A DNA stretch of 64,000 nt, from positions 1 to 64,000 of the forward strand of contig JAKAVQ010000006.1 in the NCBI GenBank assembly GCA_021817245.1, read 5' to 3'. A model generated the notes under the pieces. The model ran no database searches, was not told the origin of the DNA, and was given only the letters and a program-made list of their open reading frames with translations. How positions within the stretch are numbered: the stretch's first letter is position 1; each line of letters opens with the position of its first letter. Both the position numbers and the translations under genes were made by a program. The stretch comes from Thermoplasmata archaeon. Its GTDB lineage: Archaea; Thermoplasmatota; Thermoplasmata; Lutacidiplasmatales; UBA184. Positions 1 to 64,000 of this stretch are shown here, piece by piece.

Positions 1-73
1 TCCAGTGCGTTCTCGAGCGCCAGGAAGCCCACGTCGCCCTCGCTTGGCGAGGGCGCGCGGGGCCGGAAAGACC

Positions 74-529
74 TTACGCTCGAGCAGAATCGGGTCCCTC
101 GGGTGGTTCAGAAAGGTGAATGCCTACGGCGTCGGTGAGCAACGCCGCCGAATTGGCGAAGAGGAACGCCGCTCCGACCGCCTGCACCAGTCGGAACCCG
201 ACGAGTTCCCACGCCCCGGTCGTGCCGGCGCTCGGGGTGAAGAACAAGAGGACCGAGCCAGCGGTGAAAATCGCGAATCCCAGATTGTAGATCCGTGCAC
301 GGCCGTGGATGTCGGCGAGGCGGCCCGCGTTTACCAGCAGGACGGCCGTCACCACGCCGTAGCCGAGAAGCAACCAGATCAGGATCTCGAAGCTCGACGC
401 GTTGAACGGGTTCACGTCGAGGCCCCGGAAGATGACGGGGATCGAGATCAGAAGGATCGTTCCGTTGATCGACGCCATCAGTCCGCCGATCGTTGTGTTG
501 GAGAGAACGACCCACTTGTAGGCGACCAT
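74..529 (-). pseudogene. Truncated DHA2-type MFS transporter (N-terminal ~135 aa only)
   Basis: MVAYKWVVLSNTTIGGLMASINGTILLISIPVIF...ELVGFRLVQAVGAAFLFANSAALLTDA aligns by eye with the full-length MFS at 8448-9896, then goes off-family and stops within about 20 codons. Confidence 0.7.
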
Positions 530-548
530 GAACCGAACCCCCGGCTTC

Positions 549-1034
549 TCAGGGCGTTTCCGGCCCTGCCAGCGCCCAGCGTAGCTCCGCGACTCCCCGG
601 CGGAGCCCTTGGCGAGCCTGGGGGGAGATCATGACCCCTAGGCCCCGAAGCGCCCTCTTCTGGTCTTCCTTGGCCCGGCGAAGGAGTTGGTGTCCCGATT
701 CGGTGAGCGACGCGACACGGGAACGACGATCGGTGGGGTGGGCGGCGAGCCGGATCAGACCTCGCTGCGCGAGGCGTCGCGCGAGATCCGTCGTGGCGGC
801 GGGGGTTACCCCAAGAGTCCGCGTTATCGACTTCAGCGGAACGGGACTCTGCGCGCACACCGCAAGCGCGCCGTACTCGGAAAGGAGAAGTCCGGAAGGG
901 CCGAGGGCCGCTTGAGTCGCGCCCCGGAGGAGCTGATACAGTTCACGGACCGAGTCCCACGGGGGCTCCACGGACCCCGGTCGAGGGGACGTCCTGCTCT
1001 CGAGCCCGCGGGAGACTACGGCGCTCGTTGCCAT
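549..1034 (-). CDS. MarR family transcriptional regulator
   Basis: 161 aa; winged-helix pattern LKSITRTLGVTPAATTDLARRLAQRGLIRLAAHPTDRRSRVASLTESG; same strand and immediately upstream of the MFS fragment. Confidence 0.85.
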   Translation of the reverse strand: MATSAVVSRGLESRTSPRPGSVEPPWDSVRELYQLLRGATQAALGPSGLLLSEYGALAVCAQSPVPLKSITRTLGVTPAATTDLARRLAQRGLIRLAAHPTDRRSRVASLTESGHQLLRRAKEDQKRALRGLGVMISPQARQGLRRGVAELRWALAGPETP

Positions 1035-1061
1035 GGGCCGGGATACGAGTCGGTGGAATAT

Positions 1062-1073
1062 TAAGACGTCTTA
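1062..1073. promoter_or_regulatory. Perfect 12-bp palindrome TAAGACGTCTTA, candidate MarR operator
   Basis: Lies 28 bp upstream of the MarR ATG (1034), where the TATA box of a leaderless archaeal transcript would be. Confidence 0.6.
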
Positions 1074-1604
1074 GTTCGTGGAGCAGACGGGACGTCGAGA
1101 GCAACTTCGGAGTATCGGACGCGCACGGCTGGGTACGGTACGCGGCGACGAGAATGACGGAGTCACTGCCGAGAAGGGGCCGCGCGGTGGAAGAGCGTCC
1201 TCGGATACCCGTGACCAACGGATCCACGGAGTGGGTTTGGGGTAGGCCGGGAGGGATGTTCTGACGTGCCCCTCGAGCCGGACCGCGCCCTCGACACGTA
1301 CGCCGGCCCGCCCGGCGATCGTGCTGCCCCGCATCCATCCGGCCGCCTGCGGGAGCCGGAATTTCGGAGGGACGGCCAAGGCGCGCGAGGAGCAACGGCC
1401 ATGGGCGGCGCGCGAGCACGACCGCCAGCAGCGCGAGCGACGCGGCGTAGCGGGGAACACGGCGGGTCGCGAGTCGAAGGGCGCGCTCGTCGTGAACCGA
1501 TTCCCGCAACGCGACCGCGACTCGAGTCGGGTCCGTTCCGCTCGTCGACGGAGCGAGCGAGGAGGAAGGGCCCAAGACCGGTCGAAACGCTCCCTGACAT
1601 AATC

Positions 1605-1620
1605 AAGTGTCTTAACACTT
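1605..1620. promoter_or_regulatory. Inverted repeat AAGTGT-CTTA-ACACTT, candidate second operator
   Basis: 6-bp arms with 4-nt spacer; bottom strand reads AAGTGTTAAGACACTT and shares TAAGAC with the 1062-1073 palindrome. Confidence 0.45.
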
Positions 1621-1756
1621 CCAATCTTTAGGGCGGGTTCTGTCGATGGGCTTCGCTGCTCCGCTCGCGGGACCACCTCCGCCACGGTGCGGAGTCCCGT
1701 CCGGTCGGGGCGTCTTGACGGAAGGTTCTTGACTCGCGATCCCGAAGTCAGTCCCG

Positions 1757-2965
1757 ATGACCGCAGACATTCCGACCGCGGCCGACCTGATGCGACGTGC
1801 GCCGGTCACGATCGGCCAGGGCGCGTCGGTGCACGAAGCGCTCGCCGCGATGCGTCGCCGGGGGGTCCACGAGATCCCGGTGCTCGACGGACGAACGTAT
1901 CGCGGGATGGTCTCGCTGGACGATATCGCGCTCCGCACGAACCTCGCCCTCTCGACGAAGGTCGAGAATTTGCTCTCCTTGCCGCCGCGGCTCGCCCCGG
2001 AAGAGCCCTGGGGCGAGGTCGCCGCCCAGTTGCTCCGGTCCGGAGCTCGGGCGGCGCCCGTGATCGGGCCCTCCGAGCTGCTGCTCGGGCTCGTATCGCG
2101 GAGCGATGTACTGAGGGTGCTACCGTCGGTCGGCGCGCCGGCGGAACTCTATGCCGAGACGGTCATGGGCCCGATGTCGGAGTCGGTCGACGAGCGGAGC
2201 GGGATCGGAACGCTCATCGGGCTCGTCCGCAACGATCCCCCGATCGCAATCGTCGATCGTAGGGGACGACTCCAGGGTTCGGTCGGCATCGCGGATCTCT
2301 CGCGGGCCTTCTGGCGACCGAAGCGCGCCGGCCGAGGAGACCTTCCGAGGGAAGGCGCCGACCGCGGACAGGTGCTCGGGGTGGAGGCGCGGTCGATCAT
2401 GCGGACTCCCCCGGTCGCCGTGTCCCCCGAGACTTCGGTCCGCGCGGTGGTGGCCCGCATGCTGCGGGAGCGAGTATCGTCGGTCTTCGTCGTACGCGAC
2501 GACCGGCCGATCGGGGTGGTGACCCAGACCGACCTCCTTGCGCTCGCCGTGGGAGGGCATCCGACTCGGCGCCCGAGGGACCGTGTGCTCGTCCAGCTCC
2601 ACGGCTTCCCGCTCCGCGAGGACCCGGAGCTCGTCGCCGACGTCGACGCCGTCGTCGAGCGGGGCCTATCGAGGATCCGGCGACGGCTGCCGATCGCGCT
2701 CCTCGACCTCCACCTCGTGCCGCAGGGGATCCACCGCGCGGGCCATGTGACCGTCTCGGCGCGTCTGCACACTCCGCAGGCGATCCTGCACGCCGAACAG
2801 ACCTCTTGGGACGTCCGGAGCGGGGTCGCCGAGGTTTTGTCTCAGCTCGACCGCCAGGGCCGGGCGCTCGCCGAGCGCCGCCGTCGCTACGCCCGGATCC
2901 GGGTCGAGCGTCGGCACGCTCGGGAGACGGCGGTTCTTCCGTCCGAGCCGCTAGTGGCACCGTAG
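1757..2965 (+). CDS. Four-CBS-domain protein with C-terminal HPF/YfiA-like domain
   Basis: 402 aa; repeated CBS patterns (ADLMRRAPVTIGQGASVHEALAAMRRRGVHEIPVLDG, ARSIMRTPPVAVSPETSVRAVVARMLRERVSSVFVV); C-terminus VLVQLHGFPLREDPELVADVDAVVERGLSRIRRRL...VSARLHTPQAILHAEQTSWDVRSGVAEVLSQLDRQ resembles HPF. Confidence 0.8.
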   Translation: MTADIPTAADLMRRAPVTIGQGASVHEALAAMRRRGVHEIPVLDGRTYRGMVSLDDIALRTNLALSTKVENLLSLPPRLAPEEPWGEVAAQLLRSGARAAPVIGPSELLLGLVSRSDVLRVLPSVGAPAELYAETVMGPMSESVDERSGIGTLIGLVRNDPPIAIVDRRGRLQGSVGIADLSRAFWRPKRAGRGDLPREGADRGQVLGVEARSIMRTPPVAVSPETSVRAVVARMLRERVSSVFVVRDDRPIGVVTQTDLLALAVGGHPTRRPRDRVLVQLHGFPLREDPELVADVDAVVERGLSRIRRRLPIALLDLHLVPQGIHRAGHVTVSARLHTPQAILHAEQTSWDVRSGVAEVLSQLDRQGRALAERRRRYARIRVERRHARETAVLPSEPLVAP

Positions 2966-2993
2966 GGCGACCGCGGCGCGGCCGCCGGATCCC

Positions 2994-3671
2994 CTACACG
3001 ATGCGGCGGGCCTGACGCGCGCTGTTCTCCGGCGCGAACTCGGGGTCCTCCGCGCGCCCGGCCGGATACGGAAATCGTCCCCGGGAGAGCACGTCGTCGC
3101 GAGTGACGATCCCGATCAGTCGGTCGTGATCGAGGACTGGGAGCCGGTTCACTCGGTAGCGCAGCAGCTGGCGCACCACGGTCTCGACCGTCGCGTCGGG
3201 CGGCACGGAGCGAACCCGGCGGGACATTACCCGCGAGACCGGCACGTCCCCGAGGATCTCGCGCAACTTCTTCATCGTGGCGTCGGGCCGACGTAGAAGG
3301 TACGCGAGCAGAAGCTCGAGGCTGCCGTCCGCGCCTTTCAGGCCCGCCCGCCGTGCGGCGGCGCGGCCGATGTCCCGCTCGCTCAACACCCCAACGACCC
3401 GGCCTCCCGCGTCGACCACCGGGAGGCCCGAGACATCCCTCACCCGCAGGATCTCGAGCGCGTCGAGGAGCGAGGCCCGCGAGGGGACGGTCGCCACCTG
3501 CGGGCTCATGACGTCCCGGGCGGTCGCGTTGTAGTAAAAGACCGGCCCCTCGAGCGCCCCCAGCGGAGCGAGCCGCGGACGGGGCTCGAAGCCCTTCGGG
3601 TTCCGGGGCCGAGACCGTGCGTGCGCGGTCCGTCGCACCGCGCGGATCGGGGTTGCGCCCACCATGGTCAT
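2994..3671 (-). CDS. Two-CBS-domain protein
   Basis: 225 aa; ARDVMSPQVATVPSRASLLDALEILRVRDVSGLPVVDAGGRVVGVLSERDI and VSRVMSRRVRSVPPDATVETVVRQLLRYRVNRLPVLD. Confidence 0.85.
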   Translation of the reverse strand: MTMVGATPIRAVRRTAHARSRPRNPKGFEPRPRLAPLGALEGPVFYYNATARDVMSPQVATVPSRASLLDALEILRVRDVSGLPVVDAGGRVVGVLSERDIGRAAARRAGLKGADGSLELLLAYLLRRPDATMKKLREILGDVPVSRVMSRRVRSVPPDATVETVVRQLLRYRVNRLPVLDHDRLIGIVTRDDVLSRGRFPYPAGRAEDPEFAPENSARQARRIV

Positions 3672-3816
3672 TTGGAGGGGCCCGGGGGGGATATTCGGTC
3701 CGTTGAGTTCGGTTTACGACCGGGAGTCCGGGTCCCGCTCCTCGCGCCCCCGCGCCGATCCCGCGGAACTGGGCTCGGGACTCTGCGGTCCCCCTCCTGG
3801 GGAGCGCCGGCCGCCC

Positions 3817-5139
3817 TTACCTCGGGTGTTCGAGCAGGAACCGGTCGAGCACGGCCGCGACCCGGCCCTCCCGGTCGTCGTAGTCGTAGGCGACGGTGAG
3901 GATCGGCTGAGGGACATGCACGAGCCGGTGCAGATCGACCGGGCTCCCGTCGAGCACCAGCTCGGCCTCCGAGGCACGGATCGTCGCTTCGAGCTCGTGG
4001 ACCTGCGCTTCGCCGTAGCCCATCGCCGGCAGCACGCGTCTCAGGTGGGGGTAGGTGGCATAGACCTGAGCGAGCGAGCCGACGGCCGAACGCTGGGCAT
4101 CGACGATCTCCGCGCCGTGCGCCTGGGCAACGAGGGTGGCCGCTCCGTAGGCCATCCCACCGTGCGTAAGGGTCGGCCCGTCCTCGACGACGATCACCTT
4201 ACGGCCCCGGATCCGCTCCGGGTCCGCGAGGGAGATCTTGAGCGCACCCTCGATCAGCTGGGCGCGTGGGTTCGCCCGGGCGGCGCTCTCCTCGACCGAG
4301 CGCACGTCCTCGGGCTTCGCGGAATCCGTCTTGCTGACCACGATCACGTCGGCCTTCCGGAAGTTCGCTTCCCCGGGATGGTAGGAGAGCTCGTGACCGG
4401 CCCGATGCGGGTCCGCGACGACGAAATGGAGATCCGGTGCGAAGAAGGGGAGGTCGTTGTTCCCTCCGTCCCAGAGAACGAGGTCCGCCTCTTTCTCCGC
4501 CGCCCGCAGGATCCGCTCGTAGTCGACTCCGGCGAAGACGATCGCCCCCTCACGGAGATGCGGTTCGTACTCCTCGCGCTCCTCGATCGTGCAGTTCGCG
4601 CGGTCGAGGTCCTCGAGCGTCGCGAACCGCTGGACGGCCTGCGCCTCGAGGTCCCCGTACGGCATCGGGTGGCGGACGATCGCGACCCTCCGCCCCTTCG
4701 CGCGGAGGTAGCGGGAGACATATCGGGTCAGCGGGCTCTTCCCCGCCCCTGTCCGCACGGCGCAGATGCTGATCACTGGCCTCGAAGAGCGGAGCTCGGT
4801 CTCCCGCGGTCCGGGGAGCAAAAAGCTCGCCCCGGCCGCGAGCGCGATCGATGCCTTGTGCATCACTTCGAGATGCGGAAGGTCGGAGTACGACAGGACG
4901 ACCAGGTCGACGTTCTCGCGGCGAACGAGGTCCGTCAGCCCCGCTTCGGGCACGATCGGGATCCCGTGCGGATAGCCGGGGCCGGCGAGCGAGCTCGGAT
5001 AGGCGCGTCCGCTAATGTTGGGGATCTGGGCCGCCGTGAACGCCACGACTTCGTAGGCCTGGTTTCCGCGGTAGAGCAGGTTGAAATTGTGGAAATCGCG
5101 GCCGGCGGCTCCCATCAGAACGACCCGGGTACGCTTCAT
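3817..5139 (-). CDS. cpgS: Cyclic 2,3-diphosphoglycerate synthetase
   Basis: 440 aa; MKRTRVVLMGAAGRDFHNFN, P-loop-like ICAVRTGAGKSPLTRYVSRYL, VIVVEDGPTLTHGGMAYGA are typical of the cDPG synthetase family. Confidence 0.85.
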   Translation of the reverse strand: MKRTRVVLMGAAGRDFHNFNLLYRGNQAYEVVAFTAAQIPNISGRAYPSSLAGPGYPHGIPIVPEAGLTDLVRRENVDLVVLSYSDLPHLEVMHKASIALAAGASFLLPGPRETELRSSRPVISICAVRTGAGKSPLTRYVSRYLRAKGRRVAIVRHPMPYGDLEAQAVQRFATLEDLDRANCTIEEREEYEPHLREGAIVFAGVDYERILRAAEKEADLVLWDGGNNDLPFFAPDLHFVVADPHRAGHELSYHPGEANFRKADVIVVSKTDSAKPEDVRSVEESAARANPRAQLIEGALKISLADPERIRGRKVIVVEDGPTLTHGGMAYGAATLVAQAHGAEIVDAQRSAVGSLAQVYATYPHLRRVLPAMGYGEAQVHELEATIRASEAELVLDGSPVDLHRLVHVPQPILTVAYDYDDREGRVAAVLDRFLLEHPR

Positions 5140-5256
5140 GGGCCGTCAGTCGCCGCGGGGGCCTTAAAGAGGTTCGGTCGGCCCCGAATTACCCGAGGGG
5201 CGACCCGGGGCCGAACCGCGCCGTCAGTTCTCTCCGAAACGTGACGGACCGCGAGG

Positions 5257-6342
5257 TCAGGCGCCCGTGGTCGAGCGGCCACCGGATCCCGAACGGCCCA
5301 TTCCGTCTCCCGAACGGATCGGGAAGAGCAGGACCCGACCCTCCTCCTTCGCTCCGAGGTCGTCGACCTCCTTCAGCACGCGAACGGCCTCCCGACCGTT
5401 CTCGCTCAGCCGGTACATCTCCTCGGCGTGGAGGATCAGTCCGTCCTCCTGCAGGGTGCGCAAGTGGAAGGAGAGCTTCGGCGAGTCGTCGATGCCGGCG
5501 GCCCGCATGACCTCCGTGAACGAGGTAGGACCCTCTTCCAGCCGACGCAGGATGCGGCGTCGCAGAGGGTTCGAGAGGGCGCCGAGCATGCCGTGGACGC
5601 GGGCCGCGGAGACCGCCGCCCGGATCTCGAGGACCGCCCGGTCCGGCAGGAGGCCCGGGTCGAAGCCGATCGCGACCGGTCCGCGCCCTTCGACCTTCTC
5701 GAGGACCTCTCCCAGGGCCTGGGCGATCTCCTCGGACCGGTGCAGCGTGAAGAGGCGCTCAATCCCGCCCACGACGACCGCCGGCCGGGTATGGGACTCG
5801 AAGAAGCGGAGGATCGTCTCCTGGAATCCGACCGAAGAGTCGGTGAAGGGCAGGTCGTTCGCCGTCACGCCGGGGATCGGCCGCTTCGGCGTGACCCCGA
5901 GCAGCAGCACCTCCCGATGCTCCTTCGCCCAGCGCTCCGCGAGACGCACCGGGTCGCGCTCTCCTCCGGCGCCCAGGGAGAACGCGCGCTCCTCCTGGAT
6001 CAGCTCCACGAGATGCTGGACGGACTCGGCGCGGAACGGTTTTCTTAGGTAGTCGAACGCGCCGAGCTTCATCGCCTCGACCGCCGTCTCCACGGTCGCG
6101 TAGCCCGTGATCATCACCACGTACATTCGGGGCCAGCGCTCGCGGACCTGACGCAGGAACTCGATGCCGTTCATTCGCGGCATGCGGACGTCGGAGAAGA
6201 CGGAGTCGAACTCGGCGATCTCGAGCGCCTCCAAGGCCTTCGCGGCGGAGTTCACCGACTCGACCTCGTGCCCCCAGTCGGAAAGGAGCGTCACGAGCTC
6301 CTCGCGGAACACTGCATCGTCGTCGACCACGAGGATGCGCAC
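5257..6342 (-). CDS. Response regulator: REC domain + middle domain (DUF835-like) + ArsR-like winged helix
   Basis: ILVVDDDAVFREEL...SDVRMPRMNGIEFL...LRKPF receiver; C-terminal HGMLGALSNPLRRRILRRLEEGPTSFTEVMRAAGIDDSPKLSFHLRTLQEDGLI winged helix. Start taken as GTG at 6342 (listed ORF extends to 6666 and overlaps the kinase). Confidence 0.8.
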   Translation of the reverse strand: MRILVVDDDAVFREELVTLLSDWGHEVESVNSAAKALEALEIAEFDSVFSDVRMPRMNGIEFLRQVRERWPRMYVVMITGYATVETAVEAMKLGAFDYLRKPFRAESVQHLVELIQEERAFSLGAGGERDPVRLAERWAKEHREVLLLGVTPKRPIPGVTANDLPFTDSSVGFQETILRFFESHTRPAVVVGGIERLFTLHRSEEIAQALGEVLEKVEGRGPVAIGFDPGLLPDRAVLEIRAAVSAARVHGMLGALSNPLRRRILRRLEEGPTSFTEVMRAAGIDDSPKLSFHLRTLQEDGLILHAEEMYRLSENGREAVRVLKEVDDLGAKEEGRVLLFPIRSGDGMGRSGSGGRSTTGA

Positions 6343-6353
6343 GCTCGCGGAAC

Positions 6354-7865
6354 TCAGCTGCCCATTGATAACGTTCGCGTCGGGTCCGGGATTCCGCGCT
6401 CTGGGCTCCCGGGGGAGGAGGGGTCCCGCGGCGGCGGAGGCGCGCCGTCCGCGAGGGGCAGCCGGACGTCGAAGGTCGTCCCGCGGCCGACCTCCGTCTC
6501 GAACTGGATCGTCCCCCCGTGGGACTGGAGGATCCCGTGACAGATCGCGAGCCCGAGCCCCGTTCCCTTCCCTTCGGGCTTGGTCGTGAAGAACGGCTCG
6601 AAGACGTGAGGTCGGACCTCGGGGGGGATCCCGCTGCCGGTGTCGCTGACCTGAAGATGCGCCCAATCCCGCTGAGCGAAGACCCGCACGACCACCCGGC
6701 CCGCGTTCTCCAGCGAGTCGTAGGCGTTGTTGAGGAGGTTCAGCACCACCTGGTTGAGCTGCTCGCGGTCGCCGTGCACGATCAAGGGCTCGGCCGGGAC
6801 CTCGAGGACGACCTCAACGTCGGCCGACTGCTTTCCCCGCAGGAACTCGATCGCGGTCGTGGCGAGCTCCCCGAGATCGATCGCTCCCAGCCGGGACTCC
6901 GGGCGGCGCGCGAAGTCGAGGAGGCCGCGTACGATCCGCGCGGCCGACTCCGTCTGGCTCAGGAGGGAAGTGATCCGCTCCTGGGTCCAGCGGTCGTCGG
7001 TCCTCCGCCGGATCGACTCGGCGATCAACATGATGCTCGCGAGCGGGGTATTGATCTCGTGGGCTACCCCCGCGGCGAGCTGTCCGAGCGAGTGCATCCG
7101 TTCGGAATGCATCGCCGCGCGTTCCCACGCCCGACGCTCGGTGAGGTCGACCGCAACGCCGAGGAAGTGGGTGATCCCGCCGTTCGCGTCGCGGACGGCA
7201 TTGATCGCGAGGAGCACCGGATGTTCGGCTCCTTCCCGGTCCCGGTTGATGACCTCGCCCGACCAGGAACCGACGCCGGGATCGAGCAGGTCCCGCCACA
7301 TCCGGCCGTACGTCGCTCGGTCGGTCCTCCCGCTCGCGACGAGGCTCGGACGATGGCCGATGACCTCGTCCTTACGGTACCCGTAGATCCGTTCGAACGC
7401 CGGGTTCACGTCGACGAGATAGCCGTCCCGGTCGGTGAGCTCCATCGCGTTCGTCGAGTGGAGGAACGCCTCGTAGAACAGGCGCGCGGACTCCTCGGAA
7501 GACTCGCGCAGCCGCGTCCGATCCTGCACGACGACCAGGGTCCCGGTGACCCCTCCGTGCGCGTCGGTCTGCGGATAGAACTCGGCGTCCACGAGATGGC
7601 GCCGATCCCGCTGCGCGGTCTCGAGGGCGACCCCCCGGACCTCCACCTTGCGACGCTCCTGGACCGACTCGCCGCGTGCGGCTTCCAGGCGGTGGTCCCG
7701 CCCGGAGAGGAAGTCGGTGAGCGGTCGCCCGAGCGGCTCCCCCGTCTCGCCGAGGAGGTCGCGGAACACGGGGTTCCACCGGAGGACGTGACCGTCCGGG
7801 TCCATCAGCGCGGCGCCGGTGGGCCCGCGCGAGAACGTCGCCGCGAACCAGTCGTGCTCGGCCAT
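6354..7865 (-). CDS. PAS-PAS sensor histidine kinase (soluble)
   Basis: 503 aa; HisKA LGQLAAGVAHEINTPLASIMLIAESI; HATPase NQVVLNLLNNAYDSLE, DTGSGIPPEV, GTGLGLAICHGILQSHGG. Confidence 0.92.
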   Translation of the reverse strand: MAEHDWFAATFSRGPTGAALMDPDGHVLRWNPVFRDLLGETGEPLGRPLTDFLSGRDHRLEAARGESVQERRKVEVRGVALETAQRDRRHLVDAEFYPQTDAHGGVTGTLVVVQDRTRLRESSEESARLFYEAFLHSTNAMELTDRDGYLVDVNPAFERIYGYRKDEVIGHRPSLVASGRTDRATYGRMWRDLLDPGVGSWSGEVINRDREGAEHPVLLAINAVRDANGGITHFLGVAVDLTERRAWERAAMHSERMHSLGQLAAGVAHEINTPLASIMLIAESIRRRTDDRWTQERITSLLSQTESAARIVRGLLDFARRPESRLGAIDLGELATTAIEFLRGKQSADVEVVLEVPAEPLIVHGDREQLNQVVLNLLNNAYDSLENAGRVVVRVFAQRDWAHLQVSDTGSGIPPEVRPHVFEPFFTTKPEGKGTGLGLAICHGILQSHGGTIQFETEVGRGTTFDVRLPLADGAPPPPRDPSSPGSPERGIPDPTRTLSMGS

Positions 7866-7974
7866 CGCCCCCGCTCCCCAGAAGGGTTTCGACCCACTTG
7901 AAAGCCCGGGGCGACGACGGCCGTCGGGTCAACCCGGCTTCACGAGGGGAGATATACCCCCTCCCCTGGCTGTA

Positions 7975-8385
7975 ATGGCGATGTCGGGGCCGCTCGTGAT
8001 GGTATTCCGCGAAACGCCGAGCCTCGCGGCCTCGGTGGAGCTCCTCCTCGACACCGTCGGGTTCCGGGTGGTCGGCGAAGGCTCCGTGGACGGGGCCCTC
8101 GCCCGCCTTTCGGCCGACGGCGGCGACCCCGTCAGCGCTCTCGTGATCGCCTGCAACCTCCCTCGGTCGCAGATGCTGCGGGCCTTTGCCGACCGCCTGC
8201 CCGGACCGGCCCGGTCGATGGGCGTGATCGTCGTGGGGGACCGGGCCCAGAGCGCCCGGGTCGGCTGGCCCGAGAACGTGCGGTTCGTCCGCCTTCCCTT
8301 CGATCCGAGCGCCTTCGTCGACCTTGTTACCCGCGTGGTCCGGGGACCCTCCCCCGTCGACGATTTCTTCGTGCCGGGTCCGTGA
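7975..8385 (+). CDS. Stand-alone pseudo-receiver-like protein
   Basis: 136 aa from ATG 7975; receiver-like pattern (MVFRETPSLAASVELLLDTVGFRVVGEGSVDGALARL...ALVIACNLPRSQ...FVRLPFDPSAFVDLV) lacking the acidic pair, phospho-Asp and Lys; TATA-like gatata about 23 bp upstream. Confidence 0.65.
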   Translation: MAMSGPLVMVFRETPSLAASVELLLDTVGFRVVGEGSVDGALARLSADGGDPVSALVIACNLPRSQMLRAFADRLPGPARSMGVIVVGDRAQSARVGWPENVRFVRLPFDPSAFVDLVTRVVRGPSPVDDFFVPGP

Positions 8386-8447
8386 TCAGGTAGGCGGCCC
8401 GTCGTCACGCCCGCACGCGGTCCCCGGCCGTTCGGACGGAAGGGGTG

Positions 8448-9896
8448 TCAGTCCGGCTCGGTGGACGGCGGCGGACGATCCGGGGGCCGGGCGTCGCGTC
8501 GAAGGGACGGCACGATCGCGATCAGGCAGAGCACCGCCGAGATCAGGAAGATGAGATGGATCGCGTCCAGGAAGCCGGCGGCGGCGGCAAACGTCGAGCC
8601 TTTCGGGACCGTGCCGAGGAAGATCTCCTGGATCGAGCTGCGGGAGAGGACGCTCGTCATGACGATGAGGGTGAGTCCGAGACTGATCGTGGAACCGGTG
8701 TTGATGAACGTCGTCCCGATCCCCGACGCGACGCCCCGCTGCGTCGGCGGCACGGCGGTCATCATCGCCGCCCGATTCGGGGAGGCGAAGAGCCCCATCC
8801 CCGCCCCGACCAGGACCAACGGGGGCGCGAGGCTTAGGAACGAGTCCGCCGGGCCGATGGTCGCGAGCCAGAGGAAGCCGAACGCCGAGGTCACGAGCCC
8901 CACGAGAAGGAACGGCCGTGGACCGAACCGGTCGGAGAGCCAGCCGCTCACGGGACCGAGCGTCGCGAGCGACGCCGAGACCGGGATGAGGAACAGCCCG
9001 GCGGTGAACGGATCGAGGAAGCGCGGAGGTCCCTGAAGGTAGAAGACGAGGATGAACGTGAACGCCCCGCGGGCGAGGGCGTTCAGGAGCATCGCGAGCG
9101 CGCTGCTCGCGAACTGGCGGATGCGGAAGAGCGTGAGGTCGAGCATCGGGGAGCGCCCCCTCAGCTCGATCCCGAGGAAGGCGACGAGCAGGGCGACCCC
9201 CGCGACCACCGCCGCGACCGCGCCGAGGTCCCCGAGCTGACCGAGGGCGCCGAGGGTGATCCCGAGCAGGAGCAGCGTGAGGCCGAGGGCGAAGACGATG
9301 TTGCCCAACCAGTCGATCCGGGGCGCTTCCCCGGGCCGGGAGAGCTCGTGGAGGTCCCGGTGCGCCCTCCAGGTGGCGAGGATCCCGATCGGAACGTTCA
9401 CGAAGAAGATCCACCGCCAGCTGAAGGCGGAGGTGATCACCCCGCCCACGATCAGTCCCGACACGGCCCCGACGACGATCGAGACCTGGTTGATGCCGAG
9501 CGCCCTCCCGCGTTCGTTCGGGGGAAAGGCATCGGTGATGATCGCCGCGGAGTTCGAGAAGAGGAAGCCGGCGCCGACCGCCTGCACCAGCCGGAACCCC
9601 ACGAGCTCGATACCGGTCTCGGAGAACCCGCAGAGCAGGGAGCCGACGGTGAACACCGCGAACCCAAGAACGTAGAGGCGCACGCGGCCGAACATGTCCG
9701 ACAGTCGGCCGAAGTTGAGGAGGACGACCGCCGTGAGGAGGGAGTAGCCGAGCAGCACCCAGAGCAGCGAGGTCGCGGTCGTCCCGGGAAGCTCCCGGCC
9801 GATCGTCGGCAGCGCGATCAGCACGATGTTCGCGTCGAGTGAGCTCATCAAGGTCGCTACGGTCGTGTTCGACAGCACGCGCCACTTGTACTCCAT
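8448..9896 (-). CDS. DHA2-family MFS multidrug transporter
   Basis: MEYKWRVLSNTTVATLMSSLDANIVLIALPTIGREL... with multiple TM segments; ATG at 9896. Confidence 0.88.
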   Translation of the reverse strand: MEYKWRVLSNTTVATLMSSLDANIVLIALPTIGRELPGTTATSLLWVLLGYSLLTAVVLLNFGRLSDMFGRVRLYVLGFAVFTVGSLLCGFSETGIELVGFRLVQAVGAGFLFSNSAAIITDAFPPNERGRALGINQVSIVVGAVSGLIVGGVITSAFSWRWIFFVNVPIGILATWRAHRDLHELSRPGEAPRIDWLGNIVFALGLTLLLLGITLGALGQLGDLGAVAAVVAGVALLVAFLGIELRGRSPMLDLTLFRIRQFASSALAMLLNALARGAFTFILVFYLQGPPRFLDPFTAGLFLIPVSASLATLGPVSGWLSDRFGPRPFLLVGLVTSAFGFLWLATIGPADSFLSLAPPLVLVGAGMGLFASPNRAAMMTAVPPTQRGVASGIGTTFINTGSTISLGLTLIVMTSVLSRSSIQEIFLGTVPKGSTFAAAAGFLDAIHLIFLISAVLCLIAIVPSLRRDARPPDRPPPSTEPD

Positions 9897-10010
9897 CGCT
9901 ACCGACCGCCCGGGCCGTCCCGCCCATCGCGCGCGGTCCCGTCGAAGCGCCGCACGGTGCTCGACGGCGGCCGCCGTCGGTCCCGCATCGAGGCCCCGCA
10001 CACCTCCCCG

Positions 10011-10478
10011 CTAACCGAGCGGGGGGTGGCTCGACTGGTAGCCCGCGATCTCCCGGGAGAGGCGGTCAATGTACTGGCGGAACGTCGAGAGGACGTTCTT
10101 CGCGGTGATGATCCCGACCACCCGGTCGTCCGAGCGGACCACCATCCGCCGGATCCCGAGGTTCGCCATCGTCGCGACGACCTCATCCGTAGGGGTCTCG
10201 GGTCGGCAGGAGTGTACGACCTGGGAGGCCAGCGCCTTCAACCGGACCTCGGCAGGAGCGAGCCCTCGGGCGACGACCTTCTCGAGGAAGTCCCACTCGG
10301 TCACGATCCCGGCGACCGTGGCCGCAGGGCCCCGCGTGACCACCGCGTACCCGCGACGGTGATCGGCCATCGCCCGGGCGGCGGTCAGGCCGTCCGTCTC
10401 TTCGTCCATCGAGAGGAACGTCGTCTCCATGATGTCCTGCGCGACGAGGACCATGCGCTGAGCATCGACCCCCGGCAT
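10011..10478 (-). CDS. CBS domain protein
   Basis: 155 aa; AQDIMETTFLSMDEETDGLTAARAMADHRRGYAVVT and TPTDEVVATMANLGIRRMVVRSDDRVVGIITAKNVL. Confidence 0.8.
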   Translation of the reverse strand: MPGVDAQRMVLVAQDIMETTFLSMDEETDGLTAARAMADHRRGYAVVTRGPAATVAGIVTEWDFLEKVVARGLAPAEVRLKALASQVVHSCRPETPTDEVVATMANLGIRRMVVRSDDRVVGIITAKNVLSTFRQYIDRLSREIAGYQSSHPPLG

Positions 10479-10530
10479 AAGAGGGTCTAGCGCGACCGCC
10501 CCGATCTCTTCCGGCCCTCACCGAAGGGCC

Positions 10531-11649
10531 ATGTACGTCCGCATCGTTCGCCCTGGGGCTGCGGACCGGGAGTCCGAACCGCGGCCGATAGAGATGCCCG
10601 CTTCGCTCCCGCTCCTACCGCTCGACCTCGACCTCGTCCGGGGGTTCCGGTTCGCGTGCCGGCCGGACTGCGGCCTCTGCTGCTTCGCCGAGCCGCGGGT
10701 CGCGCCGGAGGAGCTCGTCCGTATCACCACCGCCCGTCCGGACGTGCAGCTCCGCGGGCACGGACGGGACCGATTCCTCGCCGCCCGTCCGCGCGGGGGC
10801 GCCTGCCAGTTCCTCGCCGCGGACCGATGCGAGCTGCACGCTCTCCGGCCTCGCCCCTGCCGAGAGTACCCGCTGACCGTTCACGCCGGTCGTCGCCTCC
10901 AGGTCTCGGTCGTCCTCTCCTGCCCCGGCGTCGGGCTTGAACCACTGACCTCGGACCGTCCCGCTCGCGACCGGCCCGACCCGTTCGGCCTCGGTTCCGA
11001 GCTCGGCTCGCTCGAGGAGCGCCGGAAAGCGGCCCGACGCTCGCCGATCTTCGAGACCGAGCATCGAGGTCGCCGGGTCGAGCGGTTCCTCCGAGCGGCC
11101 GGCCGCTGGCAGGACGACGACGAGGTCCGGCGCGCGCTCGATCCCCGGCCCCCGCTTCCCGGTCCGGCCGACTATCCGGTCGCGGCCCCGCCGCCGGAGG
11201 AAGAGGGGCTCGAGCGTCTCCCGCTATTCTTCGACGGCCGGGCGGGGCCGGTCGCGTTCGCCGGCGCCCTCGGCGGCTGGGACCTCCTCGAGCTGTCCGC
11301 CACCGGAGGAGGGCGGAGCCTCGGGCGCTTCGTGCCTCCCGAACGACCTCCCGGGCTCGACGGCGGGGCCGCCCGGCTCCTCTCGGGCTACCTCCGCTAC
11401 ATGCTCGCACGGGACGCCTTCCTCGCTTCGGTCCACCTCGAGATGCTCGACACCGAGAGCGGCTCCGTGACCGACGCGGCTCGCGTCGCCCTTCGGGAGC
11501 TCGGCGCGACGGTGCTCGCGCGGGCCGTCGTCCGCTCGAAGCTCGCGAGCCGCGACCGCACGGTCTTGACCGAAGCGGAGGTGGCGGGCGGGATCCGGGC
11601 CACCGACCAGGACTGGCTCGACCGGCCGACGTGGGGCGACCGCTGGTGA
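10531..11649 (+). CDS. YkgJ-like cysteine-cluster protein
   Basis: 372 aa; FACRPDCGLCCFAEPRVAPEEL... ACQFLAADRCELHALRPRPCREYPL, typical metal-chelating Cys cluster. Confidence 0.75.
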   Translation: MYVRIVRPGAADRESEPRPIEMPASLPLLPLDLDLVRGFRFACRPDCGLCCFAEPRVAPEELVRITTARPDVQLRGHGRDRFLAARPRGGACQFLAADRCELHALRPRPCREYPLTVHAGRRLQVSVVLSCPGVGLEPLTSDRPARDRPDPFGLGSELGSLEERRKAARRSPIFETEHRGRRVERFLRAAGRWQDDDEVRRALDPRPPLPGPADYPVAAPPPEEEGLERLPLFFDGRAGPVAFAGALGGWDLLELSATGGGRSLGRFVPPERPPGLDGGAARLLSGYLRYMLARDAFLASVHLEMLDTESGSVTDAARVALRELGATVLARAVVRSKLASRDRTVLTEAEVAGGIRATDQDWLDRPTWGDRW

Positions 11650-11655
11650 GCCTCC

Positions 11656-12837
11656 TCAGACGGCCGGAGGAAAGCGTCGACCGAGCTCGGCCTCGAGCTC
11701 CCGTACCAGCGTCGCCTCGTGCTCGGGCGTCCAGGAAGAGACGCTCGGGGCAGGGTTCTGCCGCCACGACGCCGGCGCCGTCTCTCCCGTCGCGTTCCCG
11801 AACTCTCGCCGCCAGGCCTCGGGAAGGCGACCTTCCCCTTCGAGGGGCCCGTCGCCCGCGAGGACCGCTCCGGCGCGCGCGAGCACCCGGCTCACCGATG
11901 CGGCCCGATACCCCCCTCCACCGGTGACGACGAGCCGGCCGCCGGCGACCTCCTCGGCGAGCGCGAGGACCGTCCGGTCGATCTCCTCGTAGGCAGCCGG
12001 TGTGTACTGCAGCTGGGCGAGGGCGTCGCCGACGTGCCCGTCGACGCCGTGCTGCAGGACGATCACCTCGGGCCTAAACTCCCGCAGCAGCGCAGGAACG
12101 ATCCTGCGGAAGAGCGGAAGGAGCGCCGAGTCCCCCGCGGCCGGCGGCAACGGCACGTTGACCTTGAGCCCCGCGCCGTCCCCACGTCCGGTCTCGGGGG
12201 GAAAGCCGGTGCCGGGAAACAGCGTCCGTCCGTCCTGGTGGAAATCGATATCGAGGACCCGGCCGGACTGGTAGTACCCGTACATCACTCCGTCGCCGTG
12301 GTGGGCATCGATGTCGAGATAGGCGACCCGCCGTCCCTCCCGGACCGCGCGACCGACGGCGATCGCGACGTCGTTGAAGATGCAGAATCCGCTGGCGCGA
12401 TCGGGGTGGGCGTGATGCAGGCCGCCGGCCGGATGGAACGCGGGGAGACCCCGGGTCAGGACGAGCTCGAGCGCCCGGTCGGCGCCCGCGACGATCCGGC
12501 CCGCCGCCTCGAAGCAACCGGGGAAGCCCGGAGTGTCGCCGGCGTCGAGCAGGGACGGCGCTTCGGCCGCGCTCACCGACGCGACGAACGAGAGGAACTT
12601 GCGGCGGTGGAACGTCTCAAGGGTGGCCCACGACGCGGGCTCCACCGCGTCGACCCACTCGATCGCGCCCCCCGAGGCGGCGGGGAGCTCGCGGAGCAGC
12701 CGCACGGCGAGTGCCCGACTCCGCTCGGAGAACGGGTGGTCCGGACCGAAGTCGTACGCGCGGAACCGCTCGTCCCAGACCACGGCGAGCCGCGGAGCCG
12801 TCGCCATTCCGCTCCGCCGAGGTCGCCCGTCCGTCAT
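11656..12837 (-). CDS. Histone deacetylase / AcuC-family deacetylase
   Basis: 393 aa; GGLHHAHPDRASGFCIFNDVAIAV, VAYLDIDAHHGDGVMYGYY, VLQHGVDGHVGDALAQLQYT; internal start MATAPRL at 12807 is also possible. Confidence 0.9.
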   Translation of the reverse strand: MTDGRPRRSGMATAPRLAVVWDERFRAYDFGPDHPFSERSRALAVRLLRELPAASGGAIEWVDAVEPASWATLETFHRRKFLSFVASVSAAEAPSLLDAGDTPGFPGCFEAAGRIVAGADRALELVLTRGLPAFHPAGGLHHAHPDRASGFCIFNDVAIAVGRAVREGRRVAYLDIDAHHGDGVMYGYYQSGRVLDIDFHQDGRTLFPGTGFPPETGRGDGAGLKVNVPLPPAAGDSALLPLFRRIVPALLREFRPEVIVLQHGVDGHVGDALAQLQYTPAAYEEIDRTVLALAEEVAGGRLVVTGGGGYRAASVSRVLARAGAVLAGDGPLEGEGRLPEAWRREFGNATGETAPASWRQNPAPSVSSWTPEHEATLVRELEAELGRRFPPAV

Positions 12838-12910
12838 AACGGGTTCCCCGGGAGGGGATGCTTCCCCAAGCCGTTAAGAGCCCCACCCCGTCGCGGGAGC
12901 GGGGAGCCGG

Positions 12911-13135
12911 ATGGGGATCGAGGACGAGGTGAGCCCGAACGCGGTCAAGATCTACAAGTCGATGAAGGAGATGGCGATGCTCTCGGAAGAGAAGATGGGC
13001 ACCGCCGAACGGATCACGCAGTCCGCGCGTCTCCCCAAGACGATGGTCATGAACGCGCTCCAGGAGCTCCAGACCAAGGGCTGGGCGCGACGGAAGGTCC
13101 GGGAGAAGGCGGCGGGGTACTACCTCGCGAAGTGA
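12911..13135 (+). CDS. Small winged-helix DNA-binding protein
   Basis: 74 aa; KMGTAERITQSARLPKTMVMNALQELQTKGWARRKVREKAAGYYLAK. Confidence 0.7.
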   Translation: MGIEDEVSPNAVKIYKSMKEMAMLSEEKMGTAERITQSARLPKTMVMNALQELQTKGWARRKVREKAAGYYLAK

Positions 13136-13168
13136 CGGGCATCCGTCCGCCGCTCGGTTCGGGCGGGC

Positions 13169-14128
13169 TCACTCCGGCTGGAGGTCGACCGACTTGCGAC
13201 CCCAGATCCGTTCCACGAGGCGGCTGGTCGATCGCAGTGTGACCTCGGTGACCGAGCTCACGCGCGCCACCTGGGCTCGCGACCGGTGTTCGCCGTTCTG
13301 TTCGGCGGCGAGGTAGATCAGCGCCGCCACCAGCCCGTGCGGGCTCAGCCCGGAGAGCTCGGGATCGTCGCGCGCCTGGTCGAGCATCGTCTCGACGGTG
13401 GAGCGGACCCTCGGCGAGAGCGCGAGCTCCTGCGCGTAGCGGGTGAGAAACGCCTTTGAACCGACGCTCGGGATCGCGAGACCGCTCCCGCGCTGCACGA
13501 CCTTGAACGTCCGCCCGACCTCGGAGCGCTTGGCCCCCACGGCCTGGGCGACCTCGCCGAGGGTCCGGGGGATCGAGAAGCGTCGGCACGCCGCGTAGAG
13601 GCAGGCGCCGACGCTCGCGGGCAGGCTGCGGCCCCGGAAGAGCCCCCGGACCTTCGCCTCGCGATAGACCCCTTCGGCCTCCGCGATGACCACCGAGGGG
13701 AGTCCCATCGATTCGCCCACCGTCTGGATCTCGGTGCGCGCCGGGGTCCGGTCCAACGGCCCATCGACCGTCCTCGAGGTCTGGCGCAGCATCACCCGCT
13801 TCAGGTGCTGGAACTCGTACCGGCGGTGCCAATCGAGCCGCTTTCCCTGGCCGTCCCGAGTGAGCGAGAGCGTCGAACCGAGGAACCGCTTGGTGCCCCC
13901 GGGGCGGACGAAGGGACCGATCCCGCGACCGCTTCCGTCCGAGCCTCCCGTCTCGAGCGGCGGGGGTGGGGAGGCGAGGATCGCGCTGTCCTCGAACACG
14001 AGACCGCACTCGGCACAGTGAGTCTCGGAACGGACCGGGTCGACGATCCGGTGGCTGCTGCGGCACATCGGACAGACCGGAACGACTGCCCGGGGTCGCT
14101 CCGCTGTCCCGTTCCCGGTGTCTGTCAC
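13169..14128 (-). CDS. tfb: Transcription initiation factor TFB
   Basis: 319 aa; Zn ribbon CPMCRSSH...HCAECGLVFED and two cyclin-like repeats. Confidence 0.92.
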   Translation of the reverse strand: MTDTGNGTAERPRAVVPVCPMCRSSHRIVDPVRSETHCAECGLVFEDSAILASPPPPLETGGSDGSGRGIGPFVRPGGTKRFLGSTLSLTRDGQGKRLDWHRRYEFQHLKRVMLRQTSRTVDGPLDRTPARTEIQTVGESMGLPSVVIAEAEGVYREAKVRGLFRGRSLPASVGACLYAACRRFSIPRTLGEVAQAVGAKRSEVGRTFKVVQRGSGLAIPSVGSKAFLTRYAQELALSPRVRSTVETMLDQARDDPELSGLSPHGLVAALIYLAAEQNGEHRSRAQVARVSSVTEVTLRSTSRLVERIWGRKSVDLQPE

Positions 14129-14187
14129 GTCATCACACGGAACGTCCGCCAGTATTTACTCATTAACGAGCGCCACCGACCGGCGCC

Positions 14188-15948
14188 TCACTGGCCCCAG
14201 AAGGGGTGGCTGGCCCGGTGCAGGTGAACGATCGCCTCCAGGATCTCGGTCTCGTGCGGGGTGAGCGGCTGGGCCTTGAGCGCCCGGGCGACCGACTCCG
14301 GCAGGTCGACGAGCAGGATGTCCCCCTCGTGGAGGTTCCGGCCCACGACCGCGCCCTCGATCGATGCGGCGAGCTCGGTGGACTCTTCGGCCTCCGAAAC
14401 CGACTGGCCCTCCCGCTGGAGCGACCGGAGCACTCCGACCTCAGCGCCGGACGGATGGATCAGCCGGACCCCGGGGCGCAAGGTCCCGCCGAGCACCTTG
14501 ATGCCGACGATCGCCGGTTTGCTCGAGCGGAAGACGAAGCCGCTCATCACCTCGAACTTCGCGGGATGGATCAGCTGCTGCCGGGCGGCGACCCGGAGCT
14601 CGCGCTCCCGCTCCGCCTTCCAGGCGAGATACTCCTCGATGGCCCGGTACATCACCTCGGCGCGGAAGACCCGCACCGGTCCCGATTCCCCCTCGGGCTG
14701 GGCGTCGGGCAGGACCGGCACGTTGAAGGCGAGTACCGCCCGGTGCGTCGGATCCCGAACCATCGCGATCCGGAGGATCGTCGCGTGGCTCACGGGCCCC
14801 ACCGCCGCTTCGTGGACCGGGATCCCCTTCTCGTGGCACTCGAACGCGAGCGCCTCGAGTCCGCCCAGGGTGTCGGCGAAGATCCCGATTCCCGAGAGCG
14901 CGACCTCGGCGACCGGCTGGCTCTCTCGCGCGAGCTCGGCGCGGACGGCCCGCTTCTCGTCGTCCGATCGGACCACCCGGAGAAGTCCCCCCGGCATCGC
15001 GGCCTCGATCCCCGGGGCGGCCAGGTAGATCCCGGCGGCAGCCTCCACCTCCTCGAACGGATCGAGGCGGAAGTGCTTGGTTCGCCCGCCCTTCAAGAGG
15101 ACCGGTCGGTAGATCCCCCGGACGTGGGTCGCGAACGGCTCGGAACGGCCGGTGACGACGATCTCATCGCCGACCTTGAGCCGCCCCCGATAGACGATCA
15201 CGTTCCCCACCGGGCCGACGCCCTTCTGCTCGCTCCGCTCGAGGATCGTCGCCTCGCCGCCCTCGCCGCCCGCCACGAGCGCGTCTTTCAGGAACCGCTG
15301 CGAGAGCCCGACGAGCAACGCGATCAGTTCGGCGACCCCTACGCTGGTCTTGGCCGACACCGGCACGATCCCGACGTTCCGCGTGAAGTCGCTCACCCGG
15401 TCGTACCGGTCCGCGCTGAACCCGAGCTCCACGAGGCCCTCCGCCACGGAGTAGAGGCGCTCATCGAGCGTCTTCGTCAGTTCGGGGCCGGACCGGCCGA
15501 GATGGTCGAGCAGCTTCACCGGTCCGGTCGGCTTTCGCCAGCCGGAGAGCAGGTCGATCTTCGTCAGCGCGACGGCAAACGGGGTCTTCTCGTGCCGGAG
15601 GATCTGAATCGACTCGCGCGTTTGCGGCATGATCCCCTCCCGGGCGTCGACCACGAGGATCGCGAGGTCGGCGAGGGCGCCGCCACGGCGTCGGAGCGTC
15701 TCGAAGGAGCGGTGCCCGGGAGTATCGACGAAGAGGAGACCCGGGACGACCAGCTGCTCGGTCCGCAACAGCCCCGCACAGATCTGGCGGACCGTCGACC
15801 CCGGCACCTCGATCGCCCCGATGTGCTGGGTGATCCCGCCGGCTTCCTTCTCGGCCCGCACACTGCCCGCGATACGGTCGAGAAGCGTCGTCTTCCCGTG
15901 GTCGACGTGACCCAGCAAGGAGACGATCGGCTCGCGCAAATCGGCCAC
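14188..15948 (-). CDS. infB: Translation initiation factor aIF5B
   Basis: 586 aa; SLLGHVDHGKTTLLDRI, GGITQHIGAIEVP, FVDTPGHRSFETLRRRGG, LTKIDLLSGW. Confidence 0.95.
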   Translation of the reverse strand: MADLREPIVSLLGHVDHGKTTLLDRIAGSVRAEKEAGGITQHIGAIEVPGSTVRQICAGLLRTEQLVVPGLLFVDTPGHRSFETLRRRGGALADLAILVVDAREGIMPQTRESIQILRHEKTPFAVALTKIDLLSGWRKPTGPVKLLDHLGRSGPELTKTLDERLYSVAEGLVELGFSADRYDRVSDFTRNVGIVPVSAKTSVGVAELIALLVGLSQRFLKDALVAGGEGGEATILERSEQKGVGPVGNVIVYRGRLKVGDEIVVTGRSEPFATHVRGIYRPVLLKGGRTKHFRLDPFEEVEAAAGIYLAAPGIEAAMPGGLLRVVRSDDEKRAVRAELARESQPVAEVALSGIGIFADTLGGLEALAFECHEKGIPVHEAAVGPVSHATILRIAMVRDPTHRAVLAFNVPVLPDAQPEGESGPVRVFRAEVMYRAIEEYLAWKAERERELRVAARQQLIHPAKFEVMSGFVFRSSKPAIVGIKVLGGTLRPGVRLIHPSGAEVGVLRSLQREGQSVSEAEESTELAASIEGAVVGRNLHEGDILLVDLPESVARALKAQPLTPHETEILEAIVHLHRASHPFWGQ

Positions 15949-16013
15949 GGCCGGCCGACGGTCGGAGGCCCTTTACGCTTTGGGCGGGGGTCGGCGCCGG
16001 CGGGGCGCCCCCG

Positions 16014-17324
16014 TCACGCCGGGTCCGGGCGCCCGAGCTCCGTGATCGGACCCGCGACGAGCGGCACCAGGAACTCCTCCGGTTCGAGACCCCCGTGCGC
16101 TCCGCCCCACCGAAGCGGGCGCGGGGGGGAACCCGGCACACGGTACGTGAGCGACGCCGGGCTCGGCACCAGCACCAGAAGGTCGCCGAGGCGATCGAAG
16201 AGCTCGGGGTGAAAGGGCCCCGGCCCGAAGAGGCCGGCGTCGACCGCCGTGGAGGCGGAAAGCACCCGGTGCCCGGGGGGAAGCCGTTGCGCGAGCGCTT
16301 CCCGGAGGGCTCCGAGCTGGCCGGGACGGACCGTCAAAAGCAGGGCCCGGCGGTCGCCACCGGGGGGCTGGCGGAGGGTGGGGGCGATCGACGGCTCCCG
16401 CTCGAGCGAGATCTCGCTGGCGAGGTCGATGGGAACCTGCCCGTGATCGCTCGTGACCAGGACGGTGGTCCGCCGCGCCCGGCCGGGGTCGAGGCGGCGG
16501 ACCGCTTGCCGAAGGATCCGTGCGACCTGGTCCGACTCGAACTGAAGGAACGAGGGAAGCGGTCCGTGCACGTGCTGGACGGCATCCAGCTCGTCCCAGT
16601 AGGCAAAGACGAGCGGGGGCGGAGTCGGCCGGGAGAGCACTTCTCCGAGCCGGTGCCCGAAGTCGGCGGCGGTGCTGTAGCCGACGTACTCGGCCCCCTC
16701 GTAGAGGAGCCGGGTGAAGCCGCTACCCTCGAACCGATCGCGCGAGAGGGCGACGGCCCGGACCCCCCGGCGGAACCAGGAGGGAGCGCCCGACACCAGG
16801 GACGGGCTCCACTCCGGGCCGGCGAACGCGTCGAACGCTCCGACCCCGACCGGCGACATCCTCAGCATCTCGGTGACGGCGCCGAAGCGGGGCAGGAAGA
16901 CCCGGTGGCCGACGACCCCATGACGGCTCGGGCTCTGGCCCGTCGAGAGGCTGGTAAGGGCGACCGCGGTCGTGGTCGGGAAGACCGTCGTGATCGGGCG
17001 TGCCCGCTCGCGCCAAGAGGAGGGGTAGCCCGGCCGATCCCCTAGGGAGCCGTCCCCGGACGACGTCCACCCGAGCGCGTCGACCAGGAACAAGACCACG
17101 GTGCCCTCCGCCCGGCGACCCCCGAACGGGTCGAGGTCGGCGACGAGCGGTGGGAGGAGCTCCTCCACGTCCCGGAGGGGAACGTCCGCGGCGTCGACGG
17201 CGGTCCGCGCGACGTTCGGGATCGATTGCCCGGCGTAGGCCGGAAGTGGCAGCCCGATCCGGGGGTCGGGACGGAGCAGGGCGGCTTCGGCCGACCCGAG
17301 CGATGTCGGTCGCGCGACGTCCAT
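16014..17324 (-). CDS. Alkaline-phosphatase superfamily phosphodiesterase/nucleotide pyrophosphatase
   Basis: 436 aa; TVVLFLVDALGWTS, VFPTTTAVALTSLSTGQSPSRHGVVGH, TVLVTSDHGQVPID, AHGGLEPEEFLVPLV. Confidence 0.85.
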   Translation of the reverse strand: MDVARPTSLGSAEAALLRPDPRIGLPLPAYAGQSIPNVARTAVDAADVPLRDVEELLPPLVADLDPFGGRRAEGTVVLFLVDALGWTSSGDGSLGDRPGYPSSWRERARPITTVFPTTTAVALTSLSTGQSPSRHGVVGHRVFLPRFGAVTEMLRMSPVGVGAFDAFAGPEWSPSLVSGAPSWFRRGVRAVALSRDRFEGSGFTRLLYEGAEYVGYSTAADFGHRLGEVLSRPTPPPLVFAYWDELDAVQHVHGPLPSFLQFESDQVARILRQAVRRLDPGRARRTTVLVTSDHGQVPIDLASEISLEREPSIAPTLRQPPGGDRRALLLTVRPGQLGALREALAQRLPPGHRVLSASTAVDAGLFGPGPFHPELFDRLGDLLVLVPSPASLTYRVPGSPPRPLRWGGAHGGLEPEEFLVPLVAGPITELGRPDPA

Positions 17325-17365
17325 GATGCTCCGGCGGCCCCCGCGGTGCCCCGACCCCGGGCCGA

Positions 17366-18520
17366 CTACTTAAACGGAGGTGAGCCGCCGGAGGCCGGGG
17401 CGAACCGGTCGAGCGAGACCTGCCGCTGGGATCGCGCGCTCAGCCGCTCGGCTCGGACGGAAACCGTTCGCACGGCACGGCCCGCACCGGCGCGCTCCGT
17501 TTCCCAAAGCTCGTGGGCAAGCCGCACGGCTCGCTCGGCGAGTGGGGCCCACCCCTCGCCCGCGGCCGGCAGCGTCCGGAGGCGTTGTGTCCGGGAGAAG
17601 TCGGCCCAGCGGAACCCGACACCGACGGCGCCGTACCTCAGGTCCTCCCGGTCGAGCGCGGTGCCGAGGTCGTGGGCCAGCGCGCGCACGGTCTCCTCGA
17701 TCTCCTCCCAACGGTCGACGTCGACCGCGAACGTATGGTCGGTCGAGCGGGACCGGGGCCCCAAAGCCTCGCTCTCCGTCGTCTCGATCGGATCTCCGCG
17801 GGCGATCGCGACGAGCTCGCGACCGAATCCGCCGAGCGTTCGGACGAGGTCGGAGGACCGGGCCGTCGCGAGATCGCCGATCCGATCGAAACCGTGCCGG
17901 TGGAGCAGCGCCTCGGTCTTCGGGCCGACCCCGGGCACCGCGCGCACCGGGAGCGGCGCGAGGAAGCTCGCGACCGCCTCCGGCAGGACGACCACGATAC
18001 CGCCCGGCTTCGCTCGGTCCGTCGCGATCTTGGCGACCACCCGGCTCCTCGCGACCCCGAGCGAGGCCGGGAGCTGGAGCTCCTCCTTGAGCTCCCGCTG
18101 GACCGCCTGCGCGACCGCGCGGGCGCCCTCCGCGTCCCCTCTCTCGAGGACCAGCGCGGCCTCGTCGATGCTGTACGGCAGCACCTGCGACGCGTGGCGA
18201 CGGAGCACCGAGCGCACCTCGGCGCTCGCCCGCTCGTACTTGGGGAAGTCCGGCGGGACCCAGCGCGCATCGGGGCAAAGGCGGGCGGCGAGGCCGACCG
18301 GCTGTGCGCTGCGCACCCCGGAGCGCCGAGCCTCGTAGCTCGCCGAGAGAACGACGCCCCGGCTCGGCCCTGTGGTGGGCGGGGGACCGACGATCACCGG
18401 CCGCCCGGCGAGCTCGGGCCGCTCCCGGATCTCGCACGCAACGTAGAACGCGTCGAGGTCAACGTAAACGATCCAAGAAGAACGGGCCACCGACTTGCTC
18501 TCTTCGTCGAGGGTCCGCAT
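17366..18520 (-). CDS. dinB: DNA polymerase IV (Y-family)
   Basis: 384 aa; WIVYVDLDAFYVACEIRERPEL, VVLSASYEARRSGVRSAQP, YSIDEAALVLE, VPGVGPKTEALLHRHGFDRIGDLA. Confidence 0.93.
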   Translation of the reverse strand: MRTLDEESKSVARSSWIVYVDLDAFYVACEIRERPELAGRPVIVGPPPTTGPSRGVVLSASYEARRSGVRSAQPVGLAARLCPDARWVPPDFPKYERASAEVRSVLRRHASQVLPYSIDEAALVLERGDAEGARAVAQAVQRELKEELQLPASLGVARSRVVAKIATDRAKPGGIVVVLPEAVASFLAPLPVRAVPGVGPKTEALLHRHGFDRIGDLATARSSDLVRTLGGFGRELVAIARGDPIETTESEALGPRSRSTDHTFAVDVDRWEEIEETVRALAHDLGTALDREDLRYGAVGVGFRWADFSRTQRLRTLPAAGEGWAPLAERAVRLAHELWETERAGAGRAVRTVSVRAERLSARSQRQVSLDRFAPASGGSPPFK

Positions 18521-18706
18521 CCTAGGAACCCCGACCTATCGAGCGGCTTTAGGGTCCCGGCCCCCGAGGGGAGCGTGGGAAAGGGGATTCAGAGCGACTT
18601 TCTCGCCCTGGGCGGGGTCTATGGGCTCCACGCCGCGCGATGCAGGTTTAGACGACCGTGTCGGGATCAACGACCCCACGCTCAGGGAGCCCTCGTGGGA
18701 GGAGAG

Positions 18707-19911
18707 TCACCCCGCGAGCTCGTCGATCGCGGCGAGGAGAAGGGCCCCGCTCCGAGCCAATGCCGGGGGTTGGACCTTTCCCGGGCCATCGGAGGGTGTG
18801 TGGTATCCGCGGCCCCCCGAGCCAAGCCCGACACTAGGGAACCCGACCGCCGCAAACTGCCGATTGTCCGACTGGACTGCCCCGTAAGCGAGCGGAACTC
18901 CGATCCGTTTTGCCGCGACGTCCAGTGCTCGGAACAGGGGCAACGAGTTGGCGGATCCCTCCACCACGACGGGGCTGTCGGCGAGGGCCGACAAGTCGAG
19001 ATTGACCACTATCGGCGAGATCCCCGAGTGGCGGAACTCGGCCGCGAGGGCGCGAGCCCCGTAGGCCCCGGTCTCCTCGGCATCAAAGGCGGCGATCCAG
19101 ACGGGCCGTGGGAATGCCACTTGATGCTCGCGCAGCGCCCGCGCGACCTCGAGAACGACCGCGACACCCGAAGCGTTGTCCGAGGCGCCCGGGAACCGTC
19201 GTCCGTCCGGATCGTCTCCGACCGCGTCGTAGTGGGCTCCCAAGAGCAAGGGCTGGTGGGCGAGGGCACGATCGGAGCCCGCGACTTCGGCAAGAAGGTT
19301 CATCCCGGTCAGGGGGAGCCGTCGAACTCGAACGTCAAGGCCGATCTCCGTGGGCCACTCGGAATTGAGCAGCTCCTGTCGGAGAAAGAATGTCGGCAGT
19401 GGAAACGGGGCTCCCGCGGGCAATTGCTTAAAGATGACCCCTCCACGGGGGACCGAGAAGGGAATCAGGAAGCCGATCGCGTCTCGTGCGGCAGCTTGGA
19501 CGATCTGTTGACCAAGCGGAGGCGAACCGGGGTCCGCGCTCGACACGACCCAACGATTCCGGAAGTTCGTGTCACGGTTCCATCGAACGACCGCGCCGCT
19601 TAACGGACGGCGATTGGCGCGCTGGCAGGGTGTTCGGCGAAGTCCCGCCGATACGTAAGCCTCCGAGATGCGATTCTTCGGGTCGACGCACTCCCGGTGG
19701 GGGATCCGACCACATCGACGACGGAGGTTGGGTATCGGAAAGGGTGCCTCCCAATCTCGTATCCCCAACCCGTCAGCCGAGCCTCGATCCATCGGCGAGC
19801 CCGTTCGTGTCCCGCCGTGACCACCCTCCGACCCGCGAATGCCCGTCCGCTGAGCATTCTCACGGTCTCGAACGCTCGATCCCCGTCAAAGTCCCCCACG
19901 CCGTCCATCAT
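18707..19911 (-). pseudogene. M28-family zinc aminopeptidase interrupted by one frameshift
   Basis: N-terminal part from ATG 19911 (MMDGVGDFDGDRAFETVRMLSGRAFAGRRVVTAGHERARRWIEARLTGWGY...) stops at 19600; the C-terminal part continues in another frame with the catalytic motifs LLGAHYDAVG, GASDNASGVAVVLEVARAL, AFDAEETGAYG. Confidence 0.75.
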
Positions 19912-19974
19912 CGTTCGAAGCCGGACTCACCTCCGGGCCGGATCCGTCGCCAGGAAGCTGTCCTCTGCGGTGGG

Positions 19975-20250
19975 TCAGCTCCCTCCGCAACAACTCGACG
20001 ATCCCCTGCCACCGCAGCATCCGCCCGCGGCTCCCGAGCCCCCACAACACTCGCCGCCCGACGTCGCTTTTGATGGGCCCCCACCACAACACGAACCGCC
20101 GGAACCGCCCTCCCCGCAACACCCCGAGGAGTTGGCCGTCGACGCGAGTGGACGCGGAGGTCCGTCGAGGAATCCTCCGGTCGATCGGATCGTTCGCTCC
20201 GCCCTGTCCACTCCCGCCGATCGCTTCTTGGTCGCGCTCTTCCGATTCAT
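19975..20250 (-). CDS. Gly/Ser-rich protein with five CC pairs (metallothionein-like candidate)
   Basis: 91 aa from ATG 20250 after an aggaaagcaaaATG leader; tail SGCCGEGGSGGSCCGGGPSKATSGGECCGGSGAAGGCCGGRGSSSCCGGS; 32 bp downstream of the arsR stop. Confidence 0.75.
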   Translation of the reverse strand: MNRKSATKKRSAGVDRAERTIRSTGGFLDGPPRPLASTANSSGCCGEGGSGGSCCGGGPSKATSGGECCGGSGAAGGCCGGRGSSSCCGGS

Positions 20251-20282
20251 TTTGCTTTCCTCCCTTTTCTCCCTCGGGGGAT

Positions 20283-20657
20283 TCACGGGACCCACAGACC
20301 ATCTCGGCTCGCCAGTCGATAGTAGACCCACTTGCCCCGGCGCTCTGAGTGGACGAGCCCCGCCCGCTCCAAGAGATGCATGTGGTGACTCACCGTGGGG
20401 TGGCGCACCCCGAGCGCCGCCTGGAGTTCGCAGGCGCAGAGTTCCTTTTCACGCCGTAGCAGGGCCAGGATAACGAGACGGCTTTCGTCGGCCATTGCCT
20501 GCGCCCGCCGCAGGCTCATCGGGAACGAGGGCGCTTTCCGGATCTGTTCGGCGAGCTCCTGGTAACCCGAGATCGAGCACAGGCATGCCGCATCCTTCTC
20601 AACGAGATGTTCGAGCCGGGACGTGAGTTGCGACTCCGGGGATCTGGATAGCGTCAT
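20283..20657 (-). CDS. ArsR/SmtB-family metal(loid)-responsive repressor
   Basis: 124 aa; ESRLVILALLRREKELCACELQAALGVRHPTVSHHMHLLERAGLVHSERRGKWVYYRL; ELCxC motif in the recognition-helix region plus N-terminal CLC. Confidence 0.9.
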   Translation of the reverse strand: MTLSRSPESQLTSRLEHLVEKDAACLCSISGYQELAEQIRKAPSFPMSLRRAQAMADESRLVILALLRREKELCACELQAALGVRHPTVSHHMHLLERAGLVHSERRGKWVYYRLASRDGLWVP

Positions 20658-20677
20658 GTAGACAAATATCTACATGA
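20654..20677. promoter_or_regulatory. 24-bp inverted repeat TCATGTAGA-CAAATA-TCTACATGA, candidate ArsR operator
   Basis: 9-bp perfect arms; the first arm overlaps the arsR start codon (ATG complement 20655-20657); AT-rich TATA-like sequence just upstream on the minus strand. Confidence 0.75.
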
Positions 20678-21086
20678 ATACTTAAGCTTAACCAGGCCCG
20701 ATGCCCACCGGAGTGGAGGCTGGAGCGCCGAGTAGTTCGGAGCGTTTCGAGCGTCCAGCTCGACGGAGTGCGCTTTTCGGGAATCCCGCGGCGTCGCGGC
20801 CCGGCAGAGTCGCCGCTCCTGCTCGGTCTCTGCCGAGCAACTAGGCCAGCGCGTTGGCGAACGACATGAAGCCCCGGCAAGTTCGGGAAACTCTGAGTCC
20901 GGTCCTTCGCAACGGGAGGAACTTCGGGCGGAGTTCCAGCGGCTCAATGTGGGAATTGTTGTTGAGCCTCCCGAGATCCACTCTCCTCTTGGACGGCGGG
21001 TTTTCGGCCGGCCCGCGGACGACCTCCACCGGGTCACCGGGGCGCCCCGTCACGGCCGGCCCCCGAGCGGGCACGACGCGGTACCG

Positions 21087-21812
21087 TTATGGGCCGCCGA
21101 AGTCGACGGCCTTCGCGTCGACCTGGATCCCCTTCGGGCCGATCGCATACGGCTGGACCGTGCGCACGTGCGCGGCGCGCCGCATCTTGAGCACGCGCAG
21201 GGCGAGACCGACACGGTGGCCGTCGGAACCCGTCCGGTACCCGAGGAGGAGCACGCCATCGGCGACGTACTCGGAGAGCCCGTCCCGGCTCACCTCCGGG
21301 TGGATCGGGTCGGCCTCGGCCGTGAGGATCGTCGTCGCACCGGACTCTCGACAGGCCCCTGCGAGCGCGAACAGCGTGGCCCGCCGGCTCGGCTCGTCGT
21401 CGCTCAGCATGTTGAGCAGCGAGACGGAGTCGACAACGATCCGCTGCGCCTTGAGCGCCGTGAACTCCTTGCCGAGCTCGCCCTGGATCCGGTGCAGGCT
21501 CTGCCGGGTCTCCTTGGGGTCGAGCCGGAGGACCTTCAGCGTCCCGTCCTTGACCGCCGCATCGACCGGCCAGTGGAACTGGCGGCCGCTCTCGAGCAGG
21601 GGACCGACGTCCTCTTCCAGCGAGAGAAAGACCCCCCGCTCGCCCCGCGCGACGCCCTCGAGCAGGAACTGGAGACCGAGACAGGTCTTACCGGTGCCGG
21701 GGAGTCCCGTGACGAGTACGACGTGGCCGGCCGGAAAGCCCCCGCCGATCATCTCATCGAGCCCGCCGACCCCGGTCGGGACCCGCGGCCGGACCCCGTC
21801 AGATTCGCTCAT
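21087..21812 (-). CDS. KaiC/RecA-superfamily ATPase
   Basis: 241 aa; Walker A TGLPGTGKTCLGLQFLLEG, Walker B region RIVVDSVSLL. Confidence 0.85.
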   Translation of the reverse strand: MSESDGVRPRVPTGVGGLDEMIGGGFPAGHVVLVTGLPGTGKTCLGLQFLLEGVARGERGVFLSLEEDVGPLLESGRQFHWPVDAAVKDGTLKVLRLDPKETRQSLHRIQGELGKEFTALKAQRIVVDSVSLLNMLSDDEPSRRATLFALAGACRESGATTILTAEADPIHPEVSRDGLSEYVADGVLLLGYRTGSDGHRVGLALRVLKMRRAAHVRTVQPYAIGPKGIQVDAKAVDFGGP

Positions 21813-22722
21813 ACTGAGTGGTCACCAGCCCGTTCACGGGATTGACGCGGATCACGAACCGGCCCAGGTACTCGGCCGGCAGCCGCGCGAGGACCGGCAT
21901 CGACTTCTCGATCAGCATCGTCCGCTGGCGGTGCGAGCGGCTGGGGCTGGTCTGCCAGGCGAAGTGAAGCACGACATCGACCGAATCGATGACGGCTTGC
22001 TCGATCGAGGGCGGCGCGACGCCCTTCGCGAGCAGCAGGTAGACGATCCCCTCCCACTCCTTCGCTCGACGCCGCAGCCCCTTGAGGAGGGTCAGGAGAT
22101 CGGCTGACGAGACCCCGTCGCGCACGACGAGATCGGTGAGCGAATCGACGATGAGCAGCCGCCCCGGTCCGTCGCGCTCCGCCGACTCCGCCAGCGCGCG
22201 CACCGGGTCCATCGGAGTCGGGCGGCTCCCCGAGTTCTCGGAGAGGAGCGGGCTCCGCACGGAGGCCCACTCCCTCGGGACCACGGTGTCCTGGAAATAC
22301 GCCGGCGAGAGGTCGCGGAACGTGAGGTGGCGCGCGAGGACACGGGGATAGATCCCGGCGAAGGCCGACCGGAGCTCGTCCATCACTTGCGACTCCGAGC
22401 GGCTGGTGCTGAGGTAAGCGACGCCCTCGGGATAACGGAAAGGACCCTTCGCGTTCCCGAGATAGAACTGGTGGAGACGGGGGTCGTCGAACCGCAGCAT
22501 CAGGTGCGCCGCGCTCGTCAGGGCGAACTCGGGGGCCCCGGCGCCCGGCTCGCCGAAGAGGAGCACGACGGAACCGGAGGGAAGCCCACCGGTCATGTAG
22601 TCGAAATCCGGCACGCCGCACGGGATCCGCGGCGGGGCATCCTCGGGCGACGCGGCGGGTCCTGGAGAGAGTCCGGCCGACGGCGCGGGGTAGCGGTACG
22701 GACGTGGAGACTCGATCGCCAT
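21799..22722 (-). CDS. KaiC-like protein with degenerate Walker A
   Basis: IPCGVPDFDYMTGGLPSGSVVLLFGEPGAGAPEFALTSAAHL (no GK[ST]); RLLIVDSLTDLVV; ATG at 22722; overlaps the next gene by 14 bp. Confidence 0.75.
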   Translation of the reverse strand: MAIESPRPYRYPAPSAGLSPGPAASPEDAPPRIPCGVPDFDYMTGGLPSGSVVLLFGEPGAGAPEFALTSAAHLMLRFDDPRLHQFYLGNAKGPFRYPEGVAYLSTSRSESQVMDELRSAFAGIYPRVLARHLTFRDLSPAYFQDTVVPREWASVRSPLLSENSGSRPTPMDPVRALAESAERDGPGRLLIVDSLTDLVVRDGVSSADLLTLLKGLRRRAKEWEGIVYLLLAKGVAPPSIEQAVIDSVDVVLHFAWQTSPSRSHRQRTMLIEKSMPVLARLPAEYLGRFVIRVNPVNGLVTTQYERI

Positions 22723-22732
22723 GGCGGGAAGC

Positions 22733-24091
22733 TTACGCGATGCGAGGAGCCGGGGACCGGGTATTAGTAGGCTCGTTTGCACCCGCCCCCGTGGTCGCAC
22801 CGTTCTTCAGGAACTCGCGGAGGTACACGGTGGCGTACGCCCCCTTCGGCAGGGCGAAACGGAACTCGACCGCGGTCGCTTCCGCCCGCAGCGCCGTCGG
22901 GGGAACGGGGAGCACGACGGGCCTCCAAGCGCCGCGGCTCGCGACCTCGGGGGCTGCCGGCAGGCGGAAGCCGGCCGGATCGACCCCCTCTTCGGAGAGG
23001 ACCGCGGCAAGGAGCTCCCCGACGGGCCCGGGAGCGACCCCGGTCTCGAATCCGACGAGCGGCCCGGCGAGGAGCGCGCCGCCCCGGGAGACCAGGTCGG
23101 TGCATTCCCGTGCGTTGTCGGTGTCGACCGGCACCGGTTCCTGACTGCGGACGGTGCCGTCGCGGCCGACCCGGAGGATCCGATCGCCGGCCATCGGTCG
23201 GTCGAGCGGGAGGCCGAGCGCCTCCCGCCGGCTGACCCACCGGTTGAAGAGGAGCGCCTGGAAGGCGTGGACGAACAGGAGGCGGAGGTCTCGAGAGAGC
23301 GCGCGGAATGCCCGCTCGGGAGGGTGGCCCCGCGCCAGGTGCTCGAGCAGCGCCCGCTCGAACCGGTACTCGGACGGGAACTCTCGGAGGGCCCGGGCCG
23401 CGTCCCGGTGCTCCGCGAACGCCCGCCGAGCGGCGTCGCCGCTCCCCGGCGAAGCGCCCGCGGGGACCGCGGTGAGGTAGACGTCGACCGCGCCCGCGAG
23501 ATCCCCGCGGATGAGTGCGCGGCCGACCTCGTGGGTCACCGGGCGGACCTCGCCGAAGCGTTGGGGGCCGAAGAGGTTCGGGAAACCCCCAAGCTCCCTC
23601 AGCTCGGCCTCGGTCTCGCGATAGGCGGCGACCGCCGCCTCCGCCGGGCGGTCGAGCTCGCTCACGCGGATCTCGAAGGCGTTCCCGTAGTGGTGACCGA
23701 GCACGAGGCCCTCCCGGGCCCGGTACGCCTCCCGGAGCTCCACGCCGGGCAGGCCGAGGTCGGCTGGCGGCAGGGAGCCCGCGTAGGAGAAGAGCCGGTC
23801 GGCGACCGCGCGACGGTCCTTCGTGCCGGACCACTTCACCGAGTGCGGCGGGAGCCGGAGCCGCCGGGCGAGCGCTGCGGCGAGCTCGTGCTGTTCCCAG
23901 TCCCGGCTCGCCACGCGGAGGACGACGAACGCGCCCGACGGGTCCGGGCGTGGATAGGTGGAGATCTCCTGCACGTGGAAGTCGTCGGCGCGGGCCTTGA
24001 TACGGCCCGGGACGCCCGGAGTTCGCGTGCGATAGAATTCGAGCCCGAGCTCCCGTTCGGCGGCGGGCGGGGTCCAAACGGGCTCCACCAC
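22733..24091 (-). CDS. truD: tRNA pseudouridine synthase TruD
   Basis: 452 aa; IKARADDFHVQEI, VKWSGTKDRRAVADRLFSYAG, NLFGPQRFGEVRPVTHEVGRALI, FVHAFQALLFNRWVSRR. Confidence 0.93.
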   Translation of the reverse strand: MVEPVWTPPAAERELGLEFYRTRTPGVPGRIKARADDFHVQEISTYPRPDPSGAFVVLRVASRDWEQHELAAALARRLRLPPHSVKWSGTKDRRAVADRLFSYAGSLPPADLGLPGVELREAYRAREGLVLGHHYGNAFEIRVSELDRPAEAAVAAYRETEAELRELGGFPNLFGPQRFGEVRPVTHEVGRALIRGDLAGAVDVYLTAVPAGASPGSGDAARRAFAEHRDAARALREFPSEYRFERALLEHLARGHPPERAFRALSRDLRLLFVHAFQALLFNRWVSRREALGLPLDRPMAGDRILRVGRDGTVRSQEPVPVDTDNARECTDLVSRGGALLAGPLVGFETGVAPGPVGELLAAVLSEEGVDPAGFRLPAAPEVASRGAWRPVVLPVPPTALRAEATAVEFRFALPKGAYATVYLREFLKNGATTGAGANEPTNTRSPAPRIA

Positions 24092-24151
24092 GCCCGGGGA
24101 AGCCGGGCCGTCATTATTACGTCAGGGTTGGATTCGCCCCGAGTGGGCCCG

Positions 24152-24628
24152 ATGATCCAGGCGACCGCCCGGGTCCTGAAGAACGTCATCGAGATCGAGG
24201 TCGGTCGCGAGACGTGGATCTGCCGTCCCATCGAGGCCGGCCAGGAGGGCCTCGGGCGGCGGATCGCGGCGTTGTTCTCGACGGATTACATCACGTACCG
24301 ACCCGACGCGCCCGAGGAGGTCTTTTCGACGGTCTCCTATCGGGCGAAGCCGGACCAGATCCGCATCCGAATGGGCGAGGAGCAATGGAAGACCGAGTCG
24401 ACGGTCTTCGGTCCGATGACGATCGAGTACGGCGGGATCCCGTACACGATCAACGAGCGGCTCACCGGCCGCTTTGCGGTCATGAACGGGGGGCGACCGG
24501 TCGCGGTCGGCCAGCTCGGGTTCCGCTCGTGCACGATCCGAGAGTACCCGGCCGAGCTCGAGGTCTTTCTCGCGAATCTCGCGCTCGGCTACGTGATCCG
24601 GACCCTAACCTGGGAGATGTTCGGGTAG
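24152..24628 (+). CDS. Conserved hypothetical protein
   Basis: 158 aa from ATG 24152; MIQATARVLKNVIEIEVGRETWICRPIEAGQEGLGRRIAALFS...; divergent from truD. Confidence 0.65.
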   Translation: MIQATARVLKNVIEIEVGRETWICRPIEAGQEGLGRRIAALFSTDYITYRPDAPEEVFSTVSYRAKPDQIRIRMGEEQWKTESTVFGPMTIEYGGIPYTINERLTGRFAVMNGGRPVAVGQLGFRSCTIREYPAELEVFLANLALGYVIRTLTWEMFG

Positions 24629-24632
24629 TCCG

Positions 24633-26075
24633 TCAGGGCCGGCGCCCGATCGGGACCGGCGGAGGAGGTACCGTTGCCCGGGCGCTCGCGTGCAGGGAAT
24701 TCCCGCCGGGGTGCAGGTGACGAACCCGGTGCGCGGAGTGATGCGGGAGCTGGAAGAGGTGGTACGGGATCGCGAGCAGCACCCCGGCGCCCACGAGGAT
24801 CGTGATCGCCGCGATCGAGTAGGCGAGGTGCACCCCGTAGGTCGCGTAGAGCCAGCCGCCGGCAAGGGTACCGAGGAGGCTCCCCGCGCCGGCGAACGCG
24901 TTGTAGAGGCCGAGCGCCCGTCCACGGGCCGCCCGCCCGACGAGGCGGACGAGGAAGAGCGTGCTGGCGGTGCTGATGAACGCCCAGGTCACCCCAAGAA
25001 GCGCGTTGAGGAGCGTGAGCCACGCGAGGAGTCCGGGGGAGCCGAGGCCGAGAAGGACGTAGATCGGCCCCCACAGGAAGAGGAGCATCAGGACGATCCG
25101 GCCGGCCAGCGACTCGAGGAACACCGACTTCGGCGAATGCCGGTCTACGGCCTTGCCCGAGTGGAAGAAGAGCGCGGTCGACGCCGCCGCCGAGCCGAGG
25201 TAGACGATGAAGACCCCCGCGTCGGAGAAGTGCGCCGACTTCCACAGGAAGACCGGGAACGGGCCGTAGAAGATGTCGAAGCCGACGCTCATGATCCCGA
25301 GCGCGGCGAGGAAGAGGAACTCCCGCCCCGGCAACCGCTCGGAGGTCGGTCGAGTGAGGTCGACGAGCCCAACGACCCGGGCGCGGACGTGGCGGAGACG
25401 CTCGACGACCCCACGGTGGAGGTGGACGAGGTCGGCGACGCTGAGACGGTCGACGCGGGCCGCGGCCGGTGGCTCCTCGATCCACGCCCACGCGATCCCG
25501 GCCGATACGAGCGCGAGGACGCCGGAGAGGATCAGGAGCGCGGTCATGACCTGGATCGCCGGCTGGTTGAGTCCGACCACGAAGAGCCAGACGAACCCGA
25601 GCGCGAGTCCGACGGTCGTGCCGAGGCCCGAGATGAGGCCGAAGAGCCCGATGTCCGCGGGCCACCACCGCCGGTGGCGGGTCTCGAGCAGGAGCATCGT
25701 GCCGATCGGCGCGCTCGCGGCGGAGGCGAGCCCCTCGACGACGTTGAGCCAGAAGTAGGTCAGGAGATCGTGGGCGAGCGCGATCAGGATGATGCTGACG
25801 CCGGTGGCGAGGAACGATCCGACGAGGAAAAATTTACGATGGGCGATCCGGTCCGAAAGGTTGCCCCAGAGGATCGTGAACGGCACCTGGCTCATCGCGC
25901 TCGCCGCGATGATAATCGTGACGGCGAAGGCGGTCGCGCCGAAGTGCTGGAGCGCGAGCAGCGGGATCAGGGGCGTCGCGATCCCGTCCGAGATCGCGAG
26001 CGGCAGGTACGCGAGGAACCAGAGGTCGCTCGACGAGGGCCGGACGACGACGTGCGCCTTGATGTCGACCGACAC
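24633..26075 (-). CDS. MFS transporter
   Basis: 480 aa; LWGNLSDRIAHRKFFLVGSFLATG and repeated TM segments. Confidence 0.85.
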   Translation of the reverse strand: MSVDIKAHVVVRPSSSDLWFLAYLPLAISDGIATPLIPLLALQHFGATAFAVTIIIAASAMSQVPFTILWGNLSDRIAHRKFFLVGSFLATGVSIILIALAHDLLTYFWLNVVEGLASAASAPIGTMLLLETRHRRWWPADIGLFGLISGLGTTVGLALGFVWLFVVGLNQPAIQVMTALLILSGVLALVSAGIAWAWIEEPPAAARVDRLSVADLVHLHRGVVERLRHVRARVVGLVDLTRPTSERLPGREFLFLAALGIMSVGFDIFYGPFPVFLWKSAHFSDAGVFIVYLGSAAASTALFFHSGKAVDRHSPKSVFLESLAGRIVLMLLFLWGPIYVLLGLGSPGLLAWLTLLNALLGVTWAFISTASTLFLVRLVGRAARGRALGLYNAFAGAGSLLGTLAGGWLYATYGVHLAYSIAAITILVGAGVLLAIPYHLFQLPHHSAHRVRHLHPGGNSLHASARATVPPPPVPIGRRP

Positions 26076-26192
26076 GCCGATCGCCCCCGGAGTAAGTAGT
26101 CGAATTCCGGAGTCGGGAGCATAAAGAATCGGTTCTTCGCGCAGCGCGTCCGGTCCGCGCTGGCTCCCGGCGACGGAGAGTGCCCGCGGCGT

Positions 26193-26774
26193 TCACTTCG
26201 CGGGTACGTCGAGCGTCCGCAAGAGTTCGCGATGCTCGCGGTCCGAGATCCACTCGACGCGAAGATAGTCCCGGAGGAACTCGTCCGAGACCCCGAAGCG
26301 CCGGGCCTCCACCACGACGAATCGGTACGCCTCGACCTCCGTCCAGCGTCGCACGTAACTGACCCCCGGGGGCCAGAGGTCGGCCCCATCCCGTCGCTGC
26401 AGGACGTGGCAGAGCTCGTGATAGATGTCCATGAACAGCATCAGGGGTGAGCTCGTGCGCAGATGGCTCTCGCCGATCACGATGCAATCCTTGTCGGGGG
26501 AGAGGACCGGGCGCCACTCCCGTCGCGCGCCCCCCGGCGCCGTGAACGGAGCGACGTACATCCAGAGGTCCTGGGCGACGAGCTCGATCTCGGTCTCGGA
26601 GAATAGGCGGTGTCGAGCCTTGGGATCGGCCACCATCCGTTCTGCGGGCGTGAGCCGGTCGAGGCCGGGGAACGCGGCAAGCAACGCGTGCCGCCCGATC
26701 GGGAGGTCGCGCGCGACGCGGAAGCCCGGGGGCGCGACCTCGCCGGCCGGAGCCGGGGCGGCAGTACGGCTCAT
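26193..26774 (-). CDS. Putative zincin-like metallopeptidase (HELCH motif)
   Basis: 193 aa; LMLFMDIYHELCHVLQRRDGADLW contains HExxH followed by VEAYRFVVVEARRFGV. Confidence 0.6.
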   Translation of the reverse strand: MSRTAAPAPAGEVAPPGFRVARDLPIGRHALLAAFPGLDRLTPAERMVADPKARHRLFSETEIELVAQDLWMYVAPFTAPGGARREWRPVLSPDKDCIVIGESHLRTSSPLMLFMDIYHELCHVLQRRDGADLWPPGVSYVRRWTEVEAYRFVVVEARRFGVSDEFLRDYLRVEWISDREHRELLRTLDVPAK

Positions 26775-26865
26775 CCGAATCTAGGGAACCCCCGTGAGAG
26801 ATAAATCCCCGCTGCGCGCACCGCGGTCCACCTAGTGTTTTGGACCGGACCGTGCTGTCGGTCCC

Positions 26866-27888
26866 GTGGCGGTGCGCCGGATAGATTTCGGTGAGATCCC
26901 CGGCGTCGCCGTCGGCCATGCCGAGAGCGAGGACGGCGGCAGCGGAGTGACGGTCGTCCGATTTGACCGACCCGCGCCCACCGTCGTCGACGTGCGGGGG
27001 GGTGCCTCGGCGACCTACGACACCGCCTCCCTGTCGCTCGACGCGACGTTCGGGCGTCGCTGGGCGGTCTTCTTCTCCGGCGGAAGCCTCTACGGCTTGG
27101 ACGCGGCCCGGGGCGTGCGCACGGAGATCCTCCAACGCGGCGGGGGCCACCGCGCGTTCCGCAACCCGAACGTCGTGGTCCCGATCTCCGGCGCTGCGCT
27201 GTTCGACCTGCCCGTGCGGTCGGGGTCGTTGCCGGATTATCTGCCGCTCGGCTTCGAGGCGAGCCGACGCTCCCGGGCCGGAAGGGTGGCCACCGGGCGG
27301 GTGGGTGCCGGCGCGGGCGCGACGGTCGGAAAGTACCTCGGTCGCGGCCGCGCAATGGCCGGCGGACTCGGCGCGGCGGCGAACCGGGACCCGGCCTACG
27401 GTGCCCTCGGCGTCCTCGTGGTCGTGAACGCGGTCGGCGCGGTCCGGGACCCCGGGACGGGTTCGTGGGTCGCCGGCGCTCGGGGCCCACGGGGAGCGAT
27501 CGTGCCGCCGCAACCGACCCGGGTCCCGCGGGGCGGGGCGGCCCACACGACGCTCGCGATCGTCGTTACCGAACTCGCGGTCGGTCGGCCGGTGCTCGCT
27601 CGGGTCGCCGCCATGGTCCACTCCGGTCTCTCCGCCGCGATCGTACCGTTCCACAGCGCGGTCGATGGGGACGTCGTCTTCGCGGCCACGACCGACCGAC
27701 GGTCCCCCCGGGCCCGGGAGTCTCGTCCCGGGGGCCTCGCCGACCACCTCGGGACCCGGGCCGCCCATCTCGCGATAGAGGCGACCCTGGCCGCGGTCCG
27801 GCCGAGACGGTCGCCCTCCCGCCGACGCTCGCTCGGCCGGAGCGCGGGGGATCGCGGTCACGCCGACGCGCCCGTCGGTCGACGGTAG
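26866..27888 (+). CDS. P1/S58-family peptidase (DmpA-like)
   Basis: 340 aa, GTG start; IPGVAVGHAESEDGGSGVTVV, FFSGGSLYGLDAARGV, PVVVPISGAALFDLPV-like region, GRVGAGAGATVGKYLG. Confidence 0.82.
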   Translation: MAVRRIDFGEIPGVAVGHAESEDGGSGVTVVRFDRPAPTVVDVRGGASATYDTASLSLDATFGRRWAVFFSGGSLYGLDAARGVRTEILQRGGGHRAFRNPNVVVPISGAALFDLPVRSGSLPDYLPLGFEASRRSRAGRVATGRVGAGAGATVGKYLGRGRAMAGGLGAAANRDPAYGALGVLVVVNAVGAVRDPGTGSWVAGARGPRGAIVPPQPTRVPRGGAAHTTLAIVVTELAVGRPVLARVAAMVHSGLSAAIVPFHSAVDGDVVFAATTDRRSPRARESRPGGLADHLGTRAAHLAIEATLAAVRPRRSPSRRRSLGRSAGDRGHADAPVGRR

Positions 27889-27958
27889 GGGGCGCGCCCG
27901 CTCGCCCGGGGAGGCGGTCGGGTGGAGGCGCGCGAGCGCGAGCGGTCCCCGGGGGTCC

Positions 27959-29422
27959 CTACGATCCGCCCTGCATCGCCTTCGCGTCGTCACGAGCCGG
28001 GAGGGCGTCGGGGCTCGATCCGCTCTCCGCGCGCACCCCGCCGTTGTCAGCGAGGAGCCACGAGGGCTCCGAGTCGAGAGGACTCGGAGCCTCGGGCAGC
28101 CGAGCGACCCCCTCGAGGGGAACACCCCGCTCGCGACCCCTTGTGAGTCCGACGAACAGCCCCCCGACCACGTAGACGGTCCCCTGGATCTCGAGCAGCG
28201 GCACGATGCCGACCGTATTCCCCAGGAACGACGCCAAAAGCGCCCCCGAGGCCATCGTGAGGAGGGCCACCGTCTGCACGAACGAGAGATAGCGTCCCCG
28301 GAACTCCGGCCCGACCGCAGTCTGCTGCAGCGACGCGTACGCGGCCCCGAAGCCGGCGGCCGGGAATCCCACGGCCACGACGATCAGGAACGCCCAGCCG
28401 ATCTGAGGGTCCCAGTACGGATAGTTGAACAGGAGGAGATCGAGCATGCCGAATGTGACGGACGCGATCGGCAGGACACGGTGCGCTCGCCATTGACGGG
28501 CTCGAGAGGCGACCAGCGCTCCGCCGAGGATCCCGCCGACCGCCTCGAGCGAGAGAAACCAGCCATAGTCCGGTCCGGAACCGTGGAGCACGGCCACCAC
28601 GAACGGGGCGGCGAGCGTACCGAAGACCCCTTCGCCGAAATATACGGTCGCGGAGAGAACGAGGAGGATCATCGCGGTGCGCGCGGTCCGGGTCGCGGCG
28701 ACCCCCCCGAGCCATTCGGCCCTGAGGCGGCGTAGGGCGGAGAGCGTCCGGGATGTCCCGCGTGGGGGGCGCGGAACGCGGTACTGCTCGACCACCGGCA
28801 GCAACACCGCAGCGGCGACCACGAAGCTTCCCAGGTCGAGCCAAGCGACCCCGGCGAGGCCATAGACCCCGACGAGGATCCCGCCGATCCCGGCACCCGC
28901 AAGCCGGGCGAGCTGGCGGCCGGACCCGTACATCGAGTTGGCCTGCAGCAGGAGCTCCGCGGGGACGATCTCGGGGATCAGGGCCCCTTCGGCGGGGGGA
29001 AAGAACGCCCCCACCGCGGATTCGAACCCGAGGACGGCGTAGACGACACCGATCTCCCCGACCGCATGAACGAAAAGGAGGGGCACGAGGCCGGCCGCGA
29101 GCAGGAGGTTCGTCGCGATCATCGTCCGGCGCCGCGACCAACGATCGACGTAAACCCCGGCGACACTGCCGACCAGGGCTTGGGGAACCACGGCGGTGAG
29201 CAACGCGGCCCCGGTCGCGAGGGTAGACCCGGTGAGGAGATAGACGAAGTACACCAATCCCACCGAGAGCGCCCAGTCGCCCACCTGGGAGACCACGCCG
29301 GCCGTGAGCACGAGCCGGAAGCTGGGGCTTCTCAGCGCTCCCCACCGGCCCGGGCGTGTGGCCTCGCTCTCGGACCGATCCACGATGACGGAGGGGACCG
29401 CCTGCCCATGGAGCGAACTCAC
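27959..29422 (-). CDS. MFS transporter
   Basis: 487 aa; LRSPSFRLVLTAGVVSQVGDWALSVGLVYFVYLLTGSTLATGAALL...GSVAGVYVDRWSRRRTMI. Confidence 0.87.
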   Translation of the reverse strand: MSSLHGQAVPSVIVDRSESEATRPGRWGALRSPSFRLVLTAGVVSQVGDWALSVGLVYFVYLLTGSTLATGAALLTAVVPQALVGSVAGVYVDRWSRRRTMIATNLLLAAGLVPLLFVHAVGEIGVVYAVLGFESAVGAFFPPAEGALIPEIVPAELLLQANSMYGSGRQLARLAGAGIGGILVGVYGLAGVAWLDLGSFVVAAAVLLPVVEQYRVPRPPRGTSRTLSALRRLRAEWLGGVAATRTARTAMILLVLSATVYFGEGVFGTLAAPFVVAVLHGSGPDYGWFLSLEAVGGILGGALVASRARQWRAHRVLPIASVTFGMLDLLLFNYPYWDPQIGWAFLIVVAVGFPAAGFGAAYASLQQTAVGPEFRGRYLSFVQTVALLTMASGALLASFLGNTVGIVPLLEIQGTVYVVGGLFVGLTRGRERGVPLEGVARLPEAPSPLDSEPSWLLADNGGVRAESGSSPDALPARDDAKAMQGGS

Positions 29423-29810
29423 TCGGCGCGCTCACGCAACGTGAGCGACCCGCGACGACCGAGGGTGCGTCCGCGGACGGATGGGTGCGGCGGCGGGCGG
29501 GGACCGCCGCCCGGTCGGAGGAGGTCGGGTACGGAAATCGCCCGGCGTCTCGCCGCGACGCCCTCCCGGTGGAGACGCGCGATAGCGCGGGGCCGAGCGG
29601 GATCGCTCTAGGGGCGCTCTCCCCCACCGCGACATCGATGAACTACGCGGCCGCCCCCGGAGCGCACGGGGCTAGTGGACCGTCTACGGAAATCGCGCGG
29701 GACGTGGGACCCAGCGGGGATCCGAGCCCGCCGGGTCCCCCTCCCTCTCCGGAGCGAGTCCTTGCCGGGCTCCGCGCGACAGGGGACGAGAGAACTTCCG
29801 GGCCGGTCCT

Positions 29811-30389
29811 CTAGCCTTCCGGCTTTCGGCGCAGTGAGGTACCCCGGAGCCCCCGGATCAGATCGGACTTGGTGACGATCCCGCGGATCTCGCCGCGATG
29901 GCTCACCAGCACGGCCGCGTACCGGCCCAGGAGCGGGGGAAGAAGCTCGGCGGGAAAGCCCTCCTCGACGACCGGGTACGCGGTCTCGAGCACGTCCCGG
30001 ACCCGGAGTCGATGGGCGTTCGCCTGGGCGAGCGCGCGAAGCAACGCCGACTCCGAGAGCGCCCCCACCACGCGACCCTCATCGATTACCGGCAGCTGCG
30101 AGAACGCACCGGACTCCATCCGCTGCGCGGCCGTGGAGAGCGATGCGGCAGATTCGACGGAGGTCAACGTTCGGTTCATCAGGTCCGCCACCGTGAGCTT
30201 CGGTGCGGTGAGCCCTTCCTTCGTCTCAAGATAGCTCAGGATCTGCTGGACCAGTTCGTAGGACGGGCGGATCTGTCCGCGCTCGATCCGCGACAGCGTA
30301 GCGTCGCTCCGATCCACCGCCCGAGCCAGCTCTCCGAGCGGGATCCCGAGCGCAGTACGGCGCCGACGGATCTCGCTCAGCGTGTCCAT
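29811..30389 (-). CDS. HTH (XRE) + paired CBS domain regulator
   Basis: 192 aa; IRRRRTALGIPLGELARAVDRSDATLSRIERGQIRPSYELVQQILSYLE, then VADLMNRTLTSVESAASLSTAAQRM. Confidence 0.85.
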   Translation of the reverse strand: MDTLSEIRRRRTALGIPLGELARAVDRSDATLSRIERGQIRPSYELVQQILSYLETKEGLTAPKLTVADLMNRTLTSVESAASLSTAAQRMESGAFSQLPVIDEGRVVGALSESALLRALAQANAHRLRVRDVLETAYPVVEEGFPAELLPPLLGRYAAVLVSHRGEIRGIVTKSDLIRGLRGTSLRRKPEG

Positions 30390-30528
30390 CGGCCGGGCCC
30401 ACGGGGGTCGGGGTTAATTCCCTTGGGGCGTGCGCAGGGACGGCGGGCATTCTCGGGCAAAACGGTCCAGAGGCTGGATCGGCGGTCCGGGGAAAGGTAA
30501 TGGACCCCCTCGATGTTGGGGGAATGGC

Positions 30529-30789
30529 ATGGAGTCGCCCCCGCGTCGGATCGCGTGGATCAGTCCGCCACCCGAGATCTGCACGCTCTGCAAGGAGCCG
30601 CTCGGCGTCCCCGAGGAGACGAGCTCCTGGAACGGGAACCCGGCGCATCGAGACTGCGTGCGGATCCATCTGCTCCAGCGGGACCCTGCCTTCCACGAGG
30701 GCGGGGGGGCCGACGAGACGCCCGAGGAATCGGCCGACGCCCTGGACGGCGTCCTTCCGCGCGACGACGACGAGATGGACTTCGATTAA
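30529..30789 (+). CDS. Small Cys/His zinc-finger-like protein
   Basis: 86 aa from ATG 30529; EICTLCKEPLGVPEETSSWNGNPAHRDCVRIHLL, acidic tail. Confidence 0.6.
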   Translation: MESPPRRIAWISPPPEICTLCKEPLGVPEETSSWNGNPAHRDCVRIHLLQRDPAFHEGGGADETPEESADALDGVLPRDDDEMDFD

Positions 30790-30920
30790 CCCTCCGGCGC
30801 CCCGGGCTGCCCTCCAACGCCGTTCGAGGGGGAGAGTCTGTAGCACCTCCGGCTTCGCAACCAATAAAAAGGGCTGCTTCGTGGAGCGACGGGCCCACGT
30901 GGCCTACCGTAGGGGAATCG

Positions 30921-32513
30921 ATGCCGGAAGTTGTCATCACCTGCGACTGGACGATGATGAGCAACCACCACGGGAAGGAGTTCCTGGGTTTCGGCACGAC
31001 GACCCCGGCGTACGTGTTTCCGGAAGGGGTGTACCGGCGCCTCTTCTACCCGGTGATGCCGACGGACGAGCACGGCTACCCGCGGCAGGCCCCGTACGGG
31101 ATGCGAAAGATCGAGGCATCGCTCATCGACGCCGGGTTCGATGCCCGTATCGTGCATCCGAGCTTCCTCGAGCGGTACATGCCGGGCGAGGCGAAATTGC
31201 TCCTCATTTCGGGTCACGACTACTTCGGTCTCAACCCGCCCAGCTCCACGTTCGGGGGCGTGATGCGCCGCGAGACCCTCAACTCGGTCAACTTCCGCAG
31301 GATGCTGTCGCAGCCTGCGGTGGTGGAAGCCCGTAAGCGCGGGCTCAAGATCATCGCGGGAGGACCCTGCGCCTGGCAGCTCTCCCCCGCGACGCGACTC
31401 AAGCTGCCGTGGATCCAGGAGTTCCTCGATTCCATCGGGGGGATCGACACCGTCGTGGAAGGGGAGAGCGACCTGTTCGTCCGGGAGATCGTGAGCAAGG
31501 CCCTCCACGACGAGTTCCTGCCTCCCCACGTCGTGCTCGCCGCGAAGGAGGCGCCGAAGGTCGAGCAGATCTCGTCGATCCGGTATCCGAGCGTCAACGG
31601 GCTGGTCGAGATCGGCCGCGGCTGCTGCCGCGGCTGCTCGTTCTGCTCGGTGACGACGCGTCCGACCCGCTGGTATCCTCTCGACAAGATCGAGGAGGAG
31701 CTCAAGGTCAACGCGAAGATCGGGATCCGCAAGGGGATCCTCCACTCCGACGACGTCTACTTCTACGGCAGCCCGAACATCATGCCCCACGAGGAGAAGC
31801 TGATCCCGCTCCTCCAACTCGCGAAGCGCCACTACGAACAGGTCGGCTGGAGCCACGTCGCGGTCGCGTCCCTCATGACCAAGCCGAAGCTCCTGTCGAA
31901 GTGCGCCGAGGTCCTCATCGACGACAAGCAGAGCTGGTGGGGCGTCGAGGTCGGCGTCGAGACCGGCTCCCCCCGCATGATCACGGCGGCCATGCCGGGC
32001 AAGGTCGCGCCGTTCAAGGCCTCGCAGTGGCCCGAGCTGGTCGTGCAGGCCGCGGGGCTGATGAACGACAACCACGTCTATCCGGCGTGCACGTTCATCG
32101 TGGGCCTCCCGCAGGAGACGGAGGAGGACGTCCGCCGGACGATTGACCTCATTGACGACCTATGGGACTTCAAGGCGCTCCTTGTGCCGATGTTCTTCGT
32201 TCCGCTCGGCCACCTCAAGAGCCGGGACTGGTTCCGCCGGGATCGCCTGAGCCCCCTGCAGGAGGAGCTCCTGAAGCGGGCGCTCACGCACGGGCTCCGA
32301 CAGTCGAAGCGGATGCTGCGCGACTTCTTCGACTGGGAGGGAGCGCACACCGAGCTCTACCGCGGCGTCTTCCGGGGGTTCATCGGCTTCCTCGAGATGA
32401 TCGCGAAGATGCACGGGCTCTGGAGCGACTCCGTGCGCCCGGGCCGGCCGATCGCCGACCCCAACCGGTCGCCCGAGAGCCTGCCGGTGCCGACGATCCC
32501 CGTCCGCGAGTAG
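30921..32513 (+). CDS. B12-binding-like / radical SAM protein
   Basis: 530 aa from ATG 30921; IGRGCCRGCSFCSVTTRPTRWYPLD (CxxxCxxC), ILHSDDVYFYGS, GVEVGVETGSPRMI, TFIVGLPQETEEDV. Confidence 0.87.
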   Translation: MPEVVITCDWTMMSNHHGKEFLGFGTTTPAYVFPEGVYRRLFYPVMPTDEHGYPRQAPYGMRKIEASLIDAGFDARIVHPSFLERYMPGEAKLLLISGHDYFGLNPPSSTFGGVMRRETLNSVNFRRMLSQPAVVEARKRGLKIIAGGPCAWQLSPATRLKLPWIQEFLDSIGGIDTVVEGESDLFVREIVSKALHDEFLPPHVVLAAKEAPKVEQISSIRYPSVNGLVEIGRGCCRGCSFCSVTTRPTRWYPLDKIEEELKVNAKIGIRKGILHSDDVYFYGSPNIMPHEEKLIPLLQLAKRHYEQVGWSHVAVASLMTKPKLLSKCAEVLIDDKQSWWGVEVGVETGSPRMITAAMPGKVAPFKASQWPELVVQAAGLMNDNHVYPACTFIVGLPQETEEDVRRTIDLIDDLWDFKALLVPMFFVPLGHLKSRDWFRRDRLSPLQEELLKRALTHGLRQSKRMLRDFFDWEGAHTELYRGVFRGFIGFLEMIAKMHGLWSDSVRPGRPIADPNRSPESLPVPTIPVRE

Positions 32514-32553
32514 GGCGCGGACCCTGGGCCCCCCGCGGGCGGGCCGACGCCCC

Positions 32554-33081
32554 TTACTCTTCGTCGGACGGGAGCTCTTCGGCGCGCCGCTCGCTCGGTC
32601 GGTGGACCGCCCGGGGTCGATACACGGGCAAGGGCCCGCCAAGGGGCCGTCCGCGCTCCCTCACCTCGAGGGTCGTCTCCTCCCCGTTGCTGTCGTAGGC
32701 TCTCCAGTTGCCCGGTCCGAACGGCGCGCCGAGGATCAGATGGCGCCGCCCCCAGTTCCGGAAGAGCCGGAGATCGGCGGCCGAGGGATGGAGCGCCCCC
32801 GACGGGTGCGAGTGCACGGTCCCAACGATCGAGAGGTCGGCGTGCAGCATGTAGAGGTGGAAGTTCGCGTGGCGCCGACCGGCGGTGCCCCCGGGGACCA
32901 GCAGGAGCTCGCCGATCACCCCCGGCGGGTCGGCGCGCAGGACCCCCCCGAACTCGTTCGGGAGCGCGGCCCGGGCGCTGGCGAGGGCGTGGTCGAGAAC
33001 GTCCCGGGAGATCGCGCGCGGGGTCGCGCCGATCCCCGGGGCCCCTTCGGGGCGCTTACGGTGCGGGCGGAAGATCGGCAC
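32554..33081 (-). CDS. JAMM/MPN+ metalloprotease-like protein
   Basis: 175 aa; EFGGVLRA... VGTVHSHPSGALHPSAADLRLFRNW (E...HxHxn...SxxD). Confidence 0.85.
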   Translation of the reverse strand: MPIFRPHRKRPEGAPGIGATPRAISRDVLDHALASARAALPNEFGGVLRADPPGVIGELLLVPGGTAGRRHANFHLYMLHADLSIVGTVHSHPSGALHPSAADLRLFRNWGRRHLILGAPFGPGNWRAYDSNGEETTLEVRERGRPLGGPLPVYRPRAVHRPSERRAEELPSDEE

Positions 33082-33934
33082 CTCTCGCCCCCTCTTCGGA
33101 GAACTCTTCGCTCCAGGGAAGGATCCGCTTGCCGCGCAACCGCTGGAAGAACCGGGAACCGAAGCGGACGAGCGTCGCGCGCCGCGGCGCCCGGTACACG
33201 GTGACGTACGAAGGGGGCGGGACCGGTACCTCCTCCTGCCCGTCGCAGATCAGCACCGAGGGGCGCTCGCGCTCCACGGACCGGAGGCGGACGGTCCTGA
33301 GGGGGTCGACGACGAGCGCCCGGGCCTCGACGCGGAACGGAGCGATGGTCGTCAGCACGAGGGCGTCGATCCCCGGATCGACGATCGGGCCGAGGGAGCT
33401 CAGGGAGTAGCCGGTGGAGCCGGTCGGGCTCGCGATGATGATCCCGTCCGCCTGGACCCGCCCGACGACGTGATCGTCGAAGGCGAGCTCGAAGAGGCCC
33501 ATCTTCCCGACGTGGGCCGCGTGCAGGACGTACTCGTTGACCGCGTCCGGCAGCGGCCGGGGGCCGACCTGGGCGCCGAGCTTCATCCGCTCCTCGAGGT
33601 AGTACCGTCCCGCGAGCAGCCGCTCGAGCGCCGCGACGAACTCCGCGGGCCGCTGGGCCTCGACCTCGGCGAGCACGCCCACCGTCCCCGCGTTGATCGG
33701 GAGGAGCGGCGCGTCGCAGCGGTGGATGGCGTGAAGGAACGTCCCGTCGCCTCCGATCGCGATCACCACGTCCGGCCGGAGCGACTCGAGCGGCTCGTGC
33801 GGGAGCTCGGGGGCGACGTTGAGCGTCTCCTCGCTGAGCACGATCTCCGCCCGGCTGCCGATCTGGGCGACCGCGTGCCGGGCGAGCTCGAGCGCCGCCG
33901 GCTTGTGCGGGTTCGCGGCGATCGCGATCTTCAT
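33056..33934 (-). CDS. nadK: NAD kinase
   Basis: MKIAIAANPHKPAALEL, VVIAIGGDGTFLHAIH, INAGTVGVLAEV, ADGIIIASPTGSTGYSLSSLGPIVDP; ATG 33934. Confidence 0.93.
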   Translation of the reverse strand: MKIAIAANPHKPAALELARHAVAQIGSRAEIVLSEETLNVAPELPHEPLESLRPDVVIAIGGDGTFLHAIHRCDAPLLPINAGTVGVLAEVEAQRPAEFVAALERLLAGRYYLEERMKLGAQVGPRPLPDAVNEYVLHAAHVGKMGLFELAFDDHVVGRVQADGIIIASPTGSTGYSLSSLGPIVDPGIDALVLTTIAPFRVEARALVVDPLRTVRLRSVERERPSVLICDGQEEVPVPPPSYVTVYRAPRRATLVRFGSRFFQRLRGKRILPWSEEFSEEGARGADLPPAP

Positions 33935-34743
33935 CCCGCCTCGGCCTCCGCGAGATCGCGCCCGAGGTTCGGGTCTCCGAACGCGAGGACGCTCGAACGG
34001 GCTTCCACCGTGAGCGGAAAGCGTTCGAGCGACCCTCCGCGCGAGTCGGTCGCTCCGCCCCCCGCTTCGCGGACGATGAGATAGGCGGCCGCGATGTCCG
34101 TGGCGCGCAGGTTCCGCCCGGGCTCTGCGTTCTCGAAGAGGTAGGCGTCGGCGCTCCCCTGCGCGACCATGAGCATCTCGAGCGACGCGCAGCCGAGGGA
34201 CCGGACCCGGCGCGCCCGGCCGGCGATCCGGGCCGCGCGCTCCGTGGCACGCTGACCGAGGTTCACGAAGAATACCTCTCCACGGGGGTTCCACGGGCGG
34301 GTGCGGATCGGACGACCCTCGCGGAAAGCGCCCTCGCCCCGGGCCGCTGCCCACGTCGTCCCACGGTAGAGGTCGCGCACGAGTCCGACCTCGATGCCGC
34401 CGAGGTCCTTCGTGCCGAGCGCGAGGCTGACCGTGGAGAACGGGAGGTTCCTCAGCGAGTTCATGGTCCCGTCGATCGGGTCGACGACGAGCGTTCGGTG
34501 CCCGCCGCGCACTACTCGGCCCGCCTCCTCCGACAACAGGTCCCAGTCGACCCCCTCGGCGTCCAGAACGCGGAGGATCTCCGCCTCGGCGAGCCGGTCG
34601 AGCTCCTCGGTCGGCGACCCGTCGGCCCCCATCGCGACGACGTCCGCCCGCAACGGCGAGCTCGCCCAGTCCCGCACGACCCGGTGGACCGCGAGACCGA
34701 TCCGGTAGAGCACCTCGAGCTCGGGGTGGACCGGTCGGCTCAT
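33931..34743 (-). CDS. suhB: Inositol-monophosphatase/FBPase-family phosphatase
   Basis: LLSEEAGRV, VVDPIDGTMNSLRNLPF, LRATDIAAAYLIVREAGG; ATGA overlap with nadK. Confidence 0.9.
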   Translation of the reverse strand: MSRPVHPELEVLYRIGLAVHRVVRDWASSPLRADVVAMGADGSPTEELDRLAEAEILRVLDAEGVDWDLLSEEAGRVVRGGHRTLVVDPIDGTMNSLRNLPFSTVSLALGTKDLGGIEVGLVRDLYRGTTWAAARGEGAFREGRPIRTRPWNPRGEVFFVNLGQRATERAARIAGRARRVRSLGCASLEMLMVAQGSADAYLFENAEPGRNLRATDIAAAYLIVREAGGGATDSRGGSLERFPLTVEARSSVLAFGDPNLGRDLAEAEAG

Positions 34744-34839
34744 CGCGTCGGGAACGGCGACGGGATATAGAGACCTGCGACGCCGGGCCCCGTCCGCGCC
34801 CCGGCGAGAGGTTATGTGGGCCGACCGCTCGGGCCGTCG

Positions 34840-36072
34840 ATGGATCTCCAGTTCCTCGGAGGAGCCAACGAGGTCGGCTCCCTCGGCCTGGTCGTGCGCG
34901 ACCAGGGCCGGACGCTCCTCTTCGACTACGGGATCACGCCGTCGGATCCCCCGGCGTATCCCCGGCCCGCGCCGACCAACGTCGATCTCGCCTTCCTTTC
35001 CCATGCGCATCTCGACCACTCGGGGATGACGCCGCTGCTGAGCCGGCTCCCGAAGGCCCGGCTGATCGCAACGCCCGTCACGATCGCGGTCGCCGACCTG
35101 CTCACGAAGGACGCGCTCAAGGTCGCTCGGCTGGAAGGCTACCTCGCCCCGTACACCCCGAACGACATTCACGCGCTGCACGCCCGGTTCACCGCCGTCG
35201 ACCGACACGGGACCTTCCGCCACCACGGGATCGAGGTCGAATTCACTCCGGCCGGCCACATCCCCGGCGCGTCCATGATCCTCTATAAGGGTGACAAGGA
35301 CGTACTGTTCACGGGCGACCTCCAGACGCTGCCGACCCACCTGGTCGGTGGAGCGGAGCCGGTGGAGTGCGACGTCTTGGTGATGGAATCGACGTACGCC
35401 GGTCGCGAGCATCCCGACCGGAAGGAGACCGAGCGGCGCTTCCGGGACAAGGTGCAGGAGACGGTCGCCCGGGGAGGGAAGGCGATCGTCCCCGCGTTCG
35501 CCGTGGGGCGCGCGCAGGAGGTCCTGATGTCGCTCGCGTCGTCCGGCTTCGAAACCTACCTCGACGGGATGGCCCGCCAGGTCAACGAGATCTACGAGGC
35601 GGCACCGGAGTATCTCGCCGATGCCCGTCGGTTCCGCCGGGCGATGGAAGGAGTGCACGTGGTCGAGCACCCCGGCGACCGCAGGAAGGCGCTGCGGGAG
35701 GCCGAGGTGATCGTGACGACGGGGGGGATGCTCGACGGCGGCCCGGTGCTGTACTACATCGGGGAGCTCTACCGCGACCCGAAGAGCTCGATCTATCTCA
35801 CGGGCTTCCAGGTCGAGGGTTCGAACGGTCGGCGCCTGCTCGACGAGGGGTCGCTCGTCATCGACGAGACGGTGCTCCACCCCGCCTGCGAGGTCGTCAA
35901 GTTCGATTTCTCCGCCCACGCCGGCCATTCCGACCTCGTCCGGGTCGCGAAGGAGAGCCGCGCGGAGACCGTCGTCCTGATGCACGGCGACCACCGCGAG
36001 GCGCTGAGGGATGCCCTCGAGGGGTTCACCTCGGTTGTGCTCCCCGACAACGGCAAGTCGTTCTCGATCTGA
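34840..36072 (+). CDS. beta-CASP metallo-beta-lactamase ribonuclease (aCPSF2-like, no KH)
   Basis: MDLQFLGGANEVGSLGLVV, LSHAHLDHSGMTPLL, DVLFTGDLQT, VVKFDFSAHAGHSDLVR; 410 aa. Confidence 0.9.
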   Translation: MDLQFLGGANEVGSLGLVVRDQGRTLLFDYGITPSDPPAYPRPAPTNVDLAFLSHAHLDHSGMTPLLSRLPKARLIATPVTIAVADLLTKDALKVARLEGYLAPYTPNDIHALHARFTAVDRHGTFRHHGIEVEFTPAGHIPGASMILYKGDKDVLFTGDLQTLPTHLVGGAEPVECDVLVMESTYAGREHPDRKETERRFRDKVQETVARGGKAIVPAFAVGRAQEVLMSLASSGFETYLDGMARQVNEIYEAAPEYLADARRFRRAMEGVHVVEHPGDRRKALREAEVIVTTGGMLDGGPVLYYIGELYRDPKSSIYLTGFQVEGSNGRRLLDEGSLVIDETVLHPACEVVKFDFSAHAGHSDLVRVAKESRAETVVLMHGDHREALRDALEGFTSVVLPDNGKSFSI

Positions 36073-36098
36073 CGGCGCACGTACGGCGTCGCTCCCGC

Positions 36099-36440
36099 TC
36101 AGCGGTCCGGGAGGTCGACCTCGATCGTTCCGGCTTCGACGCGTACCGCGAACGCGGTGAGCGGTCCGACCCCGTCGAGCGGCGGCTCGATGCCGAACGG
36201 GTCGGCGAGCACATGGCCGTCGCGCACGTCAAACGCCGCCGCGTGCTCGGGACAGGTCAGGCGCTCGCCCTCGAGGAGTCCGTCGGCGAGCAGCCCGCCG
36301 AGGTGGGGACAGATCGCGTCGAGCGCATAGAGACGACCCTGCGATCGGATCAGCAGGACGGAGGTCGTGCCGAGAAGGACCTCCCGGCTCGCTCCGTCGG
36401 CCAAGGTCGCGCCTGCGATGTCGGTCGACCTCCACGTCAT
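36099..36440 (-). CDS. Rieske-type [2Fe-2S] ferredoxin
   Basis: 113 aa; DAICPHLGGLLADGLLEGERLTCPEHAAAFDVRDG (CPHLG...CPEHAA). Confidence 0.9.
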   Translation of the reverse strand: MTWRSTDIAGATLADGASREVLLGTTSVLLIRSQGRLYALDAICPHLGGLLADGLLEGERLTCPEHAAAFDVRDGHVLADPFGIEPPLDGVGPLTAFAVRVEAGTIEVDLPDR

Positions 36441-36693
36441 GAACTCCCGAGAGCGGGTCGCCTACAAAGGGTCGAGTCCCTCCCCCCGGTCCGCACCGGC
36501 CCGACCCCTTGGGGGGTGCCCGTGCGCCTCGGCCTTGGGGGCGAGGGCGCGTCCCTTGGACCCCATCGACCGAGCGTGAAGGCTCGTTCACGTGGGCACC
36601 ATCTCCCCGTGCGCAGTCCGGCGCTCGGGTGCGGGGCCCGGGTCGGTCGCGCTGCTCTCGCGGAGCCCGACGTCGTGGGGTCCCGGAGGAACC

Positions 36694-37737
36694 ATGAAAG
36701 GGTCGAAGGATGCGGGCGTGCCCACGGTGGGGGGCGGCACGAAGGGCGAGCGGACACCCGAGAAACCGAGCTCCTTGCACGGAAAGACCGCGCTCGTGAC
36801 GGGGGCGACCTCGGGTCTGGGTGAGGCGACCGCGCTCGGGCTGGCCGAGCGGGGGGCCCGGGTCATCCTGGTCGGACGCAGCTCGGAGAAGTGCCAGGCC
36901 ACGGTCCGGCGACTGAGCGAGCACGTGCCCGATGCCTCCTTCTTGCCGCTCGCCGCCGACTTCGCCTCCTTGGGGCAGGTCCGACGGCTGGCCGACGAAG
37001 TCCAACGGATGTCCCCCCGGCTCGACGTGATGGTGAACAACGCCGGCTGCATCCGCTCGGCGAGGATGATCGGCGAGGACGGCTTTGAAGAGACGTGGTC
37101 GGTGAACTACATCGCCCCCTGGGTCCTAACCCGACTCCTCGTTCCGCTCATGGAAGCGTCGGCCCCGGCACGTATCGTCAACGTCAGCTCCGAGTGCCAT
37201 CGGTTCGCCCGTCCGACCTGGCAGGACATCCTTGGGGCGCACCGTTACTCCGGGTTCCGGGCGTATGCCGAATCGAAGCTTGCCCTGCTGATGTTTACCT
37301 TCGAGCTGGCGCGCCGCTTGAGCCCGAAAAGGGTGACCGCGAACGCCGTGCATCCGGGCCTCGTTCCGACCCAGATCGCGGTCTACGAAGCCAAGACCGG
37401 TCGGTGGTTCCCGCGCCATGCTTCGGCCGGCGCGTACATGAGCCCGGAGGAGGGAGCGCAGACCATCCTCTGCGCCGCGCTGTCGCGGAACTTCAGCGGG
37501 GTGACCGGCAAGTATCTCACCCACTGCAAGGTCGCTGTCCCTTCGGAGATCGCTTCCGACGCGGAGCTGGCGGCCCGGCTCTGGCAGATGACGGAGGAAC
37601 TGCTTCAGTTCCCCGAGTTCGGCCGCCGCTACGACGTCGCGGTGGACGGTAGGGGTCCTCTCCGTGGCTCGATCGAGCCGCCGTACCATACGGGACACCC
37701 GCGGCGGTGGGTGGAGCCGCTGCCATCGCGCCGATGA
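36694..37737 (+). CDS. Short-chain dehydrogenase (retinol-dehydrogenase-like)
   Basis: KTALVTGATSGLGEATALGLAERGARVILVGR, VNNAGCI, YAESKLALLMFT. Confidence 0.9.
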   Translation: MKGSKDAGVPTVGGGTKGERTPEKPSSLHGKTALVTGATSGLGEATALGLAERGARVILVGRSSEKCQATVRRLSEHVPDASFLPLAADFASLGQVRRLADEVQRMSPRLDVMVNNAGCIRSARMIGEDGFEETWSVNYIAPWVLTRLLVPLMEASAPARIVNVSSECHRFARPTWQDILGAHRYSGFRAYAESKLALLMFTFELARRLSPKRVTANAVHPGLVPTQIAVYEAKTGRWFPRHASAGAYMSPEEGAQTILCAALSRNFSGVTGKYLTHCKVAVPSEIASDAELAARLWQMTEELLQFPEFGRRYDVAVDGRGPLRGSIEPPYHTGHPRRWVEPLPSRR

Positions 37738-37867
37738 AGGGGCGGCGGCCCCGGCGCGCTTGCGGCCCTCGGCCCCCCTGAGCCGTCCGGTCTCTTCGGC
37801 CGTCCCGAAAGGCGCCTCGAGGGCCGGGACGGCCCCGACCGCGGGAGCACGAGCGTGCCGACACCGG

Positions 37868-39025
37868 TCACGAGGACCGGCGGGACTTGCGGACGCGGCG
37901 AGAGGACTCGGCGAGCGCGGCGCGCCTCCGGGGGGCTGCGCGACGCCTTCCGGCGGCAGGCCGCGGCGCGGGGGGCTCCTCCTCGGGCTCCTCGGGCGCG
38001 ACCACGCTCTCCTCGAGGGGAGGAAGCTCCCCCCGCGGGCGGACGAGGGTGCGGACCTCCTTCCACAGGTCGTCGATCCCTTCGCCCGTGACCGCGGAGA
38101 CCTTCGGCCGGTCGGACGCTGTCCGCACGAGGTCGCTCTTCGTCTCCACCGCCAGGATCGGCAGGTTGGGAAACTCCTCCTTCCACCGGGCGAGCAGGGA
38201 CTCCTGCTCCTCGAGCGAGTGCTCGGACCGACCGGAGGGATCGAGCACGAACAGCACGACGCTCGCGGCGCCCCGGACGGTCGTGGTTGCCTCCACCTCG
38301 GCCGGGTTCGCCCGGTTCGGCCGGCCGAGGACGCCCGGGGTGTCGACGACCTGCAGCCGGTCAAATCCGAGGTCGGCGTGGCCGACCGCGATCGACAGCG
38401 TCGTGAAGGGGTAGTCGGCGACGCGAGGACGGGCCGAGGAGAGACGGGCGACGAGCGAGGACTTTCCGACGTTGGGGAAGCCGGCGACCACGAGCGTCGG
38501 GGCGGCCGGCTCGAGGTGCGGACGATCCGACAGGAACCGGGCGATCGTGCGGAGCGCCTCGATATCGACGTCGATCTCCCGGACGAAGCTCGAGAGTCGA
38601 CCGTAGAACCGGCGGATCATCTCGCCGAGCTCGTCGGGTCCCTCGGCCCGGTGGCTCTCTCGCTCGGCGTCCCGGGCGAGCCCCCGGATCCGCTCCTCCG
38701 CCCGGCGGAGGCGGAGGAGATGGCGGTCCAGCGCACCGGCGCCGTACCTCGCGTCGACGAGCGCCCGCTCGAACTCGGTGAGGCCCGGGCGAACGAGAGG
38801 TCGGCTCTCGAGCCGCAGGTGACGCACGACCGTCGCGCTGCTCCGGACGACCTTGAGCCGGGCCCGCAACCGGTCCCGAGCCGCCTTGGTCTCCCCGTGG
38901 GGAGTCACGAGCGACGCGCGGTGGAACGCGACGTCGAGGATCCCGACGGACGGTGGGGCGCGACCGTCGGGGGACCGGATCGGAGGATGGTGCGGGAGTC
39001 GCTCGGGCATACGGATCCTCCCCAC
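37868..39025 (-). CDS. NOG1/OBG-like GTPase
   Basis: LVVAGFPNVGKSSLVARLSSARPRVADYPFTTLSIAVGH, VVDTPGVLGRPN, basic C-terminal tail. Confidence 0.9.
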   Translation of the reverse strand: MGRIRMPERLPHHPPIRSPDGRAPPSVGILDVAFHRASLVTPHGETKAARDRLRARLKVVRSSATVVRHLRLESRPLVRPGLTEFERALVDARYGAGALDRHLLRLRRAEERIRGLARDAERESHRAEGPDELGEMIRRFYGRLSSFVREIDVDIEALRTIARFLSDRPHLEPAAPTLVVAGFPNVGKSSLVARLSSARPRVADYPFTTLSIAVGHADLGFDRLQVVDTPGVLGRPNRANPAEVEATTTVRGAASVVLFVLDPSGRSEHSLEEQESLLARWKEEFPNLPILAVETKSDLVRTASDRPKVSAVTGEGIDDLWKEVRTLVRPRGELPPLEESVVAPEEPEEEPPAPRPAAGRRRAAPRRRAALAESSRRVRKSRRSS

Positions 39026-39159
39026 GGAGCCGGGGCGTGCGATGAGGCTTGCGGAGGGACCCGCGCGCTGGTTCGGGCGCCCGCCTCGGCCGCGGGAGCG
39101 CAGGGCCGAGCGAACTCCTTTATCTTTCCCGATGCTCCCGCCGCCCCGGGGCGCTCTTC

Positions 39160-40542
39160 GTGAGTCGTTGGATCTCGGACGAGCCCGGCGAGGAGGCGGC
39201 GCTGCTCGAATCGCTCGGGATCTCGTCGGTGGACGAGCTGTTTTCCGACGTGCCGAAAAAGGCCCGGATGGGCCGCATCGGGATCGGGCCCGGAATGGAC
39301 GAGCCGGCCGTCGTCTCCGAGATCGACCGGGTGCTCGGCCGCAACCGCCCGCTCTCCCGGTTCGCCTCGTTCCTCGGCGGACGGATCCGGTCCCGCTATG
39401 TTCCGGCCGCCGTCGATGCGATGCTCAGCCGCAGCGAGTTCTACACCGCTTACACCCCCTACCAGGCGGAGGCGAGCCAGGGGATGCTCCGGGCCCTCTT
39501 CGAGTTCCAGAGCCTCTGGGTCGAGATGACCGGACTCGACGTCGCGAACGCGTCGCTCTACGACGGGGCGACCGCCGCCGGGGAGGCGCTCCTGTTCTGC
39601 CGGCGGATCCACGACGGGACGCGGTTTCTCGTCCCGGCGAGCCTGCCGTGGGAAGAGAAGAGCGTGCTGCGGAACTACGCGAGCGGGCCGAATCTCACGG
39701 TCGAGGAGATCCCATTCGACGACCGCACGGGCCGTCTCGATCTCGAGTTCGTGCGCCGCGCGGTCGCCCAGAAGGACGTCTTCGGCCTCCTCGCGGACGT
39801 ACCGAACGGGTTCGGCCATCTGGACGAGGGGCTGTTCGACCTGAGGCCGATCCTCGGGGACGTGCCGTTCGTGGTCTCGGCCGATCCGCTCTCGCTCGCC
39901 GTGCTCGAGCCCCCCGCGACCTACGGGGCCGACGTCGTGGTCGGGGAGGGCCAGGGATTCGGGATCTCTCCGGCCTACGGCGGACCGCTGCTCGGTCTCT
40001 TCGCCTGTCGGAAGGAGCACGTCCGAGCCGCCCCGGGCCGGATCGTCGGGGCGACGCAGGACGCCGTGGGGCAGAGGGCCTACGCCCTCACGCTCGTCAC
40101 CCGCGAGCAACATATCCGACGCTCTCGAGCCACCTCGAACATCTGCACCAACGAGTCGCTGATGGCGCTCGCCTTCGTCGTCTACGCGAGCCTGGTCGGT
40201 CCCCGGGGCCTTGCCGAACTCCAACGTTCCCTCGCCGAGAAGGCTCGCACGCTGGCCGGCACGCTCAGCGGAATCGACGGGCTCCGGGCGCCCCGTTTCG
40301 ACGCGCCGTATCTGGGAGAGTTCACGGTCGAGGTGACCCGGGGGACGGCCTCCGAGTTCCTGGACCGCCTGCGCCGCCGTCGCATCCTGGGCGGACACCC
40401 GCTCACGGACCCGCGACCCGGAGCCTCGGGCGCTCCGGAGCGGATCCTCGTCGCGACCACCGAGTTCGTCGGGGACCGGGAGATCCAGAAGTACGGCGCG
40501 GCCGCCCGGTCCGCGATGGCCGCGGCCGGGAGGTCGGCATGA
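39160..40542 (+). CDS. gcvPA: Glycine dehydrogenase (decarboxylating) subunit 1
   Basis: YTPYQAEASQGMLRALFEFQSLWVEMTGLDVANASLYDGATAAGEA, QGFGISPAYGGPLLGLFACR; GTG start at 39160 inferred. Confidence 0.93.
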   Translation: MSRWISDEPGEEAALLESLGISSVDELFSDVPKKARMGRIGIGPGMDEPAVVSEIDRVLGRNRPLSRFASFLGGRIRSRYVPAAVDAMLSRSEFYTAYTPYQAEASQGMLRALFEFQSLWVEMTGLDVANASLYDGATAAGEALLFCRRIHDGTRFLVPASLPWEEKSVLRNYASGPNLTVEEIPFDDRTGRLDLEFVRRAVAQKDVFGLLADVPNGFGHLDEGLFDLRPILGDVPFVVSADPLSLAVLEPPATYGADVVVGEGQGFGISPAYGGPLLGLFACRKEHVRAAPGRIVGATQDAVGQRAYALTLVTREQHIRRSRATSNICTNESLMALAFVVYASLVGPRGLAELQRSLAEKARTLAGTLSGIDGLRAPRFDAPYLGEFTVEVTRGTASEFLDRLRRRRILGGHPLTDPRPGASGAPERILVATTEFVGDREIQKYGAAARSAMAAAGRSA

Positions 40543-42005
40543 GCTTCCGTCAGGCTCGCTGGGACGAGCCATCGCTCTGGGACCTCGCTCCTCCCCGTAC
40601 CCCCGTGGCCGCCGCCGAGGTGCCGGGGGTCCCGGAGCGATTCCGTCGGAAGGAAGCGATCCGCTGGCCCGAGCTGTCCGAGCCCGAGGTGGTGCGGCAC
40701 TACACCCGACTGTCTCAGATGAACTTCGGGATCGACACGGCCCCGTACCCTCTCGGCTCCTGCACGATGAAGTATAACCCGAAGGTCTCCGAGATGCTCG
40801 CCCGCCGCCCGGGAGCGGCGGACATGCACCCGTACCAGCCCGAGACGACGGCGCAGGGCTCGCTCGAGTTCCTCTGGAAGCTCGAGCGGCTGCTCGGGAA
40901 GGTCACCGGCCTTCCCGAGGTCTCGCTCCAGCCCTCGGCGGGAGCCCACGGGGAGTACGCCGCGATGCTGATGGTACGGGCGTACTTCCGGGATCGGGGG
41001 GAATCCGAGTCCCGGACCGAGGTCCTTCTGCCCGACACCGCGCACGGGACCAACCCCGCATCGGCCGCGATGGCCGGCTACACCACGCGGGAGATCCCGT
41101 CGAAGGACGGCTGCGTCGATGTCGCGGCACTGCGGGCAGCGGTCTCGGCGCGCACCGCCTGCTTCATGCTGACGAACCCGAACACCGCGGGCCTCTTCGA
41201 AAGCGACATCCTCGAGATCGCCGAAATCGTCCATGCGGCCGGCGGTATGCTCTACTACGACGGCGCGAACCTCAACGCGATCCTGGGCGTCACGAACCCG
41301 GGGCGGATGGGATTTGACGTCGCCCATCTGAACCTCCACAAGACGTTCGCGACGCCTCACGGCGGTGGCGGCCCCGGCGCCGGAGTCCTCGCGGCCGGCG
41401 AGACCCTGGCCCCGTACCTCCCGGTGCCGCGGATCGTCAAGGCGGGCCGGAAGTTCCGGCTCGATTACGACCGGCCGAGATCGATCGGAAAGATCCGCTC
41501 GGCGTATGGGAGCGCGGGCCTCGACCTTCGGGCCTACGCCTTCGCCCTCTCGCACGGCGAGGAGGGGCTGAAGCACGTGGCCCGACGCTCCGTGCTGAAC
41601 TCGAACTACGTCGGAGCGAAGCTCGGTCGCTATCTGCCCCGGCCCTTCCGACCGCTCGTCAAGCACGAGTTCGTGCTCTCGGGAGCCCCGCTCAAGGACC
41701 GCGGGTTGCGGACGATCGACCTCGCGAAGCGGCTCCTCGACGAAGGGGTCCATGCGCCGACCGTCTACTTTCCGACCCTGGTCGAGGAGTCGCTGATGGT
41801 CGAGCTTCCCGAGACGGAGAGCCGACGCGAGCTCGACCAGTTCATCGCGGCGTTCGAGCGGGCGATCTCCGATACGCCCGAGAACCTCCATCGGGCCCCG
41901 CAGCACCTCGCCGTCGCGAGGGTCGACGAGGTCCGGGCCGCGCGCGAGCCGCTCCTCTCGTGGAAGGACCTGCGGACGGCCGGCGCAAAAGCTGAAACCC
42001 CGTGA
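40539..42005 (+). CDS. gcvPB: Glycine dehydrogenase (decarboxylating) subunit 2
   Basis: PLGSCTMKYNPKVSEMLARR, LPDTAHGTNPASAAMAGY, NLHKTFATPHGGGGPGAG; ATGA overlap with gcvPA. Confidence 0.95.
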   Translation: MSFRQARWDEPSLWDLAPPRTPVAAAEVPGVPERFRRKEAIRWPELSEPEVVRHYTRLSQMNFGIDTAPYPLGSCTMKYNPKVSEMLARRPGAADMHPYQPETTAQGSLEFLWKLERLLGKVTGLPEVSLQPSAGAHGEYAAMLMVRAYFRDRGESESRTEVLLPDTAHGTNPASAAMAGYTTREIPSKDGCVDVAALRAAVSARTACFMLTNPNTAGLFESDILEIAEIVHAAGGMLYYDGANLNAILGVTNPGRMGFDVAHLNLHKTFATPHGGGGPGAGVLAAGETLAPYLPVPRIVKAGRKFRLDYDRPRSIGKIRSAYGSAGLDLRAYAFALSHGEEGLKHVARRSVLNSNYVGAKLGRYLPRPFRPLVKHEFVLSGAPLKDRGLRTIDLAKRLLDEGVHAPTVYFPTLVEESLMVELPETESRRELDQFIAAFERAISDTPENLHRAPQHLAVARVDEVRAAREPLLSWKDLRTAGAKAETP

Positions 42006-42021
42006 CGGTTCGCCCGAGACG

Positions 42022-43131
42022 ATGAAAGCCCGCGTGGAGAAGGTCTTCCGACATCTCGATCCGCGTCCCGACGTACTCCTGCTCGCGAACGCGACCGACC
42101 CGCACCTCGATCAGACGTTCTTCTACCTGTTCGACGTGCCGGCGGGGCTCTTCGAGGGCTCCGTGGCCATCGCCCACCCCGACGGAGAGCTCGACGTGCT
42201 CAGCTCGCCGCTCGAGTCGGAGAGCGCCTACCAGGCCGCGAAGCACGACCCTCACGTCAAGGTCCATGTGGTCGGTCGGGGGGACGAGACGGAGGGGCTG
42301 GTCAAGAAACTCGTCGGCAGCGCGGCCGACATCGGCCTCCACTACCGCGAGTTGACCCACGATTGGTTCGTCCGGTTGTCAAAGATGCTTCCCTCGGTCA
42401 CGTGGTCCGACGCCTCGAACGCCGTCCGTCGGGCGCGGGTCACGAAAGACGCCGAGGAGATCGTGCGTCTGCGCCGCGCGGCCGAGATCGGCTCGGCCGT
42501 GGGTCGAGAGATCCCGCCGCTGCTCCAAGAGGGCGTCACCGAGCTCGGCCTGGCGGCGGAGATGGAGTACCGCATGAGCCGACACGGGGCGAGCGGTCGG
42601 TCGTTCGCGACAATCGTTGCGTTCGGCGCGCACGGTGCGGAGCCGCACTACTCTCCGGGAGAGACCCGGCTCGCGAGCGGAGACTCGATCGTGTGCGACT
42701 TCGGGGCGTACTACCGTCGGTACGCGAGCGACATCACCCGCTCCTTCCACTTCGGCCGGCGCGACGAGGAGCTGAAGAAGATCCACGACACCGTCGAGGC
42801 CGCGCAGGCCGCCGCGCTCTCGGTCATCCGGCCCGGGGTGCCGGGCAAGGAGGTCCATCTGGCCGCCCAGCGCGTCATCGACGCGTCTCCGTGGAAGGGT
42901 CGGCTGAACCACGGGGTCGGCCACTCGATCGGGCTGAGCGTCCACGACGGCTGGGGCTACAACACCACGGTCGACGATCCGCTCGAGGAAGGCATGGCGA
43001 TCACGGTCGAGCCGGGGATCTACCTCCCCGGTCGGGGTGGGGTCCGGATCGAGGACGATGTGGTCGTGACGAAGACCGGCTACGAATTCCTCTCGACCGC
43101 CCCACGCGCCTACCTCGAGGTCCCCGCGTGA
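42022..43131 (+). CDS. pepQ: M24-family Xaa-Pro aminopeptidase
   Basis: 369 aa; GAHGAEPHYSPGETRLASGDSIVCDFGAYYRRYASDITRSFHFG, HGVGHSIGLSVHDGWG, MAITVEPGIYLPG. Confidence 0.92.
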   Translation: MKARVEKVFRHLDPRPDVLLLANATDPHLDQTFFYLFDVPAGLFEGSVAIAHPDGELDVLSSPLESESAYQAAKHDPHVKVHVVGRGDETEGLVKKLVGSAADIGLHYRELTHDWFVRLSKMLPSVTWSDASNAVRRARVTKDAEEIVRLRRAAEIGSAVGREIPPLLQEGVTELGLAAEMEYRMSRHGASGRSFATIVAFGAHGAEPHYSPGETRLASGDSIVCDFGAYYRRYASDITRSFHFGRRDEELKKIHDTVEAAQAAALSVIRPGVPGKEVHLAAQRVIDASPWKGRLNHGVGHSIGLSVHDGWGYNTTVDDPLEEGMAITVEPGIYLPGRGGVRIEDDVVVTKTGYEFLSTAPRAYLEVPA

Positions 43132-44150
43132 AGTTCGGCGTTCTTACCGGTGGCGGGGACTGCCCCGGGCTCAACCCCGCGATCCGCGCGGTCGTGCTGC
43201 GGGCGGCCCGCGCCGGGCACGAGACCCTCGGGTTCCTGGACGGCTGGAAAGGGGTCCGCGACGACCTCACGCGGCCGCTCCTCCCCACGGACGTCACGGG
43301 GCTCATCGGGCGCGGCGGCACGGTCCTCGGGAGCTCGCGAACGAACCCGTTCGGAAGGGAGGCCGACGCCGCGAAGGTCCTCGAGACGCTCGACCGGCAC
43401 CGCCTCGATGCGCTGATCGCGATCGGGGGCGACGACACGCTGAGCGCCGCGCTCGAGCTCCACCGTCGCGGCGGCAGGGTGGTCGGCGTCCCGAAGACGA
43501 TGGACAACGACGTCACCGGGACCGACTGGACCTTTGGTTTCCACTCCGCGACGGCGGTGGCGGTCGATGCCCTCGAGCGGCTGCGGGACACGGCGGGGAG
43601 CCACCACCGCGCGATCGTCCTCGAGGTCATGGGCCGCCACGCCGGCTGGGTCGCGCTCGCGACCGGTCTCGCGGGCGGGGCCGACGCGACCCTCGTGCCC
43701 GAAGAGGGGTACGACGAGTCCGCGCTCCTCGCCCGGGTCCGCGCGGCGGTTCACGCCCGGGGCTACGCCCTCGTGGTCGCCAGTGAGGGGATCGACCTCG
43801 GACCTCGCCGGGGCTCGGCGGGAGCGAAAGACGAGTTCGGCCACGAGCTCCTCCGCGAGCGGCAGGTCGGGGTCGAGCTGGCCCGCCGCATCGAGGAGTC
43901 GACCGGGATCGAGACCCGCAGCGCGCAGATCGGGCACATCCAGCGCGGCGGAGCTCCGGAGCTCTTCGATCGCATCCTCGCGACCCGTCTCGGGGCCCAC
44001 GCGGTCGATCTCGCCCTCGCCGGCCGGTTCGGAGAGGTCGCGGTACTGCGGGGTGAGGTCGTCACCGGGATCCCCCTCGCCGACGCGGTCGGGACCTCGA
44101 AAGTCGTCACGCCCGCGTGGCTCGACCTCCTCCACACCTTCGACGCCTAG
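43128..44150 (+). CDS. pfkA: 6-phosphofructokinase, PPi-dependent-type signature
   Basis: LTGGGDCPGLNPAIRAVV, IAIGGDDTLSAA, PKTMDNDVTGTDWTFGF, EVMGRHAGWVAL, IQRGG; GTGA overlap with the upstream M24 gene. Confidence 0.92.
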   Translation: MKFGVLTGGGDCPGLNPAIRAVVLRAARAGHETLGFLDGWKGVRDDLTRPLLPTDVTGLIGRGGTVLGSSRTNPFGREADAAKVLETLDRHRLDALIAIGGDDTLSAALELHRRGGRVVGVPKTMDNDVTGTDWTFGFHSATAVAVDALERLRDTAGSHHRAIVLEVMGRHAGWVALATGLAGGADATLVPEEGYDESALLARVRAAVHARGYALVVASEGIDLGPRRGSAGAKDEFGHELLRERQVGVELARRIEESTGIETRSAQIGHIQRGGAPELFDRILATRLGAHAVDLALAGRFGEVAVLRGEVVTGIPLADAVGTSKVVTPAWLDLLHTFDA

Positions 44151-44164
44151 AGACGGTCGGTCGC

Positions 44165-45169
44165 ATGCCGGTCCGAGCGCTCTGGTACCGGGCCGGCACC
44201 CTCTCCCTGCTCGACCAGCGTGCGCTCCCCGCACGTACGGTCGTCCTCCGCCTGCGTCGTGCCGAGGACGTCGCGGAGGCGATCCGCACCCTCACCGTCC
44301 GGGGCGCGCCGTCCATCGGGGTCGCGGCGGCCTACGGGATGGTGCTCGCGCGGCGCGAGGGCCGGCTCGGTCCGGCGCGCGCGGCGAAGCTCCTCCGCGC
44401 GACCCGACCGACCGCCGTCGACCTGTTCGTCGGCATCGAGGCCGTACGCCTCGCCTGGGAGGGCGGGGGCGATGTCGAAGCGGCGGCCGACGAGTACCGT
44501 CAGCGGGTCGTCGACGAATGCCACCGGATCGGCAATGCCGGAGCCCACCTGCTGCGTCGAGCGCACCGCGTGCTGACGCACTGCAACGCGGGCGCCCTCG
44601 CGACGGTCGAGTGGGGCACCGCCCTCGCTCCGATCCGCGTCGCCCGGGAGCGCGGGGCGCATCTGTTCGTCTGGGTCGATGAGACCCGGCCCCTCCTCCA
44701 GGGCTCCCGACTCACCGCCTGGGAGCTCGCGCGCGAGCGGATCCCGCACGCGGTGATCGCCGACAATGCCGCCGGTCACTACCTTGCGACCGGCCAGGTC
44801 GACGCCGTCCTCGTGGGCGCGGACCGCATCGCCCGGAACGGTGACTTCGCGAACAAGATCGGCACCTACGAGAAGGCGGTGGTGGCCCACGAGAACGGGG
44901 TCCCGTTCTACGTGGCGGCCCCGTGGAGCACGTTCGACGCCCGCCGGCCCAACGGACGCACGATCCCCGTCGAGGAACGCTCGGAGAACGAGGTATTGGA
45001 ACTGTCCGGTCGGCGGATCGCTCCCGGCCGGTCCCACGCCCGGAACCCCGCATTCGACGTCACGCCCGCGAAGTACGTCACGGCCTTCGTGACTCCGGCG
45101 GGAGTGCTTTCGCCCCCCGAGCTCGCGCGAGCGCTCGGACGTCGGGCGTCCCACACTGGTGGGGCGTAG
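44165..45169 (+). CDS. mtnA: S-methyl-5-thioribose-1-phosphate isomerase / aIF2B-related isomerase
   Basis: VRGAPSIGVAAAYGM, HCNAGALATVEWGTALAPI, ETRPLLQGSRLTAWEL, VGADRIARNGDFANKIGTYEKAVVA. Confidence 0.88.
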   Translation: MPVRALWYRAGTLSLLDQRALPARTVVLRLRRAEDVAEAIRTLTVRGAPSIGVAAAYGMVLARREGRLGPARAAKLLRATRPTAVDLFVGIEAVRLAWEGGGDVEAAADEYRQRVVDECHRIGNAGAHLLRRAHRVLTHCNAGALATVEWGTALAPIRVARERGAHLFVWVDETRPLLQGSRLTAWELARERIPHAVIADNAAGHYLATGQVDAVLVGADRIARNGDFANKIGTYEKAVVAHENGVPFYVAAPWSTFDARRPNGRTIPVEERSENEVLELSGRRIAPGRSHARNPAFDVTPAKYVTAFVTPAGVLSPPELARALGRRASHTGGA

Positions 45170-45218
45170 GCCTCCCGGCCGACGCGGCTCCGCGTAGAGC
45201 GGGGAAGACGCCGCGCGC

Positions 45219-45371
45219 TCAGGTCGGGAGGATCGGTTGGGACAGCCAGTGCGCGGTCTCCCGCAGGGTCGATCCGATCGCGGCCGTGAGGTCGACACCC
45301 AGGTGGTGCGCGACGATCACGAAGCCCAGCATGGCGAGGACGGACAGGAACCAGCTCATCATTGCGCCCAT
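45219..45371 (-). CDS. Small single-TM membrane protein
   Basis: MGAMMSWFLSVLAMLGFVIVAHHLGVDLTAAIGSTLRETAHWLSQPILPT (50 aa); AT-rich TATA-like tract (45400-45422) upstream. Confidence 0.5.
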   Translation of the reverse strand: MGAMMSWFLSVLAMLGFVIVAHHLGVDLTAAIGSTLRETAHWLSQPILPT

Positions 45372-45582
45372 CGAGGTCACCCCGGTTACGGTGAAGGGAA
45401 AAATTCTCGGATCGCGTACATAAACCGCGAGCTCGACTCGCAAGAGGGGTGCCGCCGTCCGGGGAATGCGCCGACTCCGAACGCGCGCGCCGGCGCACGG
45501 GCGCGGGCGCGCGGGGCCGGGGAGGCGGACGGCCCGGGCGCGGGTAAGGTTCATAGGGCCGAGCGACTAGGGCTGCGGGGTT

Positions 45583-45688
45583 GCCCTGGTAGTCTAGTGG
45601 TCTAGGATGTAGGTCTGTCGAGCCTGCGACTCGGGTTCGAAGGCGTCGAGGGGTCCTCCCCCTCGACCCGGAACTCCCGACCAGGGCG
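45583..45688 (+). tRNA. tRNA-Asp(GTC) with 33-nt insertion (intron) in the T-loop
   Basis: Acceptor GCCCTGG/CCAGGGC; anticodon arm TAGGT-CTGTCGA-GCCTG (anticodon GTC 45617-45619); T-stem TCGGG/CCCGA; discriminator G. The insertion after TTCGA(A) contains hairpin GTCGAGGGG-TCCTC-CCCCTCGAC. Confidence 0.85.
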
Positions 45689-45757
45689 CCTCCCCCATCT
45701 CCCGCAGGGCGTAGCGGGGAGTGGTCGGCTTATCCTCGGCCGTTCCATGACCGGTCC

Positions 45758-46573
45758 GTGGGAAGCCCGGCACCCAAGAAGGACCCGAACGGCCGGCCGT
45801 ACCTCTCCCAGATCGTCGGGGACGCCATCCGAGATCTCACCGAGAAGCGGCTCGCCGACCTCATCCGCCAGGAGCCGGTCCCGAAGCATCTCGCGATCAT
45901 CATGGACGGGAACCGGCGGTTCGCCGAGGCCGAGGGGATCGCGGTCCGGGAGGGGCACGCGAGGGGCCGGGACACGCTCGAGGAGCTCCTCGACTGGTGT
46001 CTCGAGCTGGATATCCGCATCCTGACGGTCTACGCCCTCTCCACCGAGAACCTCTCCCGGCCGAAGGAGGAGCTCGACGCGTTGATGGACCTCTTCGACC
46101 GGGCGCTCCGCCAGATCGCCGTCGACGAGCGCGTCCACCGCCACCAGATCCGGGTGCGGGTGATTGGAAACCGCGAGCTCCTGCCGGCCCGCGTCCGAGA
46201 GGCGATCGACGTCGCCGAAAAGGCCACGGGCAGCTATTCGAAGTACCGGTACAACGTCGCCCTCGGCTACGGCGGCCGCGACGAGATCGTCGAAGCGATC
46301 CGCGCGCTCGCGCGGGAGGTGCGCGACGGGCGGATCACTCCGGAGCAGATCGACTCGGAGGCCGTCTCGCGGCATCTGTACACGAAGGACCTGCCCGACC
46401 CGGACCTCGTCTTCCGTACGAGCGGAGAGGAGCGGATCTCGAACTTCCTGCTCTGGCAGTCGGCGTACAGCGAGCTGTACTTCTCGGATGTGCTCTGGCC
46501 GGGGCTCACCCGGCTCGAGTTCCTGCGGGCGATCCGGGCGTTCCAGCTCCGGCGCCGTCGCTACGGAACCTGA
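45758..46573 (+). CDS. uppS: Isoprenyl (undecaprenyl-type) diphosphate synthase
   Basis: LAIIMDGNRRFAEAEG, LTVYALSTENLSRP, LVFRTSGEERISNFLLWQSAYSELYF. Confidence 0.95.
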   Translation: MGSPAPKKDPNGRPYLSQIVGDAIRDLTEKRLADLIRQEPVPKHLAIIMDGNRRFAEAEGIAVREGHARGRDTLEELLDWCLELDIRILTVYALSTENLSRPKEELDALMDLFDRALRQIAVDERVHRHQIRVRVIGNRELLPARVREAIDVAEKATGSYSKYRYNVALGYGGRDEIVEAIRALAREVRDGRITPEQIDSEAVSRHLYTKDLPDPDLVFRTSGEERISNFLLWQSAYSELYFSDVLWPGLTRLEFLRAIRAFQLRRRRYGT

Positions 46574-46749
46574 CGCCTTCGTCCGCGCGACGTCCCCCTC
46601 CGACCCGGGAGGTGAGCGCCGGTCGCTCCCGGCAGGGTCGAAGGATGCCTCGCGGAAGCGCCCGAGGTAACGGTCCCGCCCTTCACTCGCGAACGCGGAA
46701 GGGGGAGCTATAGCCTATATCGACCCGCCGGTCTGCCACGGACGGAAGT

Positions 46750-47274
46750 ATGGCCACCGGTGTTGCGGCGGCGGCTCCCCCGCCCGAGTCCGTGGAGGTA
46801 GGAAACCTCCGATCGCTCCTCAGTACGACGCGCACCTTGACCTGGATCTGGGCGCTGATCGGACTCCTGGTGGCGATCCTGAGCCTCCTGTCGATCCTGG
46901 TCACGCTCGTCACGCTGCGTTTTCCCGGGGGAGGGATCGGAAGCCTAGTGTACGCCATCCTCTGGATCGTGATCGACCTCCTGCTGCTGGAGCGCATGCC
47001 CTCCTGGAACTCCCAGCTCGGGACGGGTTCCTACCACGACCTAAAGGAGCCGCTCCTGCTCTGGGCGCTGCTCGGTCTGATCTTCGGCGTTGTCCCGGGG
47101 GTGCTGCTCATCCTGGTCTACCTCCGGATCCTGCCCTGGCCCAACTACCGAGGCGCCGTGGCCGGGCCTTCCGTCCCTTCCGCAATCCCCCCGCCCGGGG
47201 GGCCGACCCCGGTCCCCCCTCCGGGCGCTTCGGGGGAAGCCTTTCACAGCACCGGCCCTCCGGGGAGCGCGTAA
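46750..47274 (+). CDS. Membrane protein with Pro/Gly-rich C-terminus
   Basis: 174 aa, three or more hydrophobic segments and [15 protein letters not shown] tail; TATA-like ctatagcctatat upstream. Confidence 0.7.
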
Positions 47275-47546
47275 CCCCGGGCCGACGACGGCGCACCCCC
47301 GCGCCGGGTGCGCCGGGTCGATCCCGGGCGGTTCTCTTCGCCCGGCCCCGTCCGGAACTGGAGTGGCAAAGCCGGCCCGGTGGGGCGGGTCCCGGCCGGG
47401 ACTTCTCCCGGCAGGGTGGCGGAGCAGGAGGCGCCACCGACCCTCGAACGCGGCCCGGGAGCGACTCTCGACGGGACGAGTCAGTATTAAATAGAACCGC
47501 ATTTCTACCAAAATTGCACACCGAGAACTCTCGGGGGTAACGAACG

Positions 47547-49217
47547 ATGCTGACCGGACAGACGCCGATTCTGGTGCTGAAGGAAGGAACGAGGCGAGAG
47601 AAGGGGCGCGGAGCGCTCTCGAACAACATCCAGGCCGCGAAGGCGATCGCGGACGCGGTGCGCTCGACGCTCGGCCCGCGCGGGCTCGACAAGATGCTGG
47701 TCGACTCGATGGGCGACGTGGTCGTGACCAACGACGGCGTCACGATCCTCAAGGAGATGGACGTCGAGCACCCGGCCGCGAAGATGCTGGTCGAGGTCGC
47801 GAAGACCCAGGACCAGGAGGCCGGGGATGGGACGACCACGGCGGTCGTGCTGGCCGGCGAGCTCCTGAAGCGGGCGGAGTCGCTCATCGAGCAGAACATC
47901 CACCCCACGATCATCTCGCAGGGTTACCGCCTCGCCTCCCAGAAGGCGCTCGAGGTCCTCCAGAAGGTCAGTCAGCCGATCTCGATCAACGACCACGACC
48001 TCCTCGGCCGCATCGCGACCACCTCGATGGGTTCGAAGTCGGTCTCGTTCAACCGCGACATGCTCGGGGAGATCGCGGTGAAGGCCGTGACCGCCGTCGC
48101 CGAGAAGAAGGGCGAGGGCCACTACGTGGACCTCGACAACATCCAGCTGATCAAGAAGCAAGGCGGGGCCATGGCGGACACCCAGCTCATCGAAGGCGTC
48201 ATCGTCGACAAGGAGAAGGTCCACTCGGGGATGCCGGCCCGCGTCGAGAACCCGAAGATCGCGCTCCTGGACGCCGCGCTCGAGATCAAGAAGACCGAGA
48301 TCGATGCCAAGATCGAGATCAACGACCCGTCCCAGCTGAACGCCTTCCTCCAGGAGGAGGAGAACATGCTGCGGCGCATGGTCGAGCAGGTCAAGAAGTC
48401 CGGGGCGAACGTCGTCCTCTGCCAGAAGGGGATCGACGACCTGGCCCAGCACTTCCTCGCGAAGGAGGGCATCTACGCCGTCCGCCGTGTGAAGAAGTCG
48501 GACATGGAGAAGCTCGCGAAGGCGACCGGGGCGAACATCGTCTCGAAGGTCAGCGAGCTCACCGCGGACGACGTCGGCCACGCGGGGCTCGTCGAGGAGC
48601 GCAAGATCGGCGAGGACGCGCTCACCTTCGTGACGGGCGCCAAGAAGGCGAAGGCCGTCTCGATCCTGATCCGCGGCGGCACCGAGCACGTGCTCGACGA
48701 GATCGAGCGCTCGCTCGATGACGCGCTCAACGTCGTCGCGGTCGCGGTCGAGGACGGACGCTACGTCTTCGGTGGCGGTGCGACGGCCGAAGAGATCGCG
48801 ATGCACCTGCGCGACCACGCCGCCAAGGTCGGCGGACGCGAGCAGATCGCCTTCGAGAGCTTTGCCGAGTCGCTCGAATCGGTGCCGCGGACCCTGGCCG
48901 AGAACGCCGGGCTCGATCCGATCGACATCCTGATCGAGCTTCGCAAGGCGCACAAGGGCAACCAGCAGCGCGCCGGCGTCAACGTCCTCGCGGGCAAGAT
49001 CGGCGACATGGGCGAGCTCCACGTGATCGAGCCGATCCGCGTCGGACGGCAGGCGATCGAAAGCGCGACCGATGCGGCGGTCATGATCCTCCGGATCGAC
49101 GACGTCATCGCCTCGAAGTCCAGCCCGCCCCCCTCGGGCGGCCCGGGCGGCCCCGGCGGCGGCATGGGCGGCATGGGTGGCATGGGCGGGATGGGCGGCG
49201 ACTTCGGCGAGGACTAG
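47547..49217 (+). CDS. thsA: Thermosome (group II chaperonin) subunit
   Basis: 556 aa; [75 protein letters not shown] tail. Confidence 0.97.
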
Positions 49218-49342
49218 GGCGCTCCTCTCCCCGTTCCCGCGGGACCGAACTCCTTCCCCGACCCCCGGGGCCGATGGCCCCGGGGTCTCCCGGTTTTCCG
49301 CAGAGCTTACGTAGGGGGCCCCTCTGCCGCGCGCGGTCCCCC

Positions 49343-50299
49343 ATGGCGAGGCCAACCCGACTGTTCTTCGTGGCGGACCTGCACGGATCCGCGATCTGCT
49401 TCCGAAAGTTCGTGAACGCCGCGCGGGTCTATCGCGCCGATGTCCTGCTCGTGGGGGGCGACATCGCGGCGAAGACCATGACCCCGGTCTTCGAGGAAGG
49501 GGCCGGCTGGAGCGTCTCGGTCGAGGGCGAGGTTCGCACCGCCCGCTCGGCGGAGGAGCTCGAGGCGGTCGAGAGCTGGGTCCGCAATGCCGCGACCCTG
49601 CCTTACCGGACGACCCGGTCGGCCTGGCAGGAGCTCCTCGCCGACCGGAGCCGGGCGGACCGGGCCTTCCTCGAGCTCGAGCTCGCCGATCTCGAGCGCT
49701 GGCTCGACTGGGCGAAGCACCGGCTCGAGGGGAGCGGGGCACGGCTTTTGCTCGGGCTCGGTAACGACGACTTCACTCCGATGGAGTCGGTGATCGCCCA
49801 CGACGGCTTTGCCGAGCTCACGGATCTCTCGGTCCTGCCCCTGGACGACCACCATGAGCTCCTGACCCTTCCCTACTCGAACCCGACGCCCTGGAAGACG
49901 AACCGCGAGCTCTCCGAAGGGGAGATCACCCGCTGGATCGACCGGCTCGCCGGTTCGCTAAAGCGGCCAGAGCAGGCCGTCTTCAACCTTCACGTGCCCC
50001 CGTACGGCACGCCGCTCGACCTCGCCCCACGGCTCGGTCCCGGCCTCGTCAAGATCATGACCCCCGGCGGCGAGCCGGACATGGTCCATGTCGGCTCCAC
50101 GGCGGTGCGCGAGGCGCTCGAACGGCATCACCCGCTCCTCGGGCTGCACGGCCACATCCACGAGTCGAAAGGATCGGTCTCCCTCGGGCGTACCCTCTCC
50201 CTGAACCCGGGCAGCGCGTACACGGAGGGCACTCTTCTCGGCGCGGTCGTGGACCTGGCGAAGGACGGGATCCGCGCCTCGATGATGACCTCGGGATAA
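49343..50299 (+). CDS. Metallophosphoesterase
   Basis: RLFFVADLHGSAICFRKFVNAARVYRADVLLVGGDIA, LGLGNDD, FNLHVPPYGTPLD, LLGLHGHIHESKGS. Confidence 0.88.
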   Translation: MARPTRLFFVADLHGSAICFRKFVNAARVYRADVLLVGGDIAAKTMTPVFEEGAGWSVSVEGEVRTARSAEELEAVESWVRNAATLPYRTTRSAWQELLADRSRADRAFLELELADLERWLDWAKHRLEGSGARLLLGLGNDDFTPMESVIAHDGFAELTDLSVLPLDDHHELLTLPYSNPTPWKTNRELSEGEITRWIDRLAGSLKRPEQAVFNLHVPPYGTPLDLAPRLGPGLVKIMTPGGEPDMVHVGSTAVREALERHHPLLGLHGHIHESKGSVSLGRTLSLNPGSAYTEGTLLGAVVDLAKDGIRASMMTSG

Positions 50300-50307
50300 C
50301 CGGAAGA

Positions 50308-51339
50308 TCAGGAGACCCCGACGGTCGAGTCGACCGACGGCGTCGAGTCGACCTCCTGCCACCACGCCCCGCCGAAGAGCCCGAACCGTCGCTTCGGCCG
50401 GAGCGAGGCGACCAGGTCGCGCAGGGCCCGAAGCCTCTCCTCCGCGCGCCCGTGGACCGGGTCCGGCAGTCCGGCGAGGACCTTCGAGCGCGCGACCATC
50501 TCAAGGTTGAGGCCGACGGTCTTCCAGAGGCCCCAGTCGGCCACGAGCTCAGCGCGGAGCGCCTCCGCCGAGATCGCTTCGGTCCCCTCGCCGACCGGGT
50601 GATCGATCACCAGGGCCAGGATGTCCCGGACGTCCTTCGCCTCCGGCCCGATGACGACCGATCGCTTGCCGAACGGCTCGAGCATCCGATCCGCGACCAG
50701 CGCCGAGTCCTCCCTGGGGACCTCCCGGATGAACTGGCTCTTCGCGAGGAGCAACCGGGCGAGAGAGAGCGTCCCACCGCTCGCCGCCGCGGCCTCGACA
50801 TCCGCACGCACGTCGAACCGGTGGCAGAAGCGGAACTCGTCCGCGACGAGGTCGAGCGTGCCGAGCACGATCTCCGTCCCCTCCTGGGAGGTCACCATGT
50901 GCCAGCGAAGCCGCTGGCCCCCGCTCAACGAGTTGTAGATCCGGTCCCCCGACGTCTCGAAGAACGTGAGAGCGCTCCCCTCCCGGTCGGCCACCGACCG
51001 CAGGAACTGCTGGACCGCGCGGATCTCCCGAGAGAGCACGGCGATGTCCAGGTCGTGGAGCTCGTGGCGGAGCCCGAGCGCTCGGTCGTTGCTCGTGGGG
51101 CAGCGGAGGCGGTGCGCCGTCCCGCCGAAGAGCGCGATCCGGACGGGAGGGTCCGCTCGACGGGCCGCATCGAGCAGGCCGACCGCCTTCGCGACGATCG
51201 GATCGGAGAGGTCGATCGTCGGGGGGAGGCCGAGCGACCGTCGGGCCTCCTCGGGGGGGACCCGGGACTCGAGCGGCAGTCGGAGCGAGAGCTTCTCCCG
51301 GCGGGCCGGGTCGATGATCAGCTCCACGCGTCCGGCCAC
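50308..51339 (-). CDS. Putative nucleotidyltransferase-fold protein (AbiEii/MNT-like)
   Basis: 343 aa; ALFGGTAHRLRC...HELHDLDIAVL (GG...DxD) followed by helical LSLARLLLAKSQFI...KDVRDILALV. Confidence 0.5.
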   Translation of the reverse strand: MAGRVELIIDPARREKLSLRLPLESRVPPEEARRSLGLPPTIDLSDPIVAKAVGLLDAARRADPPVRIALFGGTAHRLRCPTSNDRALGLRHELHDLDIAVLSREIRAVQQFLRSVADREGSALTFFETSGDRIYNSLSGGQRLRWHMVTSQEGTEIVLGTLDLVADEFRFCHRFDVRADVEAAAASGGTLSLARLLLAKSQFIREVPREDSALVADRMLEPFGKRSVVIGPEAKDVRDILALVIDHPVGEGTEAISAEALRAELVADWGLWKTVGLNLEMVARSKVLAGLPDPVHGRAEERLRALRDLVASLRPKRRFGLFGGAWWQEVDSTPSVDSTVGVS

Positions 51340-51389
51340 GGTACTTGCAGTCGCAGCCCCTCAAAAAGGGCCGGTCCGATCCGATCCGA

Positions 51390-53051
51390 TCAGTCCGGCG
51401 GTAGCTCCTTCGCAATGAGGTCGATCGGCACCCCGCGGTGCTTCTGGATCGCGTAGGCGACCCAGTAGAGGACGATCCCCAGGACGAAGACGATCGGGAG
51501 GAAGAGGAGGTAGGAGTAGGGGTACGGTCCCGAGATCTCCAGATACTGGATCGTGGACGACGCGTAGCTCACGAACCAGGCCGCGAGCCATCCGGCGATG
51601 CCCACGATCGTGAGAATGGGCACCGGCCCGACACGCGCCCGCACGATCCGCGGCGCCTGGGCAAAGAGCTGGCGACGGACGAAGGGGAAGAGCGCACCCC
51701 CAAGGCAAACGATCCCGACCGCGAACCAGAAGCCGAAGTTGGAGTACGTGAGGTAGTTGAACAGGGTGGTGTACGTCGCCACGTACAGCGAGATGAATCC
51801 GGCGACGCCCAGCGTCAGCACGGCGACGTAGGGGACCCCGCCCCGGCTCACCCGGGTGAAGAAGGCGGGAAGGACCCGGTCGAACGACCAGGCGAACAGG
51901 TTGCGGGTCGGGATGATGAAGTAGATGAAGGCGAACCCAAAGAACGTCAGCACGAGCCCGAACGTGAGGAAGGCCGCGAGGAGCGGGCTCGAGACGAGGT
52001 AGGCGGCCAGGAACAGGGGGCTCGGCACGACGCCCCCGGGCATCGAGACCTTGCCCGCATAGAGCGAGCCGTAGCTCACCCCTACGAGGAAGTCCCGGCC
52101 GAACGAGAAGTAGGTGCCGGCATAGAGCGCACCGATGAGACCGGCAAAAATGATCGGCGCCCCGAAGATCGCGAGGCCCTGCGTCCGCGTCGGGCTCCCC
52201 CGGATCTCTCCCGCGAAGTAGGAGCTGTTCGCGTACCCGATGAAGCTCAGCATCGTGTAGACGATCCCGAGGAACGTGCCGGTGGCGGTGATCCCGTCGA
52301 TCGCCGCCCCTTGCTTCGCGACCGCGATGTAGGACTGGGTCGCGGGGTTCGCGGCGTTCCAATGCGCCGCGAACGTCGCCTGGGTCGTCGTCAGCATCAG
52401 GACCATCATCACCACGTAGATGATCGCCGTGAGGACGAAGATCCCAACGGTCGCGCGGAAGACCCACTTGGTGGGCAGGAGGCTGATCAGGATGACCAGG
52501 ATGAGGACGATCGCGCCGACCAAGAAGATGTCCCCGGTCGACGAGGAGAGCGTGGTCGCCCAGGTGAGCGTCTGAGTTCCCCCCCCCGCGACCGAGTAGC
52601 TCGCGAGCATCATCGGCAGGCCGACGGCCGCCACGTACCACGAGAACAGGCCGGCCCACGAAATGAACACGACCGAGAACAGCAGGTTCGTCCCGAGTCC
52701 GATGCTCGGGTGGAAGATCCGGCCGAGGAACACGTAGTCCCCGCCCGAGCGCGGCATGGCGCTCGAGAGCATCCAATAGACGTAACCCACGGCGACGTTG
52801 ATGAGGACCCCGATCCCGACCGTGGTGACGAGGTTCGCGTTCGGGTATCCGGCCGAGGCGTAGACGATCCAGAAGTAGTTCACGATGATCCCCATCGCGA
52901 CCAGATTCGCGAAGAGGGCGGTCCGGGGGCCCACCGTGCGGACGAGGCCGGAGGCCTGGCGGACGTAGACGTCCTCGCGGACCGTGATCTCTTTCGGCAG
53001 GTTCACGACGGCGTTCGACCCCGGTGTCTCGGCCCCGAGCGCGGCTGGCAT
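51390..53051 (-). CDS. APC-superfamily amino-acid permease
   Basis: 553 aa with ~12 hydrophobic segments; SGGDYVFLGRIFHPSIGLGTNLLFSVVFI, FIGYANSSYFAGEIRGSPTRTQGLAIFGAPIIFA. Confidence 0.87.
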   Translation of the reverse strand: MPAALGAETPGSNAVVNLPKEITVREDVYVRQASGLVRTVGPRTALFANLVAMGIIVNYFWIVYASAGYPNANLVTTVGIGVLINVAVGYVYWMLSSAMPRSGGDYVFLGRIFHPSIGLGTNLLFSVVFISWAGLFSWYVAAVGLPMMLASYSVAGGGTQTLTWATTLSSSTGDIFLVGAIVLILVILISLLPTKWVFRATVGIFVLTAIIYVVMMVLMLTTTQATFAAHWNAANPATQSYIAVAKQGAAIDGITATGTFLGIVYTMLSFIGYANSSYFAGEIRGSPTRTQGLAIFGAPIIFAGLIGALYAGTYFSFGRDFLVGVSYGSLYAGKVSMPGGVVPSPLFLAAYLVSSPLLAAFLTFGLVLTFFGFAFIYFIIPTRNLFAWSFDRVLPAFFTRVSRGGVPYVAVLTLGVAGFISLYVATYTTLFNYLTYSNFGFWFAVGIVCLGGALFPFVRRQLFAQAPRIVRARVGPVPILTIVGIAGWLAAWFVSYASSTIQYLEISGPYPYSYLLFLPIVFVLGIVLYWVAYAIQKHRGVPIDLIAKELPPD

Positions 53052-53287
53052 TCTGTCTTCCCTCTCCGACCGCCCAACCCACCCGCGAGGACGGTCGATG
53101 GGGATGCCGAGTGAGCGCCGGTATTAAAACCGTGTGTTACGGGTTAACACGGCCACCCCGCCGGGCCCGGGCGGGAGCGGCCGGGGACCGGCCAAGGTCC
53201 GGGGAGGGCCCGACCCGCCGGGCCGAGGGGGGACGAACCCGTCGGGGCCGGCGAAGCCCTGAAATCAGCGGTCGCCTCGGGAGCTCC

Positions 53288-54427
53288 ATGGAGTGGGACA
53301 CCCGACTCGTGCACGAGGGCCAGACCCCCGACCCGCTGACCGGCTCGGTGAATCCACCGGTCTACCTTACCTCGACCTACGCGCAGTCCGCGCCGGGGCG
53401 GGCGAAGGGCTTCGTCTACTCTCGGACCGGGAATCCGACGCGGGCGGTGCTCGAACGGGTCCTCGGGAAGCTCGAGACCGGAGCGGGAGCGCTCGCGTTC
53501 TCCTCGGGACTTGCCGCGGCCGCCGCCCTCTTCATGGCCCACCCCTCCGGGAGCCGCATCGTCGCGGGCGACGATCTGTACGCGGGGACGCGACGGCTGC
53601 TCGAGGTCGCCCGGTCGCACGGTGCGCAGGTCGACCTGATCGACACCTCCGACCTCGAGAACGTGCGTCGCGCCTTCGCGGAGGGACCGCGGATCGACCT
53701 CCTCTATCTCGAGACCCCGACGAACCCGCTCCTGAAGATCACCGACCTCCGCGGCGCGATCGAGATCGCGCACGCCGGTCGCGCGGCGGTCGCTGTCGAC
53801 AACACGTTCGCCTCACCCGTCCTCCAACGGCCCCTCGAGCTCGGTGCTGACATCGTCCTGCATTCGACCACGAAGTATCTCGGTGGCCACAGCGACCTGA
53901 TCGGCGGCGCACTCGCCTTCCGTCGGCGGGCGCTCCTCGAGAAGTACCGCTGGTACCAGAACACGGGCGGGGGGATCCCGGGCCCGTTCGATTGCTTCCT
54001 CGTGCTCCGGGGCATCCATACCCTCGGACTGCGGGTACGGGCCCATGCGGCGAACGCCGCCCGGGTGGCGGATTTCCTCAACGACCATCCGAGGATCGCC
54101 CGGACGCTCTACCCCGGATTGTCCGACCATCCCGGTCACTCGATCGCCCGTCGGCAGATGGACGCGTACGGCGGGATGGTCTCCGCCGAGGTCAAGGGGG
54201 GGCTGCCCGCCGCGAAGCGAGTGCTCCGGCGCCTCCGGCTGTTCACCCTGGCGGAGAGCCTGGGCGGGGTCGAGTCGCTCGTCAACCATCCGGCGCTCAT
54301 GACCCACCGCTCGGTCCCCGAAGAGGTTCGTACCGCTCAGGGGATCACGGGCGGCCTTCTGCGGTTCTCGGTAGGTATCGAGGACGCGAACGATCTCCTC
54401 GCGGACCTCCGCCAGGCGCTCGCCTAG
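53288..54427 (+). CDS. Cys/Met metabolism PLP enzyme (cystathionine gamma-synthase/lyase family)
   Basis: DTRLVHEGQTPDPLTGSVNPPVYLTSTYAQ, YSRTGNPTRAVLERVLGKLE, HSTTKYLGGHSDLIGGAL, SLGGVESLVNHPALMTH, LRFSVGIED. Confidence 0.92.
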   Translation: MEWDTRLVHEGQTPDPLTGSVNPPVYLTSTYAQSAPGRAKGFVYSRTGNPTRAVLERVLGKLETGAGALAFSSGLAAAAALFMAHPSGSRIVAGDDLYAGTRRLLEVARSHGAQVDLIDTSDLENVRRAFAEGPRIDLLYLETPTNPLLKITDLRGAIEIAHAGRAAVAVDNTFASPVLQRPLELGADIVLHSTTKYLGGHSDLIGGALAFRRRALLEKYRWYQNTGGGIPGPFDCFLVLRGIHTLGLRVRAHAANAARVADFLNDHPRIARTLYPGLSDHPGHSIARRQMDAYGGMVSAEVKGGLPAAKRVLRRLRLFTLAESLGGVESLVNHPALMTHRSVPEEVRTAQGITGGLLRFSVGIEDANDLLADLRQALA

Positions 54428-55484
54428 TGCCGCGTCCACCAGCGGAGTGCGGGTCGTGAGTTGGTCACGCAGTGGGCGTGGTTGAGCCGGCGGATCGACG
54501 CGCGTACAGTCCGGTCGACCTCACCCCAGTCGGTGTAGTTCGTTCGAGTGAAGGCCCACCGACGGATCGTTCGGAAGTGGGTCTCGATCGGATTGAGGTG
54601 GCTGGCGTTCGTCGGAGTCGGCACGAAGGTGATGCGGAGGTGTCGGGCCTCGGCCACCGCCGCCGGCGTGGTGTGCGTGGAGAGGTTGTCTTGGATCAGG
54701 TAGATCCTCCCCCCGAAGGGGTACTTCGAGCGGACCCAGCGGAGGAACCGTACCCAATCGGCCCCCGTCTTCCTCCGAGAGAGATACCCTCGGAGGCGCT
54801 TGTGGTAGTAGTCGTAGGCGCCCATCAGATAGCGAACTCCCCCAAGTCGCTTGTACGTCGCCGGCACGCGGTCGGGGTGCCCCGACCGAGCCCATGTGTG
54901 ACCGCCGTAGGGTTGCAATGAGATCGGTCCCATCTCATCGACCGAGACGACGATCGGAGGGTTGTGCTGGCGGTTGGTGAGTTCCTCCAGCCGACGGAGC
55001 TTCTCCGCGAACTTGGGATCCTTGGAGCTCTTCCACGTCTTGACGAACTGGAAGGTCACTGATTCCTCGATCAGGATCTGGCGAAGGCGCTCCCGACTGA
55101 TCGACTCCAAGACCCCTTCCTCGACCAAGCTCTCTCGGAGGAGGTCGAGGGACCAACTGGCGGGACCCTGCCACCCATGGTCCTTTGGTCGGGAGAGGGC
55201 GAACTGGACGATGACCCGACGGAGGGTCGGAGTGAACTTGGGCTCGGGACCGAGGTTCTTCTTGGGGTACAGCGCGTCGCGCCCCATTCGGTTGTAGTCC
55301 TTGATGACCTGACGGACCCACGCCTCGCTCCAGAAGATCATCGAGGCGATCTTGGGCGGGGAGAACCCTGGAAGGAGTGGAGCACGACCATGGCGCGCTT
55401 GGCGACGGTGGCCTCATTGGTACGCTTCACCAGTCGGCTGAGCGCCTGGCCCTCCTCGTCGGAGAGCTCGCGGACTCGCAACAT
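54424..55484 (-). CDS. IS630-family DDE transposase, two overlapping frames
   Basis: N-terminal ORF from ATG 55484 (MLRVRELSDEEGQALSRLVKRTNEATVAKRAMVVLHSFQG) continues in the -1 frame as FSPPKIASMIFWSEAWV...; DDE pattern VSVDEMGP / IYLIQDNLSTH / HLNPIE. Confidence 0.85.
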
Positions 55485-55565
55485 CGGGAGAGGCCTATCG
55501 CCTCCCCCGGGAAAGTACCTGCGCTAGACCGCCGAAACCTCGAACTGCTCAACTAGACGCGGCAC
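54427..55565. mobile_element. IS630-like insertion sequence, 1139 bp, flanked by TA duplication in CTAG
   Basis: TIR GTGCCGCGTC at 54427-54436 and GACGCGGCAC at 55556-55565; TA at 54425-54426 and 55566-55567; flanking C and G reconstruct CTAG. Confidence 0.88.
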
Positions 55566-55613
55566 TAGCGGCCGCTTCGCCAGTCCCAAATACCCGCGGA
55601 CCGTCGCCGGAGC

Positions 55614-55970
55614 ATGCCGCTCTGGAACGACCGACCCGACGCGTGGCACGAGATCCTTCCCGGAGTGAGGCGCCGGATACTGACCCACGGCCACGGCGTG
55701 ATGCTGGTCCTCTACCACATCGCACCGAGTTCGACCTTTCCGTTGCACTCCCACCCCCACGTCCAGGCTGGGACGTTCCTCGAGGGGGGCGGCCGTTTCC
55801 GGGTCGGGGCGGAGGTCTACGAGATGCGTAAGGGCTCCTCCTACTCGGTGGCCGGGGGCATCCCGCACGAGCTCGTGACCCACGCGGACGGTCCGAGCGT
55901 CATCCTCGACGTCTTTGTGCCCGACCGGGAGGACTTCCTCAAAGAGGCCCTGCCGGCCGACCGCGCGTAG
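55614..55970 (+). CDS. Cupin-domain protein
   Basis: 118 aa; STFPLHSHPHVQAGTFLEGGGRFRVG ... VAGGIPHELVTHADGPSVILDVF. Confidence 0.88.
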   Translation: MPLWNDRPDAWHEILPGVRRRILTHGHGVMLVLYHIAPSSTFPLHSHPHVQAGTFLEGGGRFRVGAEVYEMRKGSSYSVAGGIPHELVTHADGPSVILDVFVPDREDFLKEALPADRA

Positions 55971-55986
55971 GCGCGGGGACCGGGGC

Positions 55987-56781
55987 CTAGCCCACGGACC
56001 GGAGGATCGCCCCGTCAACCGGGAGCATGGCGCCGCTGACGTAGCTCGAGAGCTCGCTGCCCAGGAAGAGCACCGCCCGCGCGAGCTCCTCGGGGGTCCC
56101 GATCCGACCGAGGGGGATCTGCTGCACGAGGGCCGTGCGCTCCGCTTCGGGCGTGGTCCCTTTGCGACGCGCGGCGTCCGCGAGCACCTCGTGGACGCGG
56201 TCGGTCGCGATGTAGCCGGGCAGGATGCCGTTCACCCGAATCCTTTTCGGGCCCAGCTCCCGGGCGAGCGTGCGGACGAGGCCCGCGATAGCGATCCGAC
56301 AGACGTTCGAGGTGGCGATCGTCGGGATCGGCTCACGGATCGCGACGGAGGTGAGGAAGACCATCCTCCCTCCCGTCCGCTGGGCGAGCATGGTCTCCGC
56401 CGCCCGACGCGCCAGGTACGCCGGGCTCACGACCAGCAGTTCGGCCGCCCGCGCCCAATCCTCGTACTCCTGCTCCATGAAGACGCCGGGCCGCGGCGAG
56501 CCGGTGACATAGACCAGCGTGTCGAGACCCCCCAAGTGGGCCCGGGTCTCCGCGAGCAGCCGGTCGAGCTCGGTCCGGTCCTTGAGGTTCGCGACCACGC
56601 CGTGGACTTCACCGATCGGGGCGAGGCGCCCGACCGCCGCATCGAGCCGGGAGGAGTTCGACGAGTTGATCACGACCCGCGCCCCTTCTTCGAGGAACGC
56701 CCGCGCAGCGCCGAACCCGATCCCCTGGCTCGCGGCGGTCACGAGTACCCGAGCGCCCGAGAGCCCCGAGGTCAGCGGCAT
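55987..56781 (-). CDS. SDR-family oxidoreductase
   Basis: GARVLVTAASQGIGFGAARAFLEEGARVVI, IRVNGILPGYIATDRV, LSSYVSGAMLPVDGA; ATG 56781. Confidence 0.88.
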   Translation of the reverse strand: MPLTSGLSGARVLVTAASQGIGFGAARAFLEEGARVVINSSNSSRLDAAVGRLAPIGEVHGVVANLKDRTELDRLLAETRAHLGGLDTLVYVTGSPRPGVFMEQEYEDWARAAELLVVSPAYLARRAAETMLAQRTGGRMVFLTSVAIREPIPTIATSNVCRIAIAGLVRTLARELGPKRIRVNGILPGYIATDRVHEVLADAARRKGTTPEAERTALVQQIPLGRIGTPEELARAVLFLGSELSSYVSGAMLPVDGAILRSVG

Positions 56782-56794
56782 GAAGGTCCGCCCC

Positions 56795-57481
56795 TCACTC
56801 CTCGAGGGCGAAGACCCGGGCCATCGCACCGCTGGCGCCCCCGATCTTGAGGGGGGCCGCGACCAGGGTGAACGGGTGGTCCTCGCGGAGCTGGTCGAGA
56901 TGATCGAGCGCCTCGAGGATCCAGATGCCCCGGCCGAGGAGCACCTTGTGCGCCTCGAACTTTGCATTCGAGAACGGGTCGATGCCCAGGGTGTCGGTGC
57001 CGATCCCCTGGATCCCCCGATCGGCCACCCACTCCGCGGCCTCGGGCGAGATGCCGGGGAAGCCGTAGAGGTACCGCTTCGTCGGCGCCCTCCCGTGGCT
57101 CCAGCCGGTCTCGAGCAGTACGATCTCGGGGCGGAAGGAGGCCGGCCAGTGCTTCTTCACGACGTCCAGCCCGACGACCTCGCCCGAGAGGTCTTTGCGG
57201 ACGTCGAGGACGGCCGCTCGACCGACCAGCTTCTCGGGCGGGATCCGATCGACCGTGAGCCCCGCCTCGAGCATGTGGTACGGCGCGTCGAGATGCGTCC
57301 CCGTGTGGGTCATGCAGCTCACCCGTTCGATGGCATAGCCGTCGCGAGCCACGACGCCGACCGGCTCGAAGACCGGGAGGGGCGAGGTCGGCCAGACCGG
57401 CATGTGGGTTTCGAGGGTCGCGGTAAGGTCGTGGATGCGGGGTCGGTCGGTCACGGACACGGGTAGCGAGTCAGGATACAA
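56795..57481 (-). CDS. Cyclase-family (kynurenine-formamidase-like) protein
   Basis: MTHTGTHLDAPYHMLEAGLTVDRIPPEKLVGRAAVLDV (HTGTHxDAPxH). Confidence 0.87.
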   Translation of the reverse strand: MYPDSLPVSVTDRPRIHDLTATLETHMPVWPTSPLPVFEPVGVVARDGYAIERVSCMTHTGTHLDAPYHMLEAGLTVDRIPPEKLVGRAAVLDVRKDLSGEVVGLDVVKKHWPASFRPEIVLLETGWSHGRAPTKRYLYGFPGISPEAAEWVADRGIQGIGTDTLGIDPFSNAKFEAHKVLLGRGIWILEALDHLDQLREDHPFTLVAAPLKIGGASGAMARVFALEE

Positions 57482-57502
57482 AAACGGGAAGGGCCCGTCG
57501 CG

Positions 57503-58672
57503 CTAGCGCGCTCCCCGGGAGGCGCCCTGACGCTCTAGGAAGCGGCCGAGCCGTACCATCCCTTCGTCCAGGCGGTCGAGCGAGCTTGAGTAGGAGATGC
57601 GCACGTGGCGTTCTCCGGACGGCCCGAAGGAAACCCCGGGAACGAGGGCGAGGTGCTCTTCCTCGAGCAGGCGCAACGCGAAGTCGGTCGAGGAGAGCGG
57701 GAGTTCGTAGCGGGGGAAGACATAGAACGCTCCCTCGGGCCGGGTGTAAGAGAGCCCGGGAAGGTCGTCGAGTCGGGAGAGCAGGTGGTCCCGGCGCTCG
57801 CGAAACTTCTCGCGAAACCGGGCCTCGTCGGGCCCCGCGTTCTGGAGGGCCCAGAGCGCGGCCCGCTGCACGAACGGGGGCAGGCAGGTGAGCGTGTGCT
57901 CCATCACCTTGACGAGCCGGGCCCGGGTCTCCGGGGGGGCCACCGCGTAGCCCGCCCGCCAGCCGGTCATCGCGTAGACCTTGGAGAAGCTCCCGATGGT
58001 GATCACCGGGACCGAACCCGCCGCCTCTCGGGCCGGCGGGACGTGCGTCCCCTCGTAGATCAGCGATTCGTAGGTCTCGTCGCTCACGACCGTGAGCCGG
58101 TGGCGTCGCGCAACCTCGAGCGCCGCCCGCACCTCGCTCGTCCGCATCACGCGGCCGGTGGGATTTGCGGGGGAGACCAGGATCAAGAGTCGGCTCTTCG
58201 GGGAGATCGCGCGTTCCAGGGCCTCGGGGTCGAGGGCGAACTCGCGCCCCAGCGGGAAATAGACCGGTCGGGCCCCCGCGAGCCGGACCGGCTGCTCGAA
58301 CAGGTACGTCGGATCGGACAGCAAGACCTCCTCGCCCGGGCTCACGGTCGCGAGCAGCGTCGCGTAGATCGCGAACTTCGCCGGCAGGACCACCACGTCA
58401 TCGGCGGTGGCCGGGATCCGGTGGCGGCCGGCCAGTCGCTCGGCGATCGCGCCCCGCAGGTCGGGCATCCCCTGCGCCGAGACGTAGTGCGTCAGGCCCT
58501 CGTTCATCGCGCGGTACGCCGCGTCCCGGATCCCGGACGGGGTATCGAAGTCCGGCTCACCGATATGCAGCCCGAGGACCTCCTCCCCCCGGCGTCGCAT
58601 CTCAAAGATGCGGTCAATGAGCGAGAGGATCGGCGACTCCCCGATCTCGTCCACGAGCACGCACGGCCGCAC
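57503..58672 (-). CDS. Class I/II PLP aminotransferase
   Basis: LGLHIGEPDFDTPSGI, LVSPANPTGRVM, VSDETYESLIY, TIGSFSKVYAMTGWRAGYAV. Confidence 0.92.
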   Translation of the reverse strand: MRPCVLVDEIGESPILSLIDRIFEMRRRGEEVLGLHIGEPDFDTPSGIRDAAYRAMNEGLTHYVSAQGMPDLRGAIAERLAGRHRIPATADDVVVLPAKFAIYATLLATVSPGEEVLLSDPTYLFEQPVRLAGARPVYFPLGREFALDPEALERAISPKSRLLILVSPANPTGRVMRTSEVRAALEVARRHRLTVVSDETYESLIYEGTHVPPAREAAGSVPVITIGSFSKVYAMTGWRAGYAVAPPETRARLVKVMEHTLTCLPPFVQRAALWALQNAGPDEARFREKFRERRDHLLSRLDDLPGLSYTRPEGAFYVFPRYELPLSSTDFALRLLEEEHLALVPGVSFGPSGERHVRISYSSSLDRLDEGMVRLGRFLERQGASRGAR

Positions 58673-58698
58673 GGAGGCGCCGCTTATCTACTGCGCGC

Positions 58699-59301
58699 TC
58701 ACCGGCCCGGACCGCGCGGCCGCCCGGGGCCCCCGACGCTGCCGCCGAAGGCGCGACCGGCCGAGAGGGCGTTCCCGACTTTACGGACGGCACGGGCACG
58801 ATGGGAGATGGCGTTCTTCGCCTCCGCGTCGACCTCGGCGAACGTCTGCTTCCACCCCGTCGGGACGAAGATCGGATCGTAGCCGAAGCCGTTCTTTCCC
58901 ACGGCACGCCGCGCGATCGATCCCTTCACCTCTCCGACGAAGATCGCCCGCCGGCGCCCCCGCTGGAGGCCGGCCACCGTGCGGAAGAACGCGCGGCGAC
59001 TGCGACCGCGCAAGAGCTCGAAGATCGGCCCGAACCCCCAGACCTTGAGGAAATGGGCCGAATAGACCCCCGGAAAGCCGGCGAGCGACGGGATGAACAG
59101 GCCGGAGTCCTCCACCAGCACGTACCCTCGAAGGTCGCGGACGGCGTCCAGCTTCGACGCCACGACCTCTTCGAGCGTGTCCGCTTGGGGCTCGGGCAGC
59201 TCGCGGCGGGTCCACCGGACCCGCACGCCGAACGGTCGCAGCACCGCCGCGACCTCCCGAGACTTCCCCGGGTTCGTGCTGACGAACCGGAGGTCGGTCA
59301 C
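58699..59301 (-). CDS. XTP/dITP diphosphatase (RdgB/HAM1)
   Basis: LRFVSTNPGKSREVAAVLRPFGV, VLVEDSGLFIPSLAGFPGVYSAHF, GKNGFGYDPIFVPTG, SHRARAVRK. Confidence 0.93.
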   Translation of the reverse strand: MTDLRFVSTNPGKSREVAAVLRPFGVRVRWTRRELPEPQADTLEEVVASKLDAVRDLRGYVLVEDSGLFIPSLAGFPGVYSAHFLKVWGFGPIFELLRGRSRRAFFRTVAGLQRGRRRAIFVGEVKGSIARRAVGKNGFGYDPIFVPTGWKQTFAEVDAEAKNAISHRARAVRKVGNALSAGRAFGGSVGGPGRPRGPGR

Positions 59302-59307
59302 GCGCCG

Positions 59308-59844
59308 CTACCAGGGGTACTCGTTGTACGCGATGATCTCGTCCGGGCTCTTCCGGCCCTCGCCCGGAGGCTTCGCCCCGCCGTTCGCCTCGGCCGGGTA
59401 CCCGATCGGGATCACCGCGATCGGGTGGATTCCCTCGGGAACGTGCAGGACCGTGCGCACCTTCTCCTCGTTGAACTCGATGATCCAGTTCGTTCCGAGT
59501 CCTTCGGCGACGGCCGCGAGCTGGAGGTGGTCAACCGCCCGGGCGACGTCGAGGGGGTACGCCGAGATGTAGCCCCCGATGGTCACGGGGATATCCTCTT
59601 CGACCGCGAAGGCGACAATGACCGCCGGCGCCTCGGCCATGAGCTTGCCCCGCGGCGAGGCCTGGGCCAGGAGACGCTTGCGCTCGTCATCCTGGACGAC
59701 GACGAACCTCCAGGGCTGGAGGTTGTGCTGGCTCGGTGCGAGCCGGGCGGCCGCGAGGACGCTCTTGAGCTTCTCCGGCGGCACCGGCCGGGAGTGGTAC
59801 TGCTGGCAGGAACGGAACGAGCGGATCGCCTCGATGACGTCCAT
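59308..59844 (-). CDS. Nitroreductase-family protein
   Basis: SFRSCQQYHSRPVPPEKLKSVLAAARLAPSQHNLQPWRFVVVQD, GLGTNWI, IGYPAE. Confidence 0.9.
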   Translation of the reverse strand: MDVIEAIRSFRSCQQYHSRPVPPEKLKSVLAAARLAPSQHNLQPWRFVVVQDDERKRLLAQASPRGKLMAEAPAVIVAFAVEEDIPVTIGGYISAYPLDVARAVDHLQLAAVAEGLGTNWIIEFNEEKVRTVLHVPEGIHPIAVIPIGYPAEANGGAKPPGEGRKSPDEIIAYNEYPW

Positions 59845-59937
59845 GCAAGAACCGACCGACGAGGGGCGTAATCAGGGAGCCGAGCGGAGCCCGGCCCGGG
59901 TCATGAGGCGACGCATTCGACGCTGCGAGGGGCCTAC

Positions 59938-60504
59938 TCAATAAAAGGGTTTTCGGCTCTCGGGCTCGAGTTCGCGCGCGAGGAGCGCCAGATCCCGCCA
60001 GACGTAGGCGGTTTCACCGTGGGTCTCGCCCCCGACCGTCTCCTCGGCCGTGCCGCATCGTTCCCCGCCGAGCCGCTCGTAGAAGCCGCGAGCCGGATTT
60101 CGGCTCAGCACCCATACGACCATGGACCGATATCCGGCGGCCCGCAGCGCACGGACATGGGCGGCCACGAGACTCCGCCCTAGGCCGTTACGACGGTGCT
60201 CGGCCAGGAGGTAGACCGCACCAAGCTCCCCGTCCGCGCCGAAGTGCGGAGGACGGGCTCGCCCGCCCCGAACGAACCCGACGATCTGACCGTCTTCGGT
60301 CGTCCCGACATGCACGTGCTCGGTTCCGGGATTCCCGAGCAACGCGCGCCATCGTTGCTCCCGTTGAGGGAGCTCTCTCGGAAGGCGTTCGAGGAAGGAG
60401 TCCGCCACGATTCCCCGGTAGGCGGTCTGCCAACTGCGGAGGTGCACGAGCGCAAGCTCCCGGGCGTCGCCCGGCACGGCCGGACGAACGGCGTAGACCG
60501 GCAT
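59938..60504 (-). CDS. GNAT acetyltransferase
   Basis: YLLAEHRRNGLGRSLVAAHVRALRAAGYRSMVVWVLSRNPARGFYERLGG; ATG 60504. Confidence 0.88.
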   Translation of the reverse strand: MPVYAVRPAVPGDARELALVHLRSWQTAYRGIVADSFLERLPRELPQREQRWRALLGNPGTEHVHVGTTEDGQIVGFVRGGRARPPHFGADGELGAVYLLAEHRRNGLGRSLVAAHVRALRAAGYRSMVVWVLSRNPARGFYERLGGERCGTAEETVGGETHGETAYVWRDLALLARELEPESRKPFY

Positions 60505-60759
60505 GGCCGGGCGGAGTGGCCGCGGACGACTTGAGCTCGCGGGCCTTCGGGGATTCGAAAGCCCGCTGAGGAGCCTTCGGAGAGCGAACGGCCCACGAGC
60601 GACTTCGGCGGGCCGATGAGGGGGCGGGACCGCGCGACCGAGATCCGCAGAGACCGCGAGCGCCGACCGCGCCATATCGGGCGCCCGTTCAGGGGCCCCG
60701 CTCGAGGTCGTACGAGGGGCTCAATTGCTCCGTCGGCTACTCCCCACCGAGGCGCGGCG

Positions 60760-60942
60760 TTGTCCGAGTACGTGAAGCGGGAGCGAGGAGCACTTCCCAT
60801 CCTTCAGTGCCCGAAGTGCGGCATGTTCTCCCGGTCCGGCTCGGTCCGGTGTGGGGCCTGCGGACGACCGTTACCCCCGCACCGTACCGAAGGGGGACCG
60901 CGCCCCAAGACGGAAACTCCTCTCTCGGAACCTCGGTCCTGA
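60760..60942 (+). CDS. Short zinc-ribbon protein
   Basis: LPILQCPKCGMFSRSGSVRCGACGRPLPPH (CPxC...CGxC); start uncertain (TTG 60760 or GTG 60772). Confidence 0.55.
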   Translation: MSEYVKRERGALPILQCPKCGMFSRSGSVRCGACGRPLPPHRTEGGPRPKTETPLSEPRS

Positions 60943-61133
60943 GCCCCGGTACGGTACTCCTCGGCGGCAGTGAGCCGAGGTGGTCGGGACGCGGCTCCAA
61001 TCCAGTACCGCTCCGCGGATACGGTTAAATATGGCGGACACGGCTCGGGAGCGAGCGCTGACATCCGTCCGACAAACGGGCGGGTTGCGGCGACGGTGTG
61101 GTCAGTTCGGAGGCCGGGAAGGGGGTACGCTCA

Positions 61134-64000
61134 ATGCACCTGAAGCGACTGAAACTGAGGAACTTCAAGTCGTTCGCGGGGGCCACCGAGATCCCGTTCC
61201 AGCCGGGATTCACGGGAGTGGCCGGCCCGAACGGGATGGGAAAGTCGAACATCTCCGACGCCATCCTGTTCGTGCTGGGACCGACCAGTTCGAAGGCGCT
61301 CCGCGCCGAGCGGCTTACCCACCTCTTCTTTAACGGCGGAGCTTCGAAAAAACCGGCCACCGAGTGTGAGGTCTCGCTCGTCTTCGACAATTCGGACAAG
61401 CTCCTCCCCTCCGACGCTGGCGAGGTCGAGGTCACCCGGTACGTGAAGCTGGCCCCCAGCGACCCGAACGGGTACTACTCGTACTTTTACGTCAACGGTC
61501 GGAGGACGACACAGACCGAGATCGACAGCCTGCTCTCGCACGCCCGCCTCTCGGGCGATGGGTACAACCTGGTCCAGCAGGGCGATGTCAACAAGGTCGT
61601 GACGATGGGTCCGGTCCCGCGTCGGGGTCTTCTCGAACGGCTGGCGGGGATCAGCCAGTACGACGAAGAGCTCGAACGGGCGGGGGTCAAGCGCACGGAC
61701 CTCGACCAGAACCTCGACCGAATCCAGACCCTCCTGACCGACGTCAAAGGACGGCTCTCCGCGCTCGAAAGCCAGCGCCTGCAGGCGATCCAGTACCAGC
61801 AGCTCCAGGACGACAAGCGCCGGACCGAAGCCCGGCTTGCCCGGGCCGGCCATCGGATGGCCGAGCAGGAGCTCGCGACCTGTCGCAAGCAGGTCGATGG
61901 GGTCCGGTCCGAGATCGAGCGCCTCGACGGCGACCGGGGCCGGCTCGCGCAGCGGCAGTCCGAGCTCGCCGCCGAGATCGATGAGCTCGACCGCCGCATC
62001 GCGGAAGCCGGCGGTGCGGCCGCGGTGAAGTTCAAGCAGGAGCTCGACGAGAAGAAGATCTCCTTCGCGCGCCTGGACCAGACGCTGGGCCACCTCACCG
62101 AAGCGCTCGAGTCGGTCGAGCGGGAGGCCGCCGAGATCTCGAAGACGATCGACGACGAGACCGCCCAGCGCGATCGCCTGAAGGGCCAGGAGAAGTCCCT
62201 TTCGGAGGAGCTCGCCAGCCACGCCGCGCGGTCGGAGTCGCTCGGCCGCGAGATCCAGACGGCGACCGGGGCACCGGGGAAGTCCCAGGAGAAGCTCGCG
62301 GCCGCCCGGAAACTCCAGCTCGGTCTCGAACGCGATCTCGACGCCAAGCAGAAGTCCTGGCAGTCGAGCGTCCAGAGCCGGGAAGCCGCGAACGCATCGC
62401 TGCAGTCGGCGGAACGCAGCCAGGCGCAGGCGGAGGAGGACCTCCGCGAGCGGGAACTCGAGGTGAGGGACCTCGAGCTCCGCGCGAAGCCGTCCGGCCC
62501 CGGAAAGGGGGGTGCCGGCCCGTCCTCGGGCGATCTTCAGAAGGAGCTCTACGCGCTCAAGGCGAAGGAGAAGGGGCTCACGGAGGAGGCCAACCGGCTG
62601 AGCCAGGAGGTCCTCGAGCTCAATCGGCGATACCTTGGGCTGGACGCCCGGCTCAAGGCCCGTGCCGAGAGCGGGGGCCGCCCGAACCAGCTGGCCGCGG
62701 TCGACTTCCTCCTCTCCCAGCGGAACCTCGGCAAGATCCCGGGGATCCGTGGCACCGTCGAGGAGCTCGCCACTTTCTCGGCCCCACACAAGGTCGCGCT
62801 CCAGGTCGCCGGCGGGAACCGGTTCCAGGCTCTGGTCGTAGAGAGCGACCAGGTCGCCGAGGAGTGCATTCGTCTCCTCCGCGCCGAGAAGCGCGGACGG
62901 GCGACGTTCCTCCCGCTCAACAAGATGCTGTCCGGGCGACCCCACGGCAAGTCCATGGTCGTCGCGAAGGCGCCGGGCGCGACCGGGTTCGCGATCGACC
63001 TCGTGAAGTTCGATGAGGCGATGCGCCCGGCGTTCTGGTACGTCTTCGGCGAGACGGTCGTGATGGAGGACCTCACGCGGGCCCGCGCCCAGATGGGCGG
63101 CGTCCGGCTCGTCACCCTGGAAGGGGACCTCATCGAGGCGACCGGAGCCATCTCGGGCGGCTACCTCGACCCATCGAACCAGGGACGGGGGGCCGACAGC
63201 GCGGTCGAGCTGAAGCGGCTCGGGGAGGAGCTGCGCGAGAAGAGCGGGGCCGAGAACGCTGCCCGGACCGAGCTCGGGAAGATCGCCGAGCGCGTCCGCG
63301 CTCTGGCGGAAGAGCTCTCCAAACGATCGATCCAGGACCAAGCCCAGCGCTCGACCCTCGAGGTCGTAGCCAAGGACCTTGCCGCGGCCCGGGAACGCCT
63401 CAGCGCGGCCCGCGACCGGCTCAAGTCCGTCCTCGCCGACCAGAAGAAGGCTGAGTCGGCGCTCGCGACCGCCGACGAGGAGGTCACGCATCTCGGCTCC
63501 GAGATCACCGAGCTCAAGTCCCGCATCCAGTCGGCGCAGGAGGAGTACCTGAGCCTGCTGCCGAACACGCTGTCGAGCCGGCTCCGCTCCCTCCAGGAGT
63601 CGTCGGAGAAGACGGCGAACGAGCGGGTACGGGTCAACGGCGAGCTCGAGGCGGTCCGTGCCTCGCTCCAGGCCCTCGAAACGAACCTCGAGGGACACCG
63701 CCAGGAGCTCGAGAAGCTCCGCAAGGACGCCGCGGGGAAGAAGAAGGAGATCGCCCAGACCGAAAAGGCGGTCACCGCCGCCCGAGAGGCGCTCGACGCG
63801 CTGAAGTCGGTCGAGACCCAGCAGACCGAGGCCGCGAAAGGGTTCGCAGAGAAGAAGCGCAAGCTCGACGTCGAGCGGCTCGAAGTGACGGGAAAGCTCG
63901 GCCAGGTCGTCGCGAACCTCGAGACCCGACGGTCGATGCAGACCGGGGAGGAGACCCGGCTCGCGCAGGCCGAGGCCCGGTTCCACGAGCTCGAGGAGGC
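61134..64000 (+). CDS. smc: SMC chromosome segregation ATPase (partial, runs off the window)
   Basis: MHLKRLKLRNFKSFAGATEIPFQPGFTGVAGPNGMGKSNISDAILFVLG, YVNGRRTTQTEI, QGDVNKVVTMGPVPRRGLLERLAGISQYDEE; hinge GIRGTVEELATFSAPHKVALQVAGGNRFQALVV...GAISGG. Absent from the ORF track, which lists only antisense shadows here. Confidence 0.95.
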   Translation, partial: MHLKRLKLRNFKSFAGATEIPFQPGFTGVAGPNGMGKSNISDAILFVLGPTSSKALRAERLTHLFFNGGASKKPATECEVSLVFDNSDKLLPSDAGEVEVTRYVKLAPSDPNGYYSYFYVNGRRTTQTEIDSLLSHARLSGDGYNLVQQGDVNKVVTMGPVPRRGLLERLAGISQYDEELERAGVKRTDLDQNLDRIQTLLTDVKGRLSALESQRLQAIQYQQLQDDKRRTEARLARAGHRMAEQELATCRKQVDGVRSEIERLDGDRGRLAQRQSELAAEIDELDRRIAEAGGAAAVKFKQELDEKKISFARLDQTLGHLTEALESVEREAAEISKTIDDETAQRDRLKGQEKSLSEELASHAARSESLGREIQTATGAPGKSQEKLAAARKLQLGLERDLDAKQKSWQSSVQSREAANASLQSAERSQAQAEEDLRERELEVRDLELRAKPSGPGKGGAGPSSGDLQKELYALKAKEKGLTEEANRLSQEVLELNRRYLGLDARLKARAESGGRPNQLAAVDFLLSQRNLGKIPGIRGTVEELATFSAPHKVALQVAGGNRFQALVVESDQVAEECIRLLRAEKRGRATFLPLNKMLSGRPHGKSMVVAKAPGATGFAIDLVKFDEAMRPAFWYVFGETVVMEDLTRARAQMGGVRLVTLEGDLIEATGAISGGYLDPSNQGRGADSAVELKRLGEELREKSGAENAARTELGKIAERVRALAEELSKRSIQDQAQRSTLEVVAKDLAAARERLSAARDRLKSVLADQKKAESALATADEEVTHLGSEITELKSRIQSAQEEYLSLLPNTLSSRLRSLQESSEKTANERVRVNGELEAVRASLQALETNLEGHRQELEKLRKDAAGKKKEIAQTEKAVTAAREALDALKSVETQQTEAAKGFAEKKRKLDVERLEVTGKLGQVVANLETRRSMQTGEETRLAQAEARFHELEE

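Follow-up and report, generated by a model that had tools for sequence, protein, structure and literature searches.

A candidate arsenic-responsive operon pairing a vicinal-cysteine protein with an M28 peptidase in Thermoplasmata

What does an ArsR/SmtB-family repressor control when none of the known detoxification genes (i.e., arsB, acr3, arsC, arsM, and arsP) is present in its operon? The question is raised by a single block of genes on the minus strand of the Thermoplasmata DNA analyzed here (i.e., a stretch of 64 kb, hereafter the window), in which arsR, the first gene of the operon, is followed only by a gene for a small cysteine-rich protein (designated CC5) and by an M28 peptidase gene (18707-19911). 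The features of the block are as follows.

20676-20690, minus strand: AT-rich TATA/BRE-like element 5' of arsR, an inferred archaeal promoter (sequence reading)
20656-20675, no strand assigned: operator-like palindrome ATGTAGA-N6-TCTACAT (pattern search; similar sites lie 5' of arsR in relatives)
20283-20657, minus strand: arsR, ArsR/SmtB-family repressor of 124 aa (Pfam HTH_5, NCBIfam HTH_metalloreg)
20256-20264, minus strand: Shine-Dalgarno-like GGGAGGAAA 5' of the CC5 ATG (sequence reading)
19975-20250, minus strand: CC5, 91 aa with five Cys-Cys pairs (conserved in four genomes, always directly 3' of arsR)
19600-19911, minus strand: N-terminal part of the M28 peptidase, first frame (tblastn with the intact relative P0003)
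18707-19630, minus strand: catalytic part of the M28 peptidase, second frame (Pfam Peptidase_M28; tblastn with P0003)

The locus and its small cysteine-pair protein

The spacer between arsR and CC5 is 32 bp, and that between CC5 and the M28 gene (start at 19911) is 63 bp. An earlier note on this DNA had reported the coordinates, strand, and spacing of these genes and an SD-like leader in front of the 91-aa ORF, all of which matched our re-check of the sequence. The palindrome abuts the start codon of arsR and is the sole GTAGA-N4..9-TCTAC site in the window. It is the one clear palindrome of this promoter; in most relatives, the promoter 5' of arsR has a double-operator arrangement (loci L103 to L130), in which two operator-like GTNGA-N6-TCNAC-like copies bracket the sequence CATATAT, whose position is comparable to that of the AT-rich element in the window. 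On the same strand, a KaiC-family ATPase gene (21087-21812, minus) lies 5' of the cassette and overlaps a second RecA/KaiC-like gene (21799-22800, minus).

The CC5 protein starts with a basic (Lys/Arg-rich) N-terminus, which is followed by a GGF motif and a Gly/Ser/Cys tail. All ten cysteines of the 91-aa protein form five CC pairs (residues 44-45, 54-55, 68-69, 78-79, and 87-88), four of them in a CCGG context, exactly as had been described before. In shuffles of the CC5 tail composition, the probability that all cysteines fall into exact pairs by chance was 8.5e-5. The window protein had no match in Pfam up to an E value of 1 (including the bacterial metallothionein family PF02069), its relatives had none in Pfam up to an E value of 0.01, and CC5 matched nothing in NCBIfam or PDB, which bears out the earlier view that the protein belongs to no named family. 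Family searches found in CC5 neither the ArsD domain (NF033727, which a control protein from locus L124 matched at an E value of 3.3e-35) nor the methyltransferase domain of ArsM (PRK11873). Like prokaryotic metallothioneins, CC5 is small, Cys-rich, and presumed to be inducible by an SmtB/ArsR-type regulator; it differs from them in its lack of a Pfam match, in its Gly/Ser spacers, and in having no CxC pattern, all cysteines of the window protein lying in CC pairs. CC5 may serve as a metallothionein-like scavenger, as the earlier note proposed. Judged by its sequence, it is a previously undescribed, narrowly distributed protein family, and we found no published description of such a cassette in the open-licence literature.

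Conservation and distribution of CC5

The use of ArsR as bait in genome collections led to two Thermoplasmata metagenome-derived genomes (MAGs), L021 (LL4.bin73) and L022 (MAS3.bin44), both of which carry a CC-rich ORF at the position of CC5, and a search with a CC5 profile led to a fourth species (G110). The CC5 proteins of the three further species exhibit 40 to 45% identity to the window protein and are encoded between homologous arsR and M28 genes. The gene order arsR-CC5-M28 is found in four species of one Thermoplasmata genus, in which 4 of 78 genomes carry CC5. Of the 399 class genomes searched, only G000 (i.e., the genome of the window), G026, G173, and G110 contain CC5, always directly 3' of arsR. 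Viral contigs contained no CC5 relatives; neither did plasmids, for which low-complexity filtering limits the search. Weak matches in other genomes of the genus (E values of 0.003 to 0.5) were judged to reflect chance or composition.

The earlier note had named a lack of conservation of the ORF or of its Cys pairs in relatives as grounds for abandoning its proposal; both are kept in the three further species. Five CC pairs occur in three of the four proteins, while that of G026 has four CC pairs and a CGC replacing the fourth. The low-complexity, GC-rich sequence of the gene and a dS near saturation would be compatible with an open frame without a functional protein. The dN/dS ratio of about 0.4 to 0.5 (Nei-Gojobori; pairs with computable dS only) speaks for CC5 as a working part of the operon, but it is a rough value because of that dS. 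Against a spurious frame, the four species share the position, frame, and length of the ORF, its Cys pairs and their spacing, the GGF motif, and a Pro residue, and the profile separates the four members (E values of 1e-26 to 1e-32) from the next match among the 399 class genomes (8.6e-5). A spurious ORF is nearly excluded on these comparisons, and CC5 is by all sequence indications a conserved protein rather than a chance ORF.

The ArsR regulator and the genes at orthologous loci

The window ArsR matches Pfam HTH_5 (E value of 1.2e-11) and, over the cut-off, NCBIfam HTH_metalloreg (E value of 1e-25). Its cysteines lie in an N-terminal CLC and in the motif ELCACEL, which had earlier been taken for the classical As(III) site of ArsR. 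ArsR repressors release DNA upon As(III) binding, and the type-1 As(III) site of R773 consists of Cys32, Cys34, and Cys37 (PMC11868830). The ELCAC of the window protein supplies two of these three cysteines and has no equivalent of Cys37, so the term "classical" is too strong, and the third ligand would have to be provided by the N-terminal CLC/CC. In a comparison of 29 rows, the ArsRs of the cassettes cluster together (support, 83/77); one origin is therefore likely, and the four cassettes probably do not represent independent gains.

At 23 of the 27 non-cassette loci examined, arsM lies directly 3' of the orthologous arsR. This assignment was checked with PRK11873 for one arsR-adjacent case (5.5e-87) and for three genomes. 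Where the loci were followed further, arsM precedes genes for an LMW-PTP arsC and a MIP-family aquaporin; at L128, the orthologous arsR locus includes an Acr3-like permease. An arsM gene over the family cut-off was found in all three non-cassette controls and in none of the four cassette genomes (G000 yielded only a weak, sub-threshold methyltransferase in the arsM family search), a difference that is no proof of absence because the statement is based on family searches of MAGs (G026, 78% complete; G000, 93% complete). Compared with the arsR-arsM(-arsC-aquaporin) operons, the cassette is alike in its orthologous arsR, its operator-like promoter palindromes, and its gene order but contains neither arsM nor arsC. 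Since arsR is followed by arsM in relatives and by CC5 and M28 here, this pair occupies the arsM slot. The arsenic reading becomes stronger because the orthologous repressors precede arsM, arsC, and aquaporin genes; the sequence comparison thus supports the metal(loid)-thiol cassette of the earlier note and points to arsenic more specifically than that note did.

A Cys-rich N-terminal linker of ArsM in the relatives resembles CC5, with CC pairs in a Gly/Ser context encoded directly 3' of arsR. The profile match at 8.6e-5 is such a linker (G383, the L112 locus), similarly placed behind an orthologous arsR. The linkers have at most two CC pairs versus the five of CC5, which has no methyltransferase domain. 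When CC5 was compared with an ArsM-linker profile, the real proteins outscored 484 to 500 of 500 shuffles (shuffles scoring as high: 0, 0, 14, and 16). We do not claim homology, since the corrected scores are weak and driven by composition; CC5 looks like an expanded stand-alone form of the ArsM linker, a likeness in which sequence tests do not distinguish common ancestry from similar composition.

Arsenic genes also occur elsewhere in some of these genomes. G110 and G173 carry acr3 next to arsC on other contigs, while the family searches found no acr3 in G000 or G026, no arsP in the six genomes searched, and no LMW-PTP arsC in G000 (a 93% complete MAG). In G000, the cassette is the sole arsenic-type locus recognized in searches for acr3, arsP, LMW-PTP arsC, and arsM. 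The lack of acr3, arsP, and LMW-PTP arsC matches there counts against the arsenic reading, since these searches revealed no route out of the cell for arsenic.

These genes bear on the main alternative to sequestration, namely, that CC5 acts as a metallochaperone for As(III) instead of storing it and delivers As(III) to an efflux pump in the way that ArsD supplies ArsA. Vicinal Cys pairs, which CC5 has in common with ArsD, are the As(III) ligands and working parts of that chaperone (PMC4562236); a relative (locus L124) encodes, directly 3' of the orthologous arsR, an ArsD with SCCGGSSTTDADCCG in a CCG-rich N-terminal extension; and the acr3 genes of G110 and G173 could provide a pump. On the other hand, the ArsD domain is missing from CC5, the cassette includes no pump, two of the four genomes yielded no acr3, and five Cys pairs exceed the need of a transfer protein. 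We consider a chaperone role unlikely. The L124 protein (467-1297) is an uncommon fusion in its own right, in which ArsD is joined to the N-terminal SCCGGSSTTDADCCG extension and to a C-terminal AhpD-like part.

The M28 peptidase and the proposed mechanism

The metal-ligand motifs of the M28 peptidase (GAHYDAV, GASDN, DAEE, and GYHTP) are present in the catalytic part of the window gene, and Pfam Peptidase_M28 (PF04389) matches the window part at an E value of 1.7e-31 and the G110 relative at 1.4e-36. In tblastn comparisons with P0003, the N-terminal part is 53% identical to residues 13-104 and the catalytic part, in another frame, is 55% identical to residues 101-407. The earlier note was right in placing an M28 gene 3' of CC5, and the gene is a real partner, but in the window it does not run as one open frame: an N-terminal part (19600-19911) and a catalytic part (18707-19792) in different frames are joined near 19600 (19590-19630), which is compatible with one missing base. 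The frame change is either a true mutation or an assembly error, and the product may therefore be absent from the window strain; the reading frame is intact in three relatives (L021, L022, and L134). The protein shares its domain and metal-ligand motifs with M28 aminopeptidases of the YwaD type, and it resembles the aminopeptidases 2ek8 and YwaD; its best PDB sequence matches include one aminopeptidase that is listed with an Arg/Lys/Leu preference. Sequence reading revealed no obvious signal peptide, and an AlphaFold model from two sequences had a mean pLDDT of 41. In contrast to that type, this M28 is restricted to the cassette within the class: with the G110 protein as a query (E value of 1e-25; 399 class genomes), only the four CC5 genomes were recovered, each with the gene directly 3' of CC5. 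The two genes occur in the same four genomes and are always adjacent; therefore, they travel as a pair.

We regard it as probable that arsR-cc5-M28 is an arsenic-responsive operon in which a vicinal-thiol protein replaces arsM, CC5 sequestering As(III) and M28 trimming or recycling CC5. ArsR would occupy the operator at its own promoter until As(III) or methyl-As(III) on its Cys cluster causes its release, whereupon the operon would be read through. CC5, whose flexible Gly/Ser chain carries the five Cys pairs, would then chelate As(III); its ten thiols would suffice for approximately three trithiolate-bound As(III) or five dithiolate-bound RAs(III). Free As(III) would thereby be lowered through sequestration, not methylation, while the aminopeptidase-like M28 enzyme would trim the basic N-terminus of CC5 or degrade and recycle the protein. 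The sequence comparisons show the conservation and order of the genes, the joint occurrence of CC5 and M28, their place in the arsM slot, and the operator palindrome; we infer the As(III) sensing, the vicinal-thiol binding, and the aminopeptidase chemistry from the respective protein families, and the action of M28 on CC5 is a guess. A bolder version, in which CC5 is the first arsenic-sequestration protein within an ars-type operon and its own peptidase converts or recycles it to or from short thiol peptides (as a gene-encoded archaeal counterpart of phytochelatin detoxification), seems to us rather doubtful.

The regulator and the slot of the cassette are of a known kind, and the effector pair CC5 and M28 is new and narrow in its distribution. 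According to a 2025 paper, the ars operon has so far yielded no genes specific for intracellular arsenic sequestration (PMC12093948). Should CC5 bind As(III), its gene would be a sequestration gene within an ars operon and would provide an example of a lineage in which thiol trapping has taken over from arsenite methylation within one regulated locus. The protein would further represent a compact As(III)-binding scaffold of simple CC-Gly/Ser units, and the M28 enzyme would be a peptidase with a partner known from genome context.

The strict pairing of the two genes could also mean that CC5 is a precursor peptide, from which M28 makes short CCGG-type thiol peptides (i.e., a gene-encoded phytochelatin analogue) or which matures into a modified RiPP. 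The architecture of CC5, with a basic N-terminus and a conserved GGF and Pro ahead of the Gly/Ser/Cys tail, would suit a precursor, as would the Arg/Lys/Leu preference listed for an aminopeptidase among the best PDB matches. M28 enzymes, however, are mostly exopeptidases, and defined internal cuts by them are rare. An azole RiPP is disfavored because no YcaO cyclodehydratase gene was found in six genomes, including the four with the cassette (5 of 14 control genomes were positive). We consider the precursor reading very improbable. Sequestration of As(III) by CC5 itself remains our preferred reading.

CC pairs bind many soft metals, and CC5 could accordingly serve another soft metal or an oxidant (i.e., Hg, Cd, Cu, Ag, or persulfide) that is sensed by its ArsR. 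In G173, a class-V aminotransferase gene (cysteine-desulfurase-like) overlaps the end of M28 (ATGA; L142 7305-8429), and its frame runs off the contig; its position would be in line with a ligand other than arsenic. However, in neither G110 nor the window was an aminotransferase gene seen 3' of M28, and the arsM-arsC-aquaporin operons controlled by relatives of this ArsR make another soft metal less likely; we judge it quite improbable. The G173 aminotransferase may feed sulfur or thiol metabolism.
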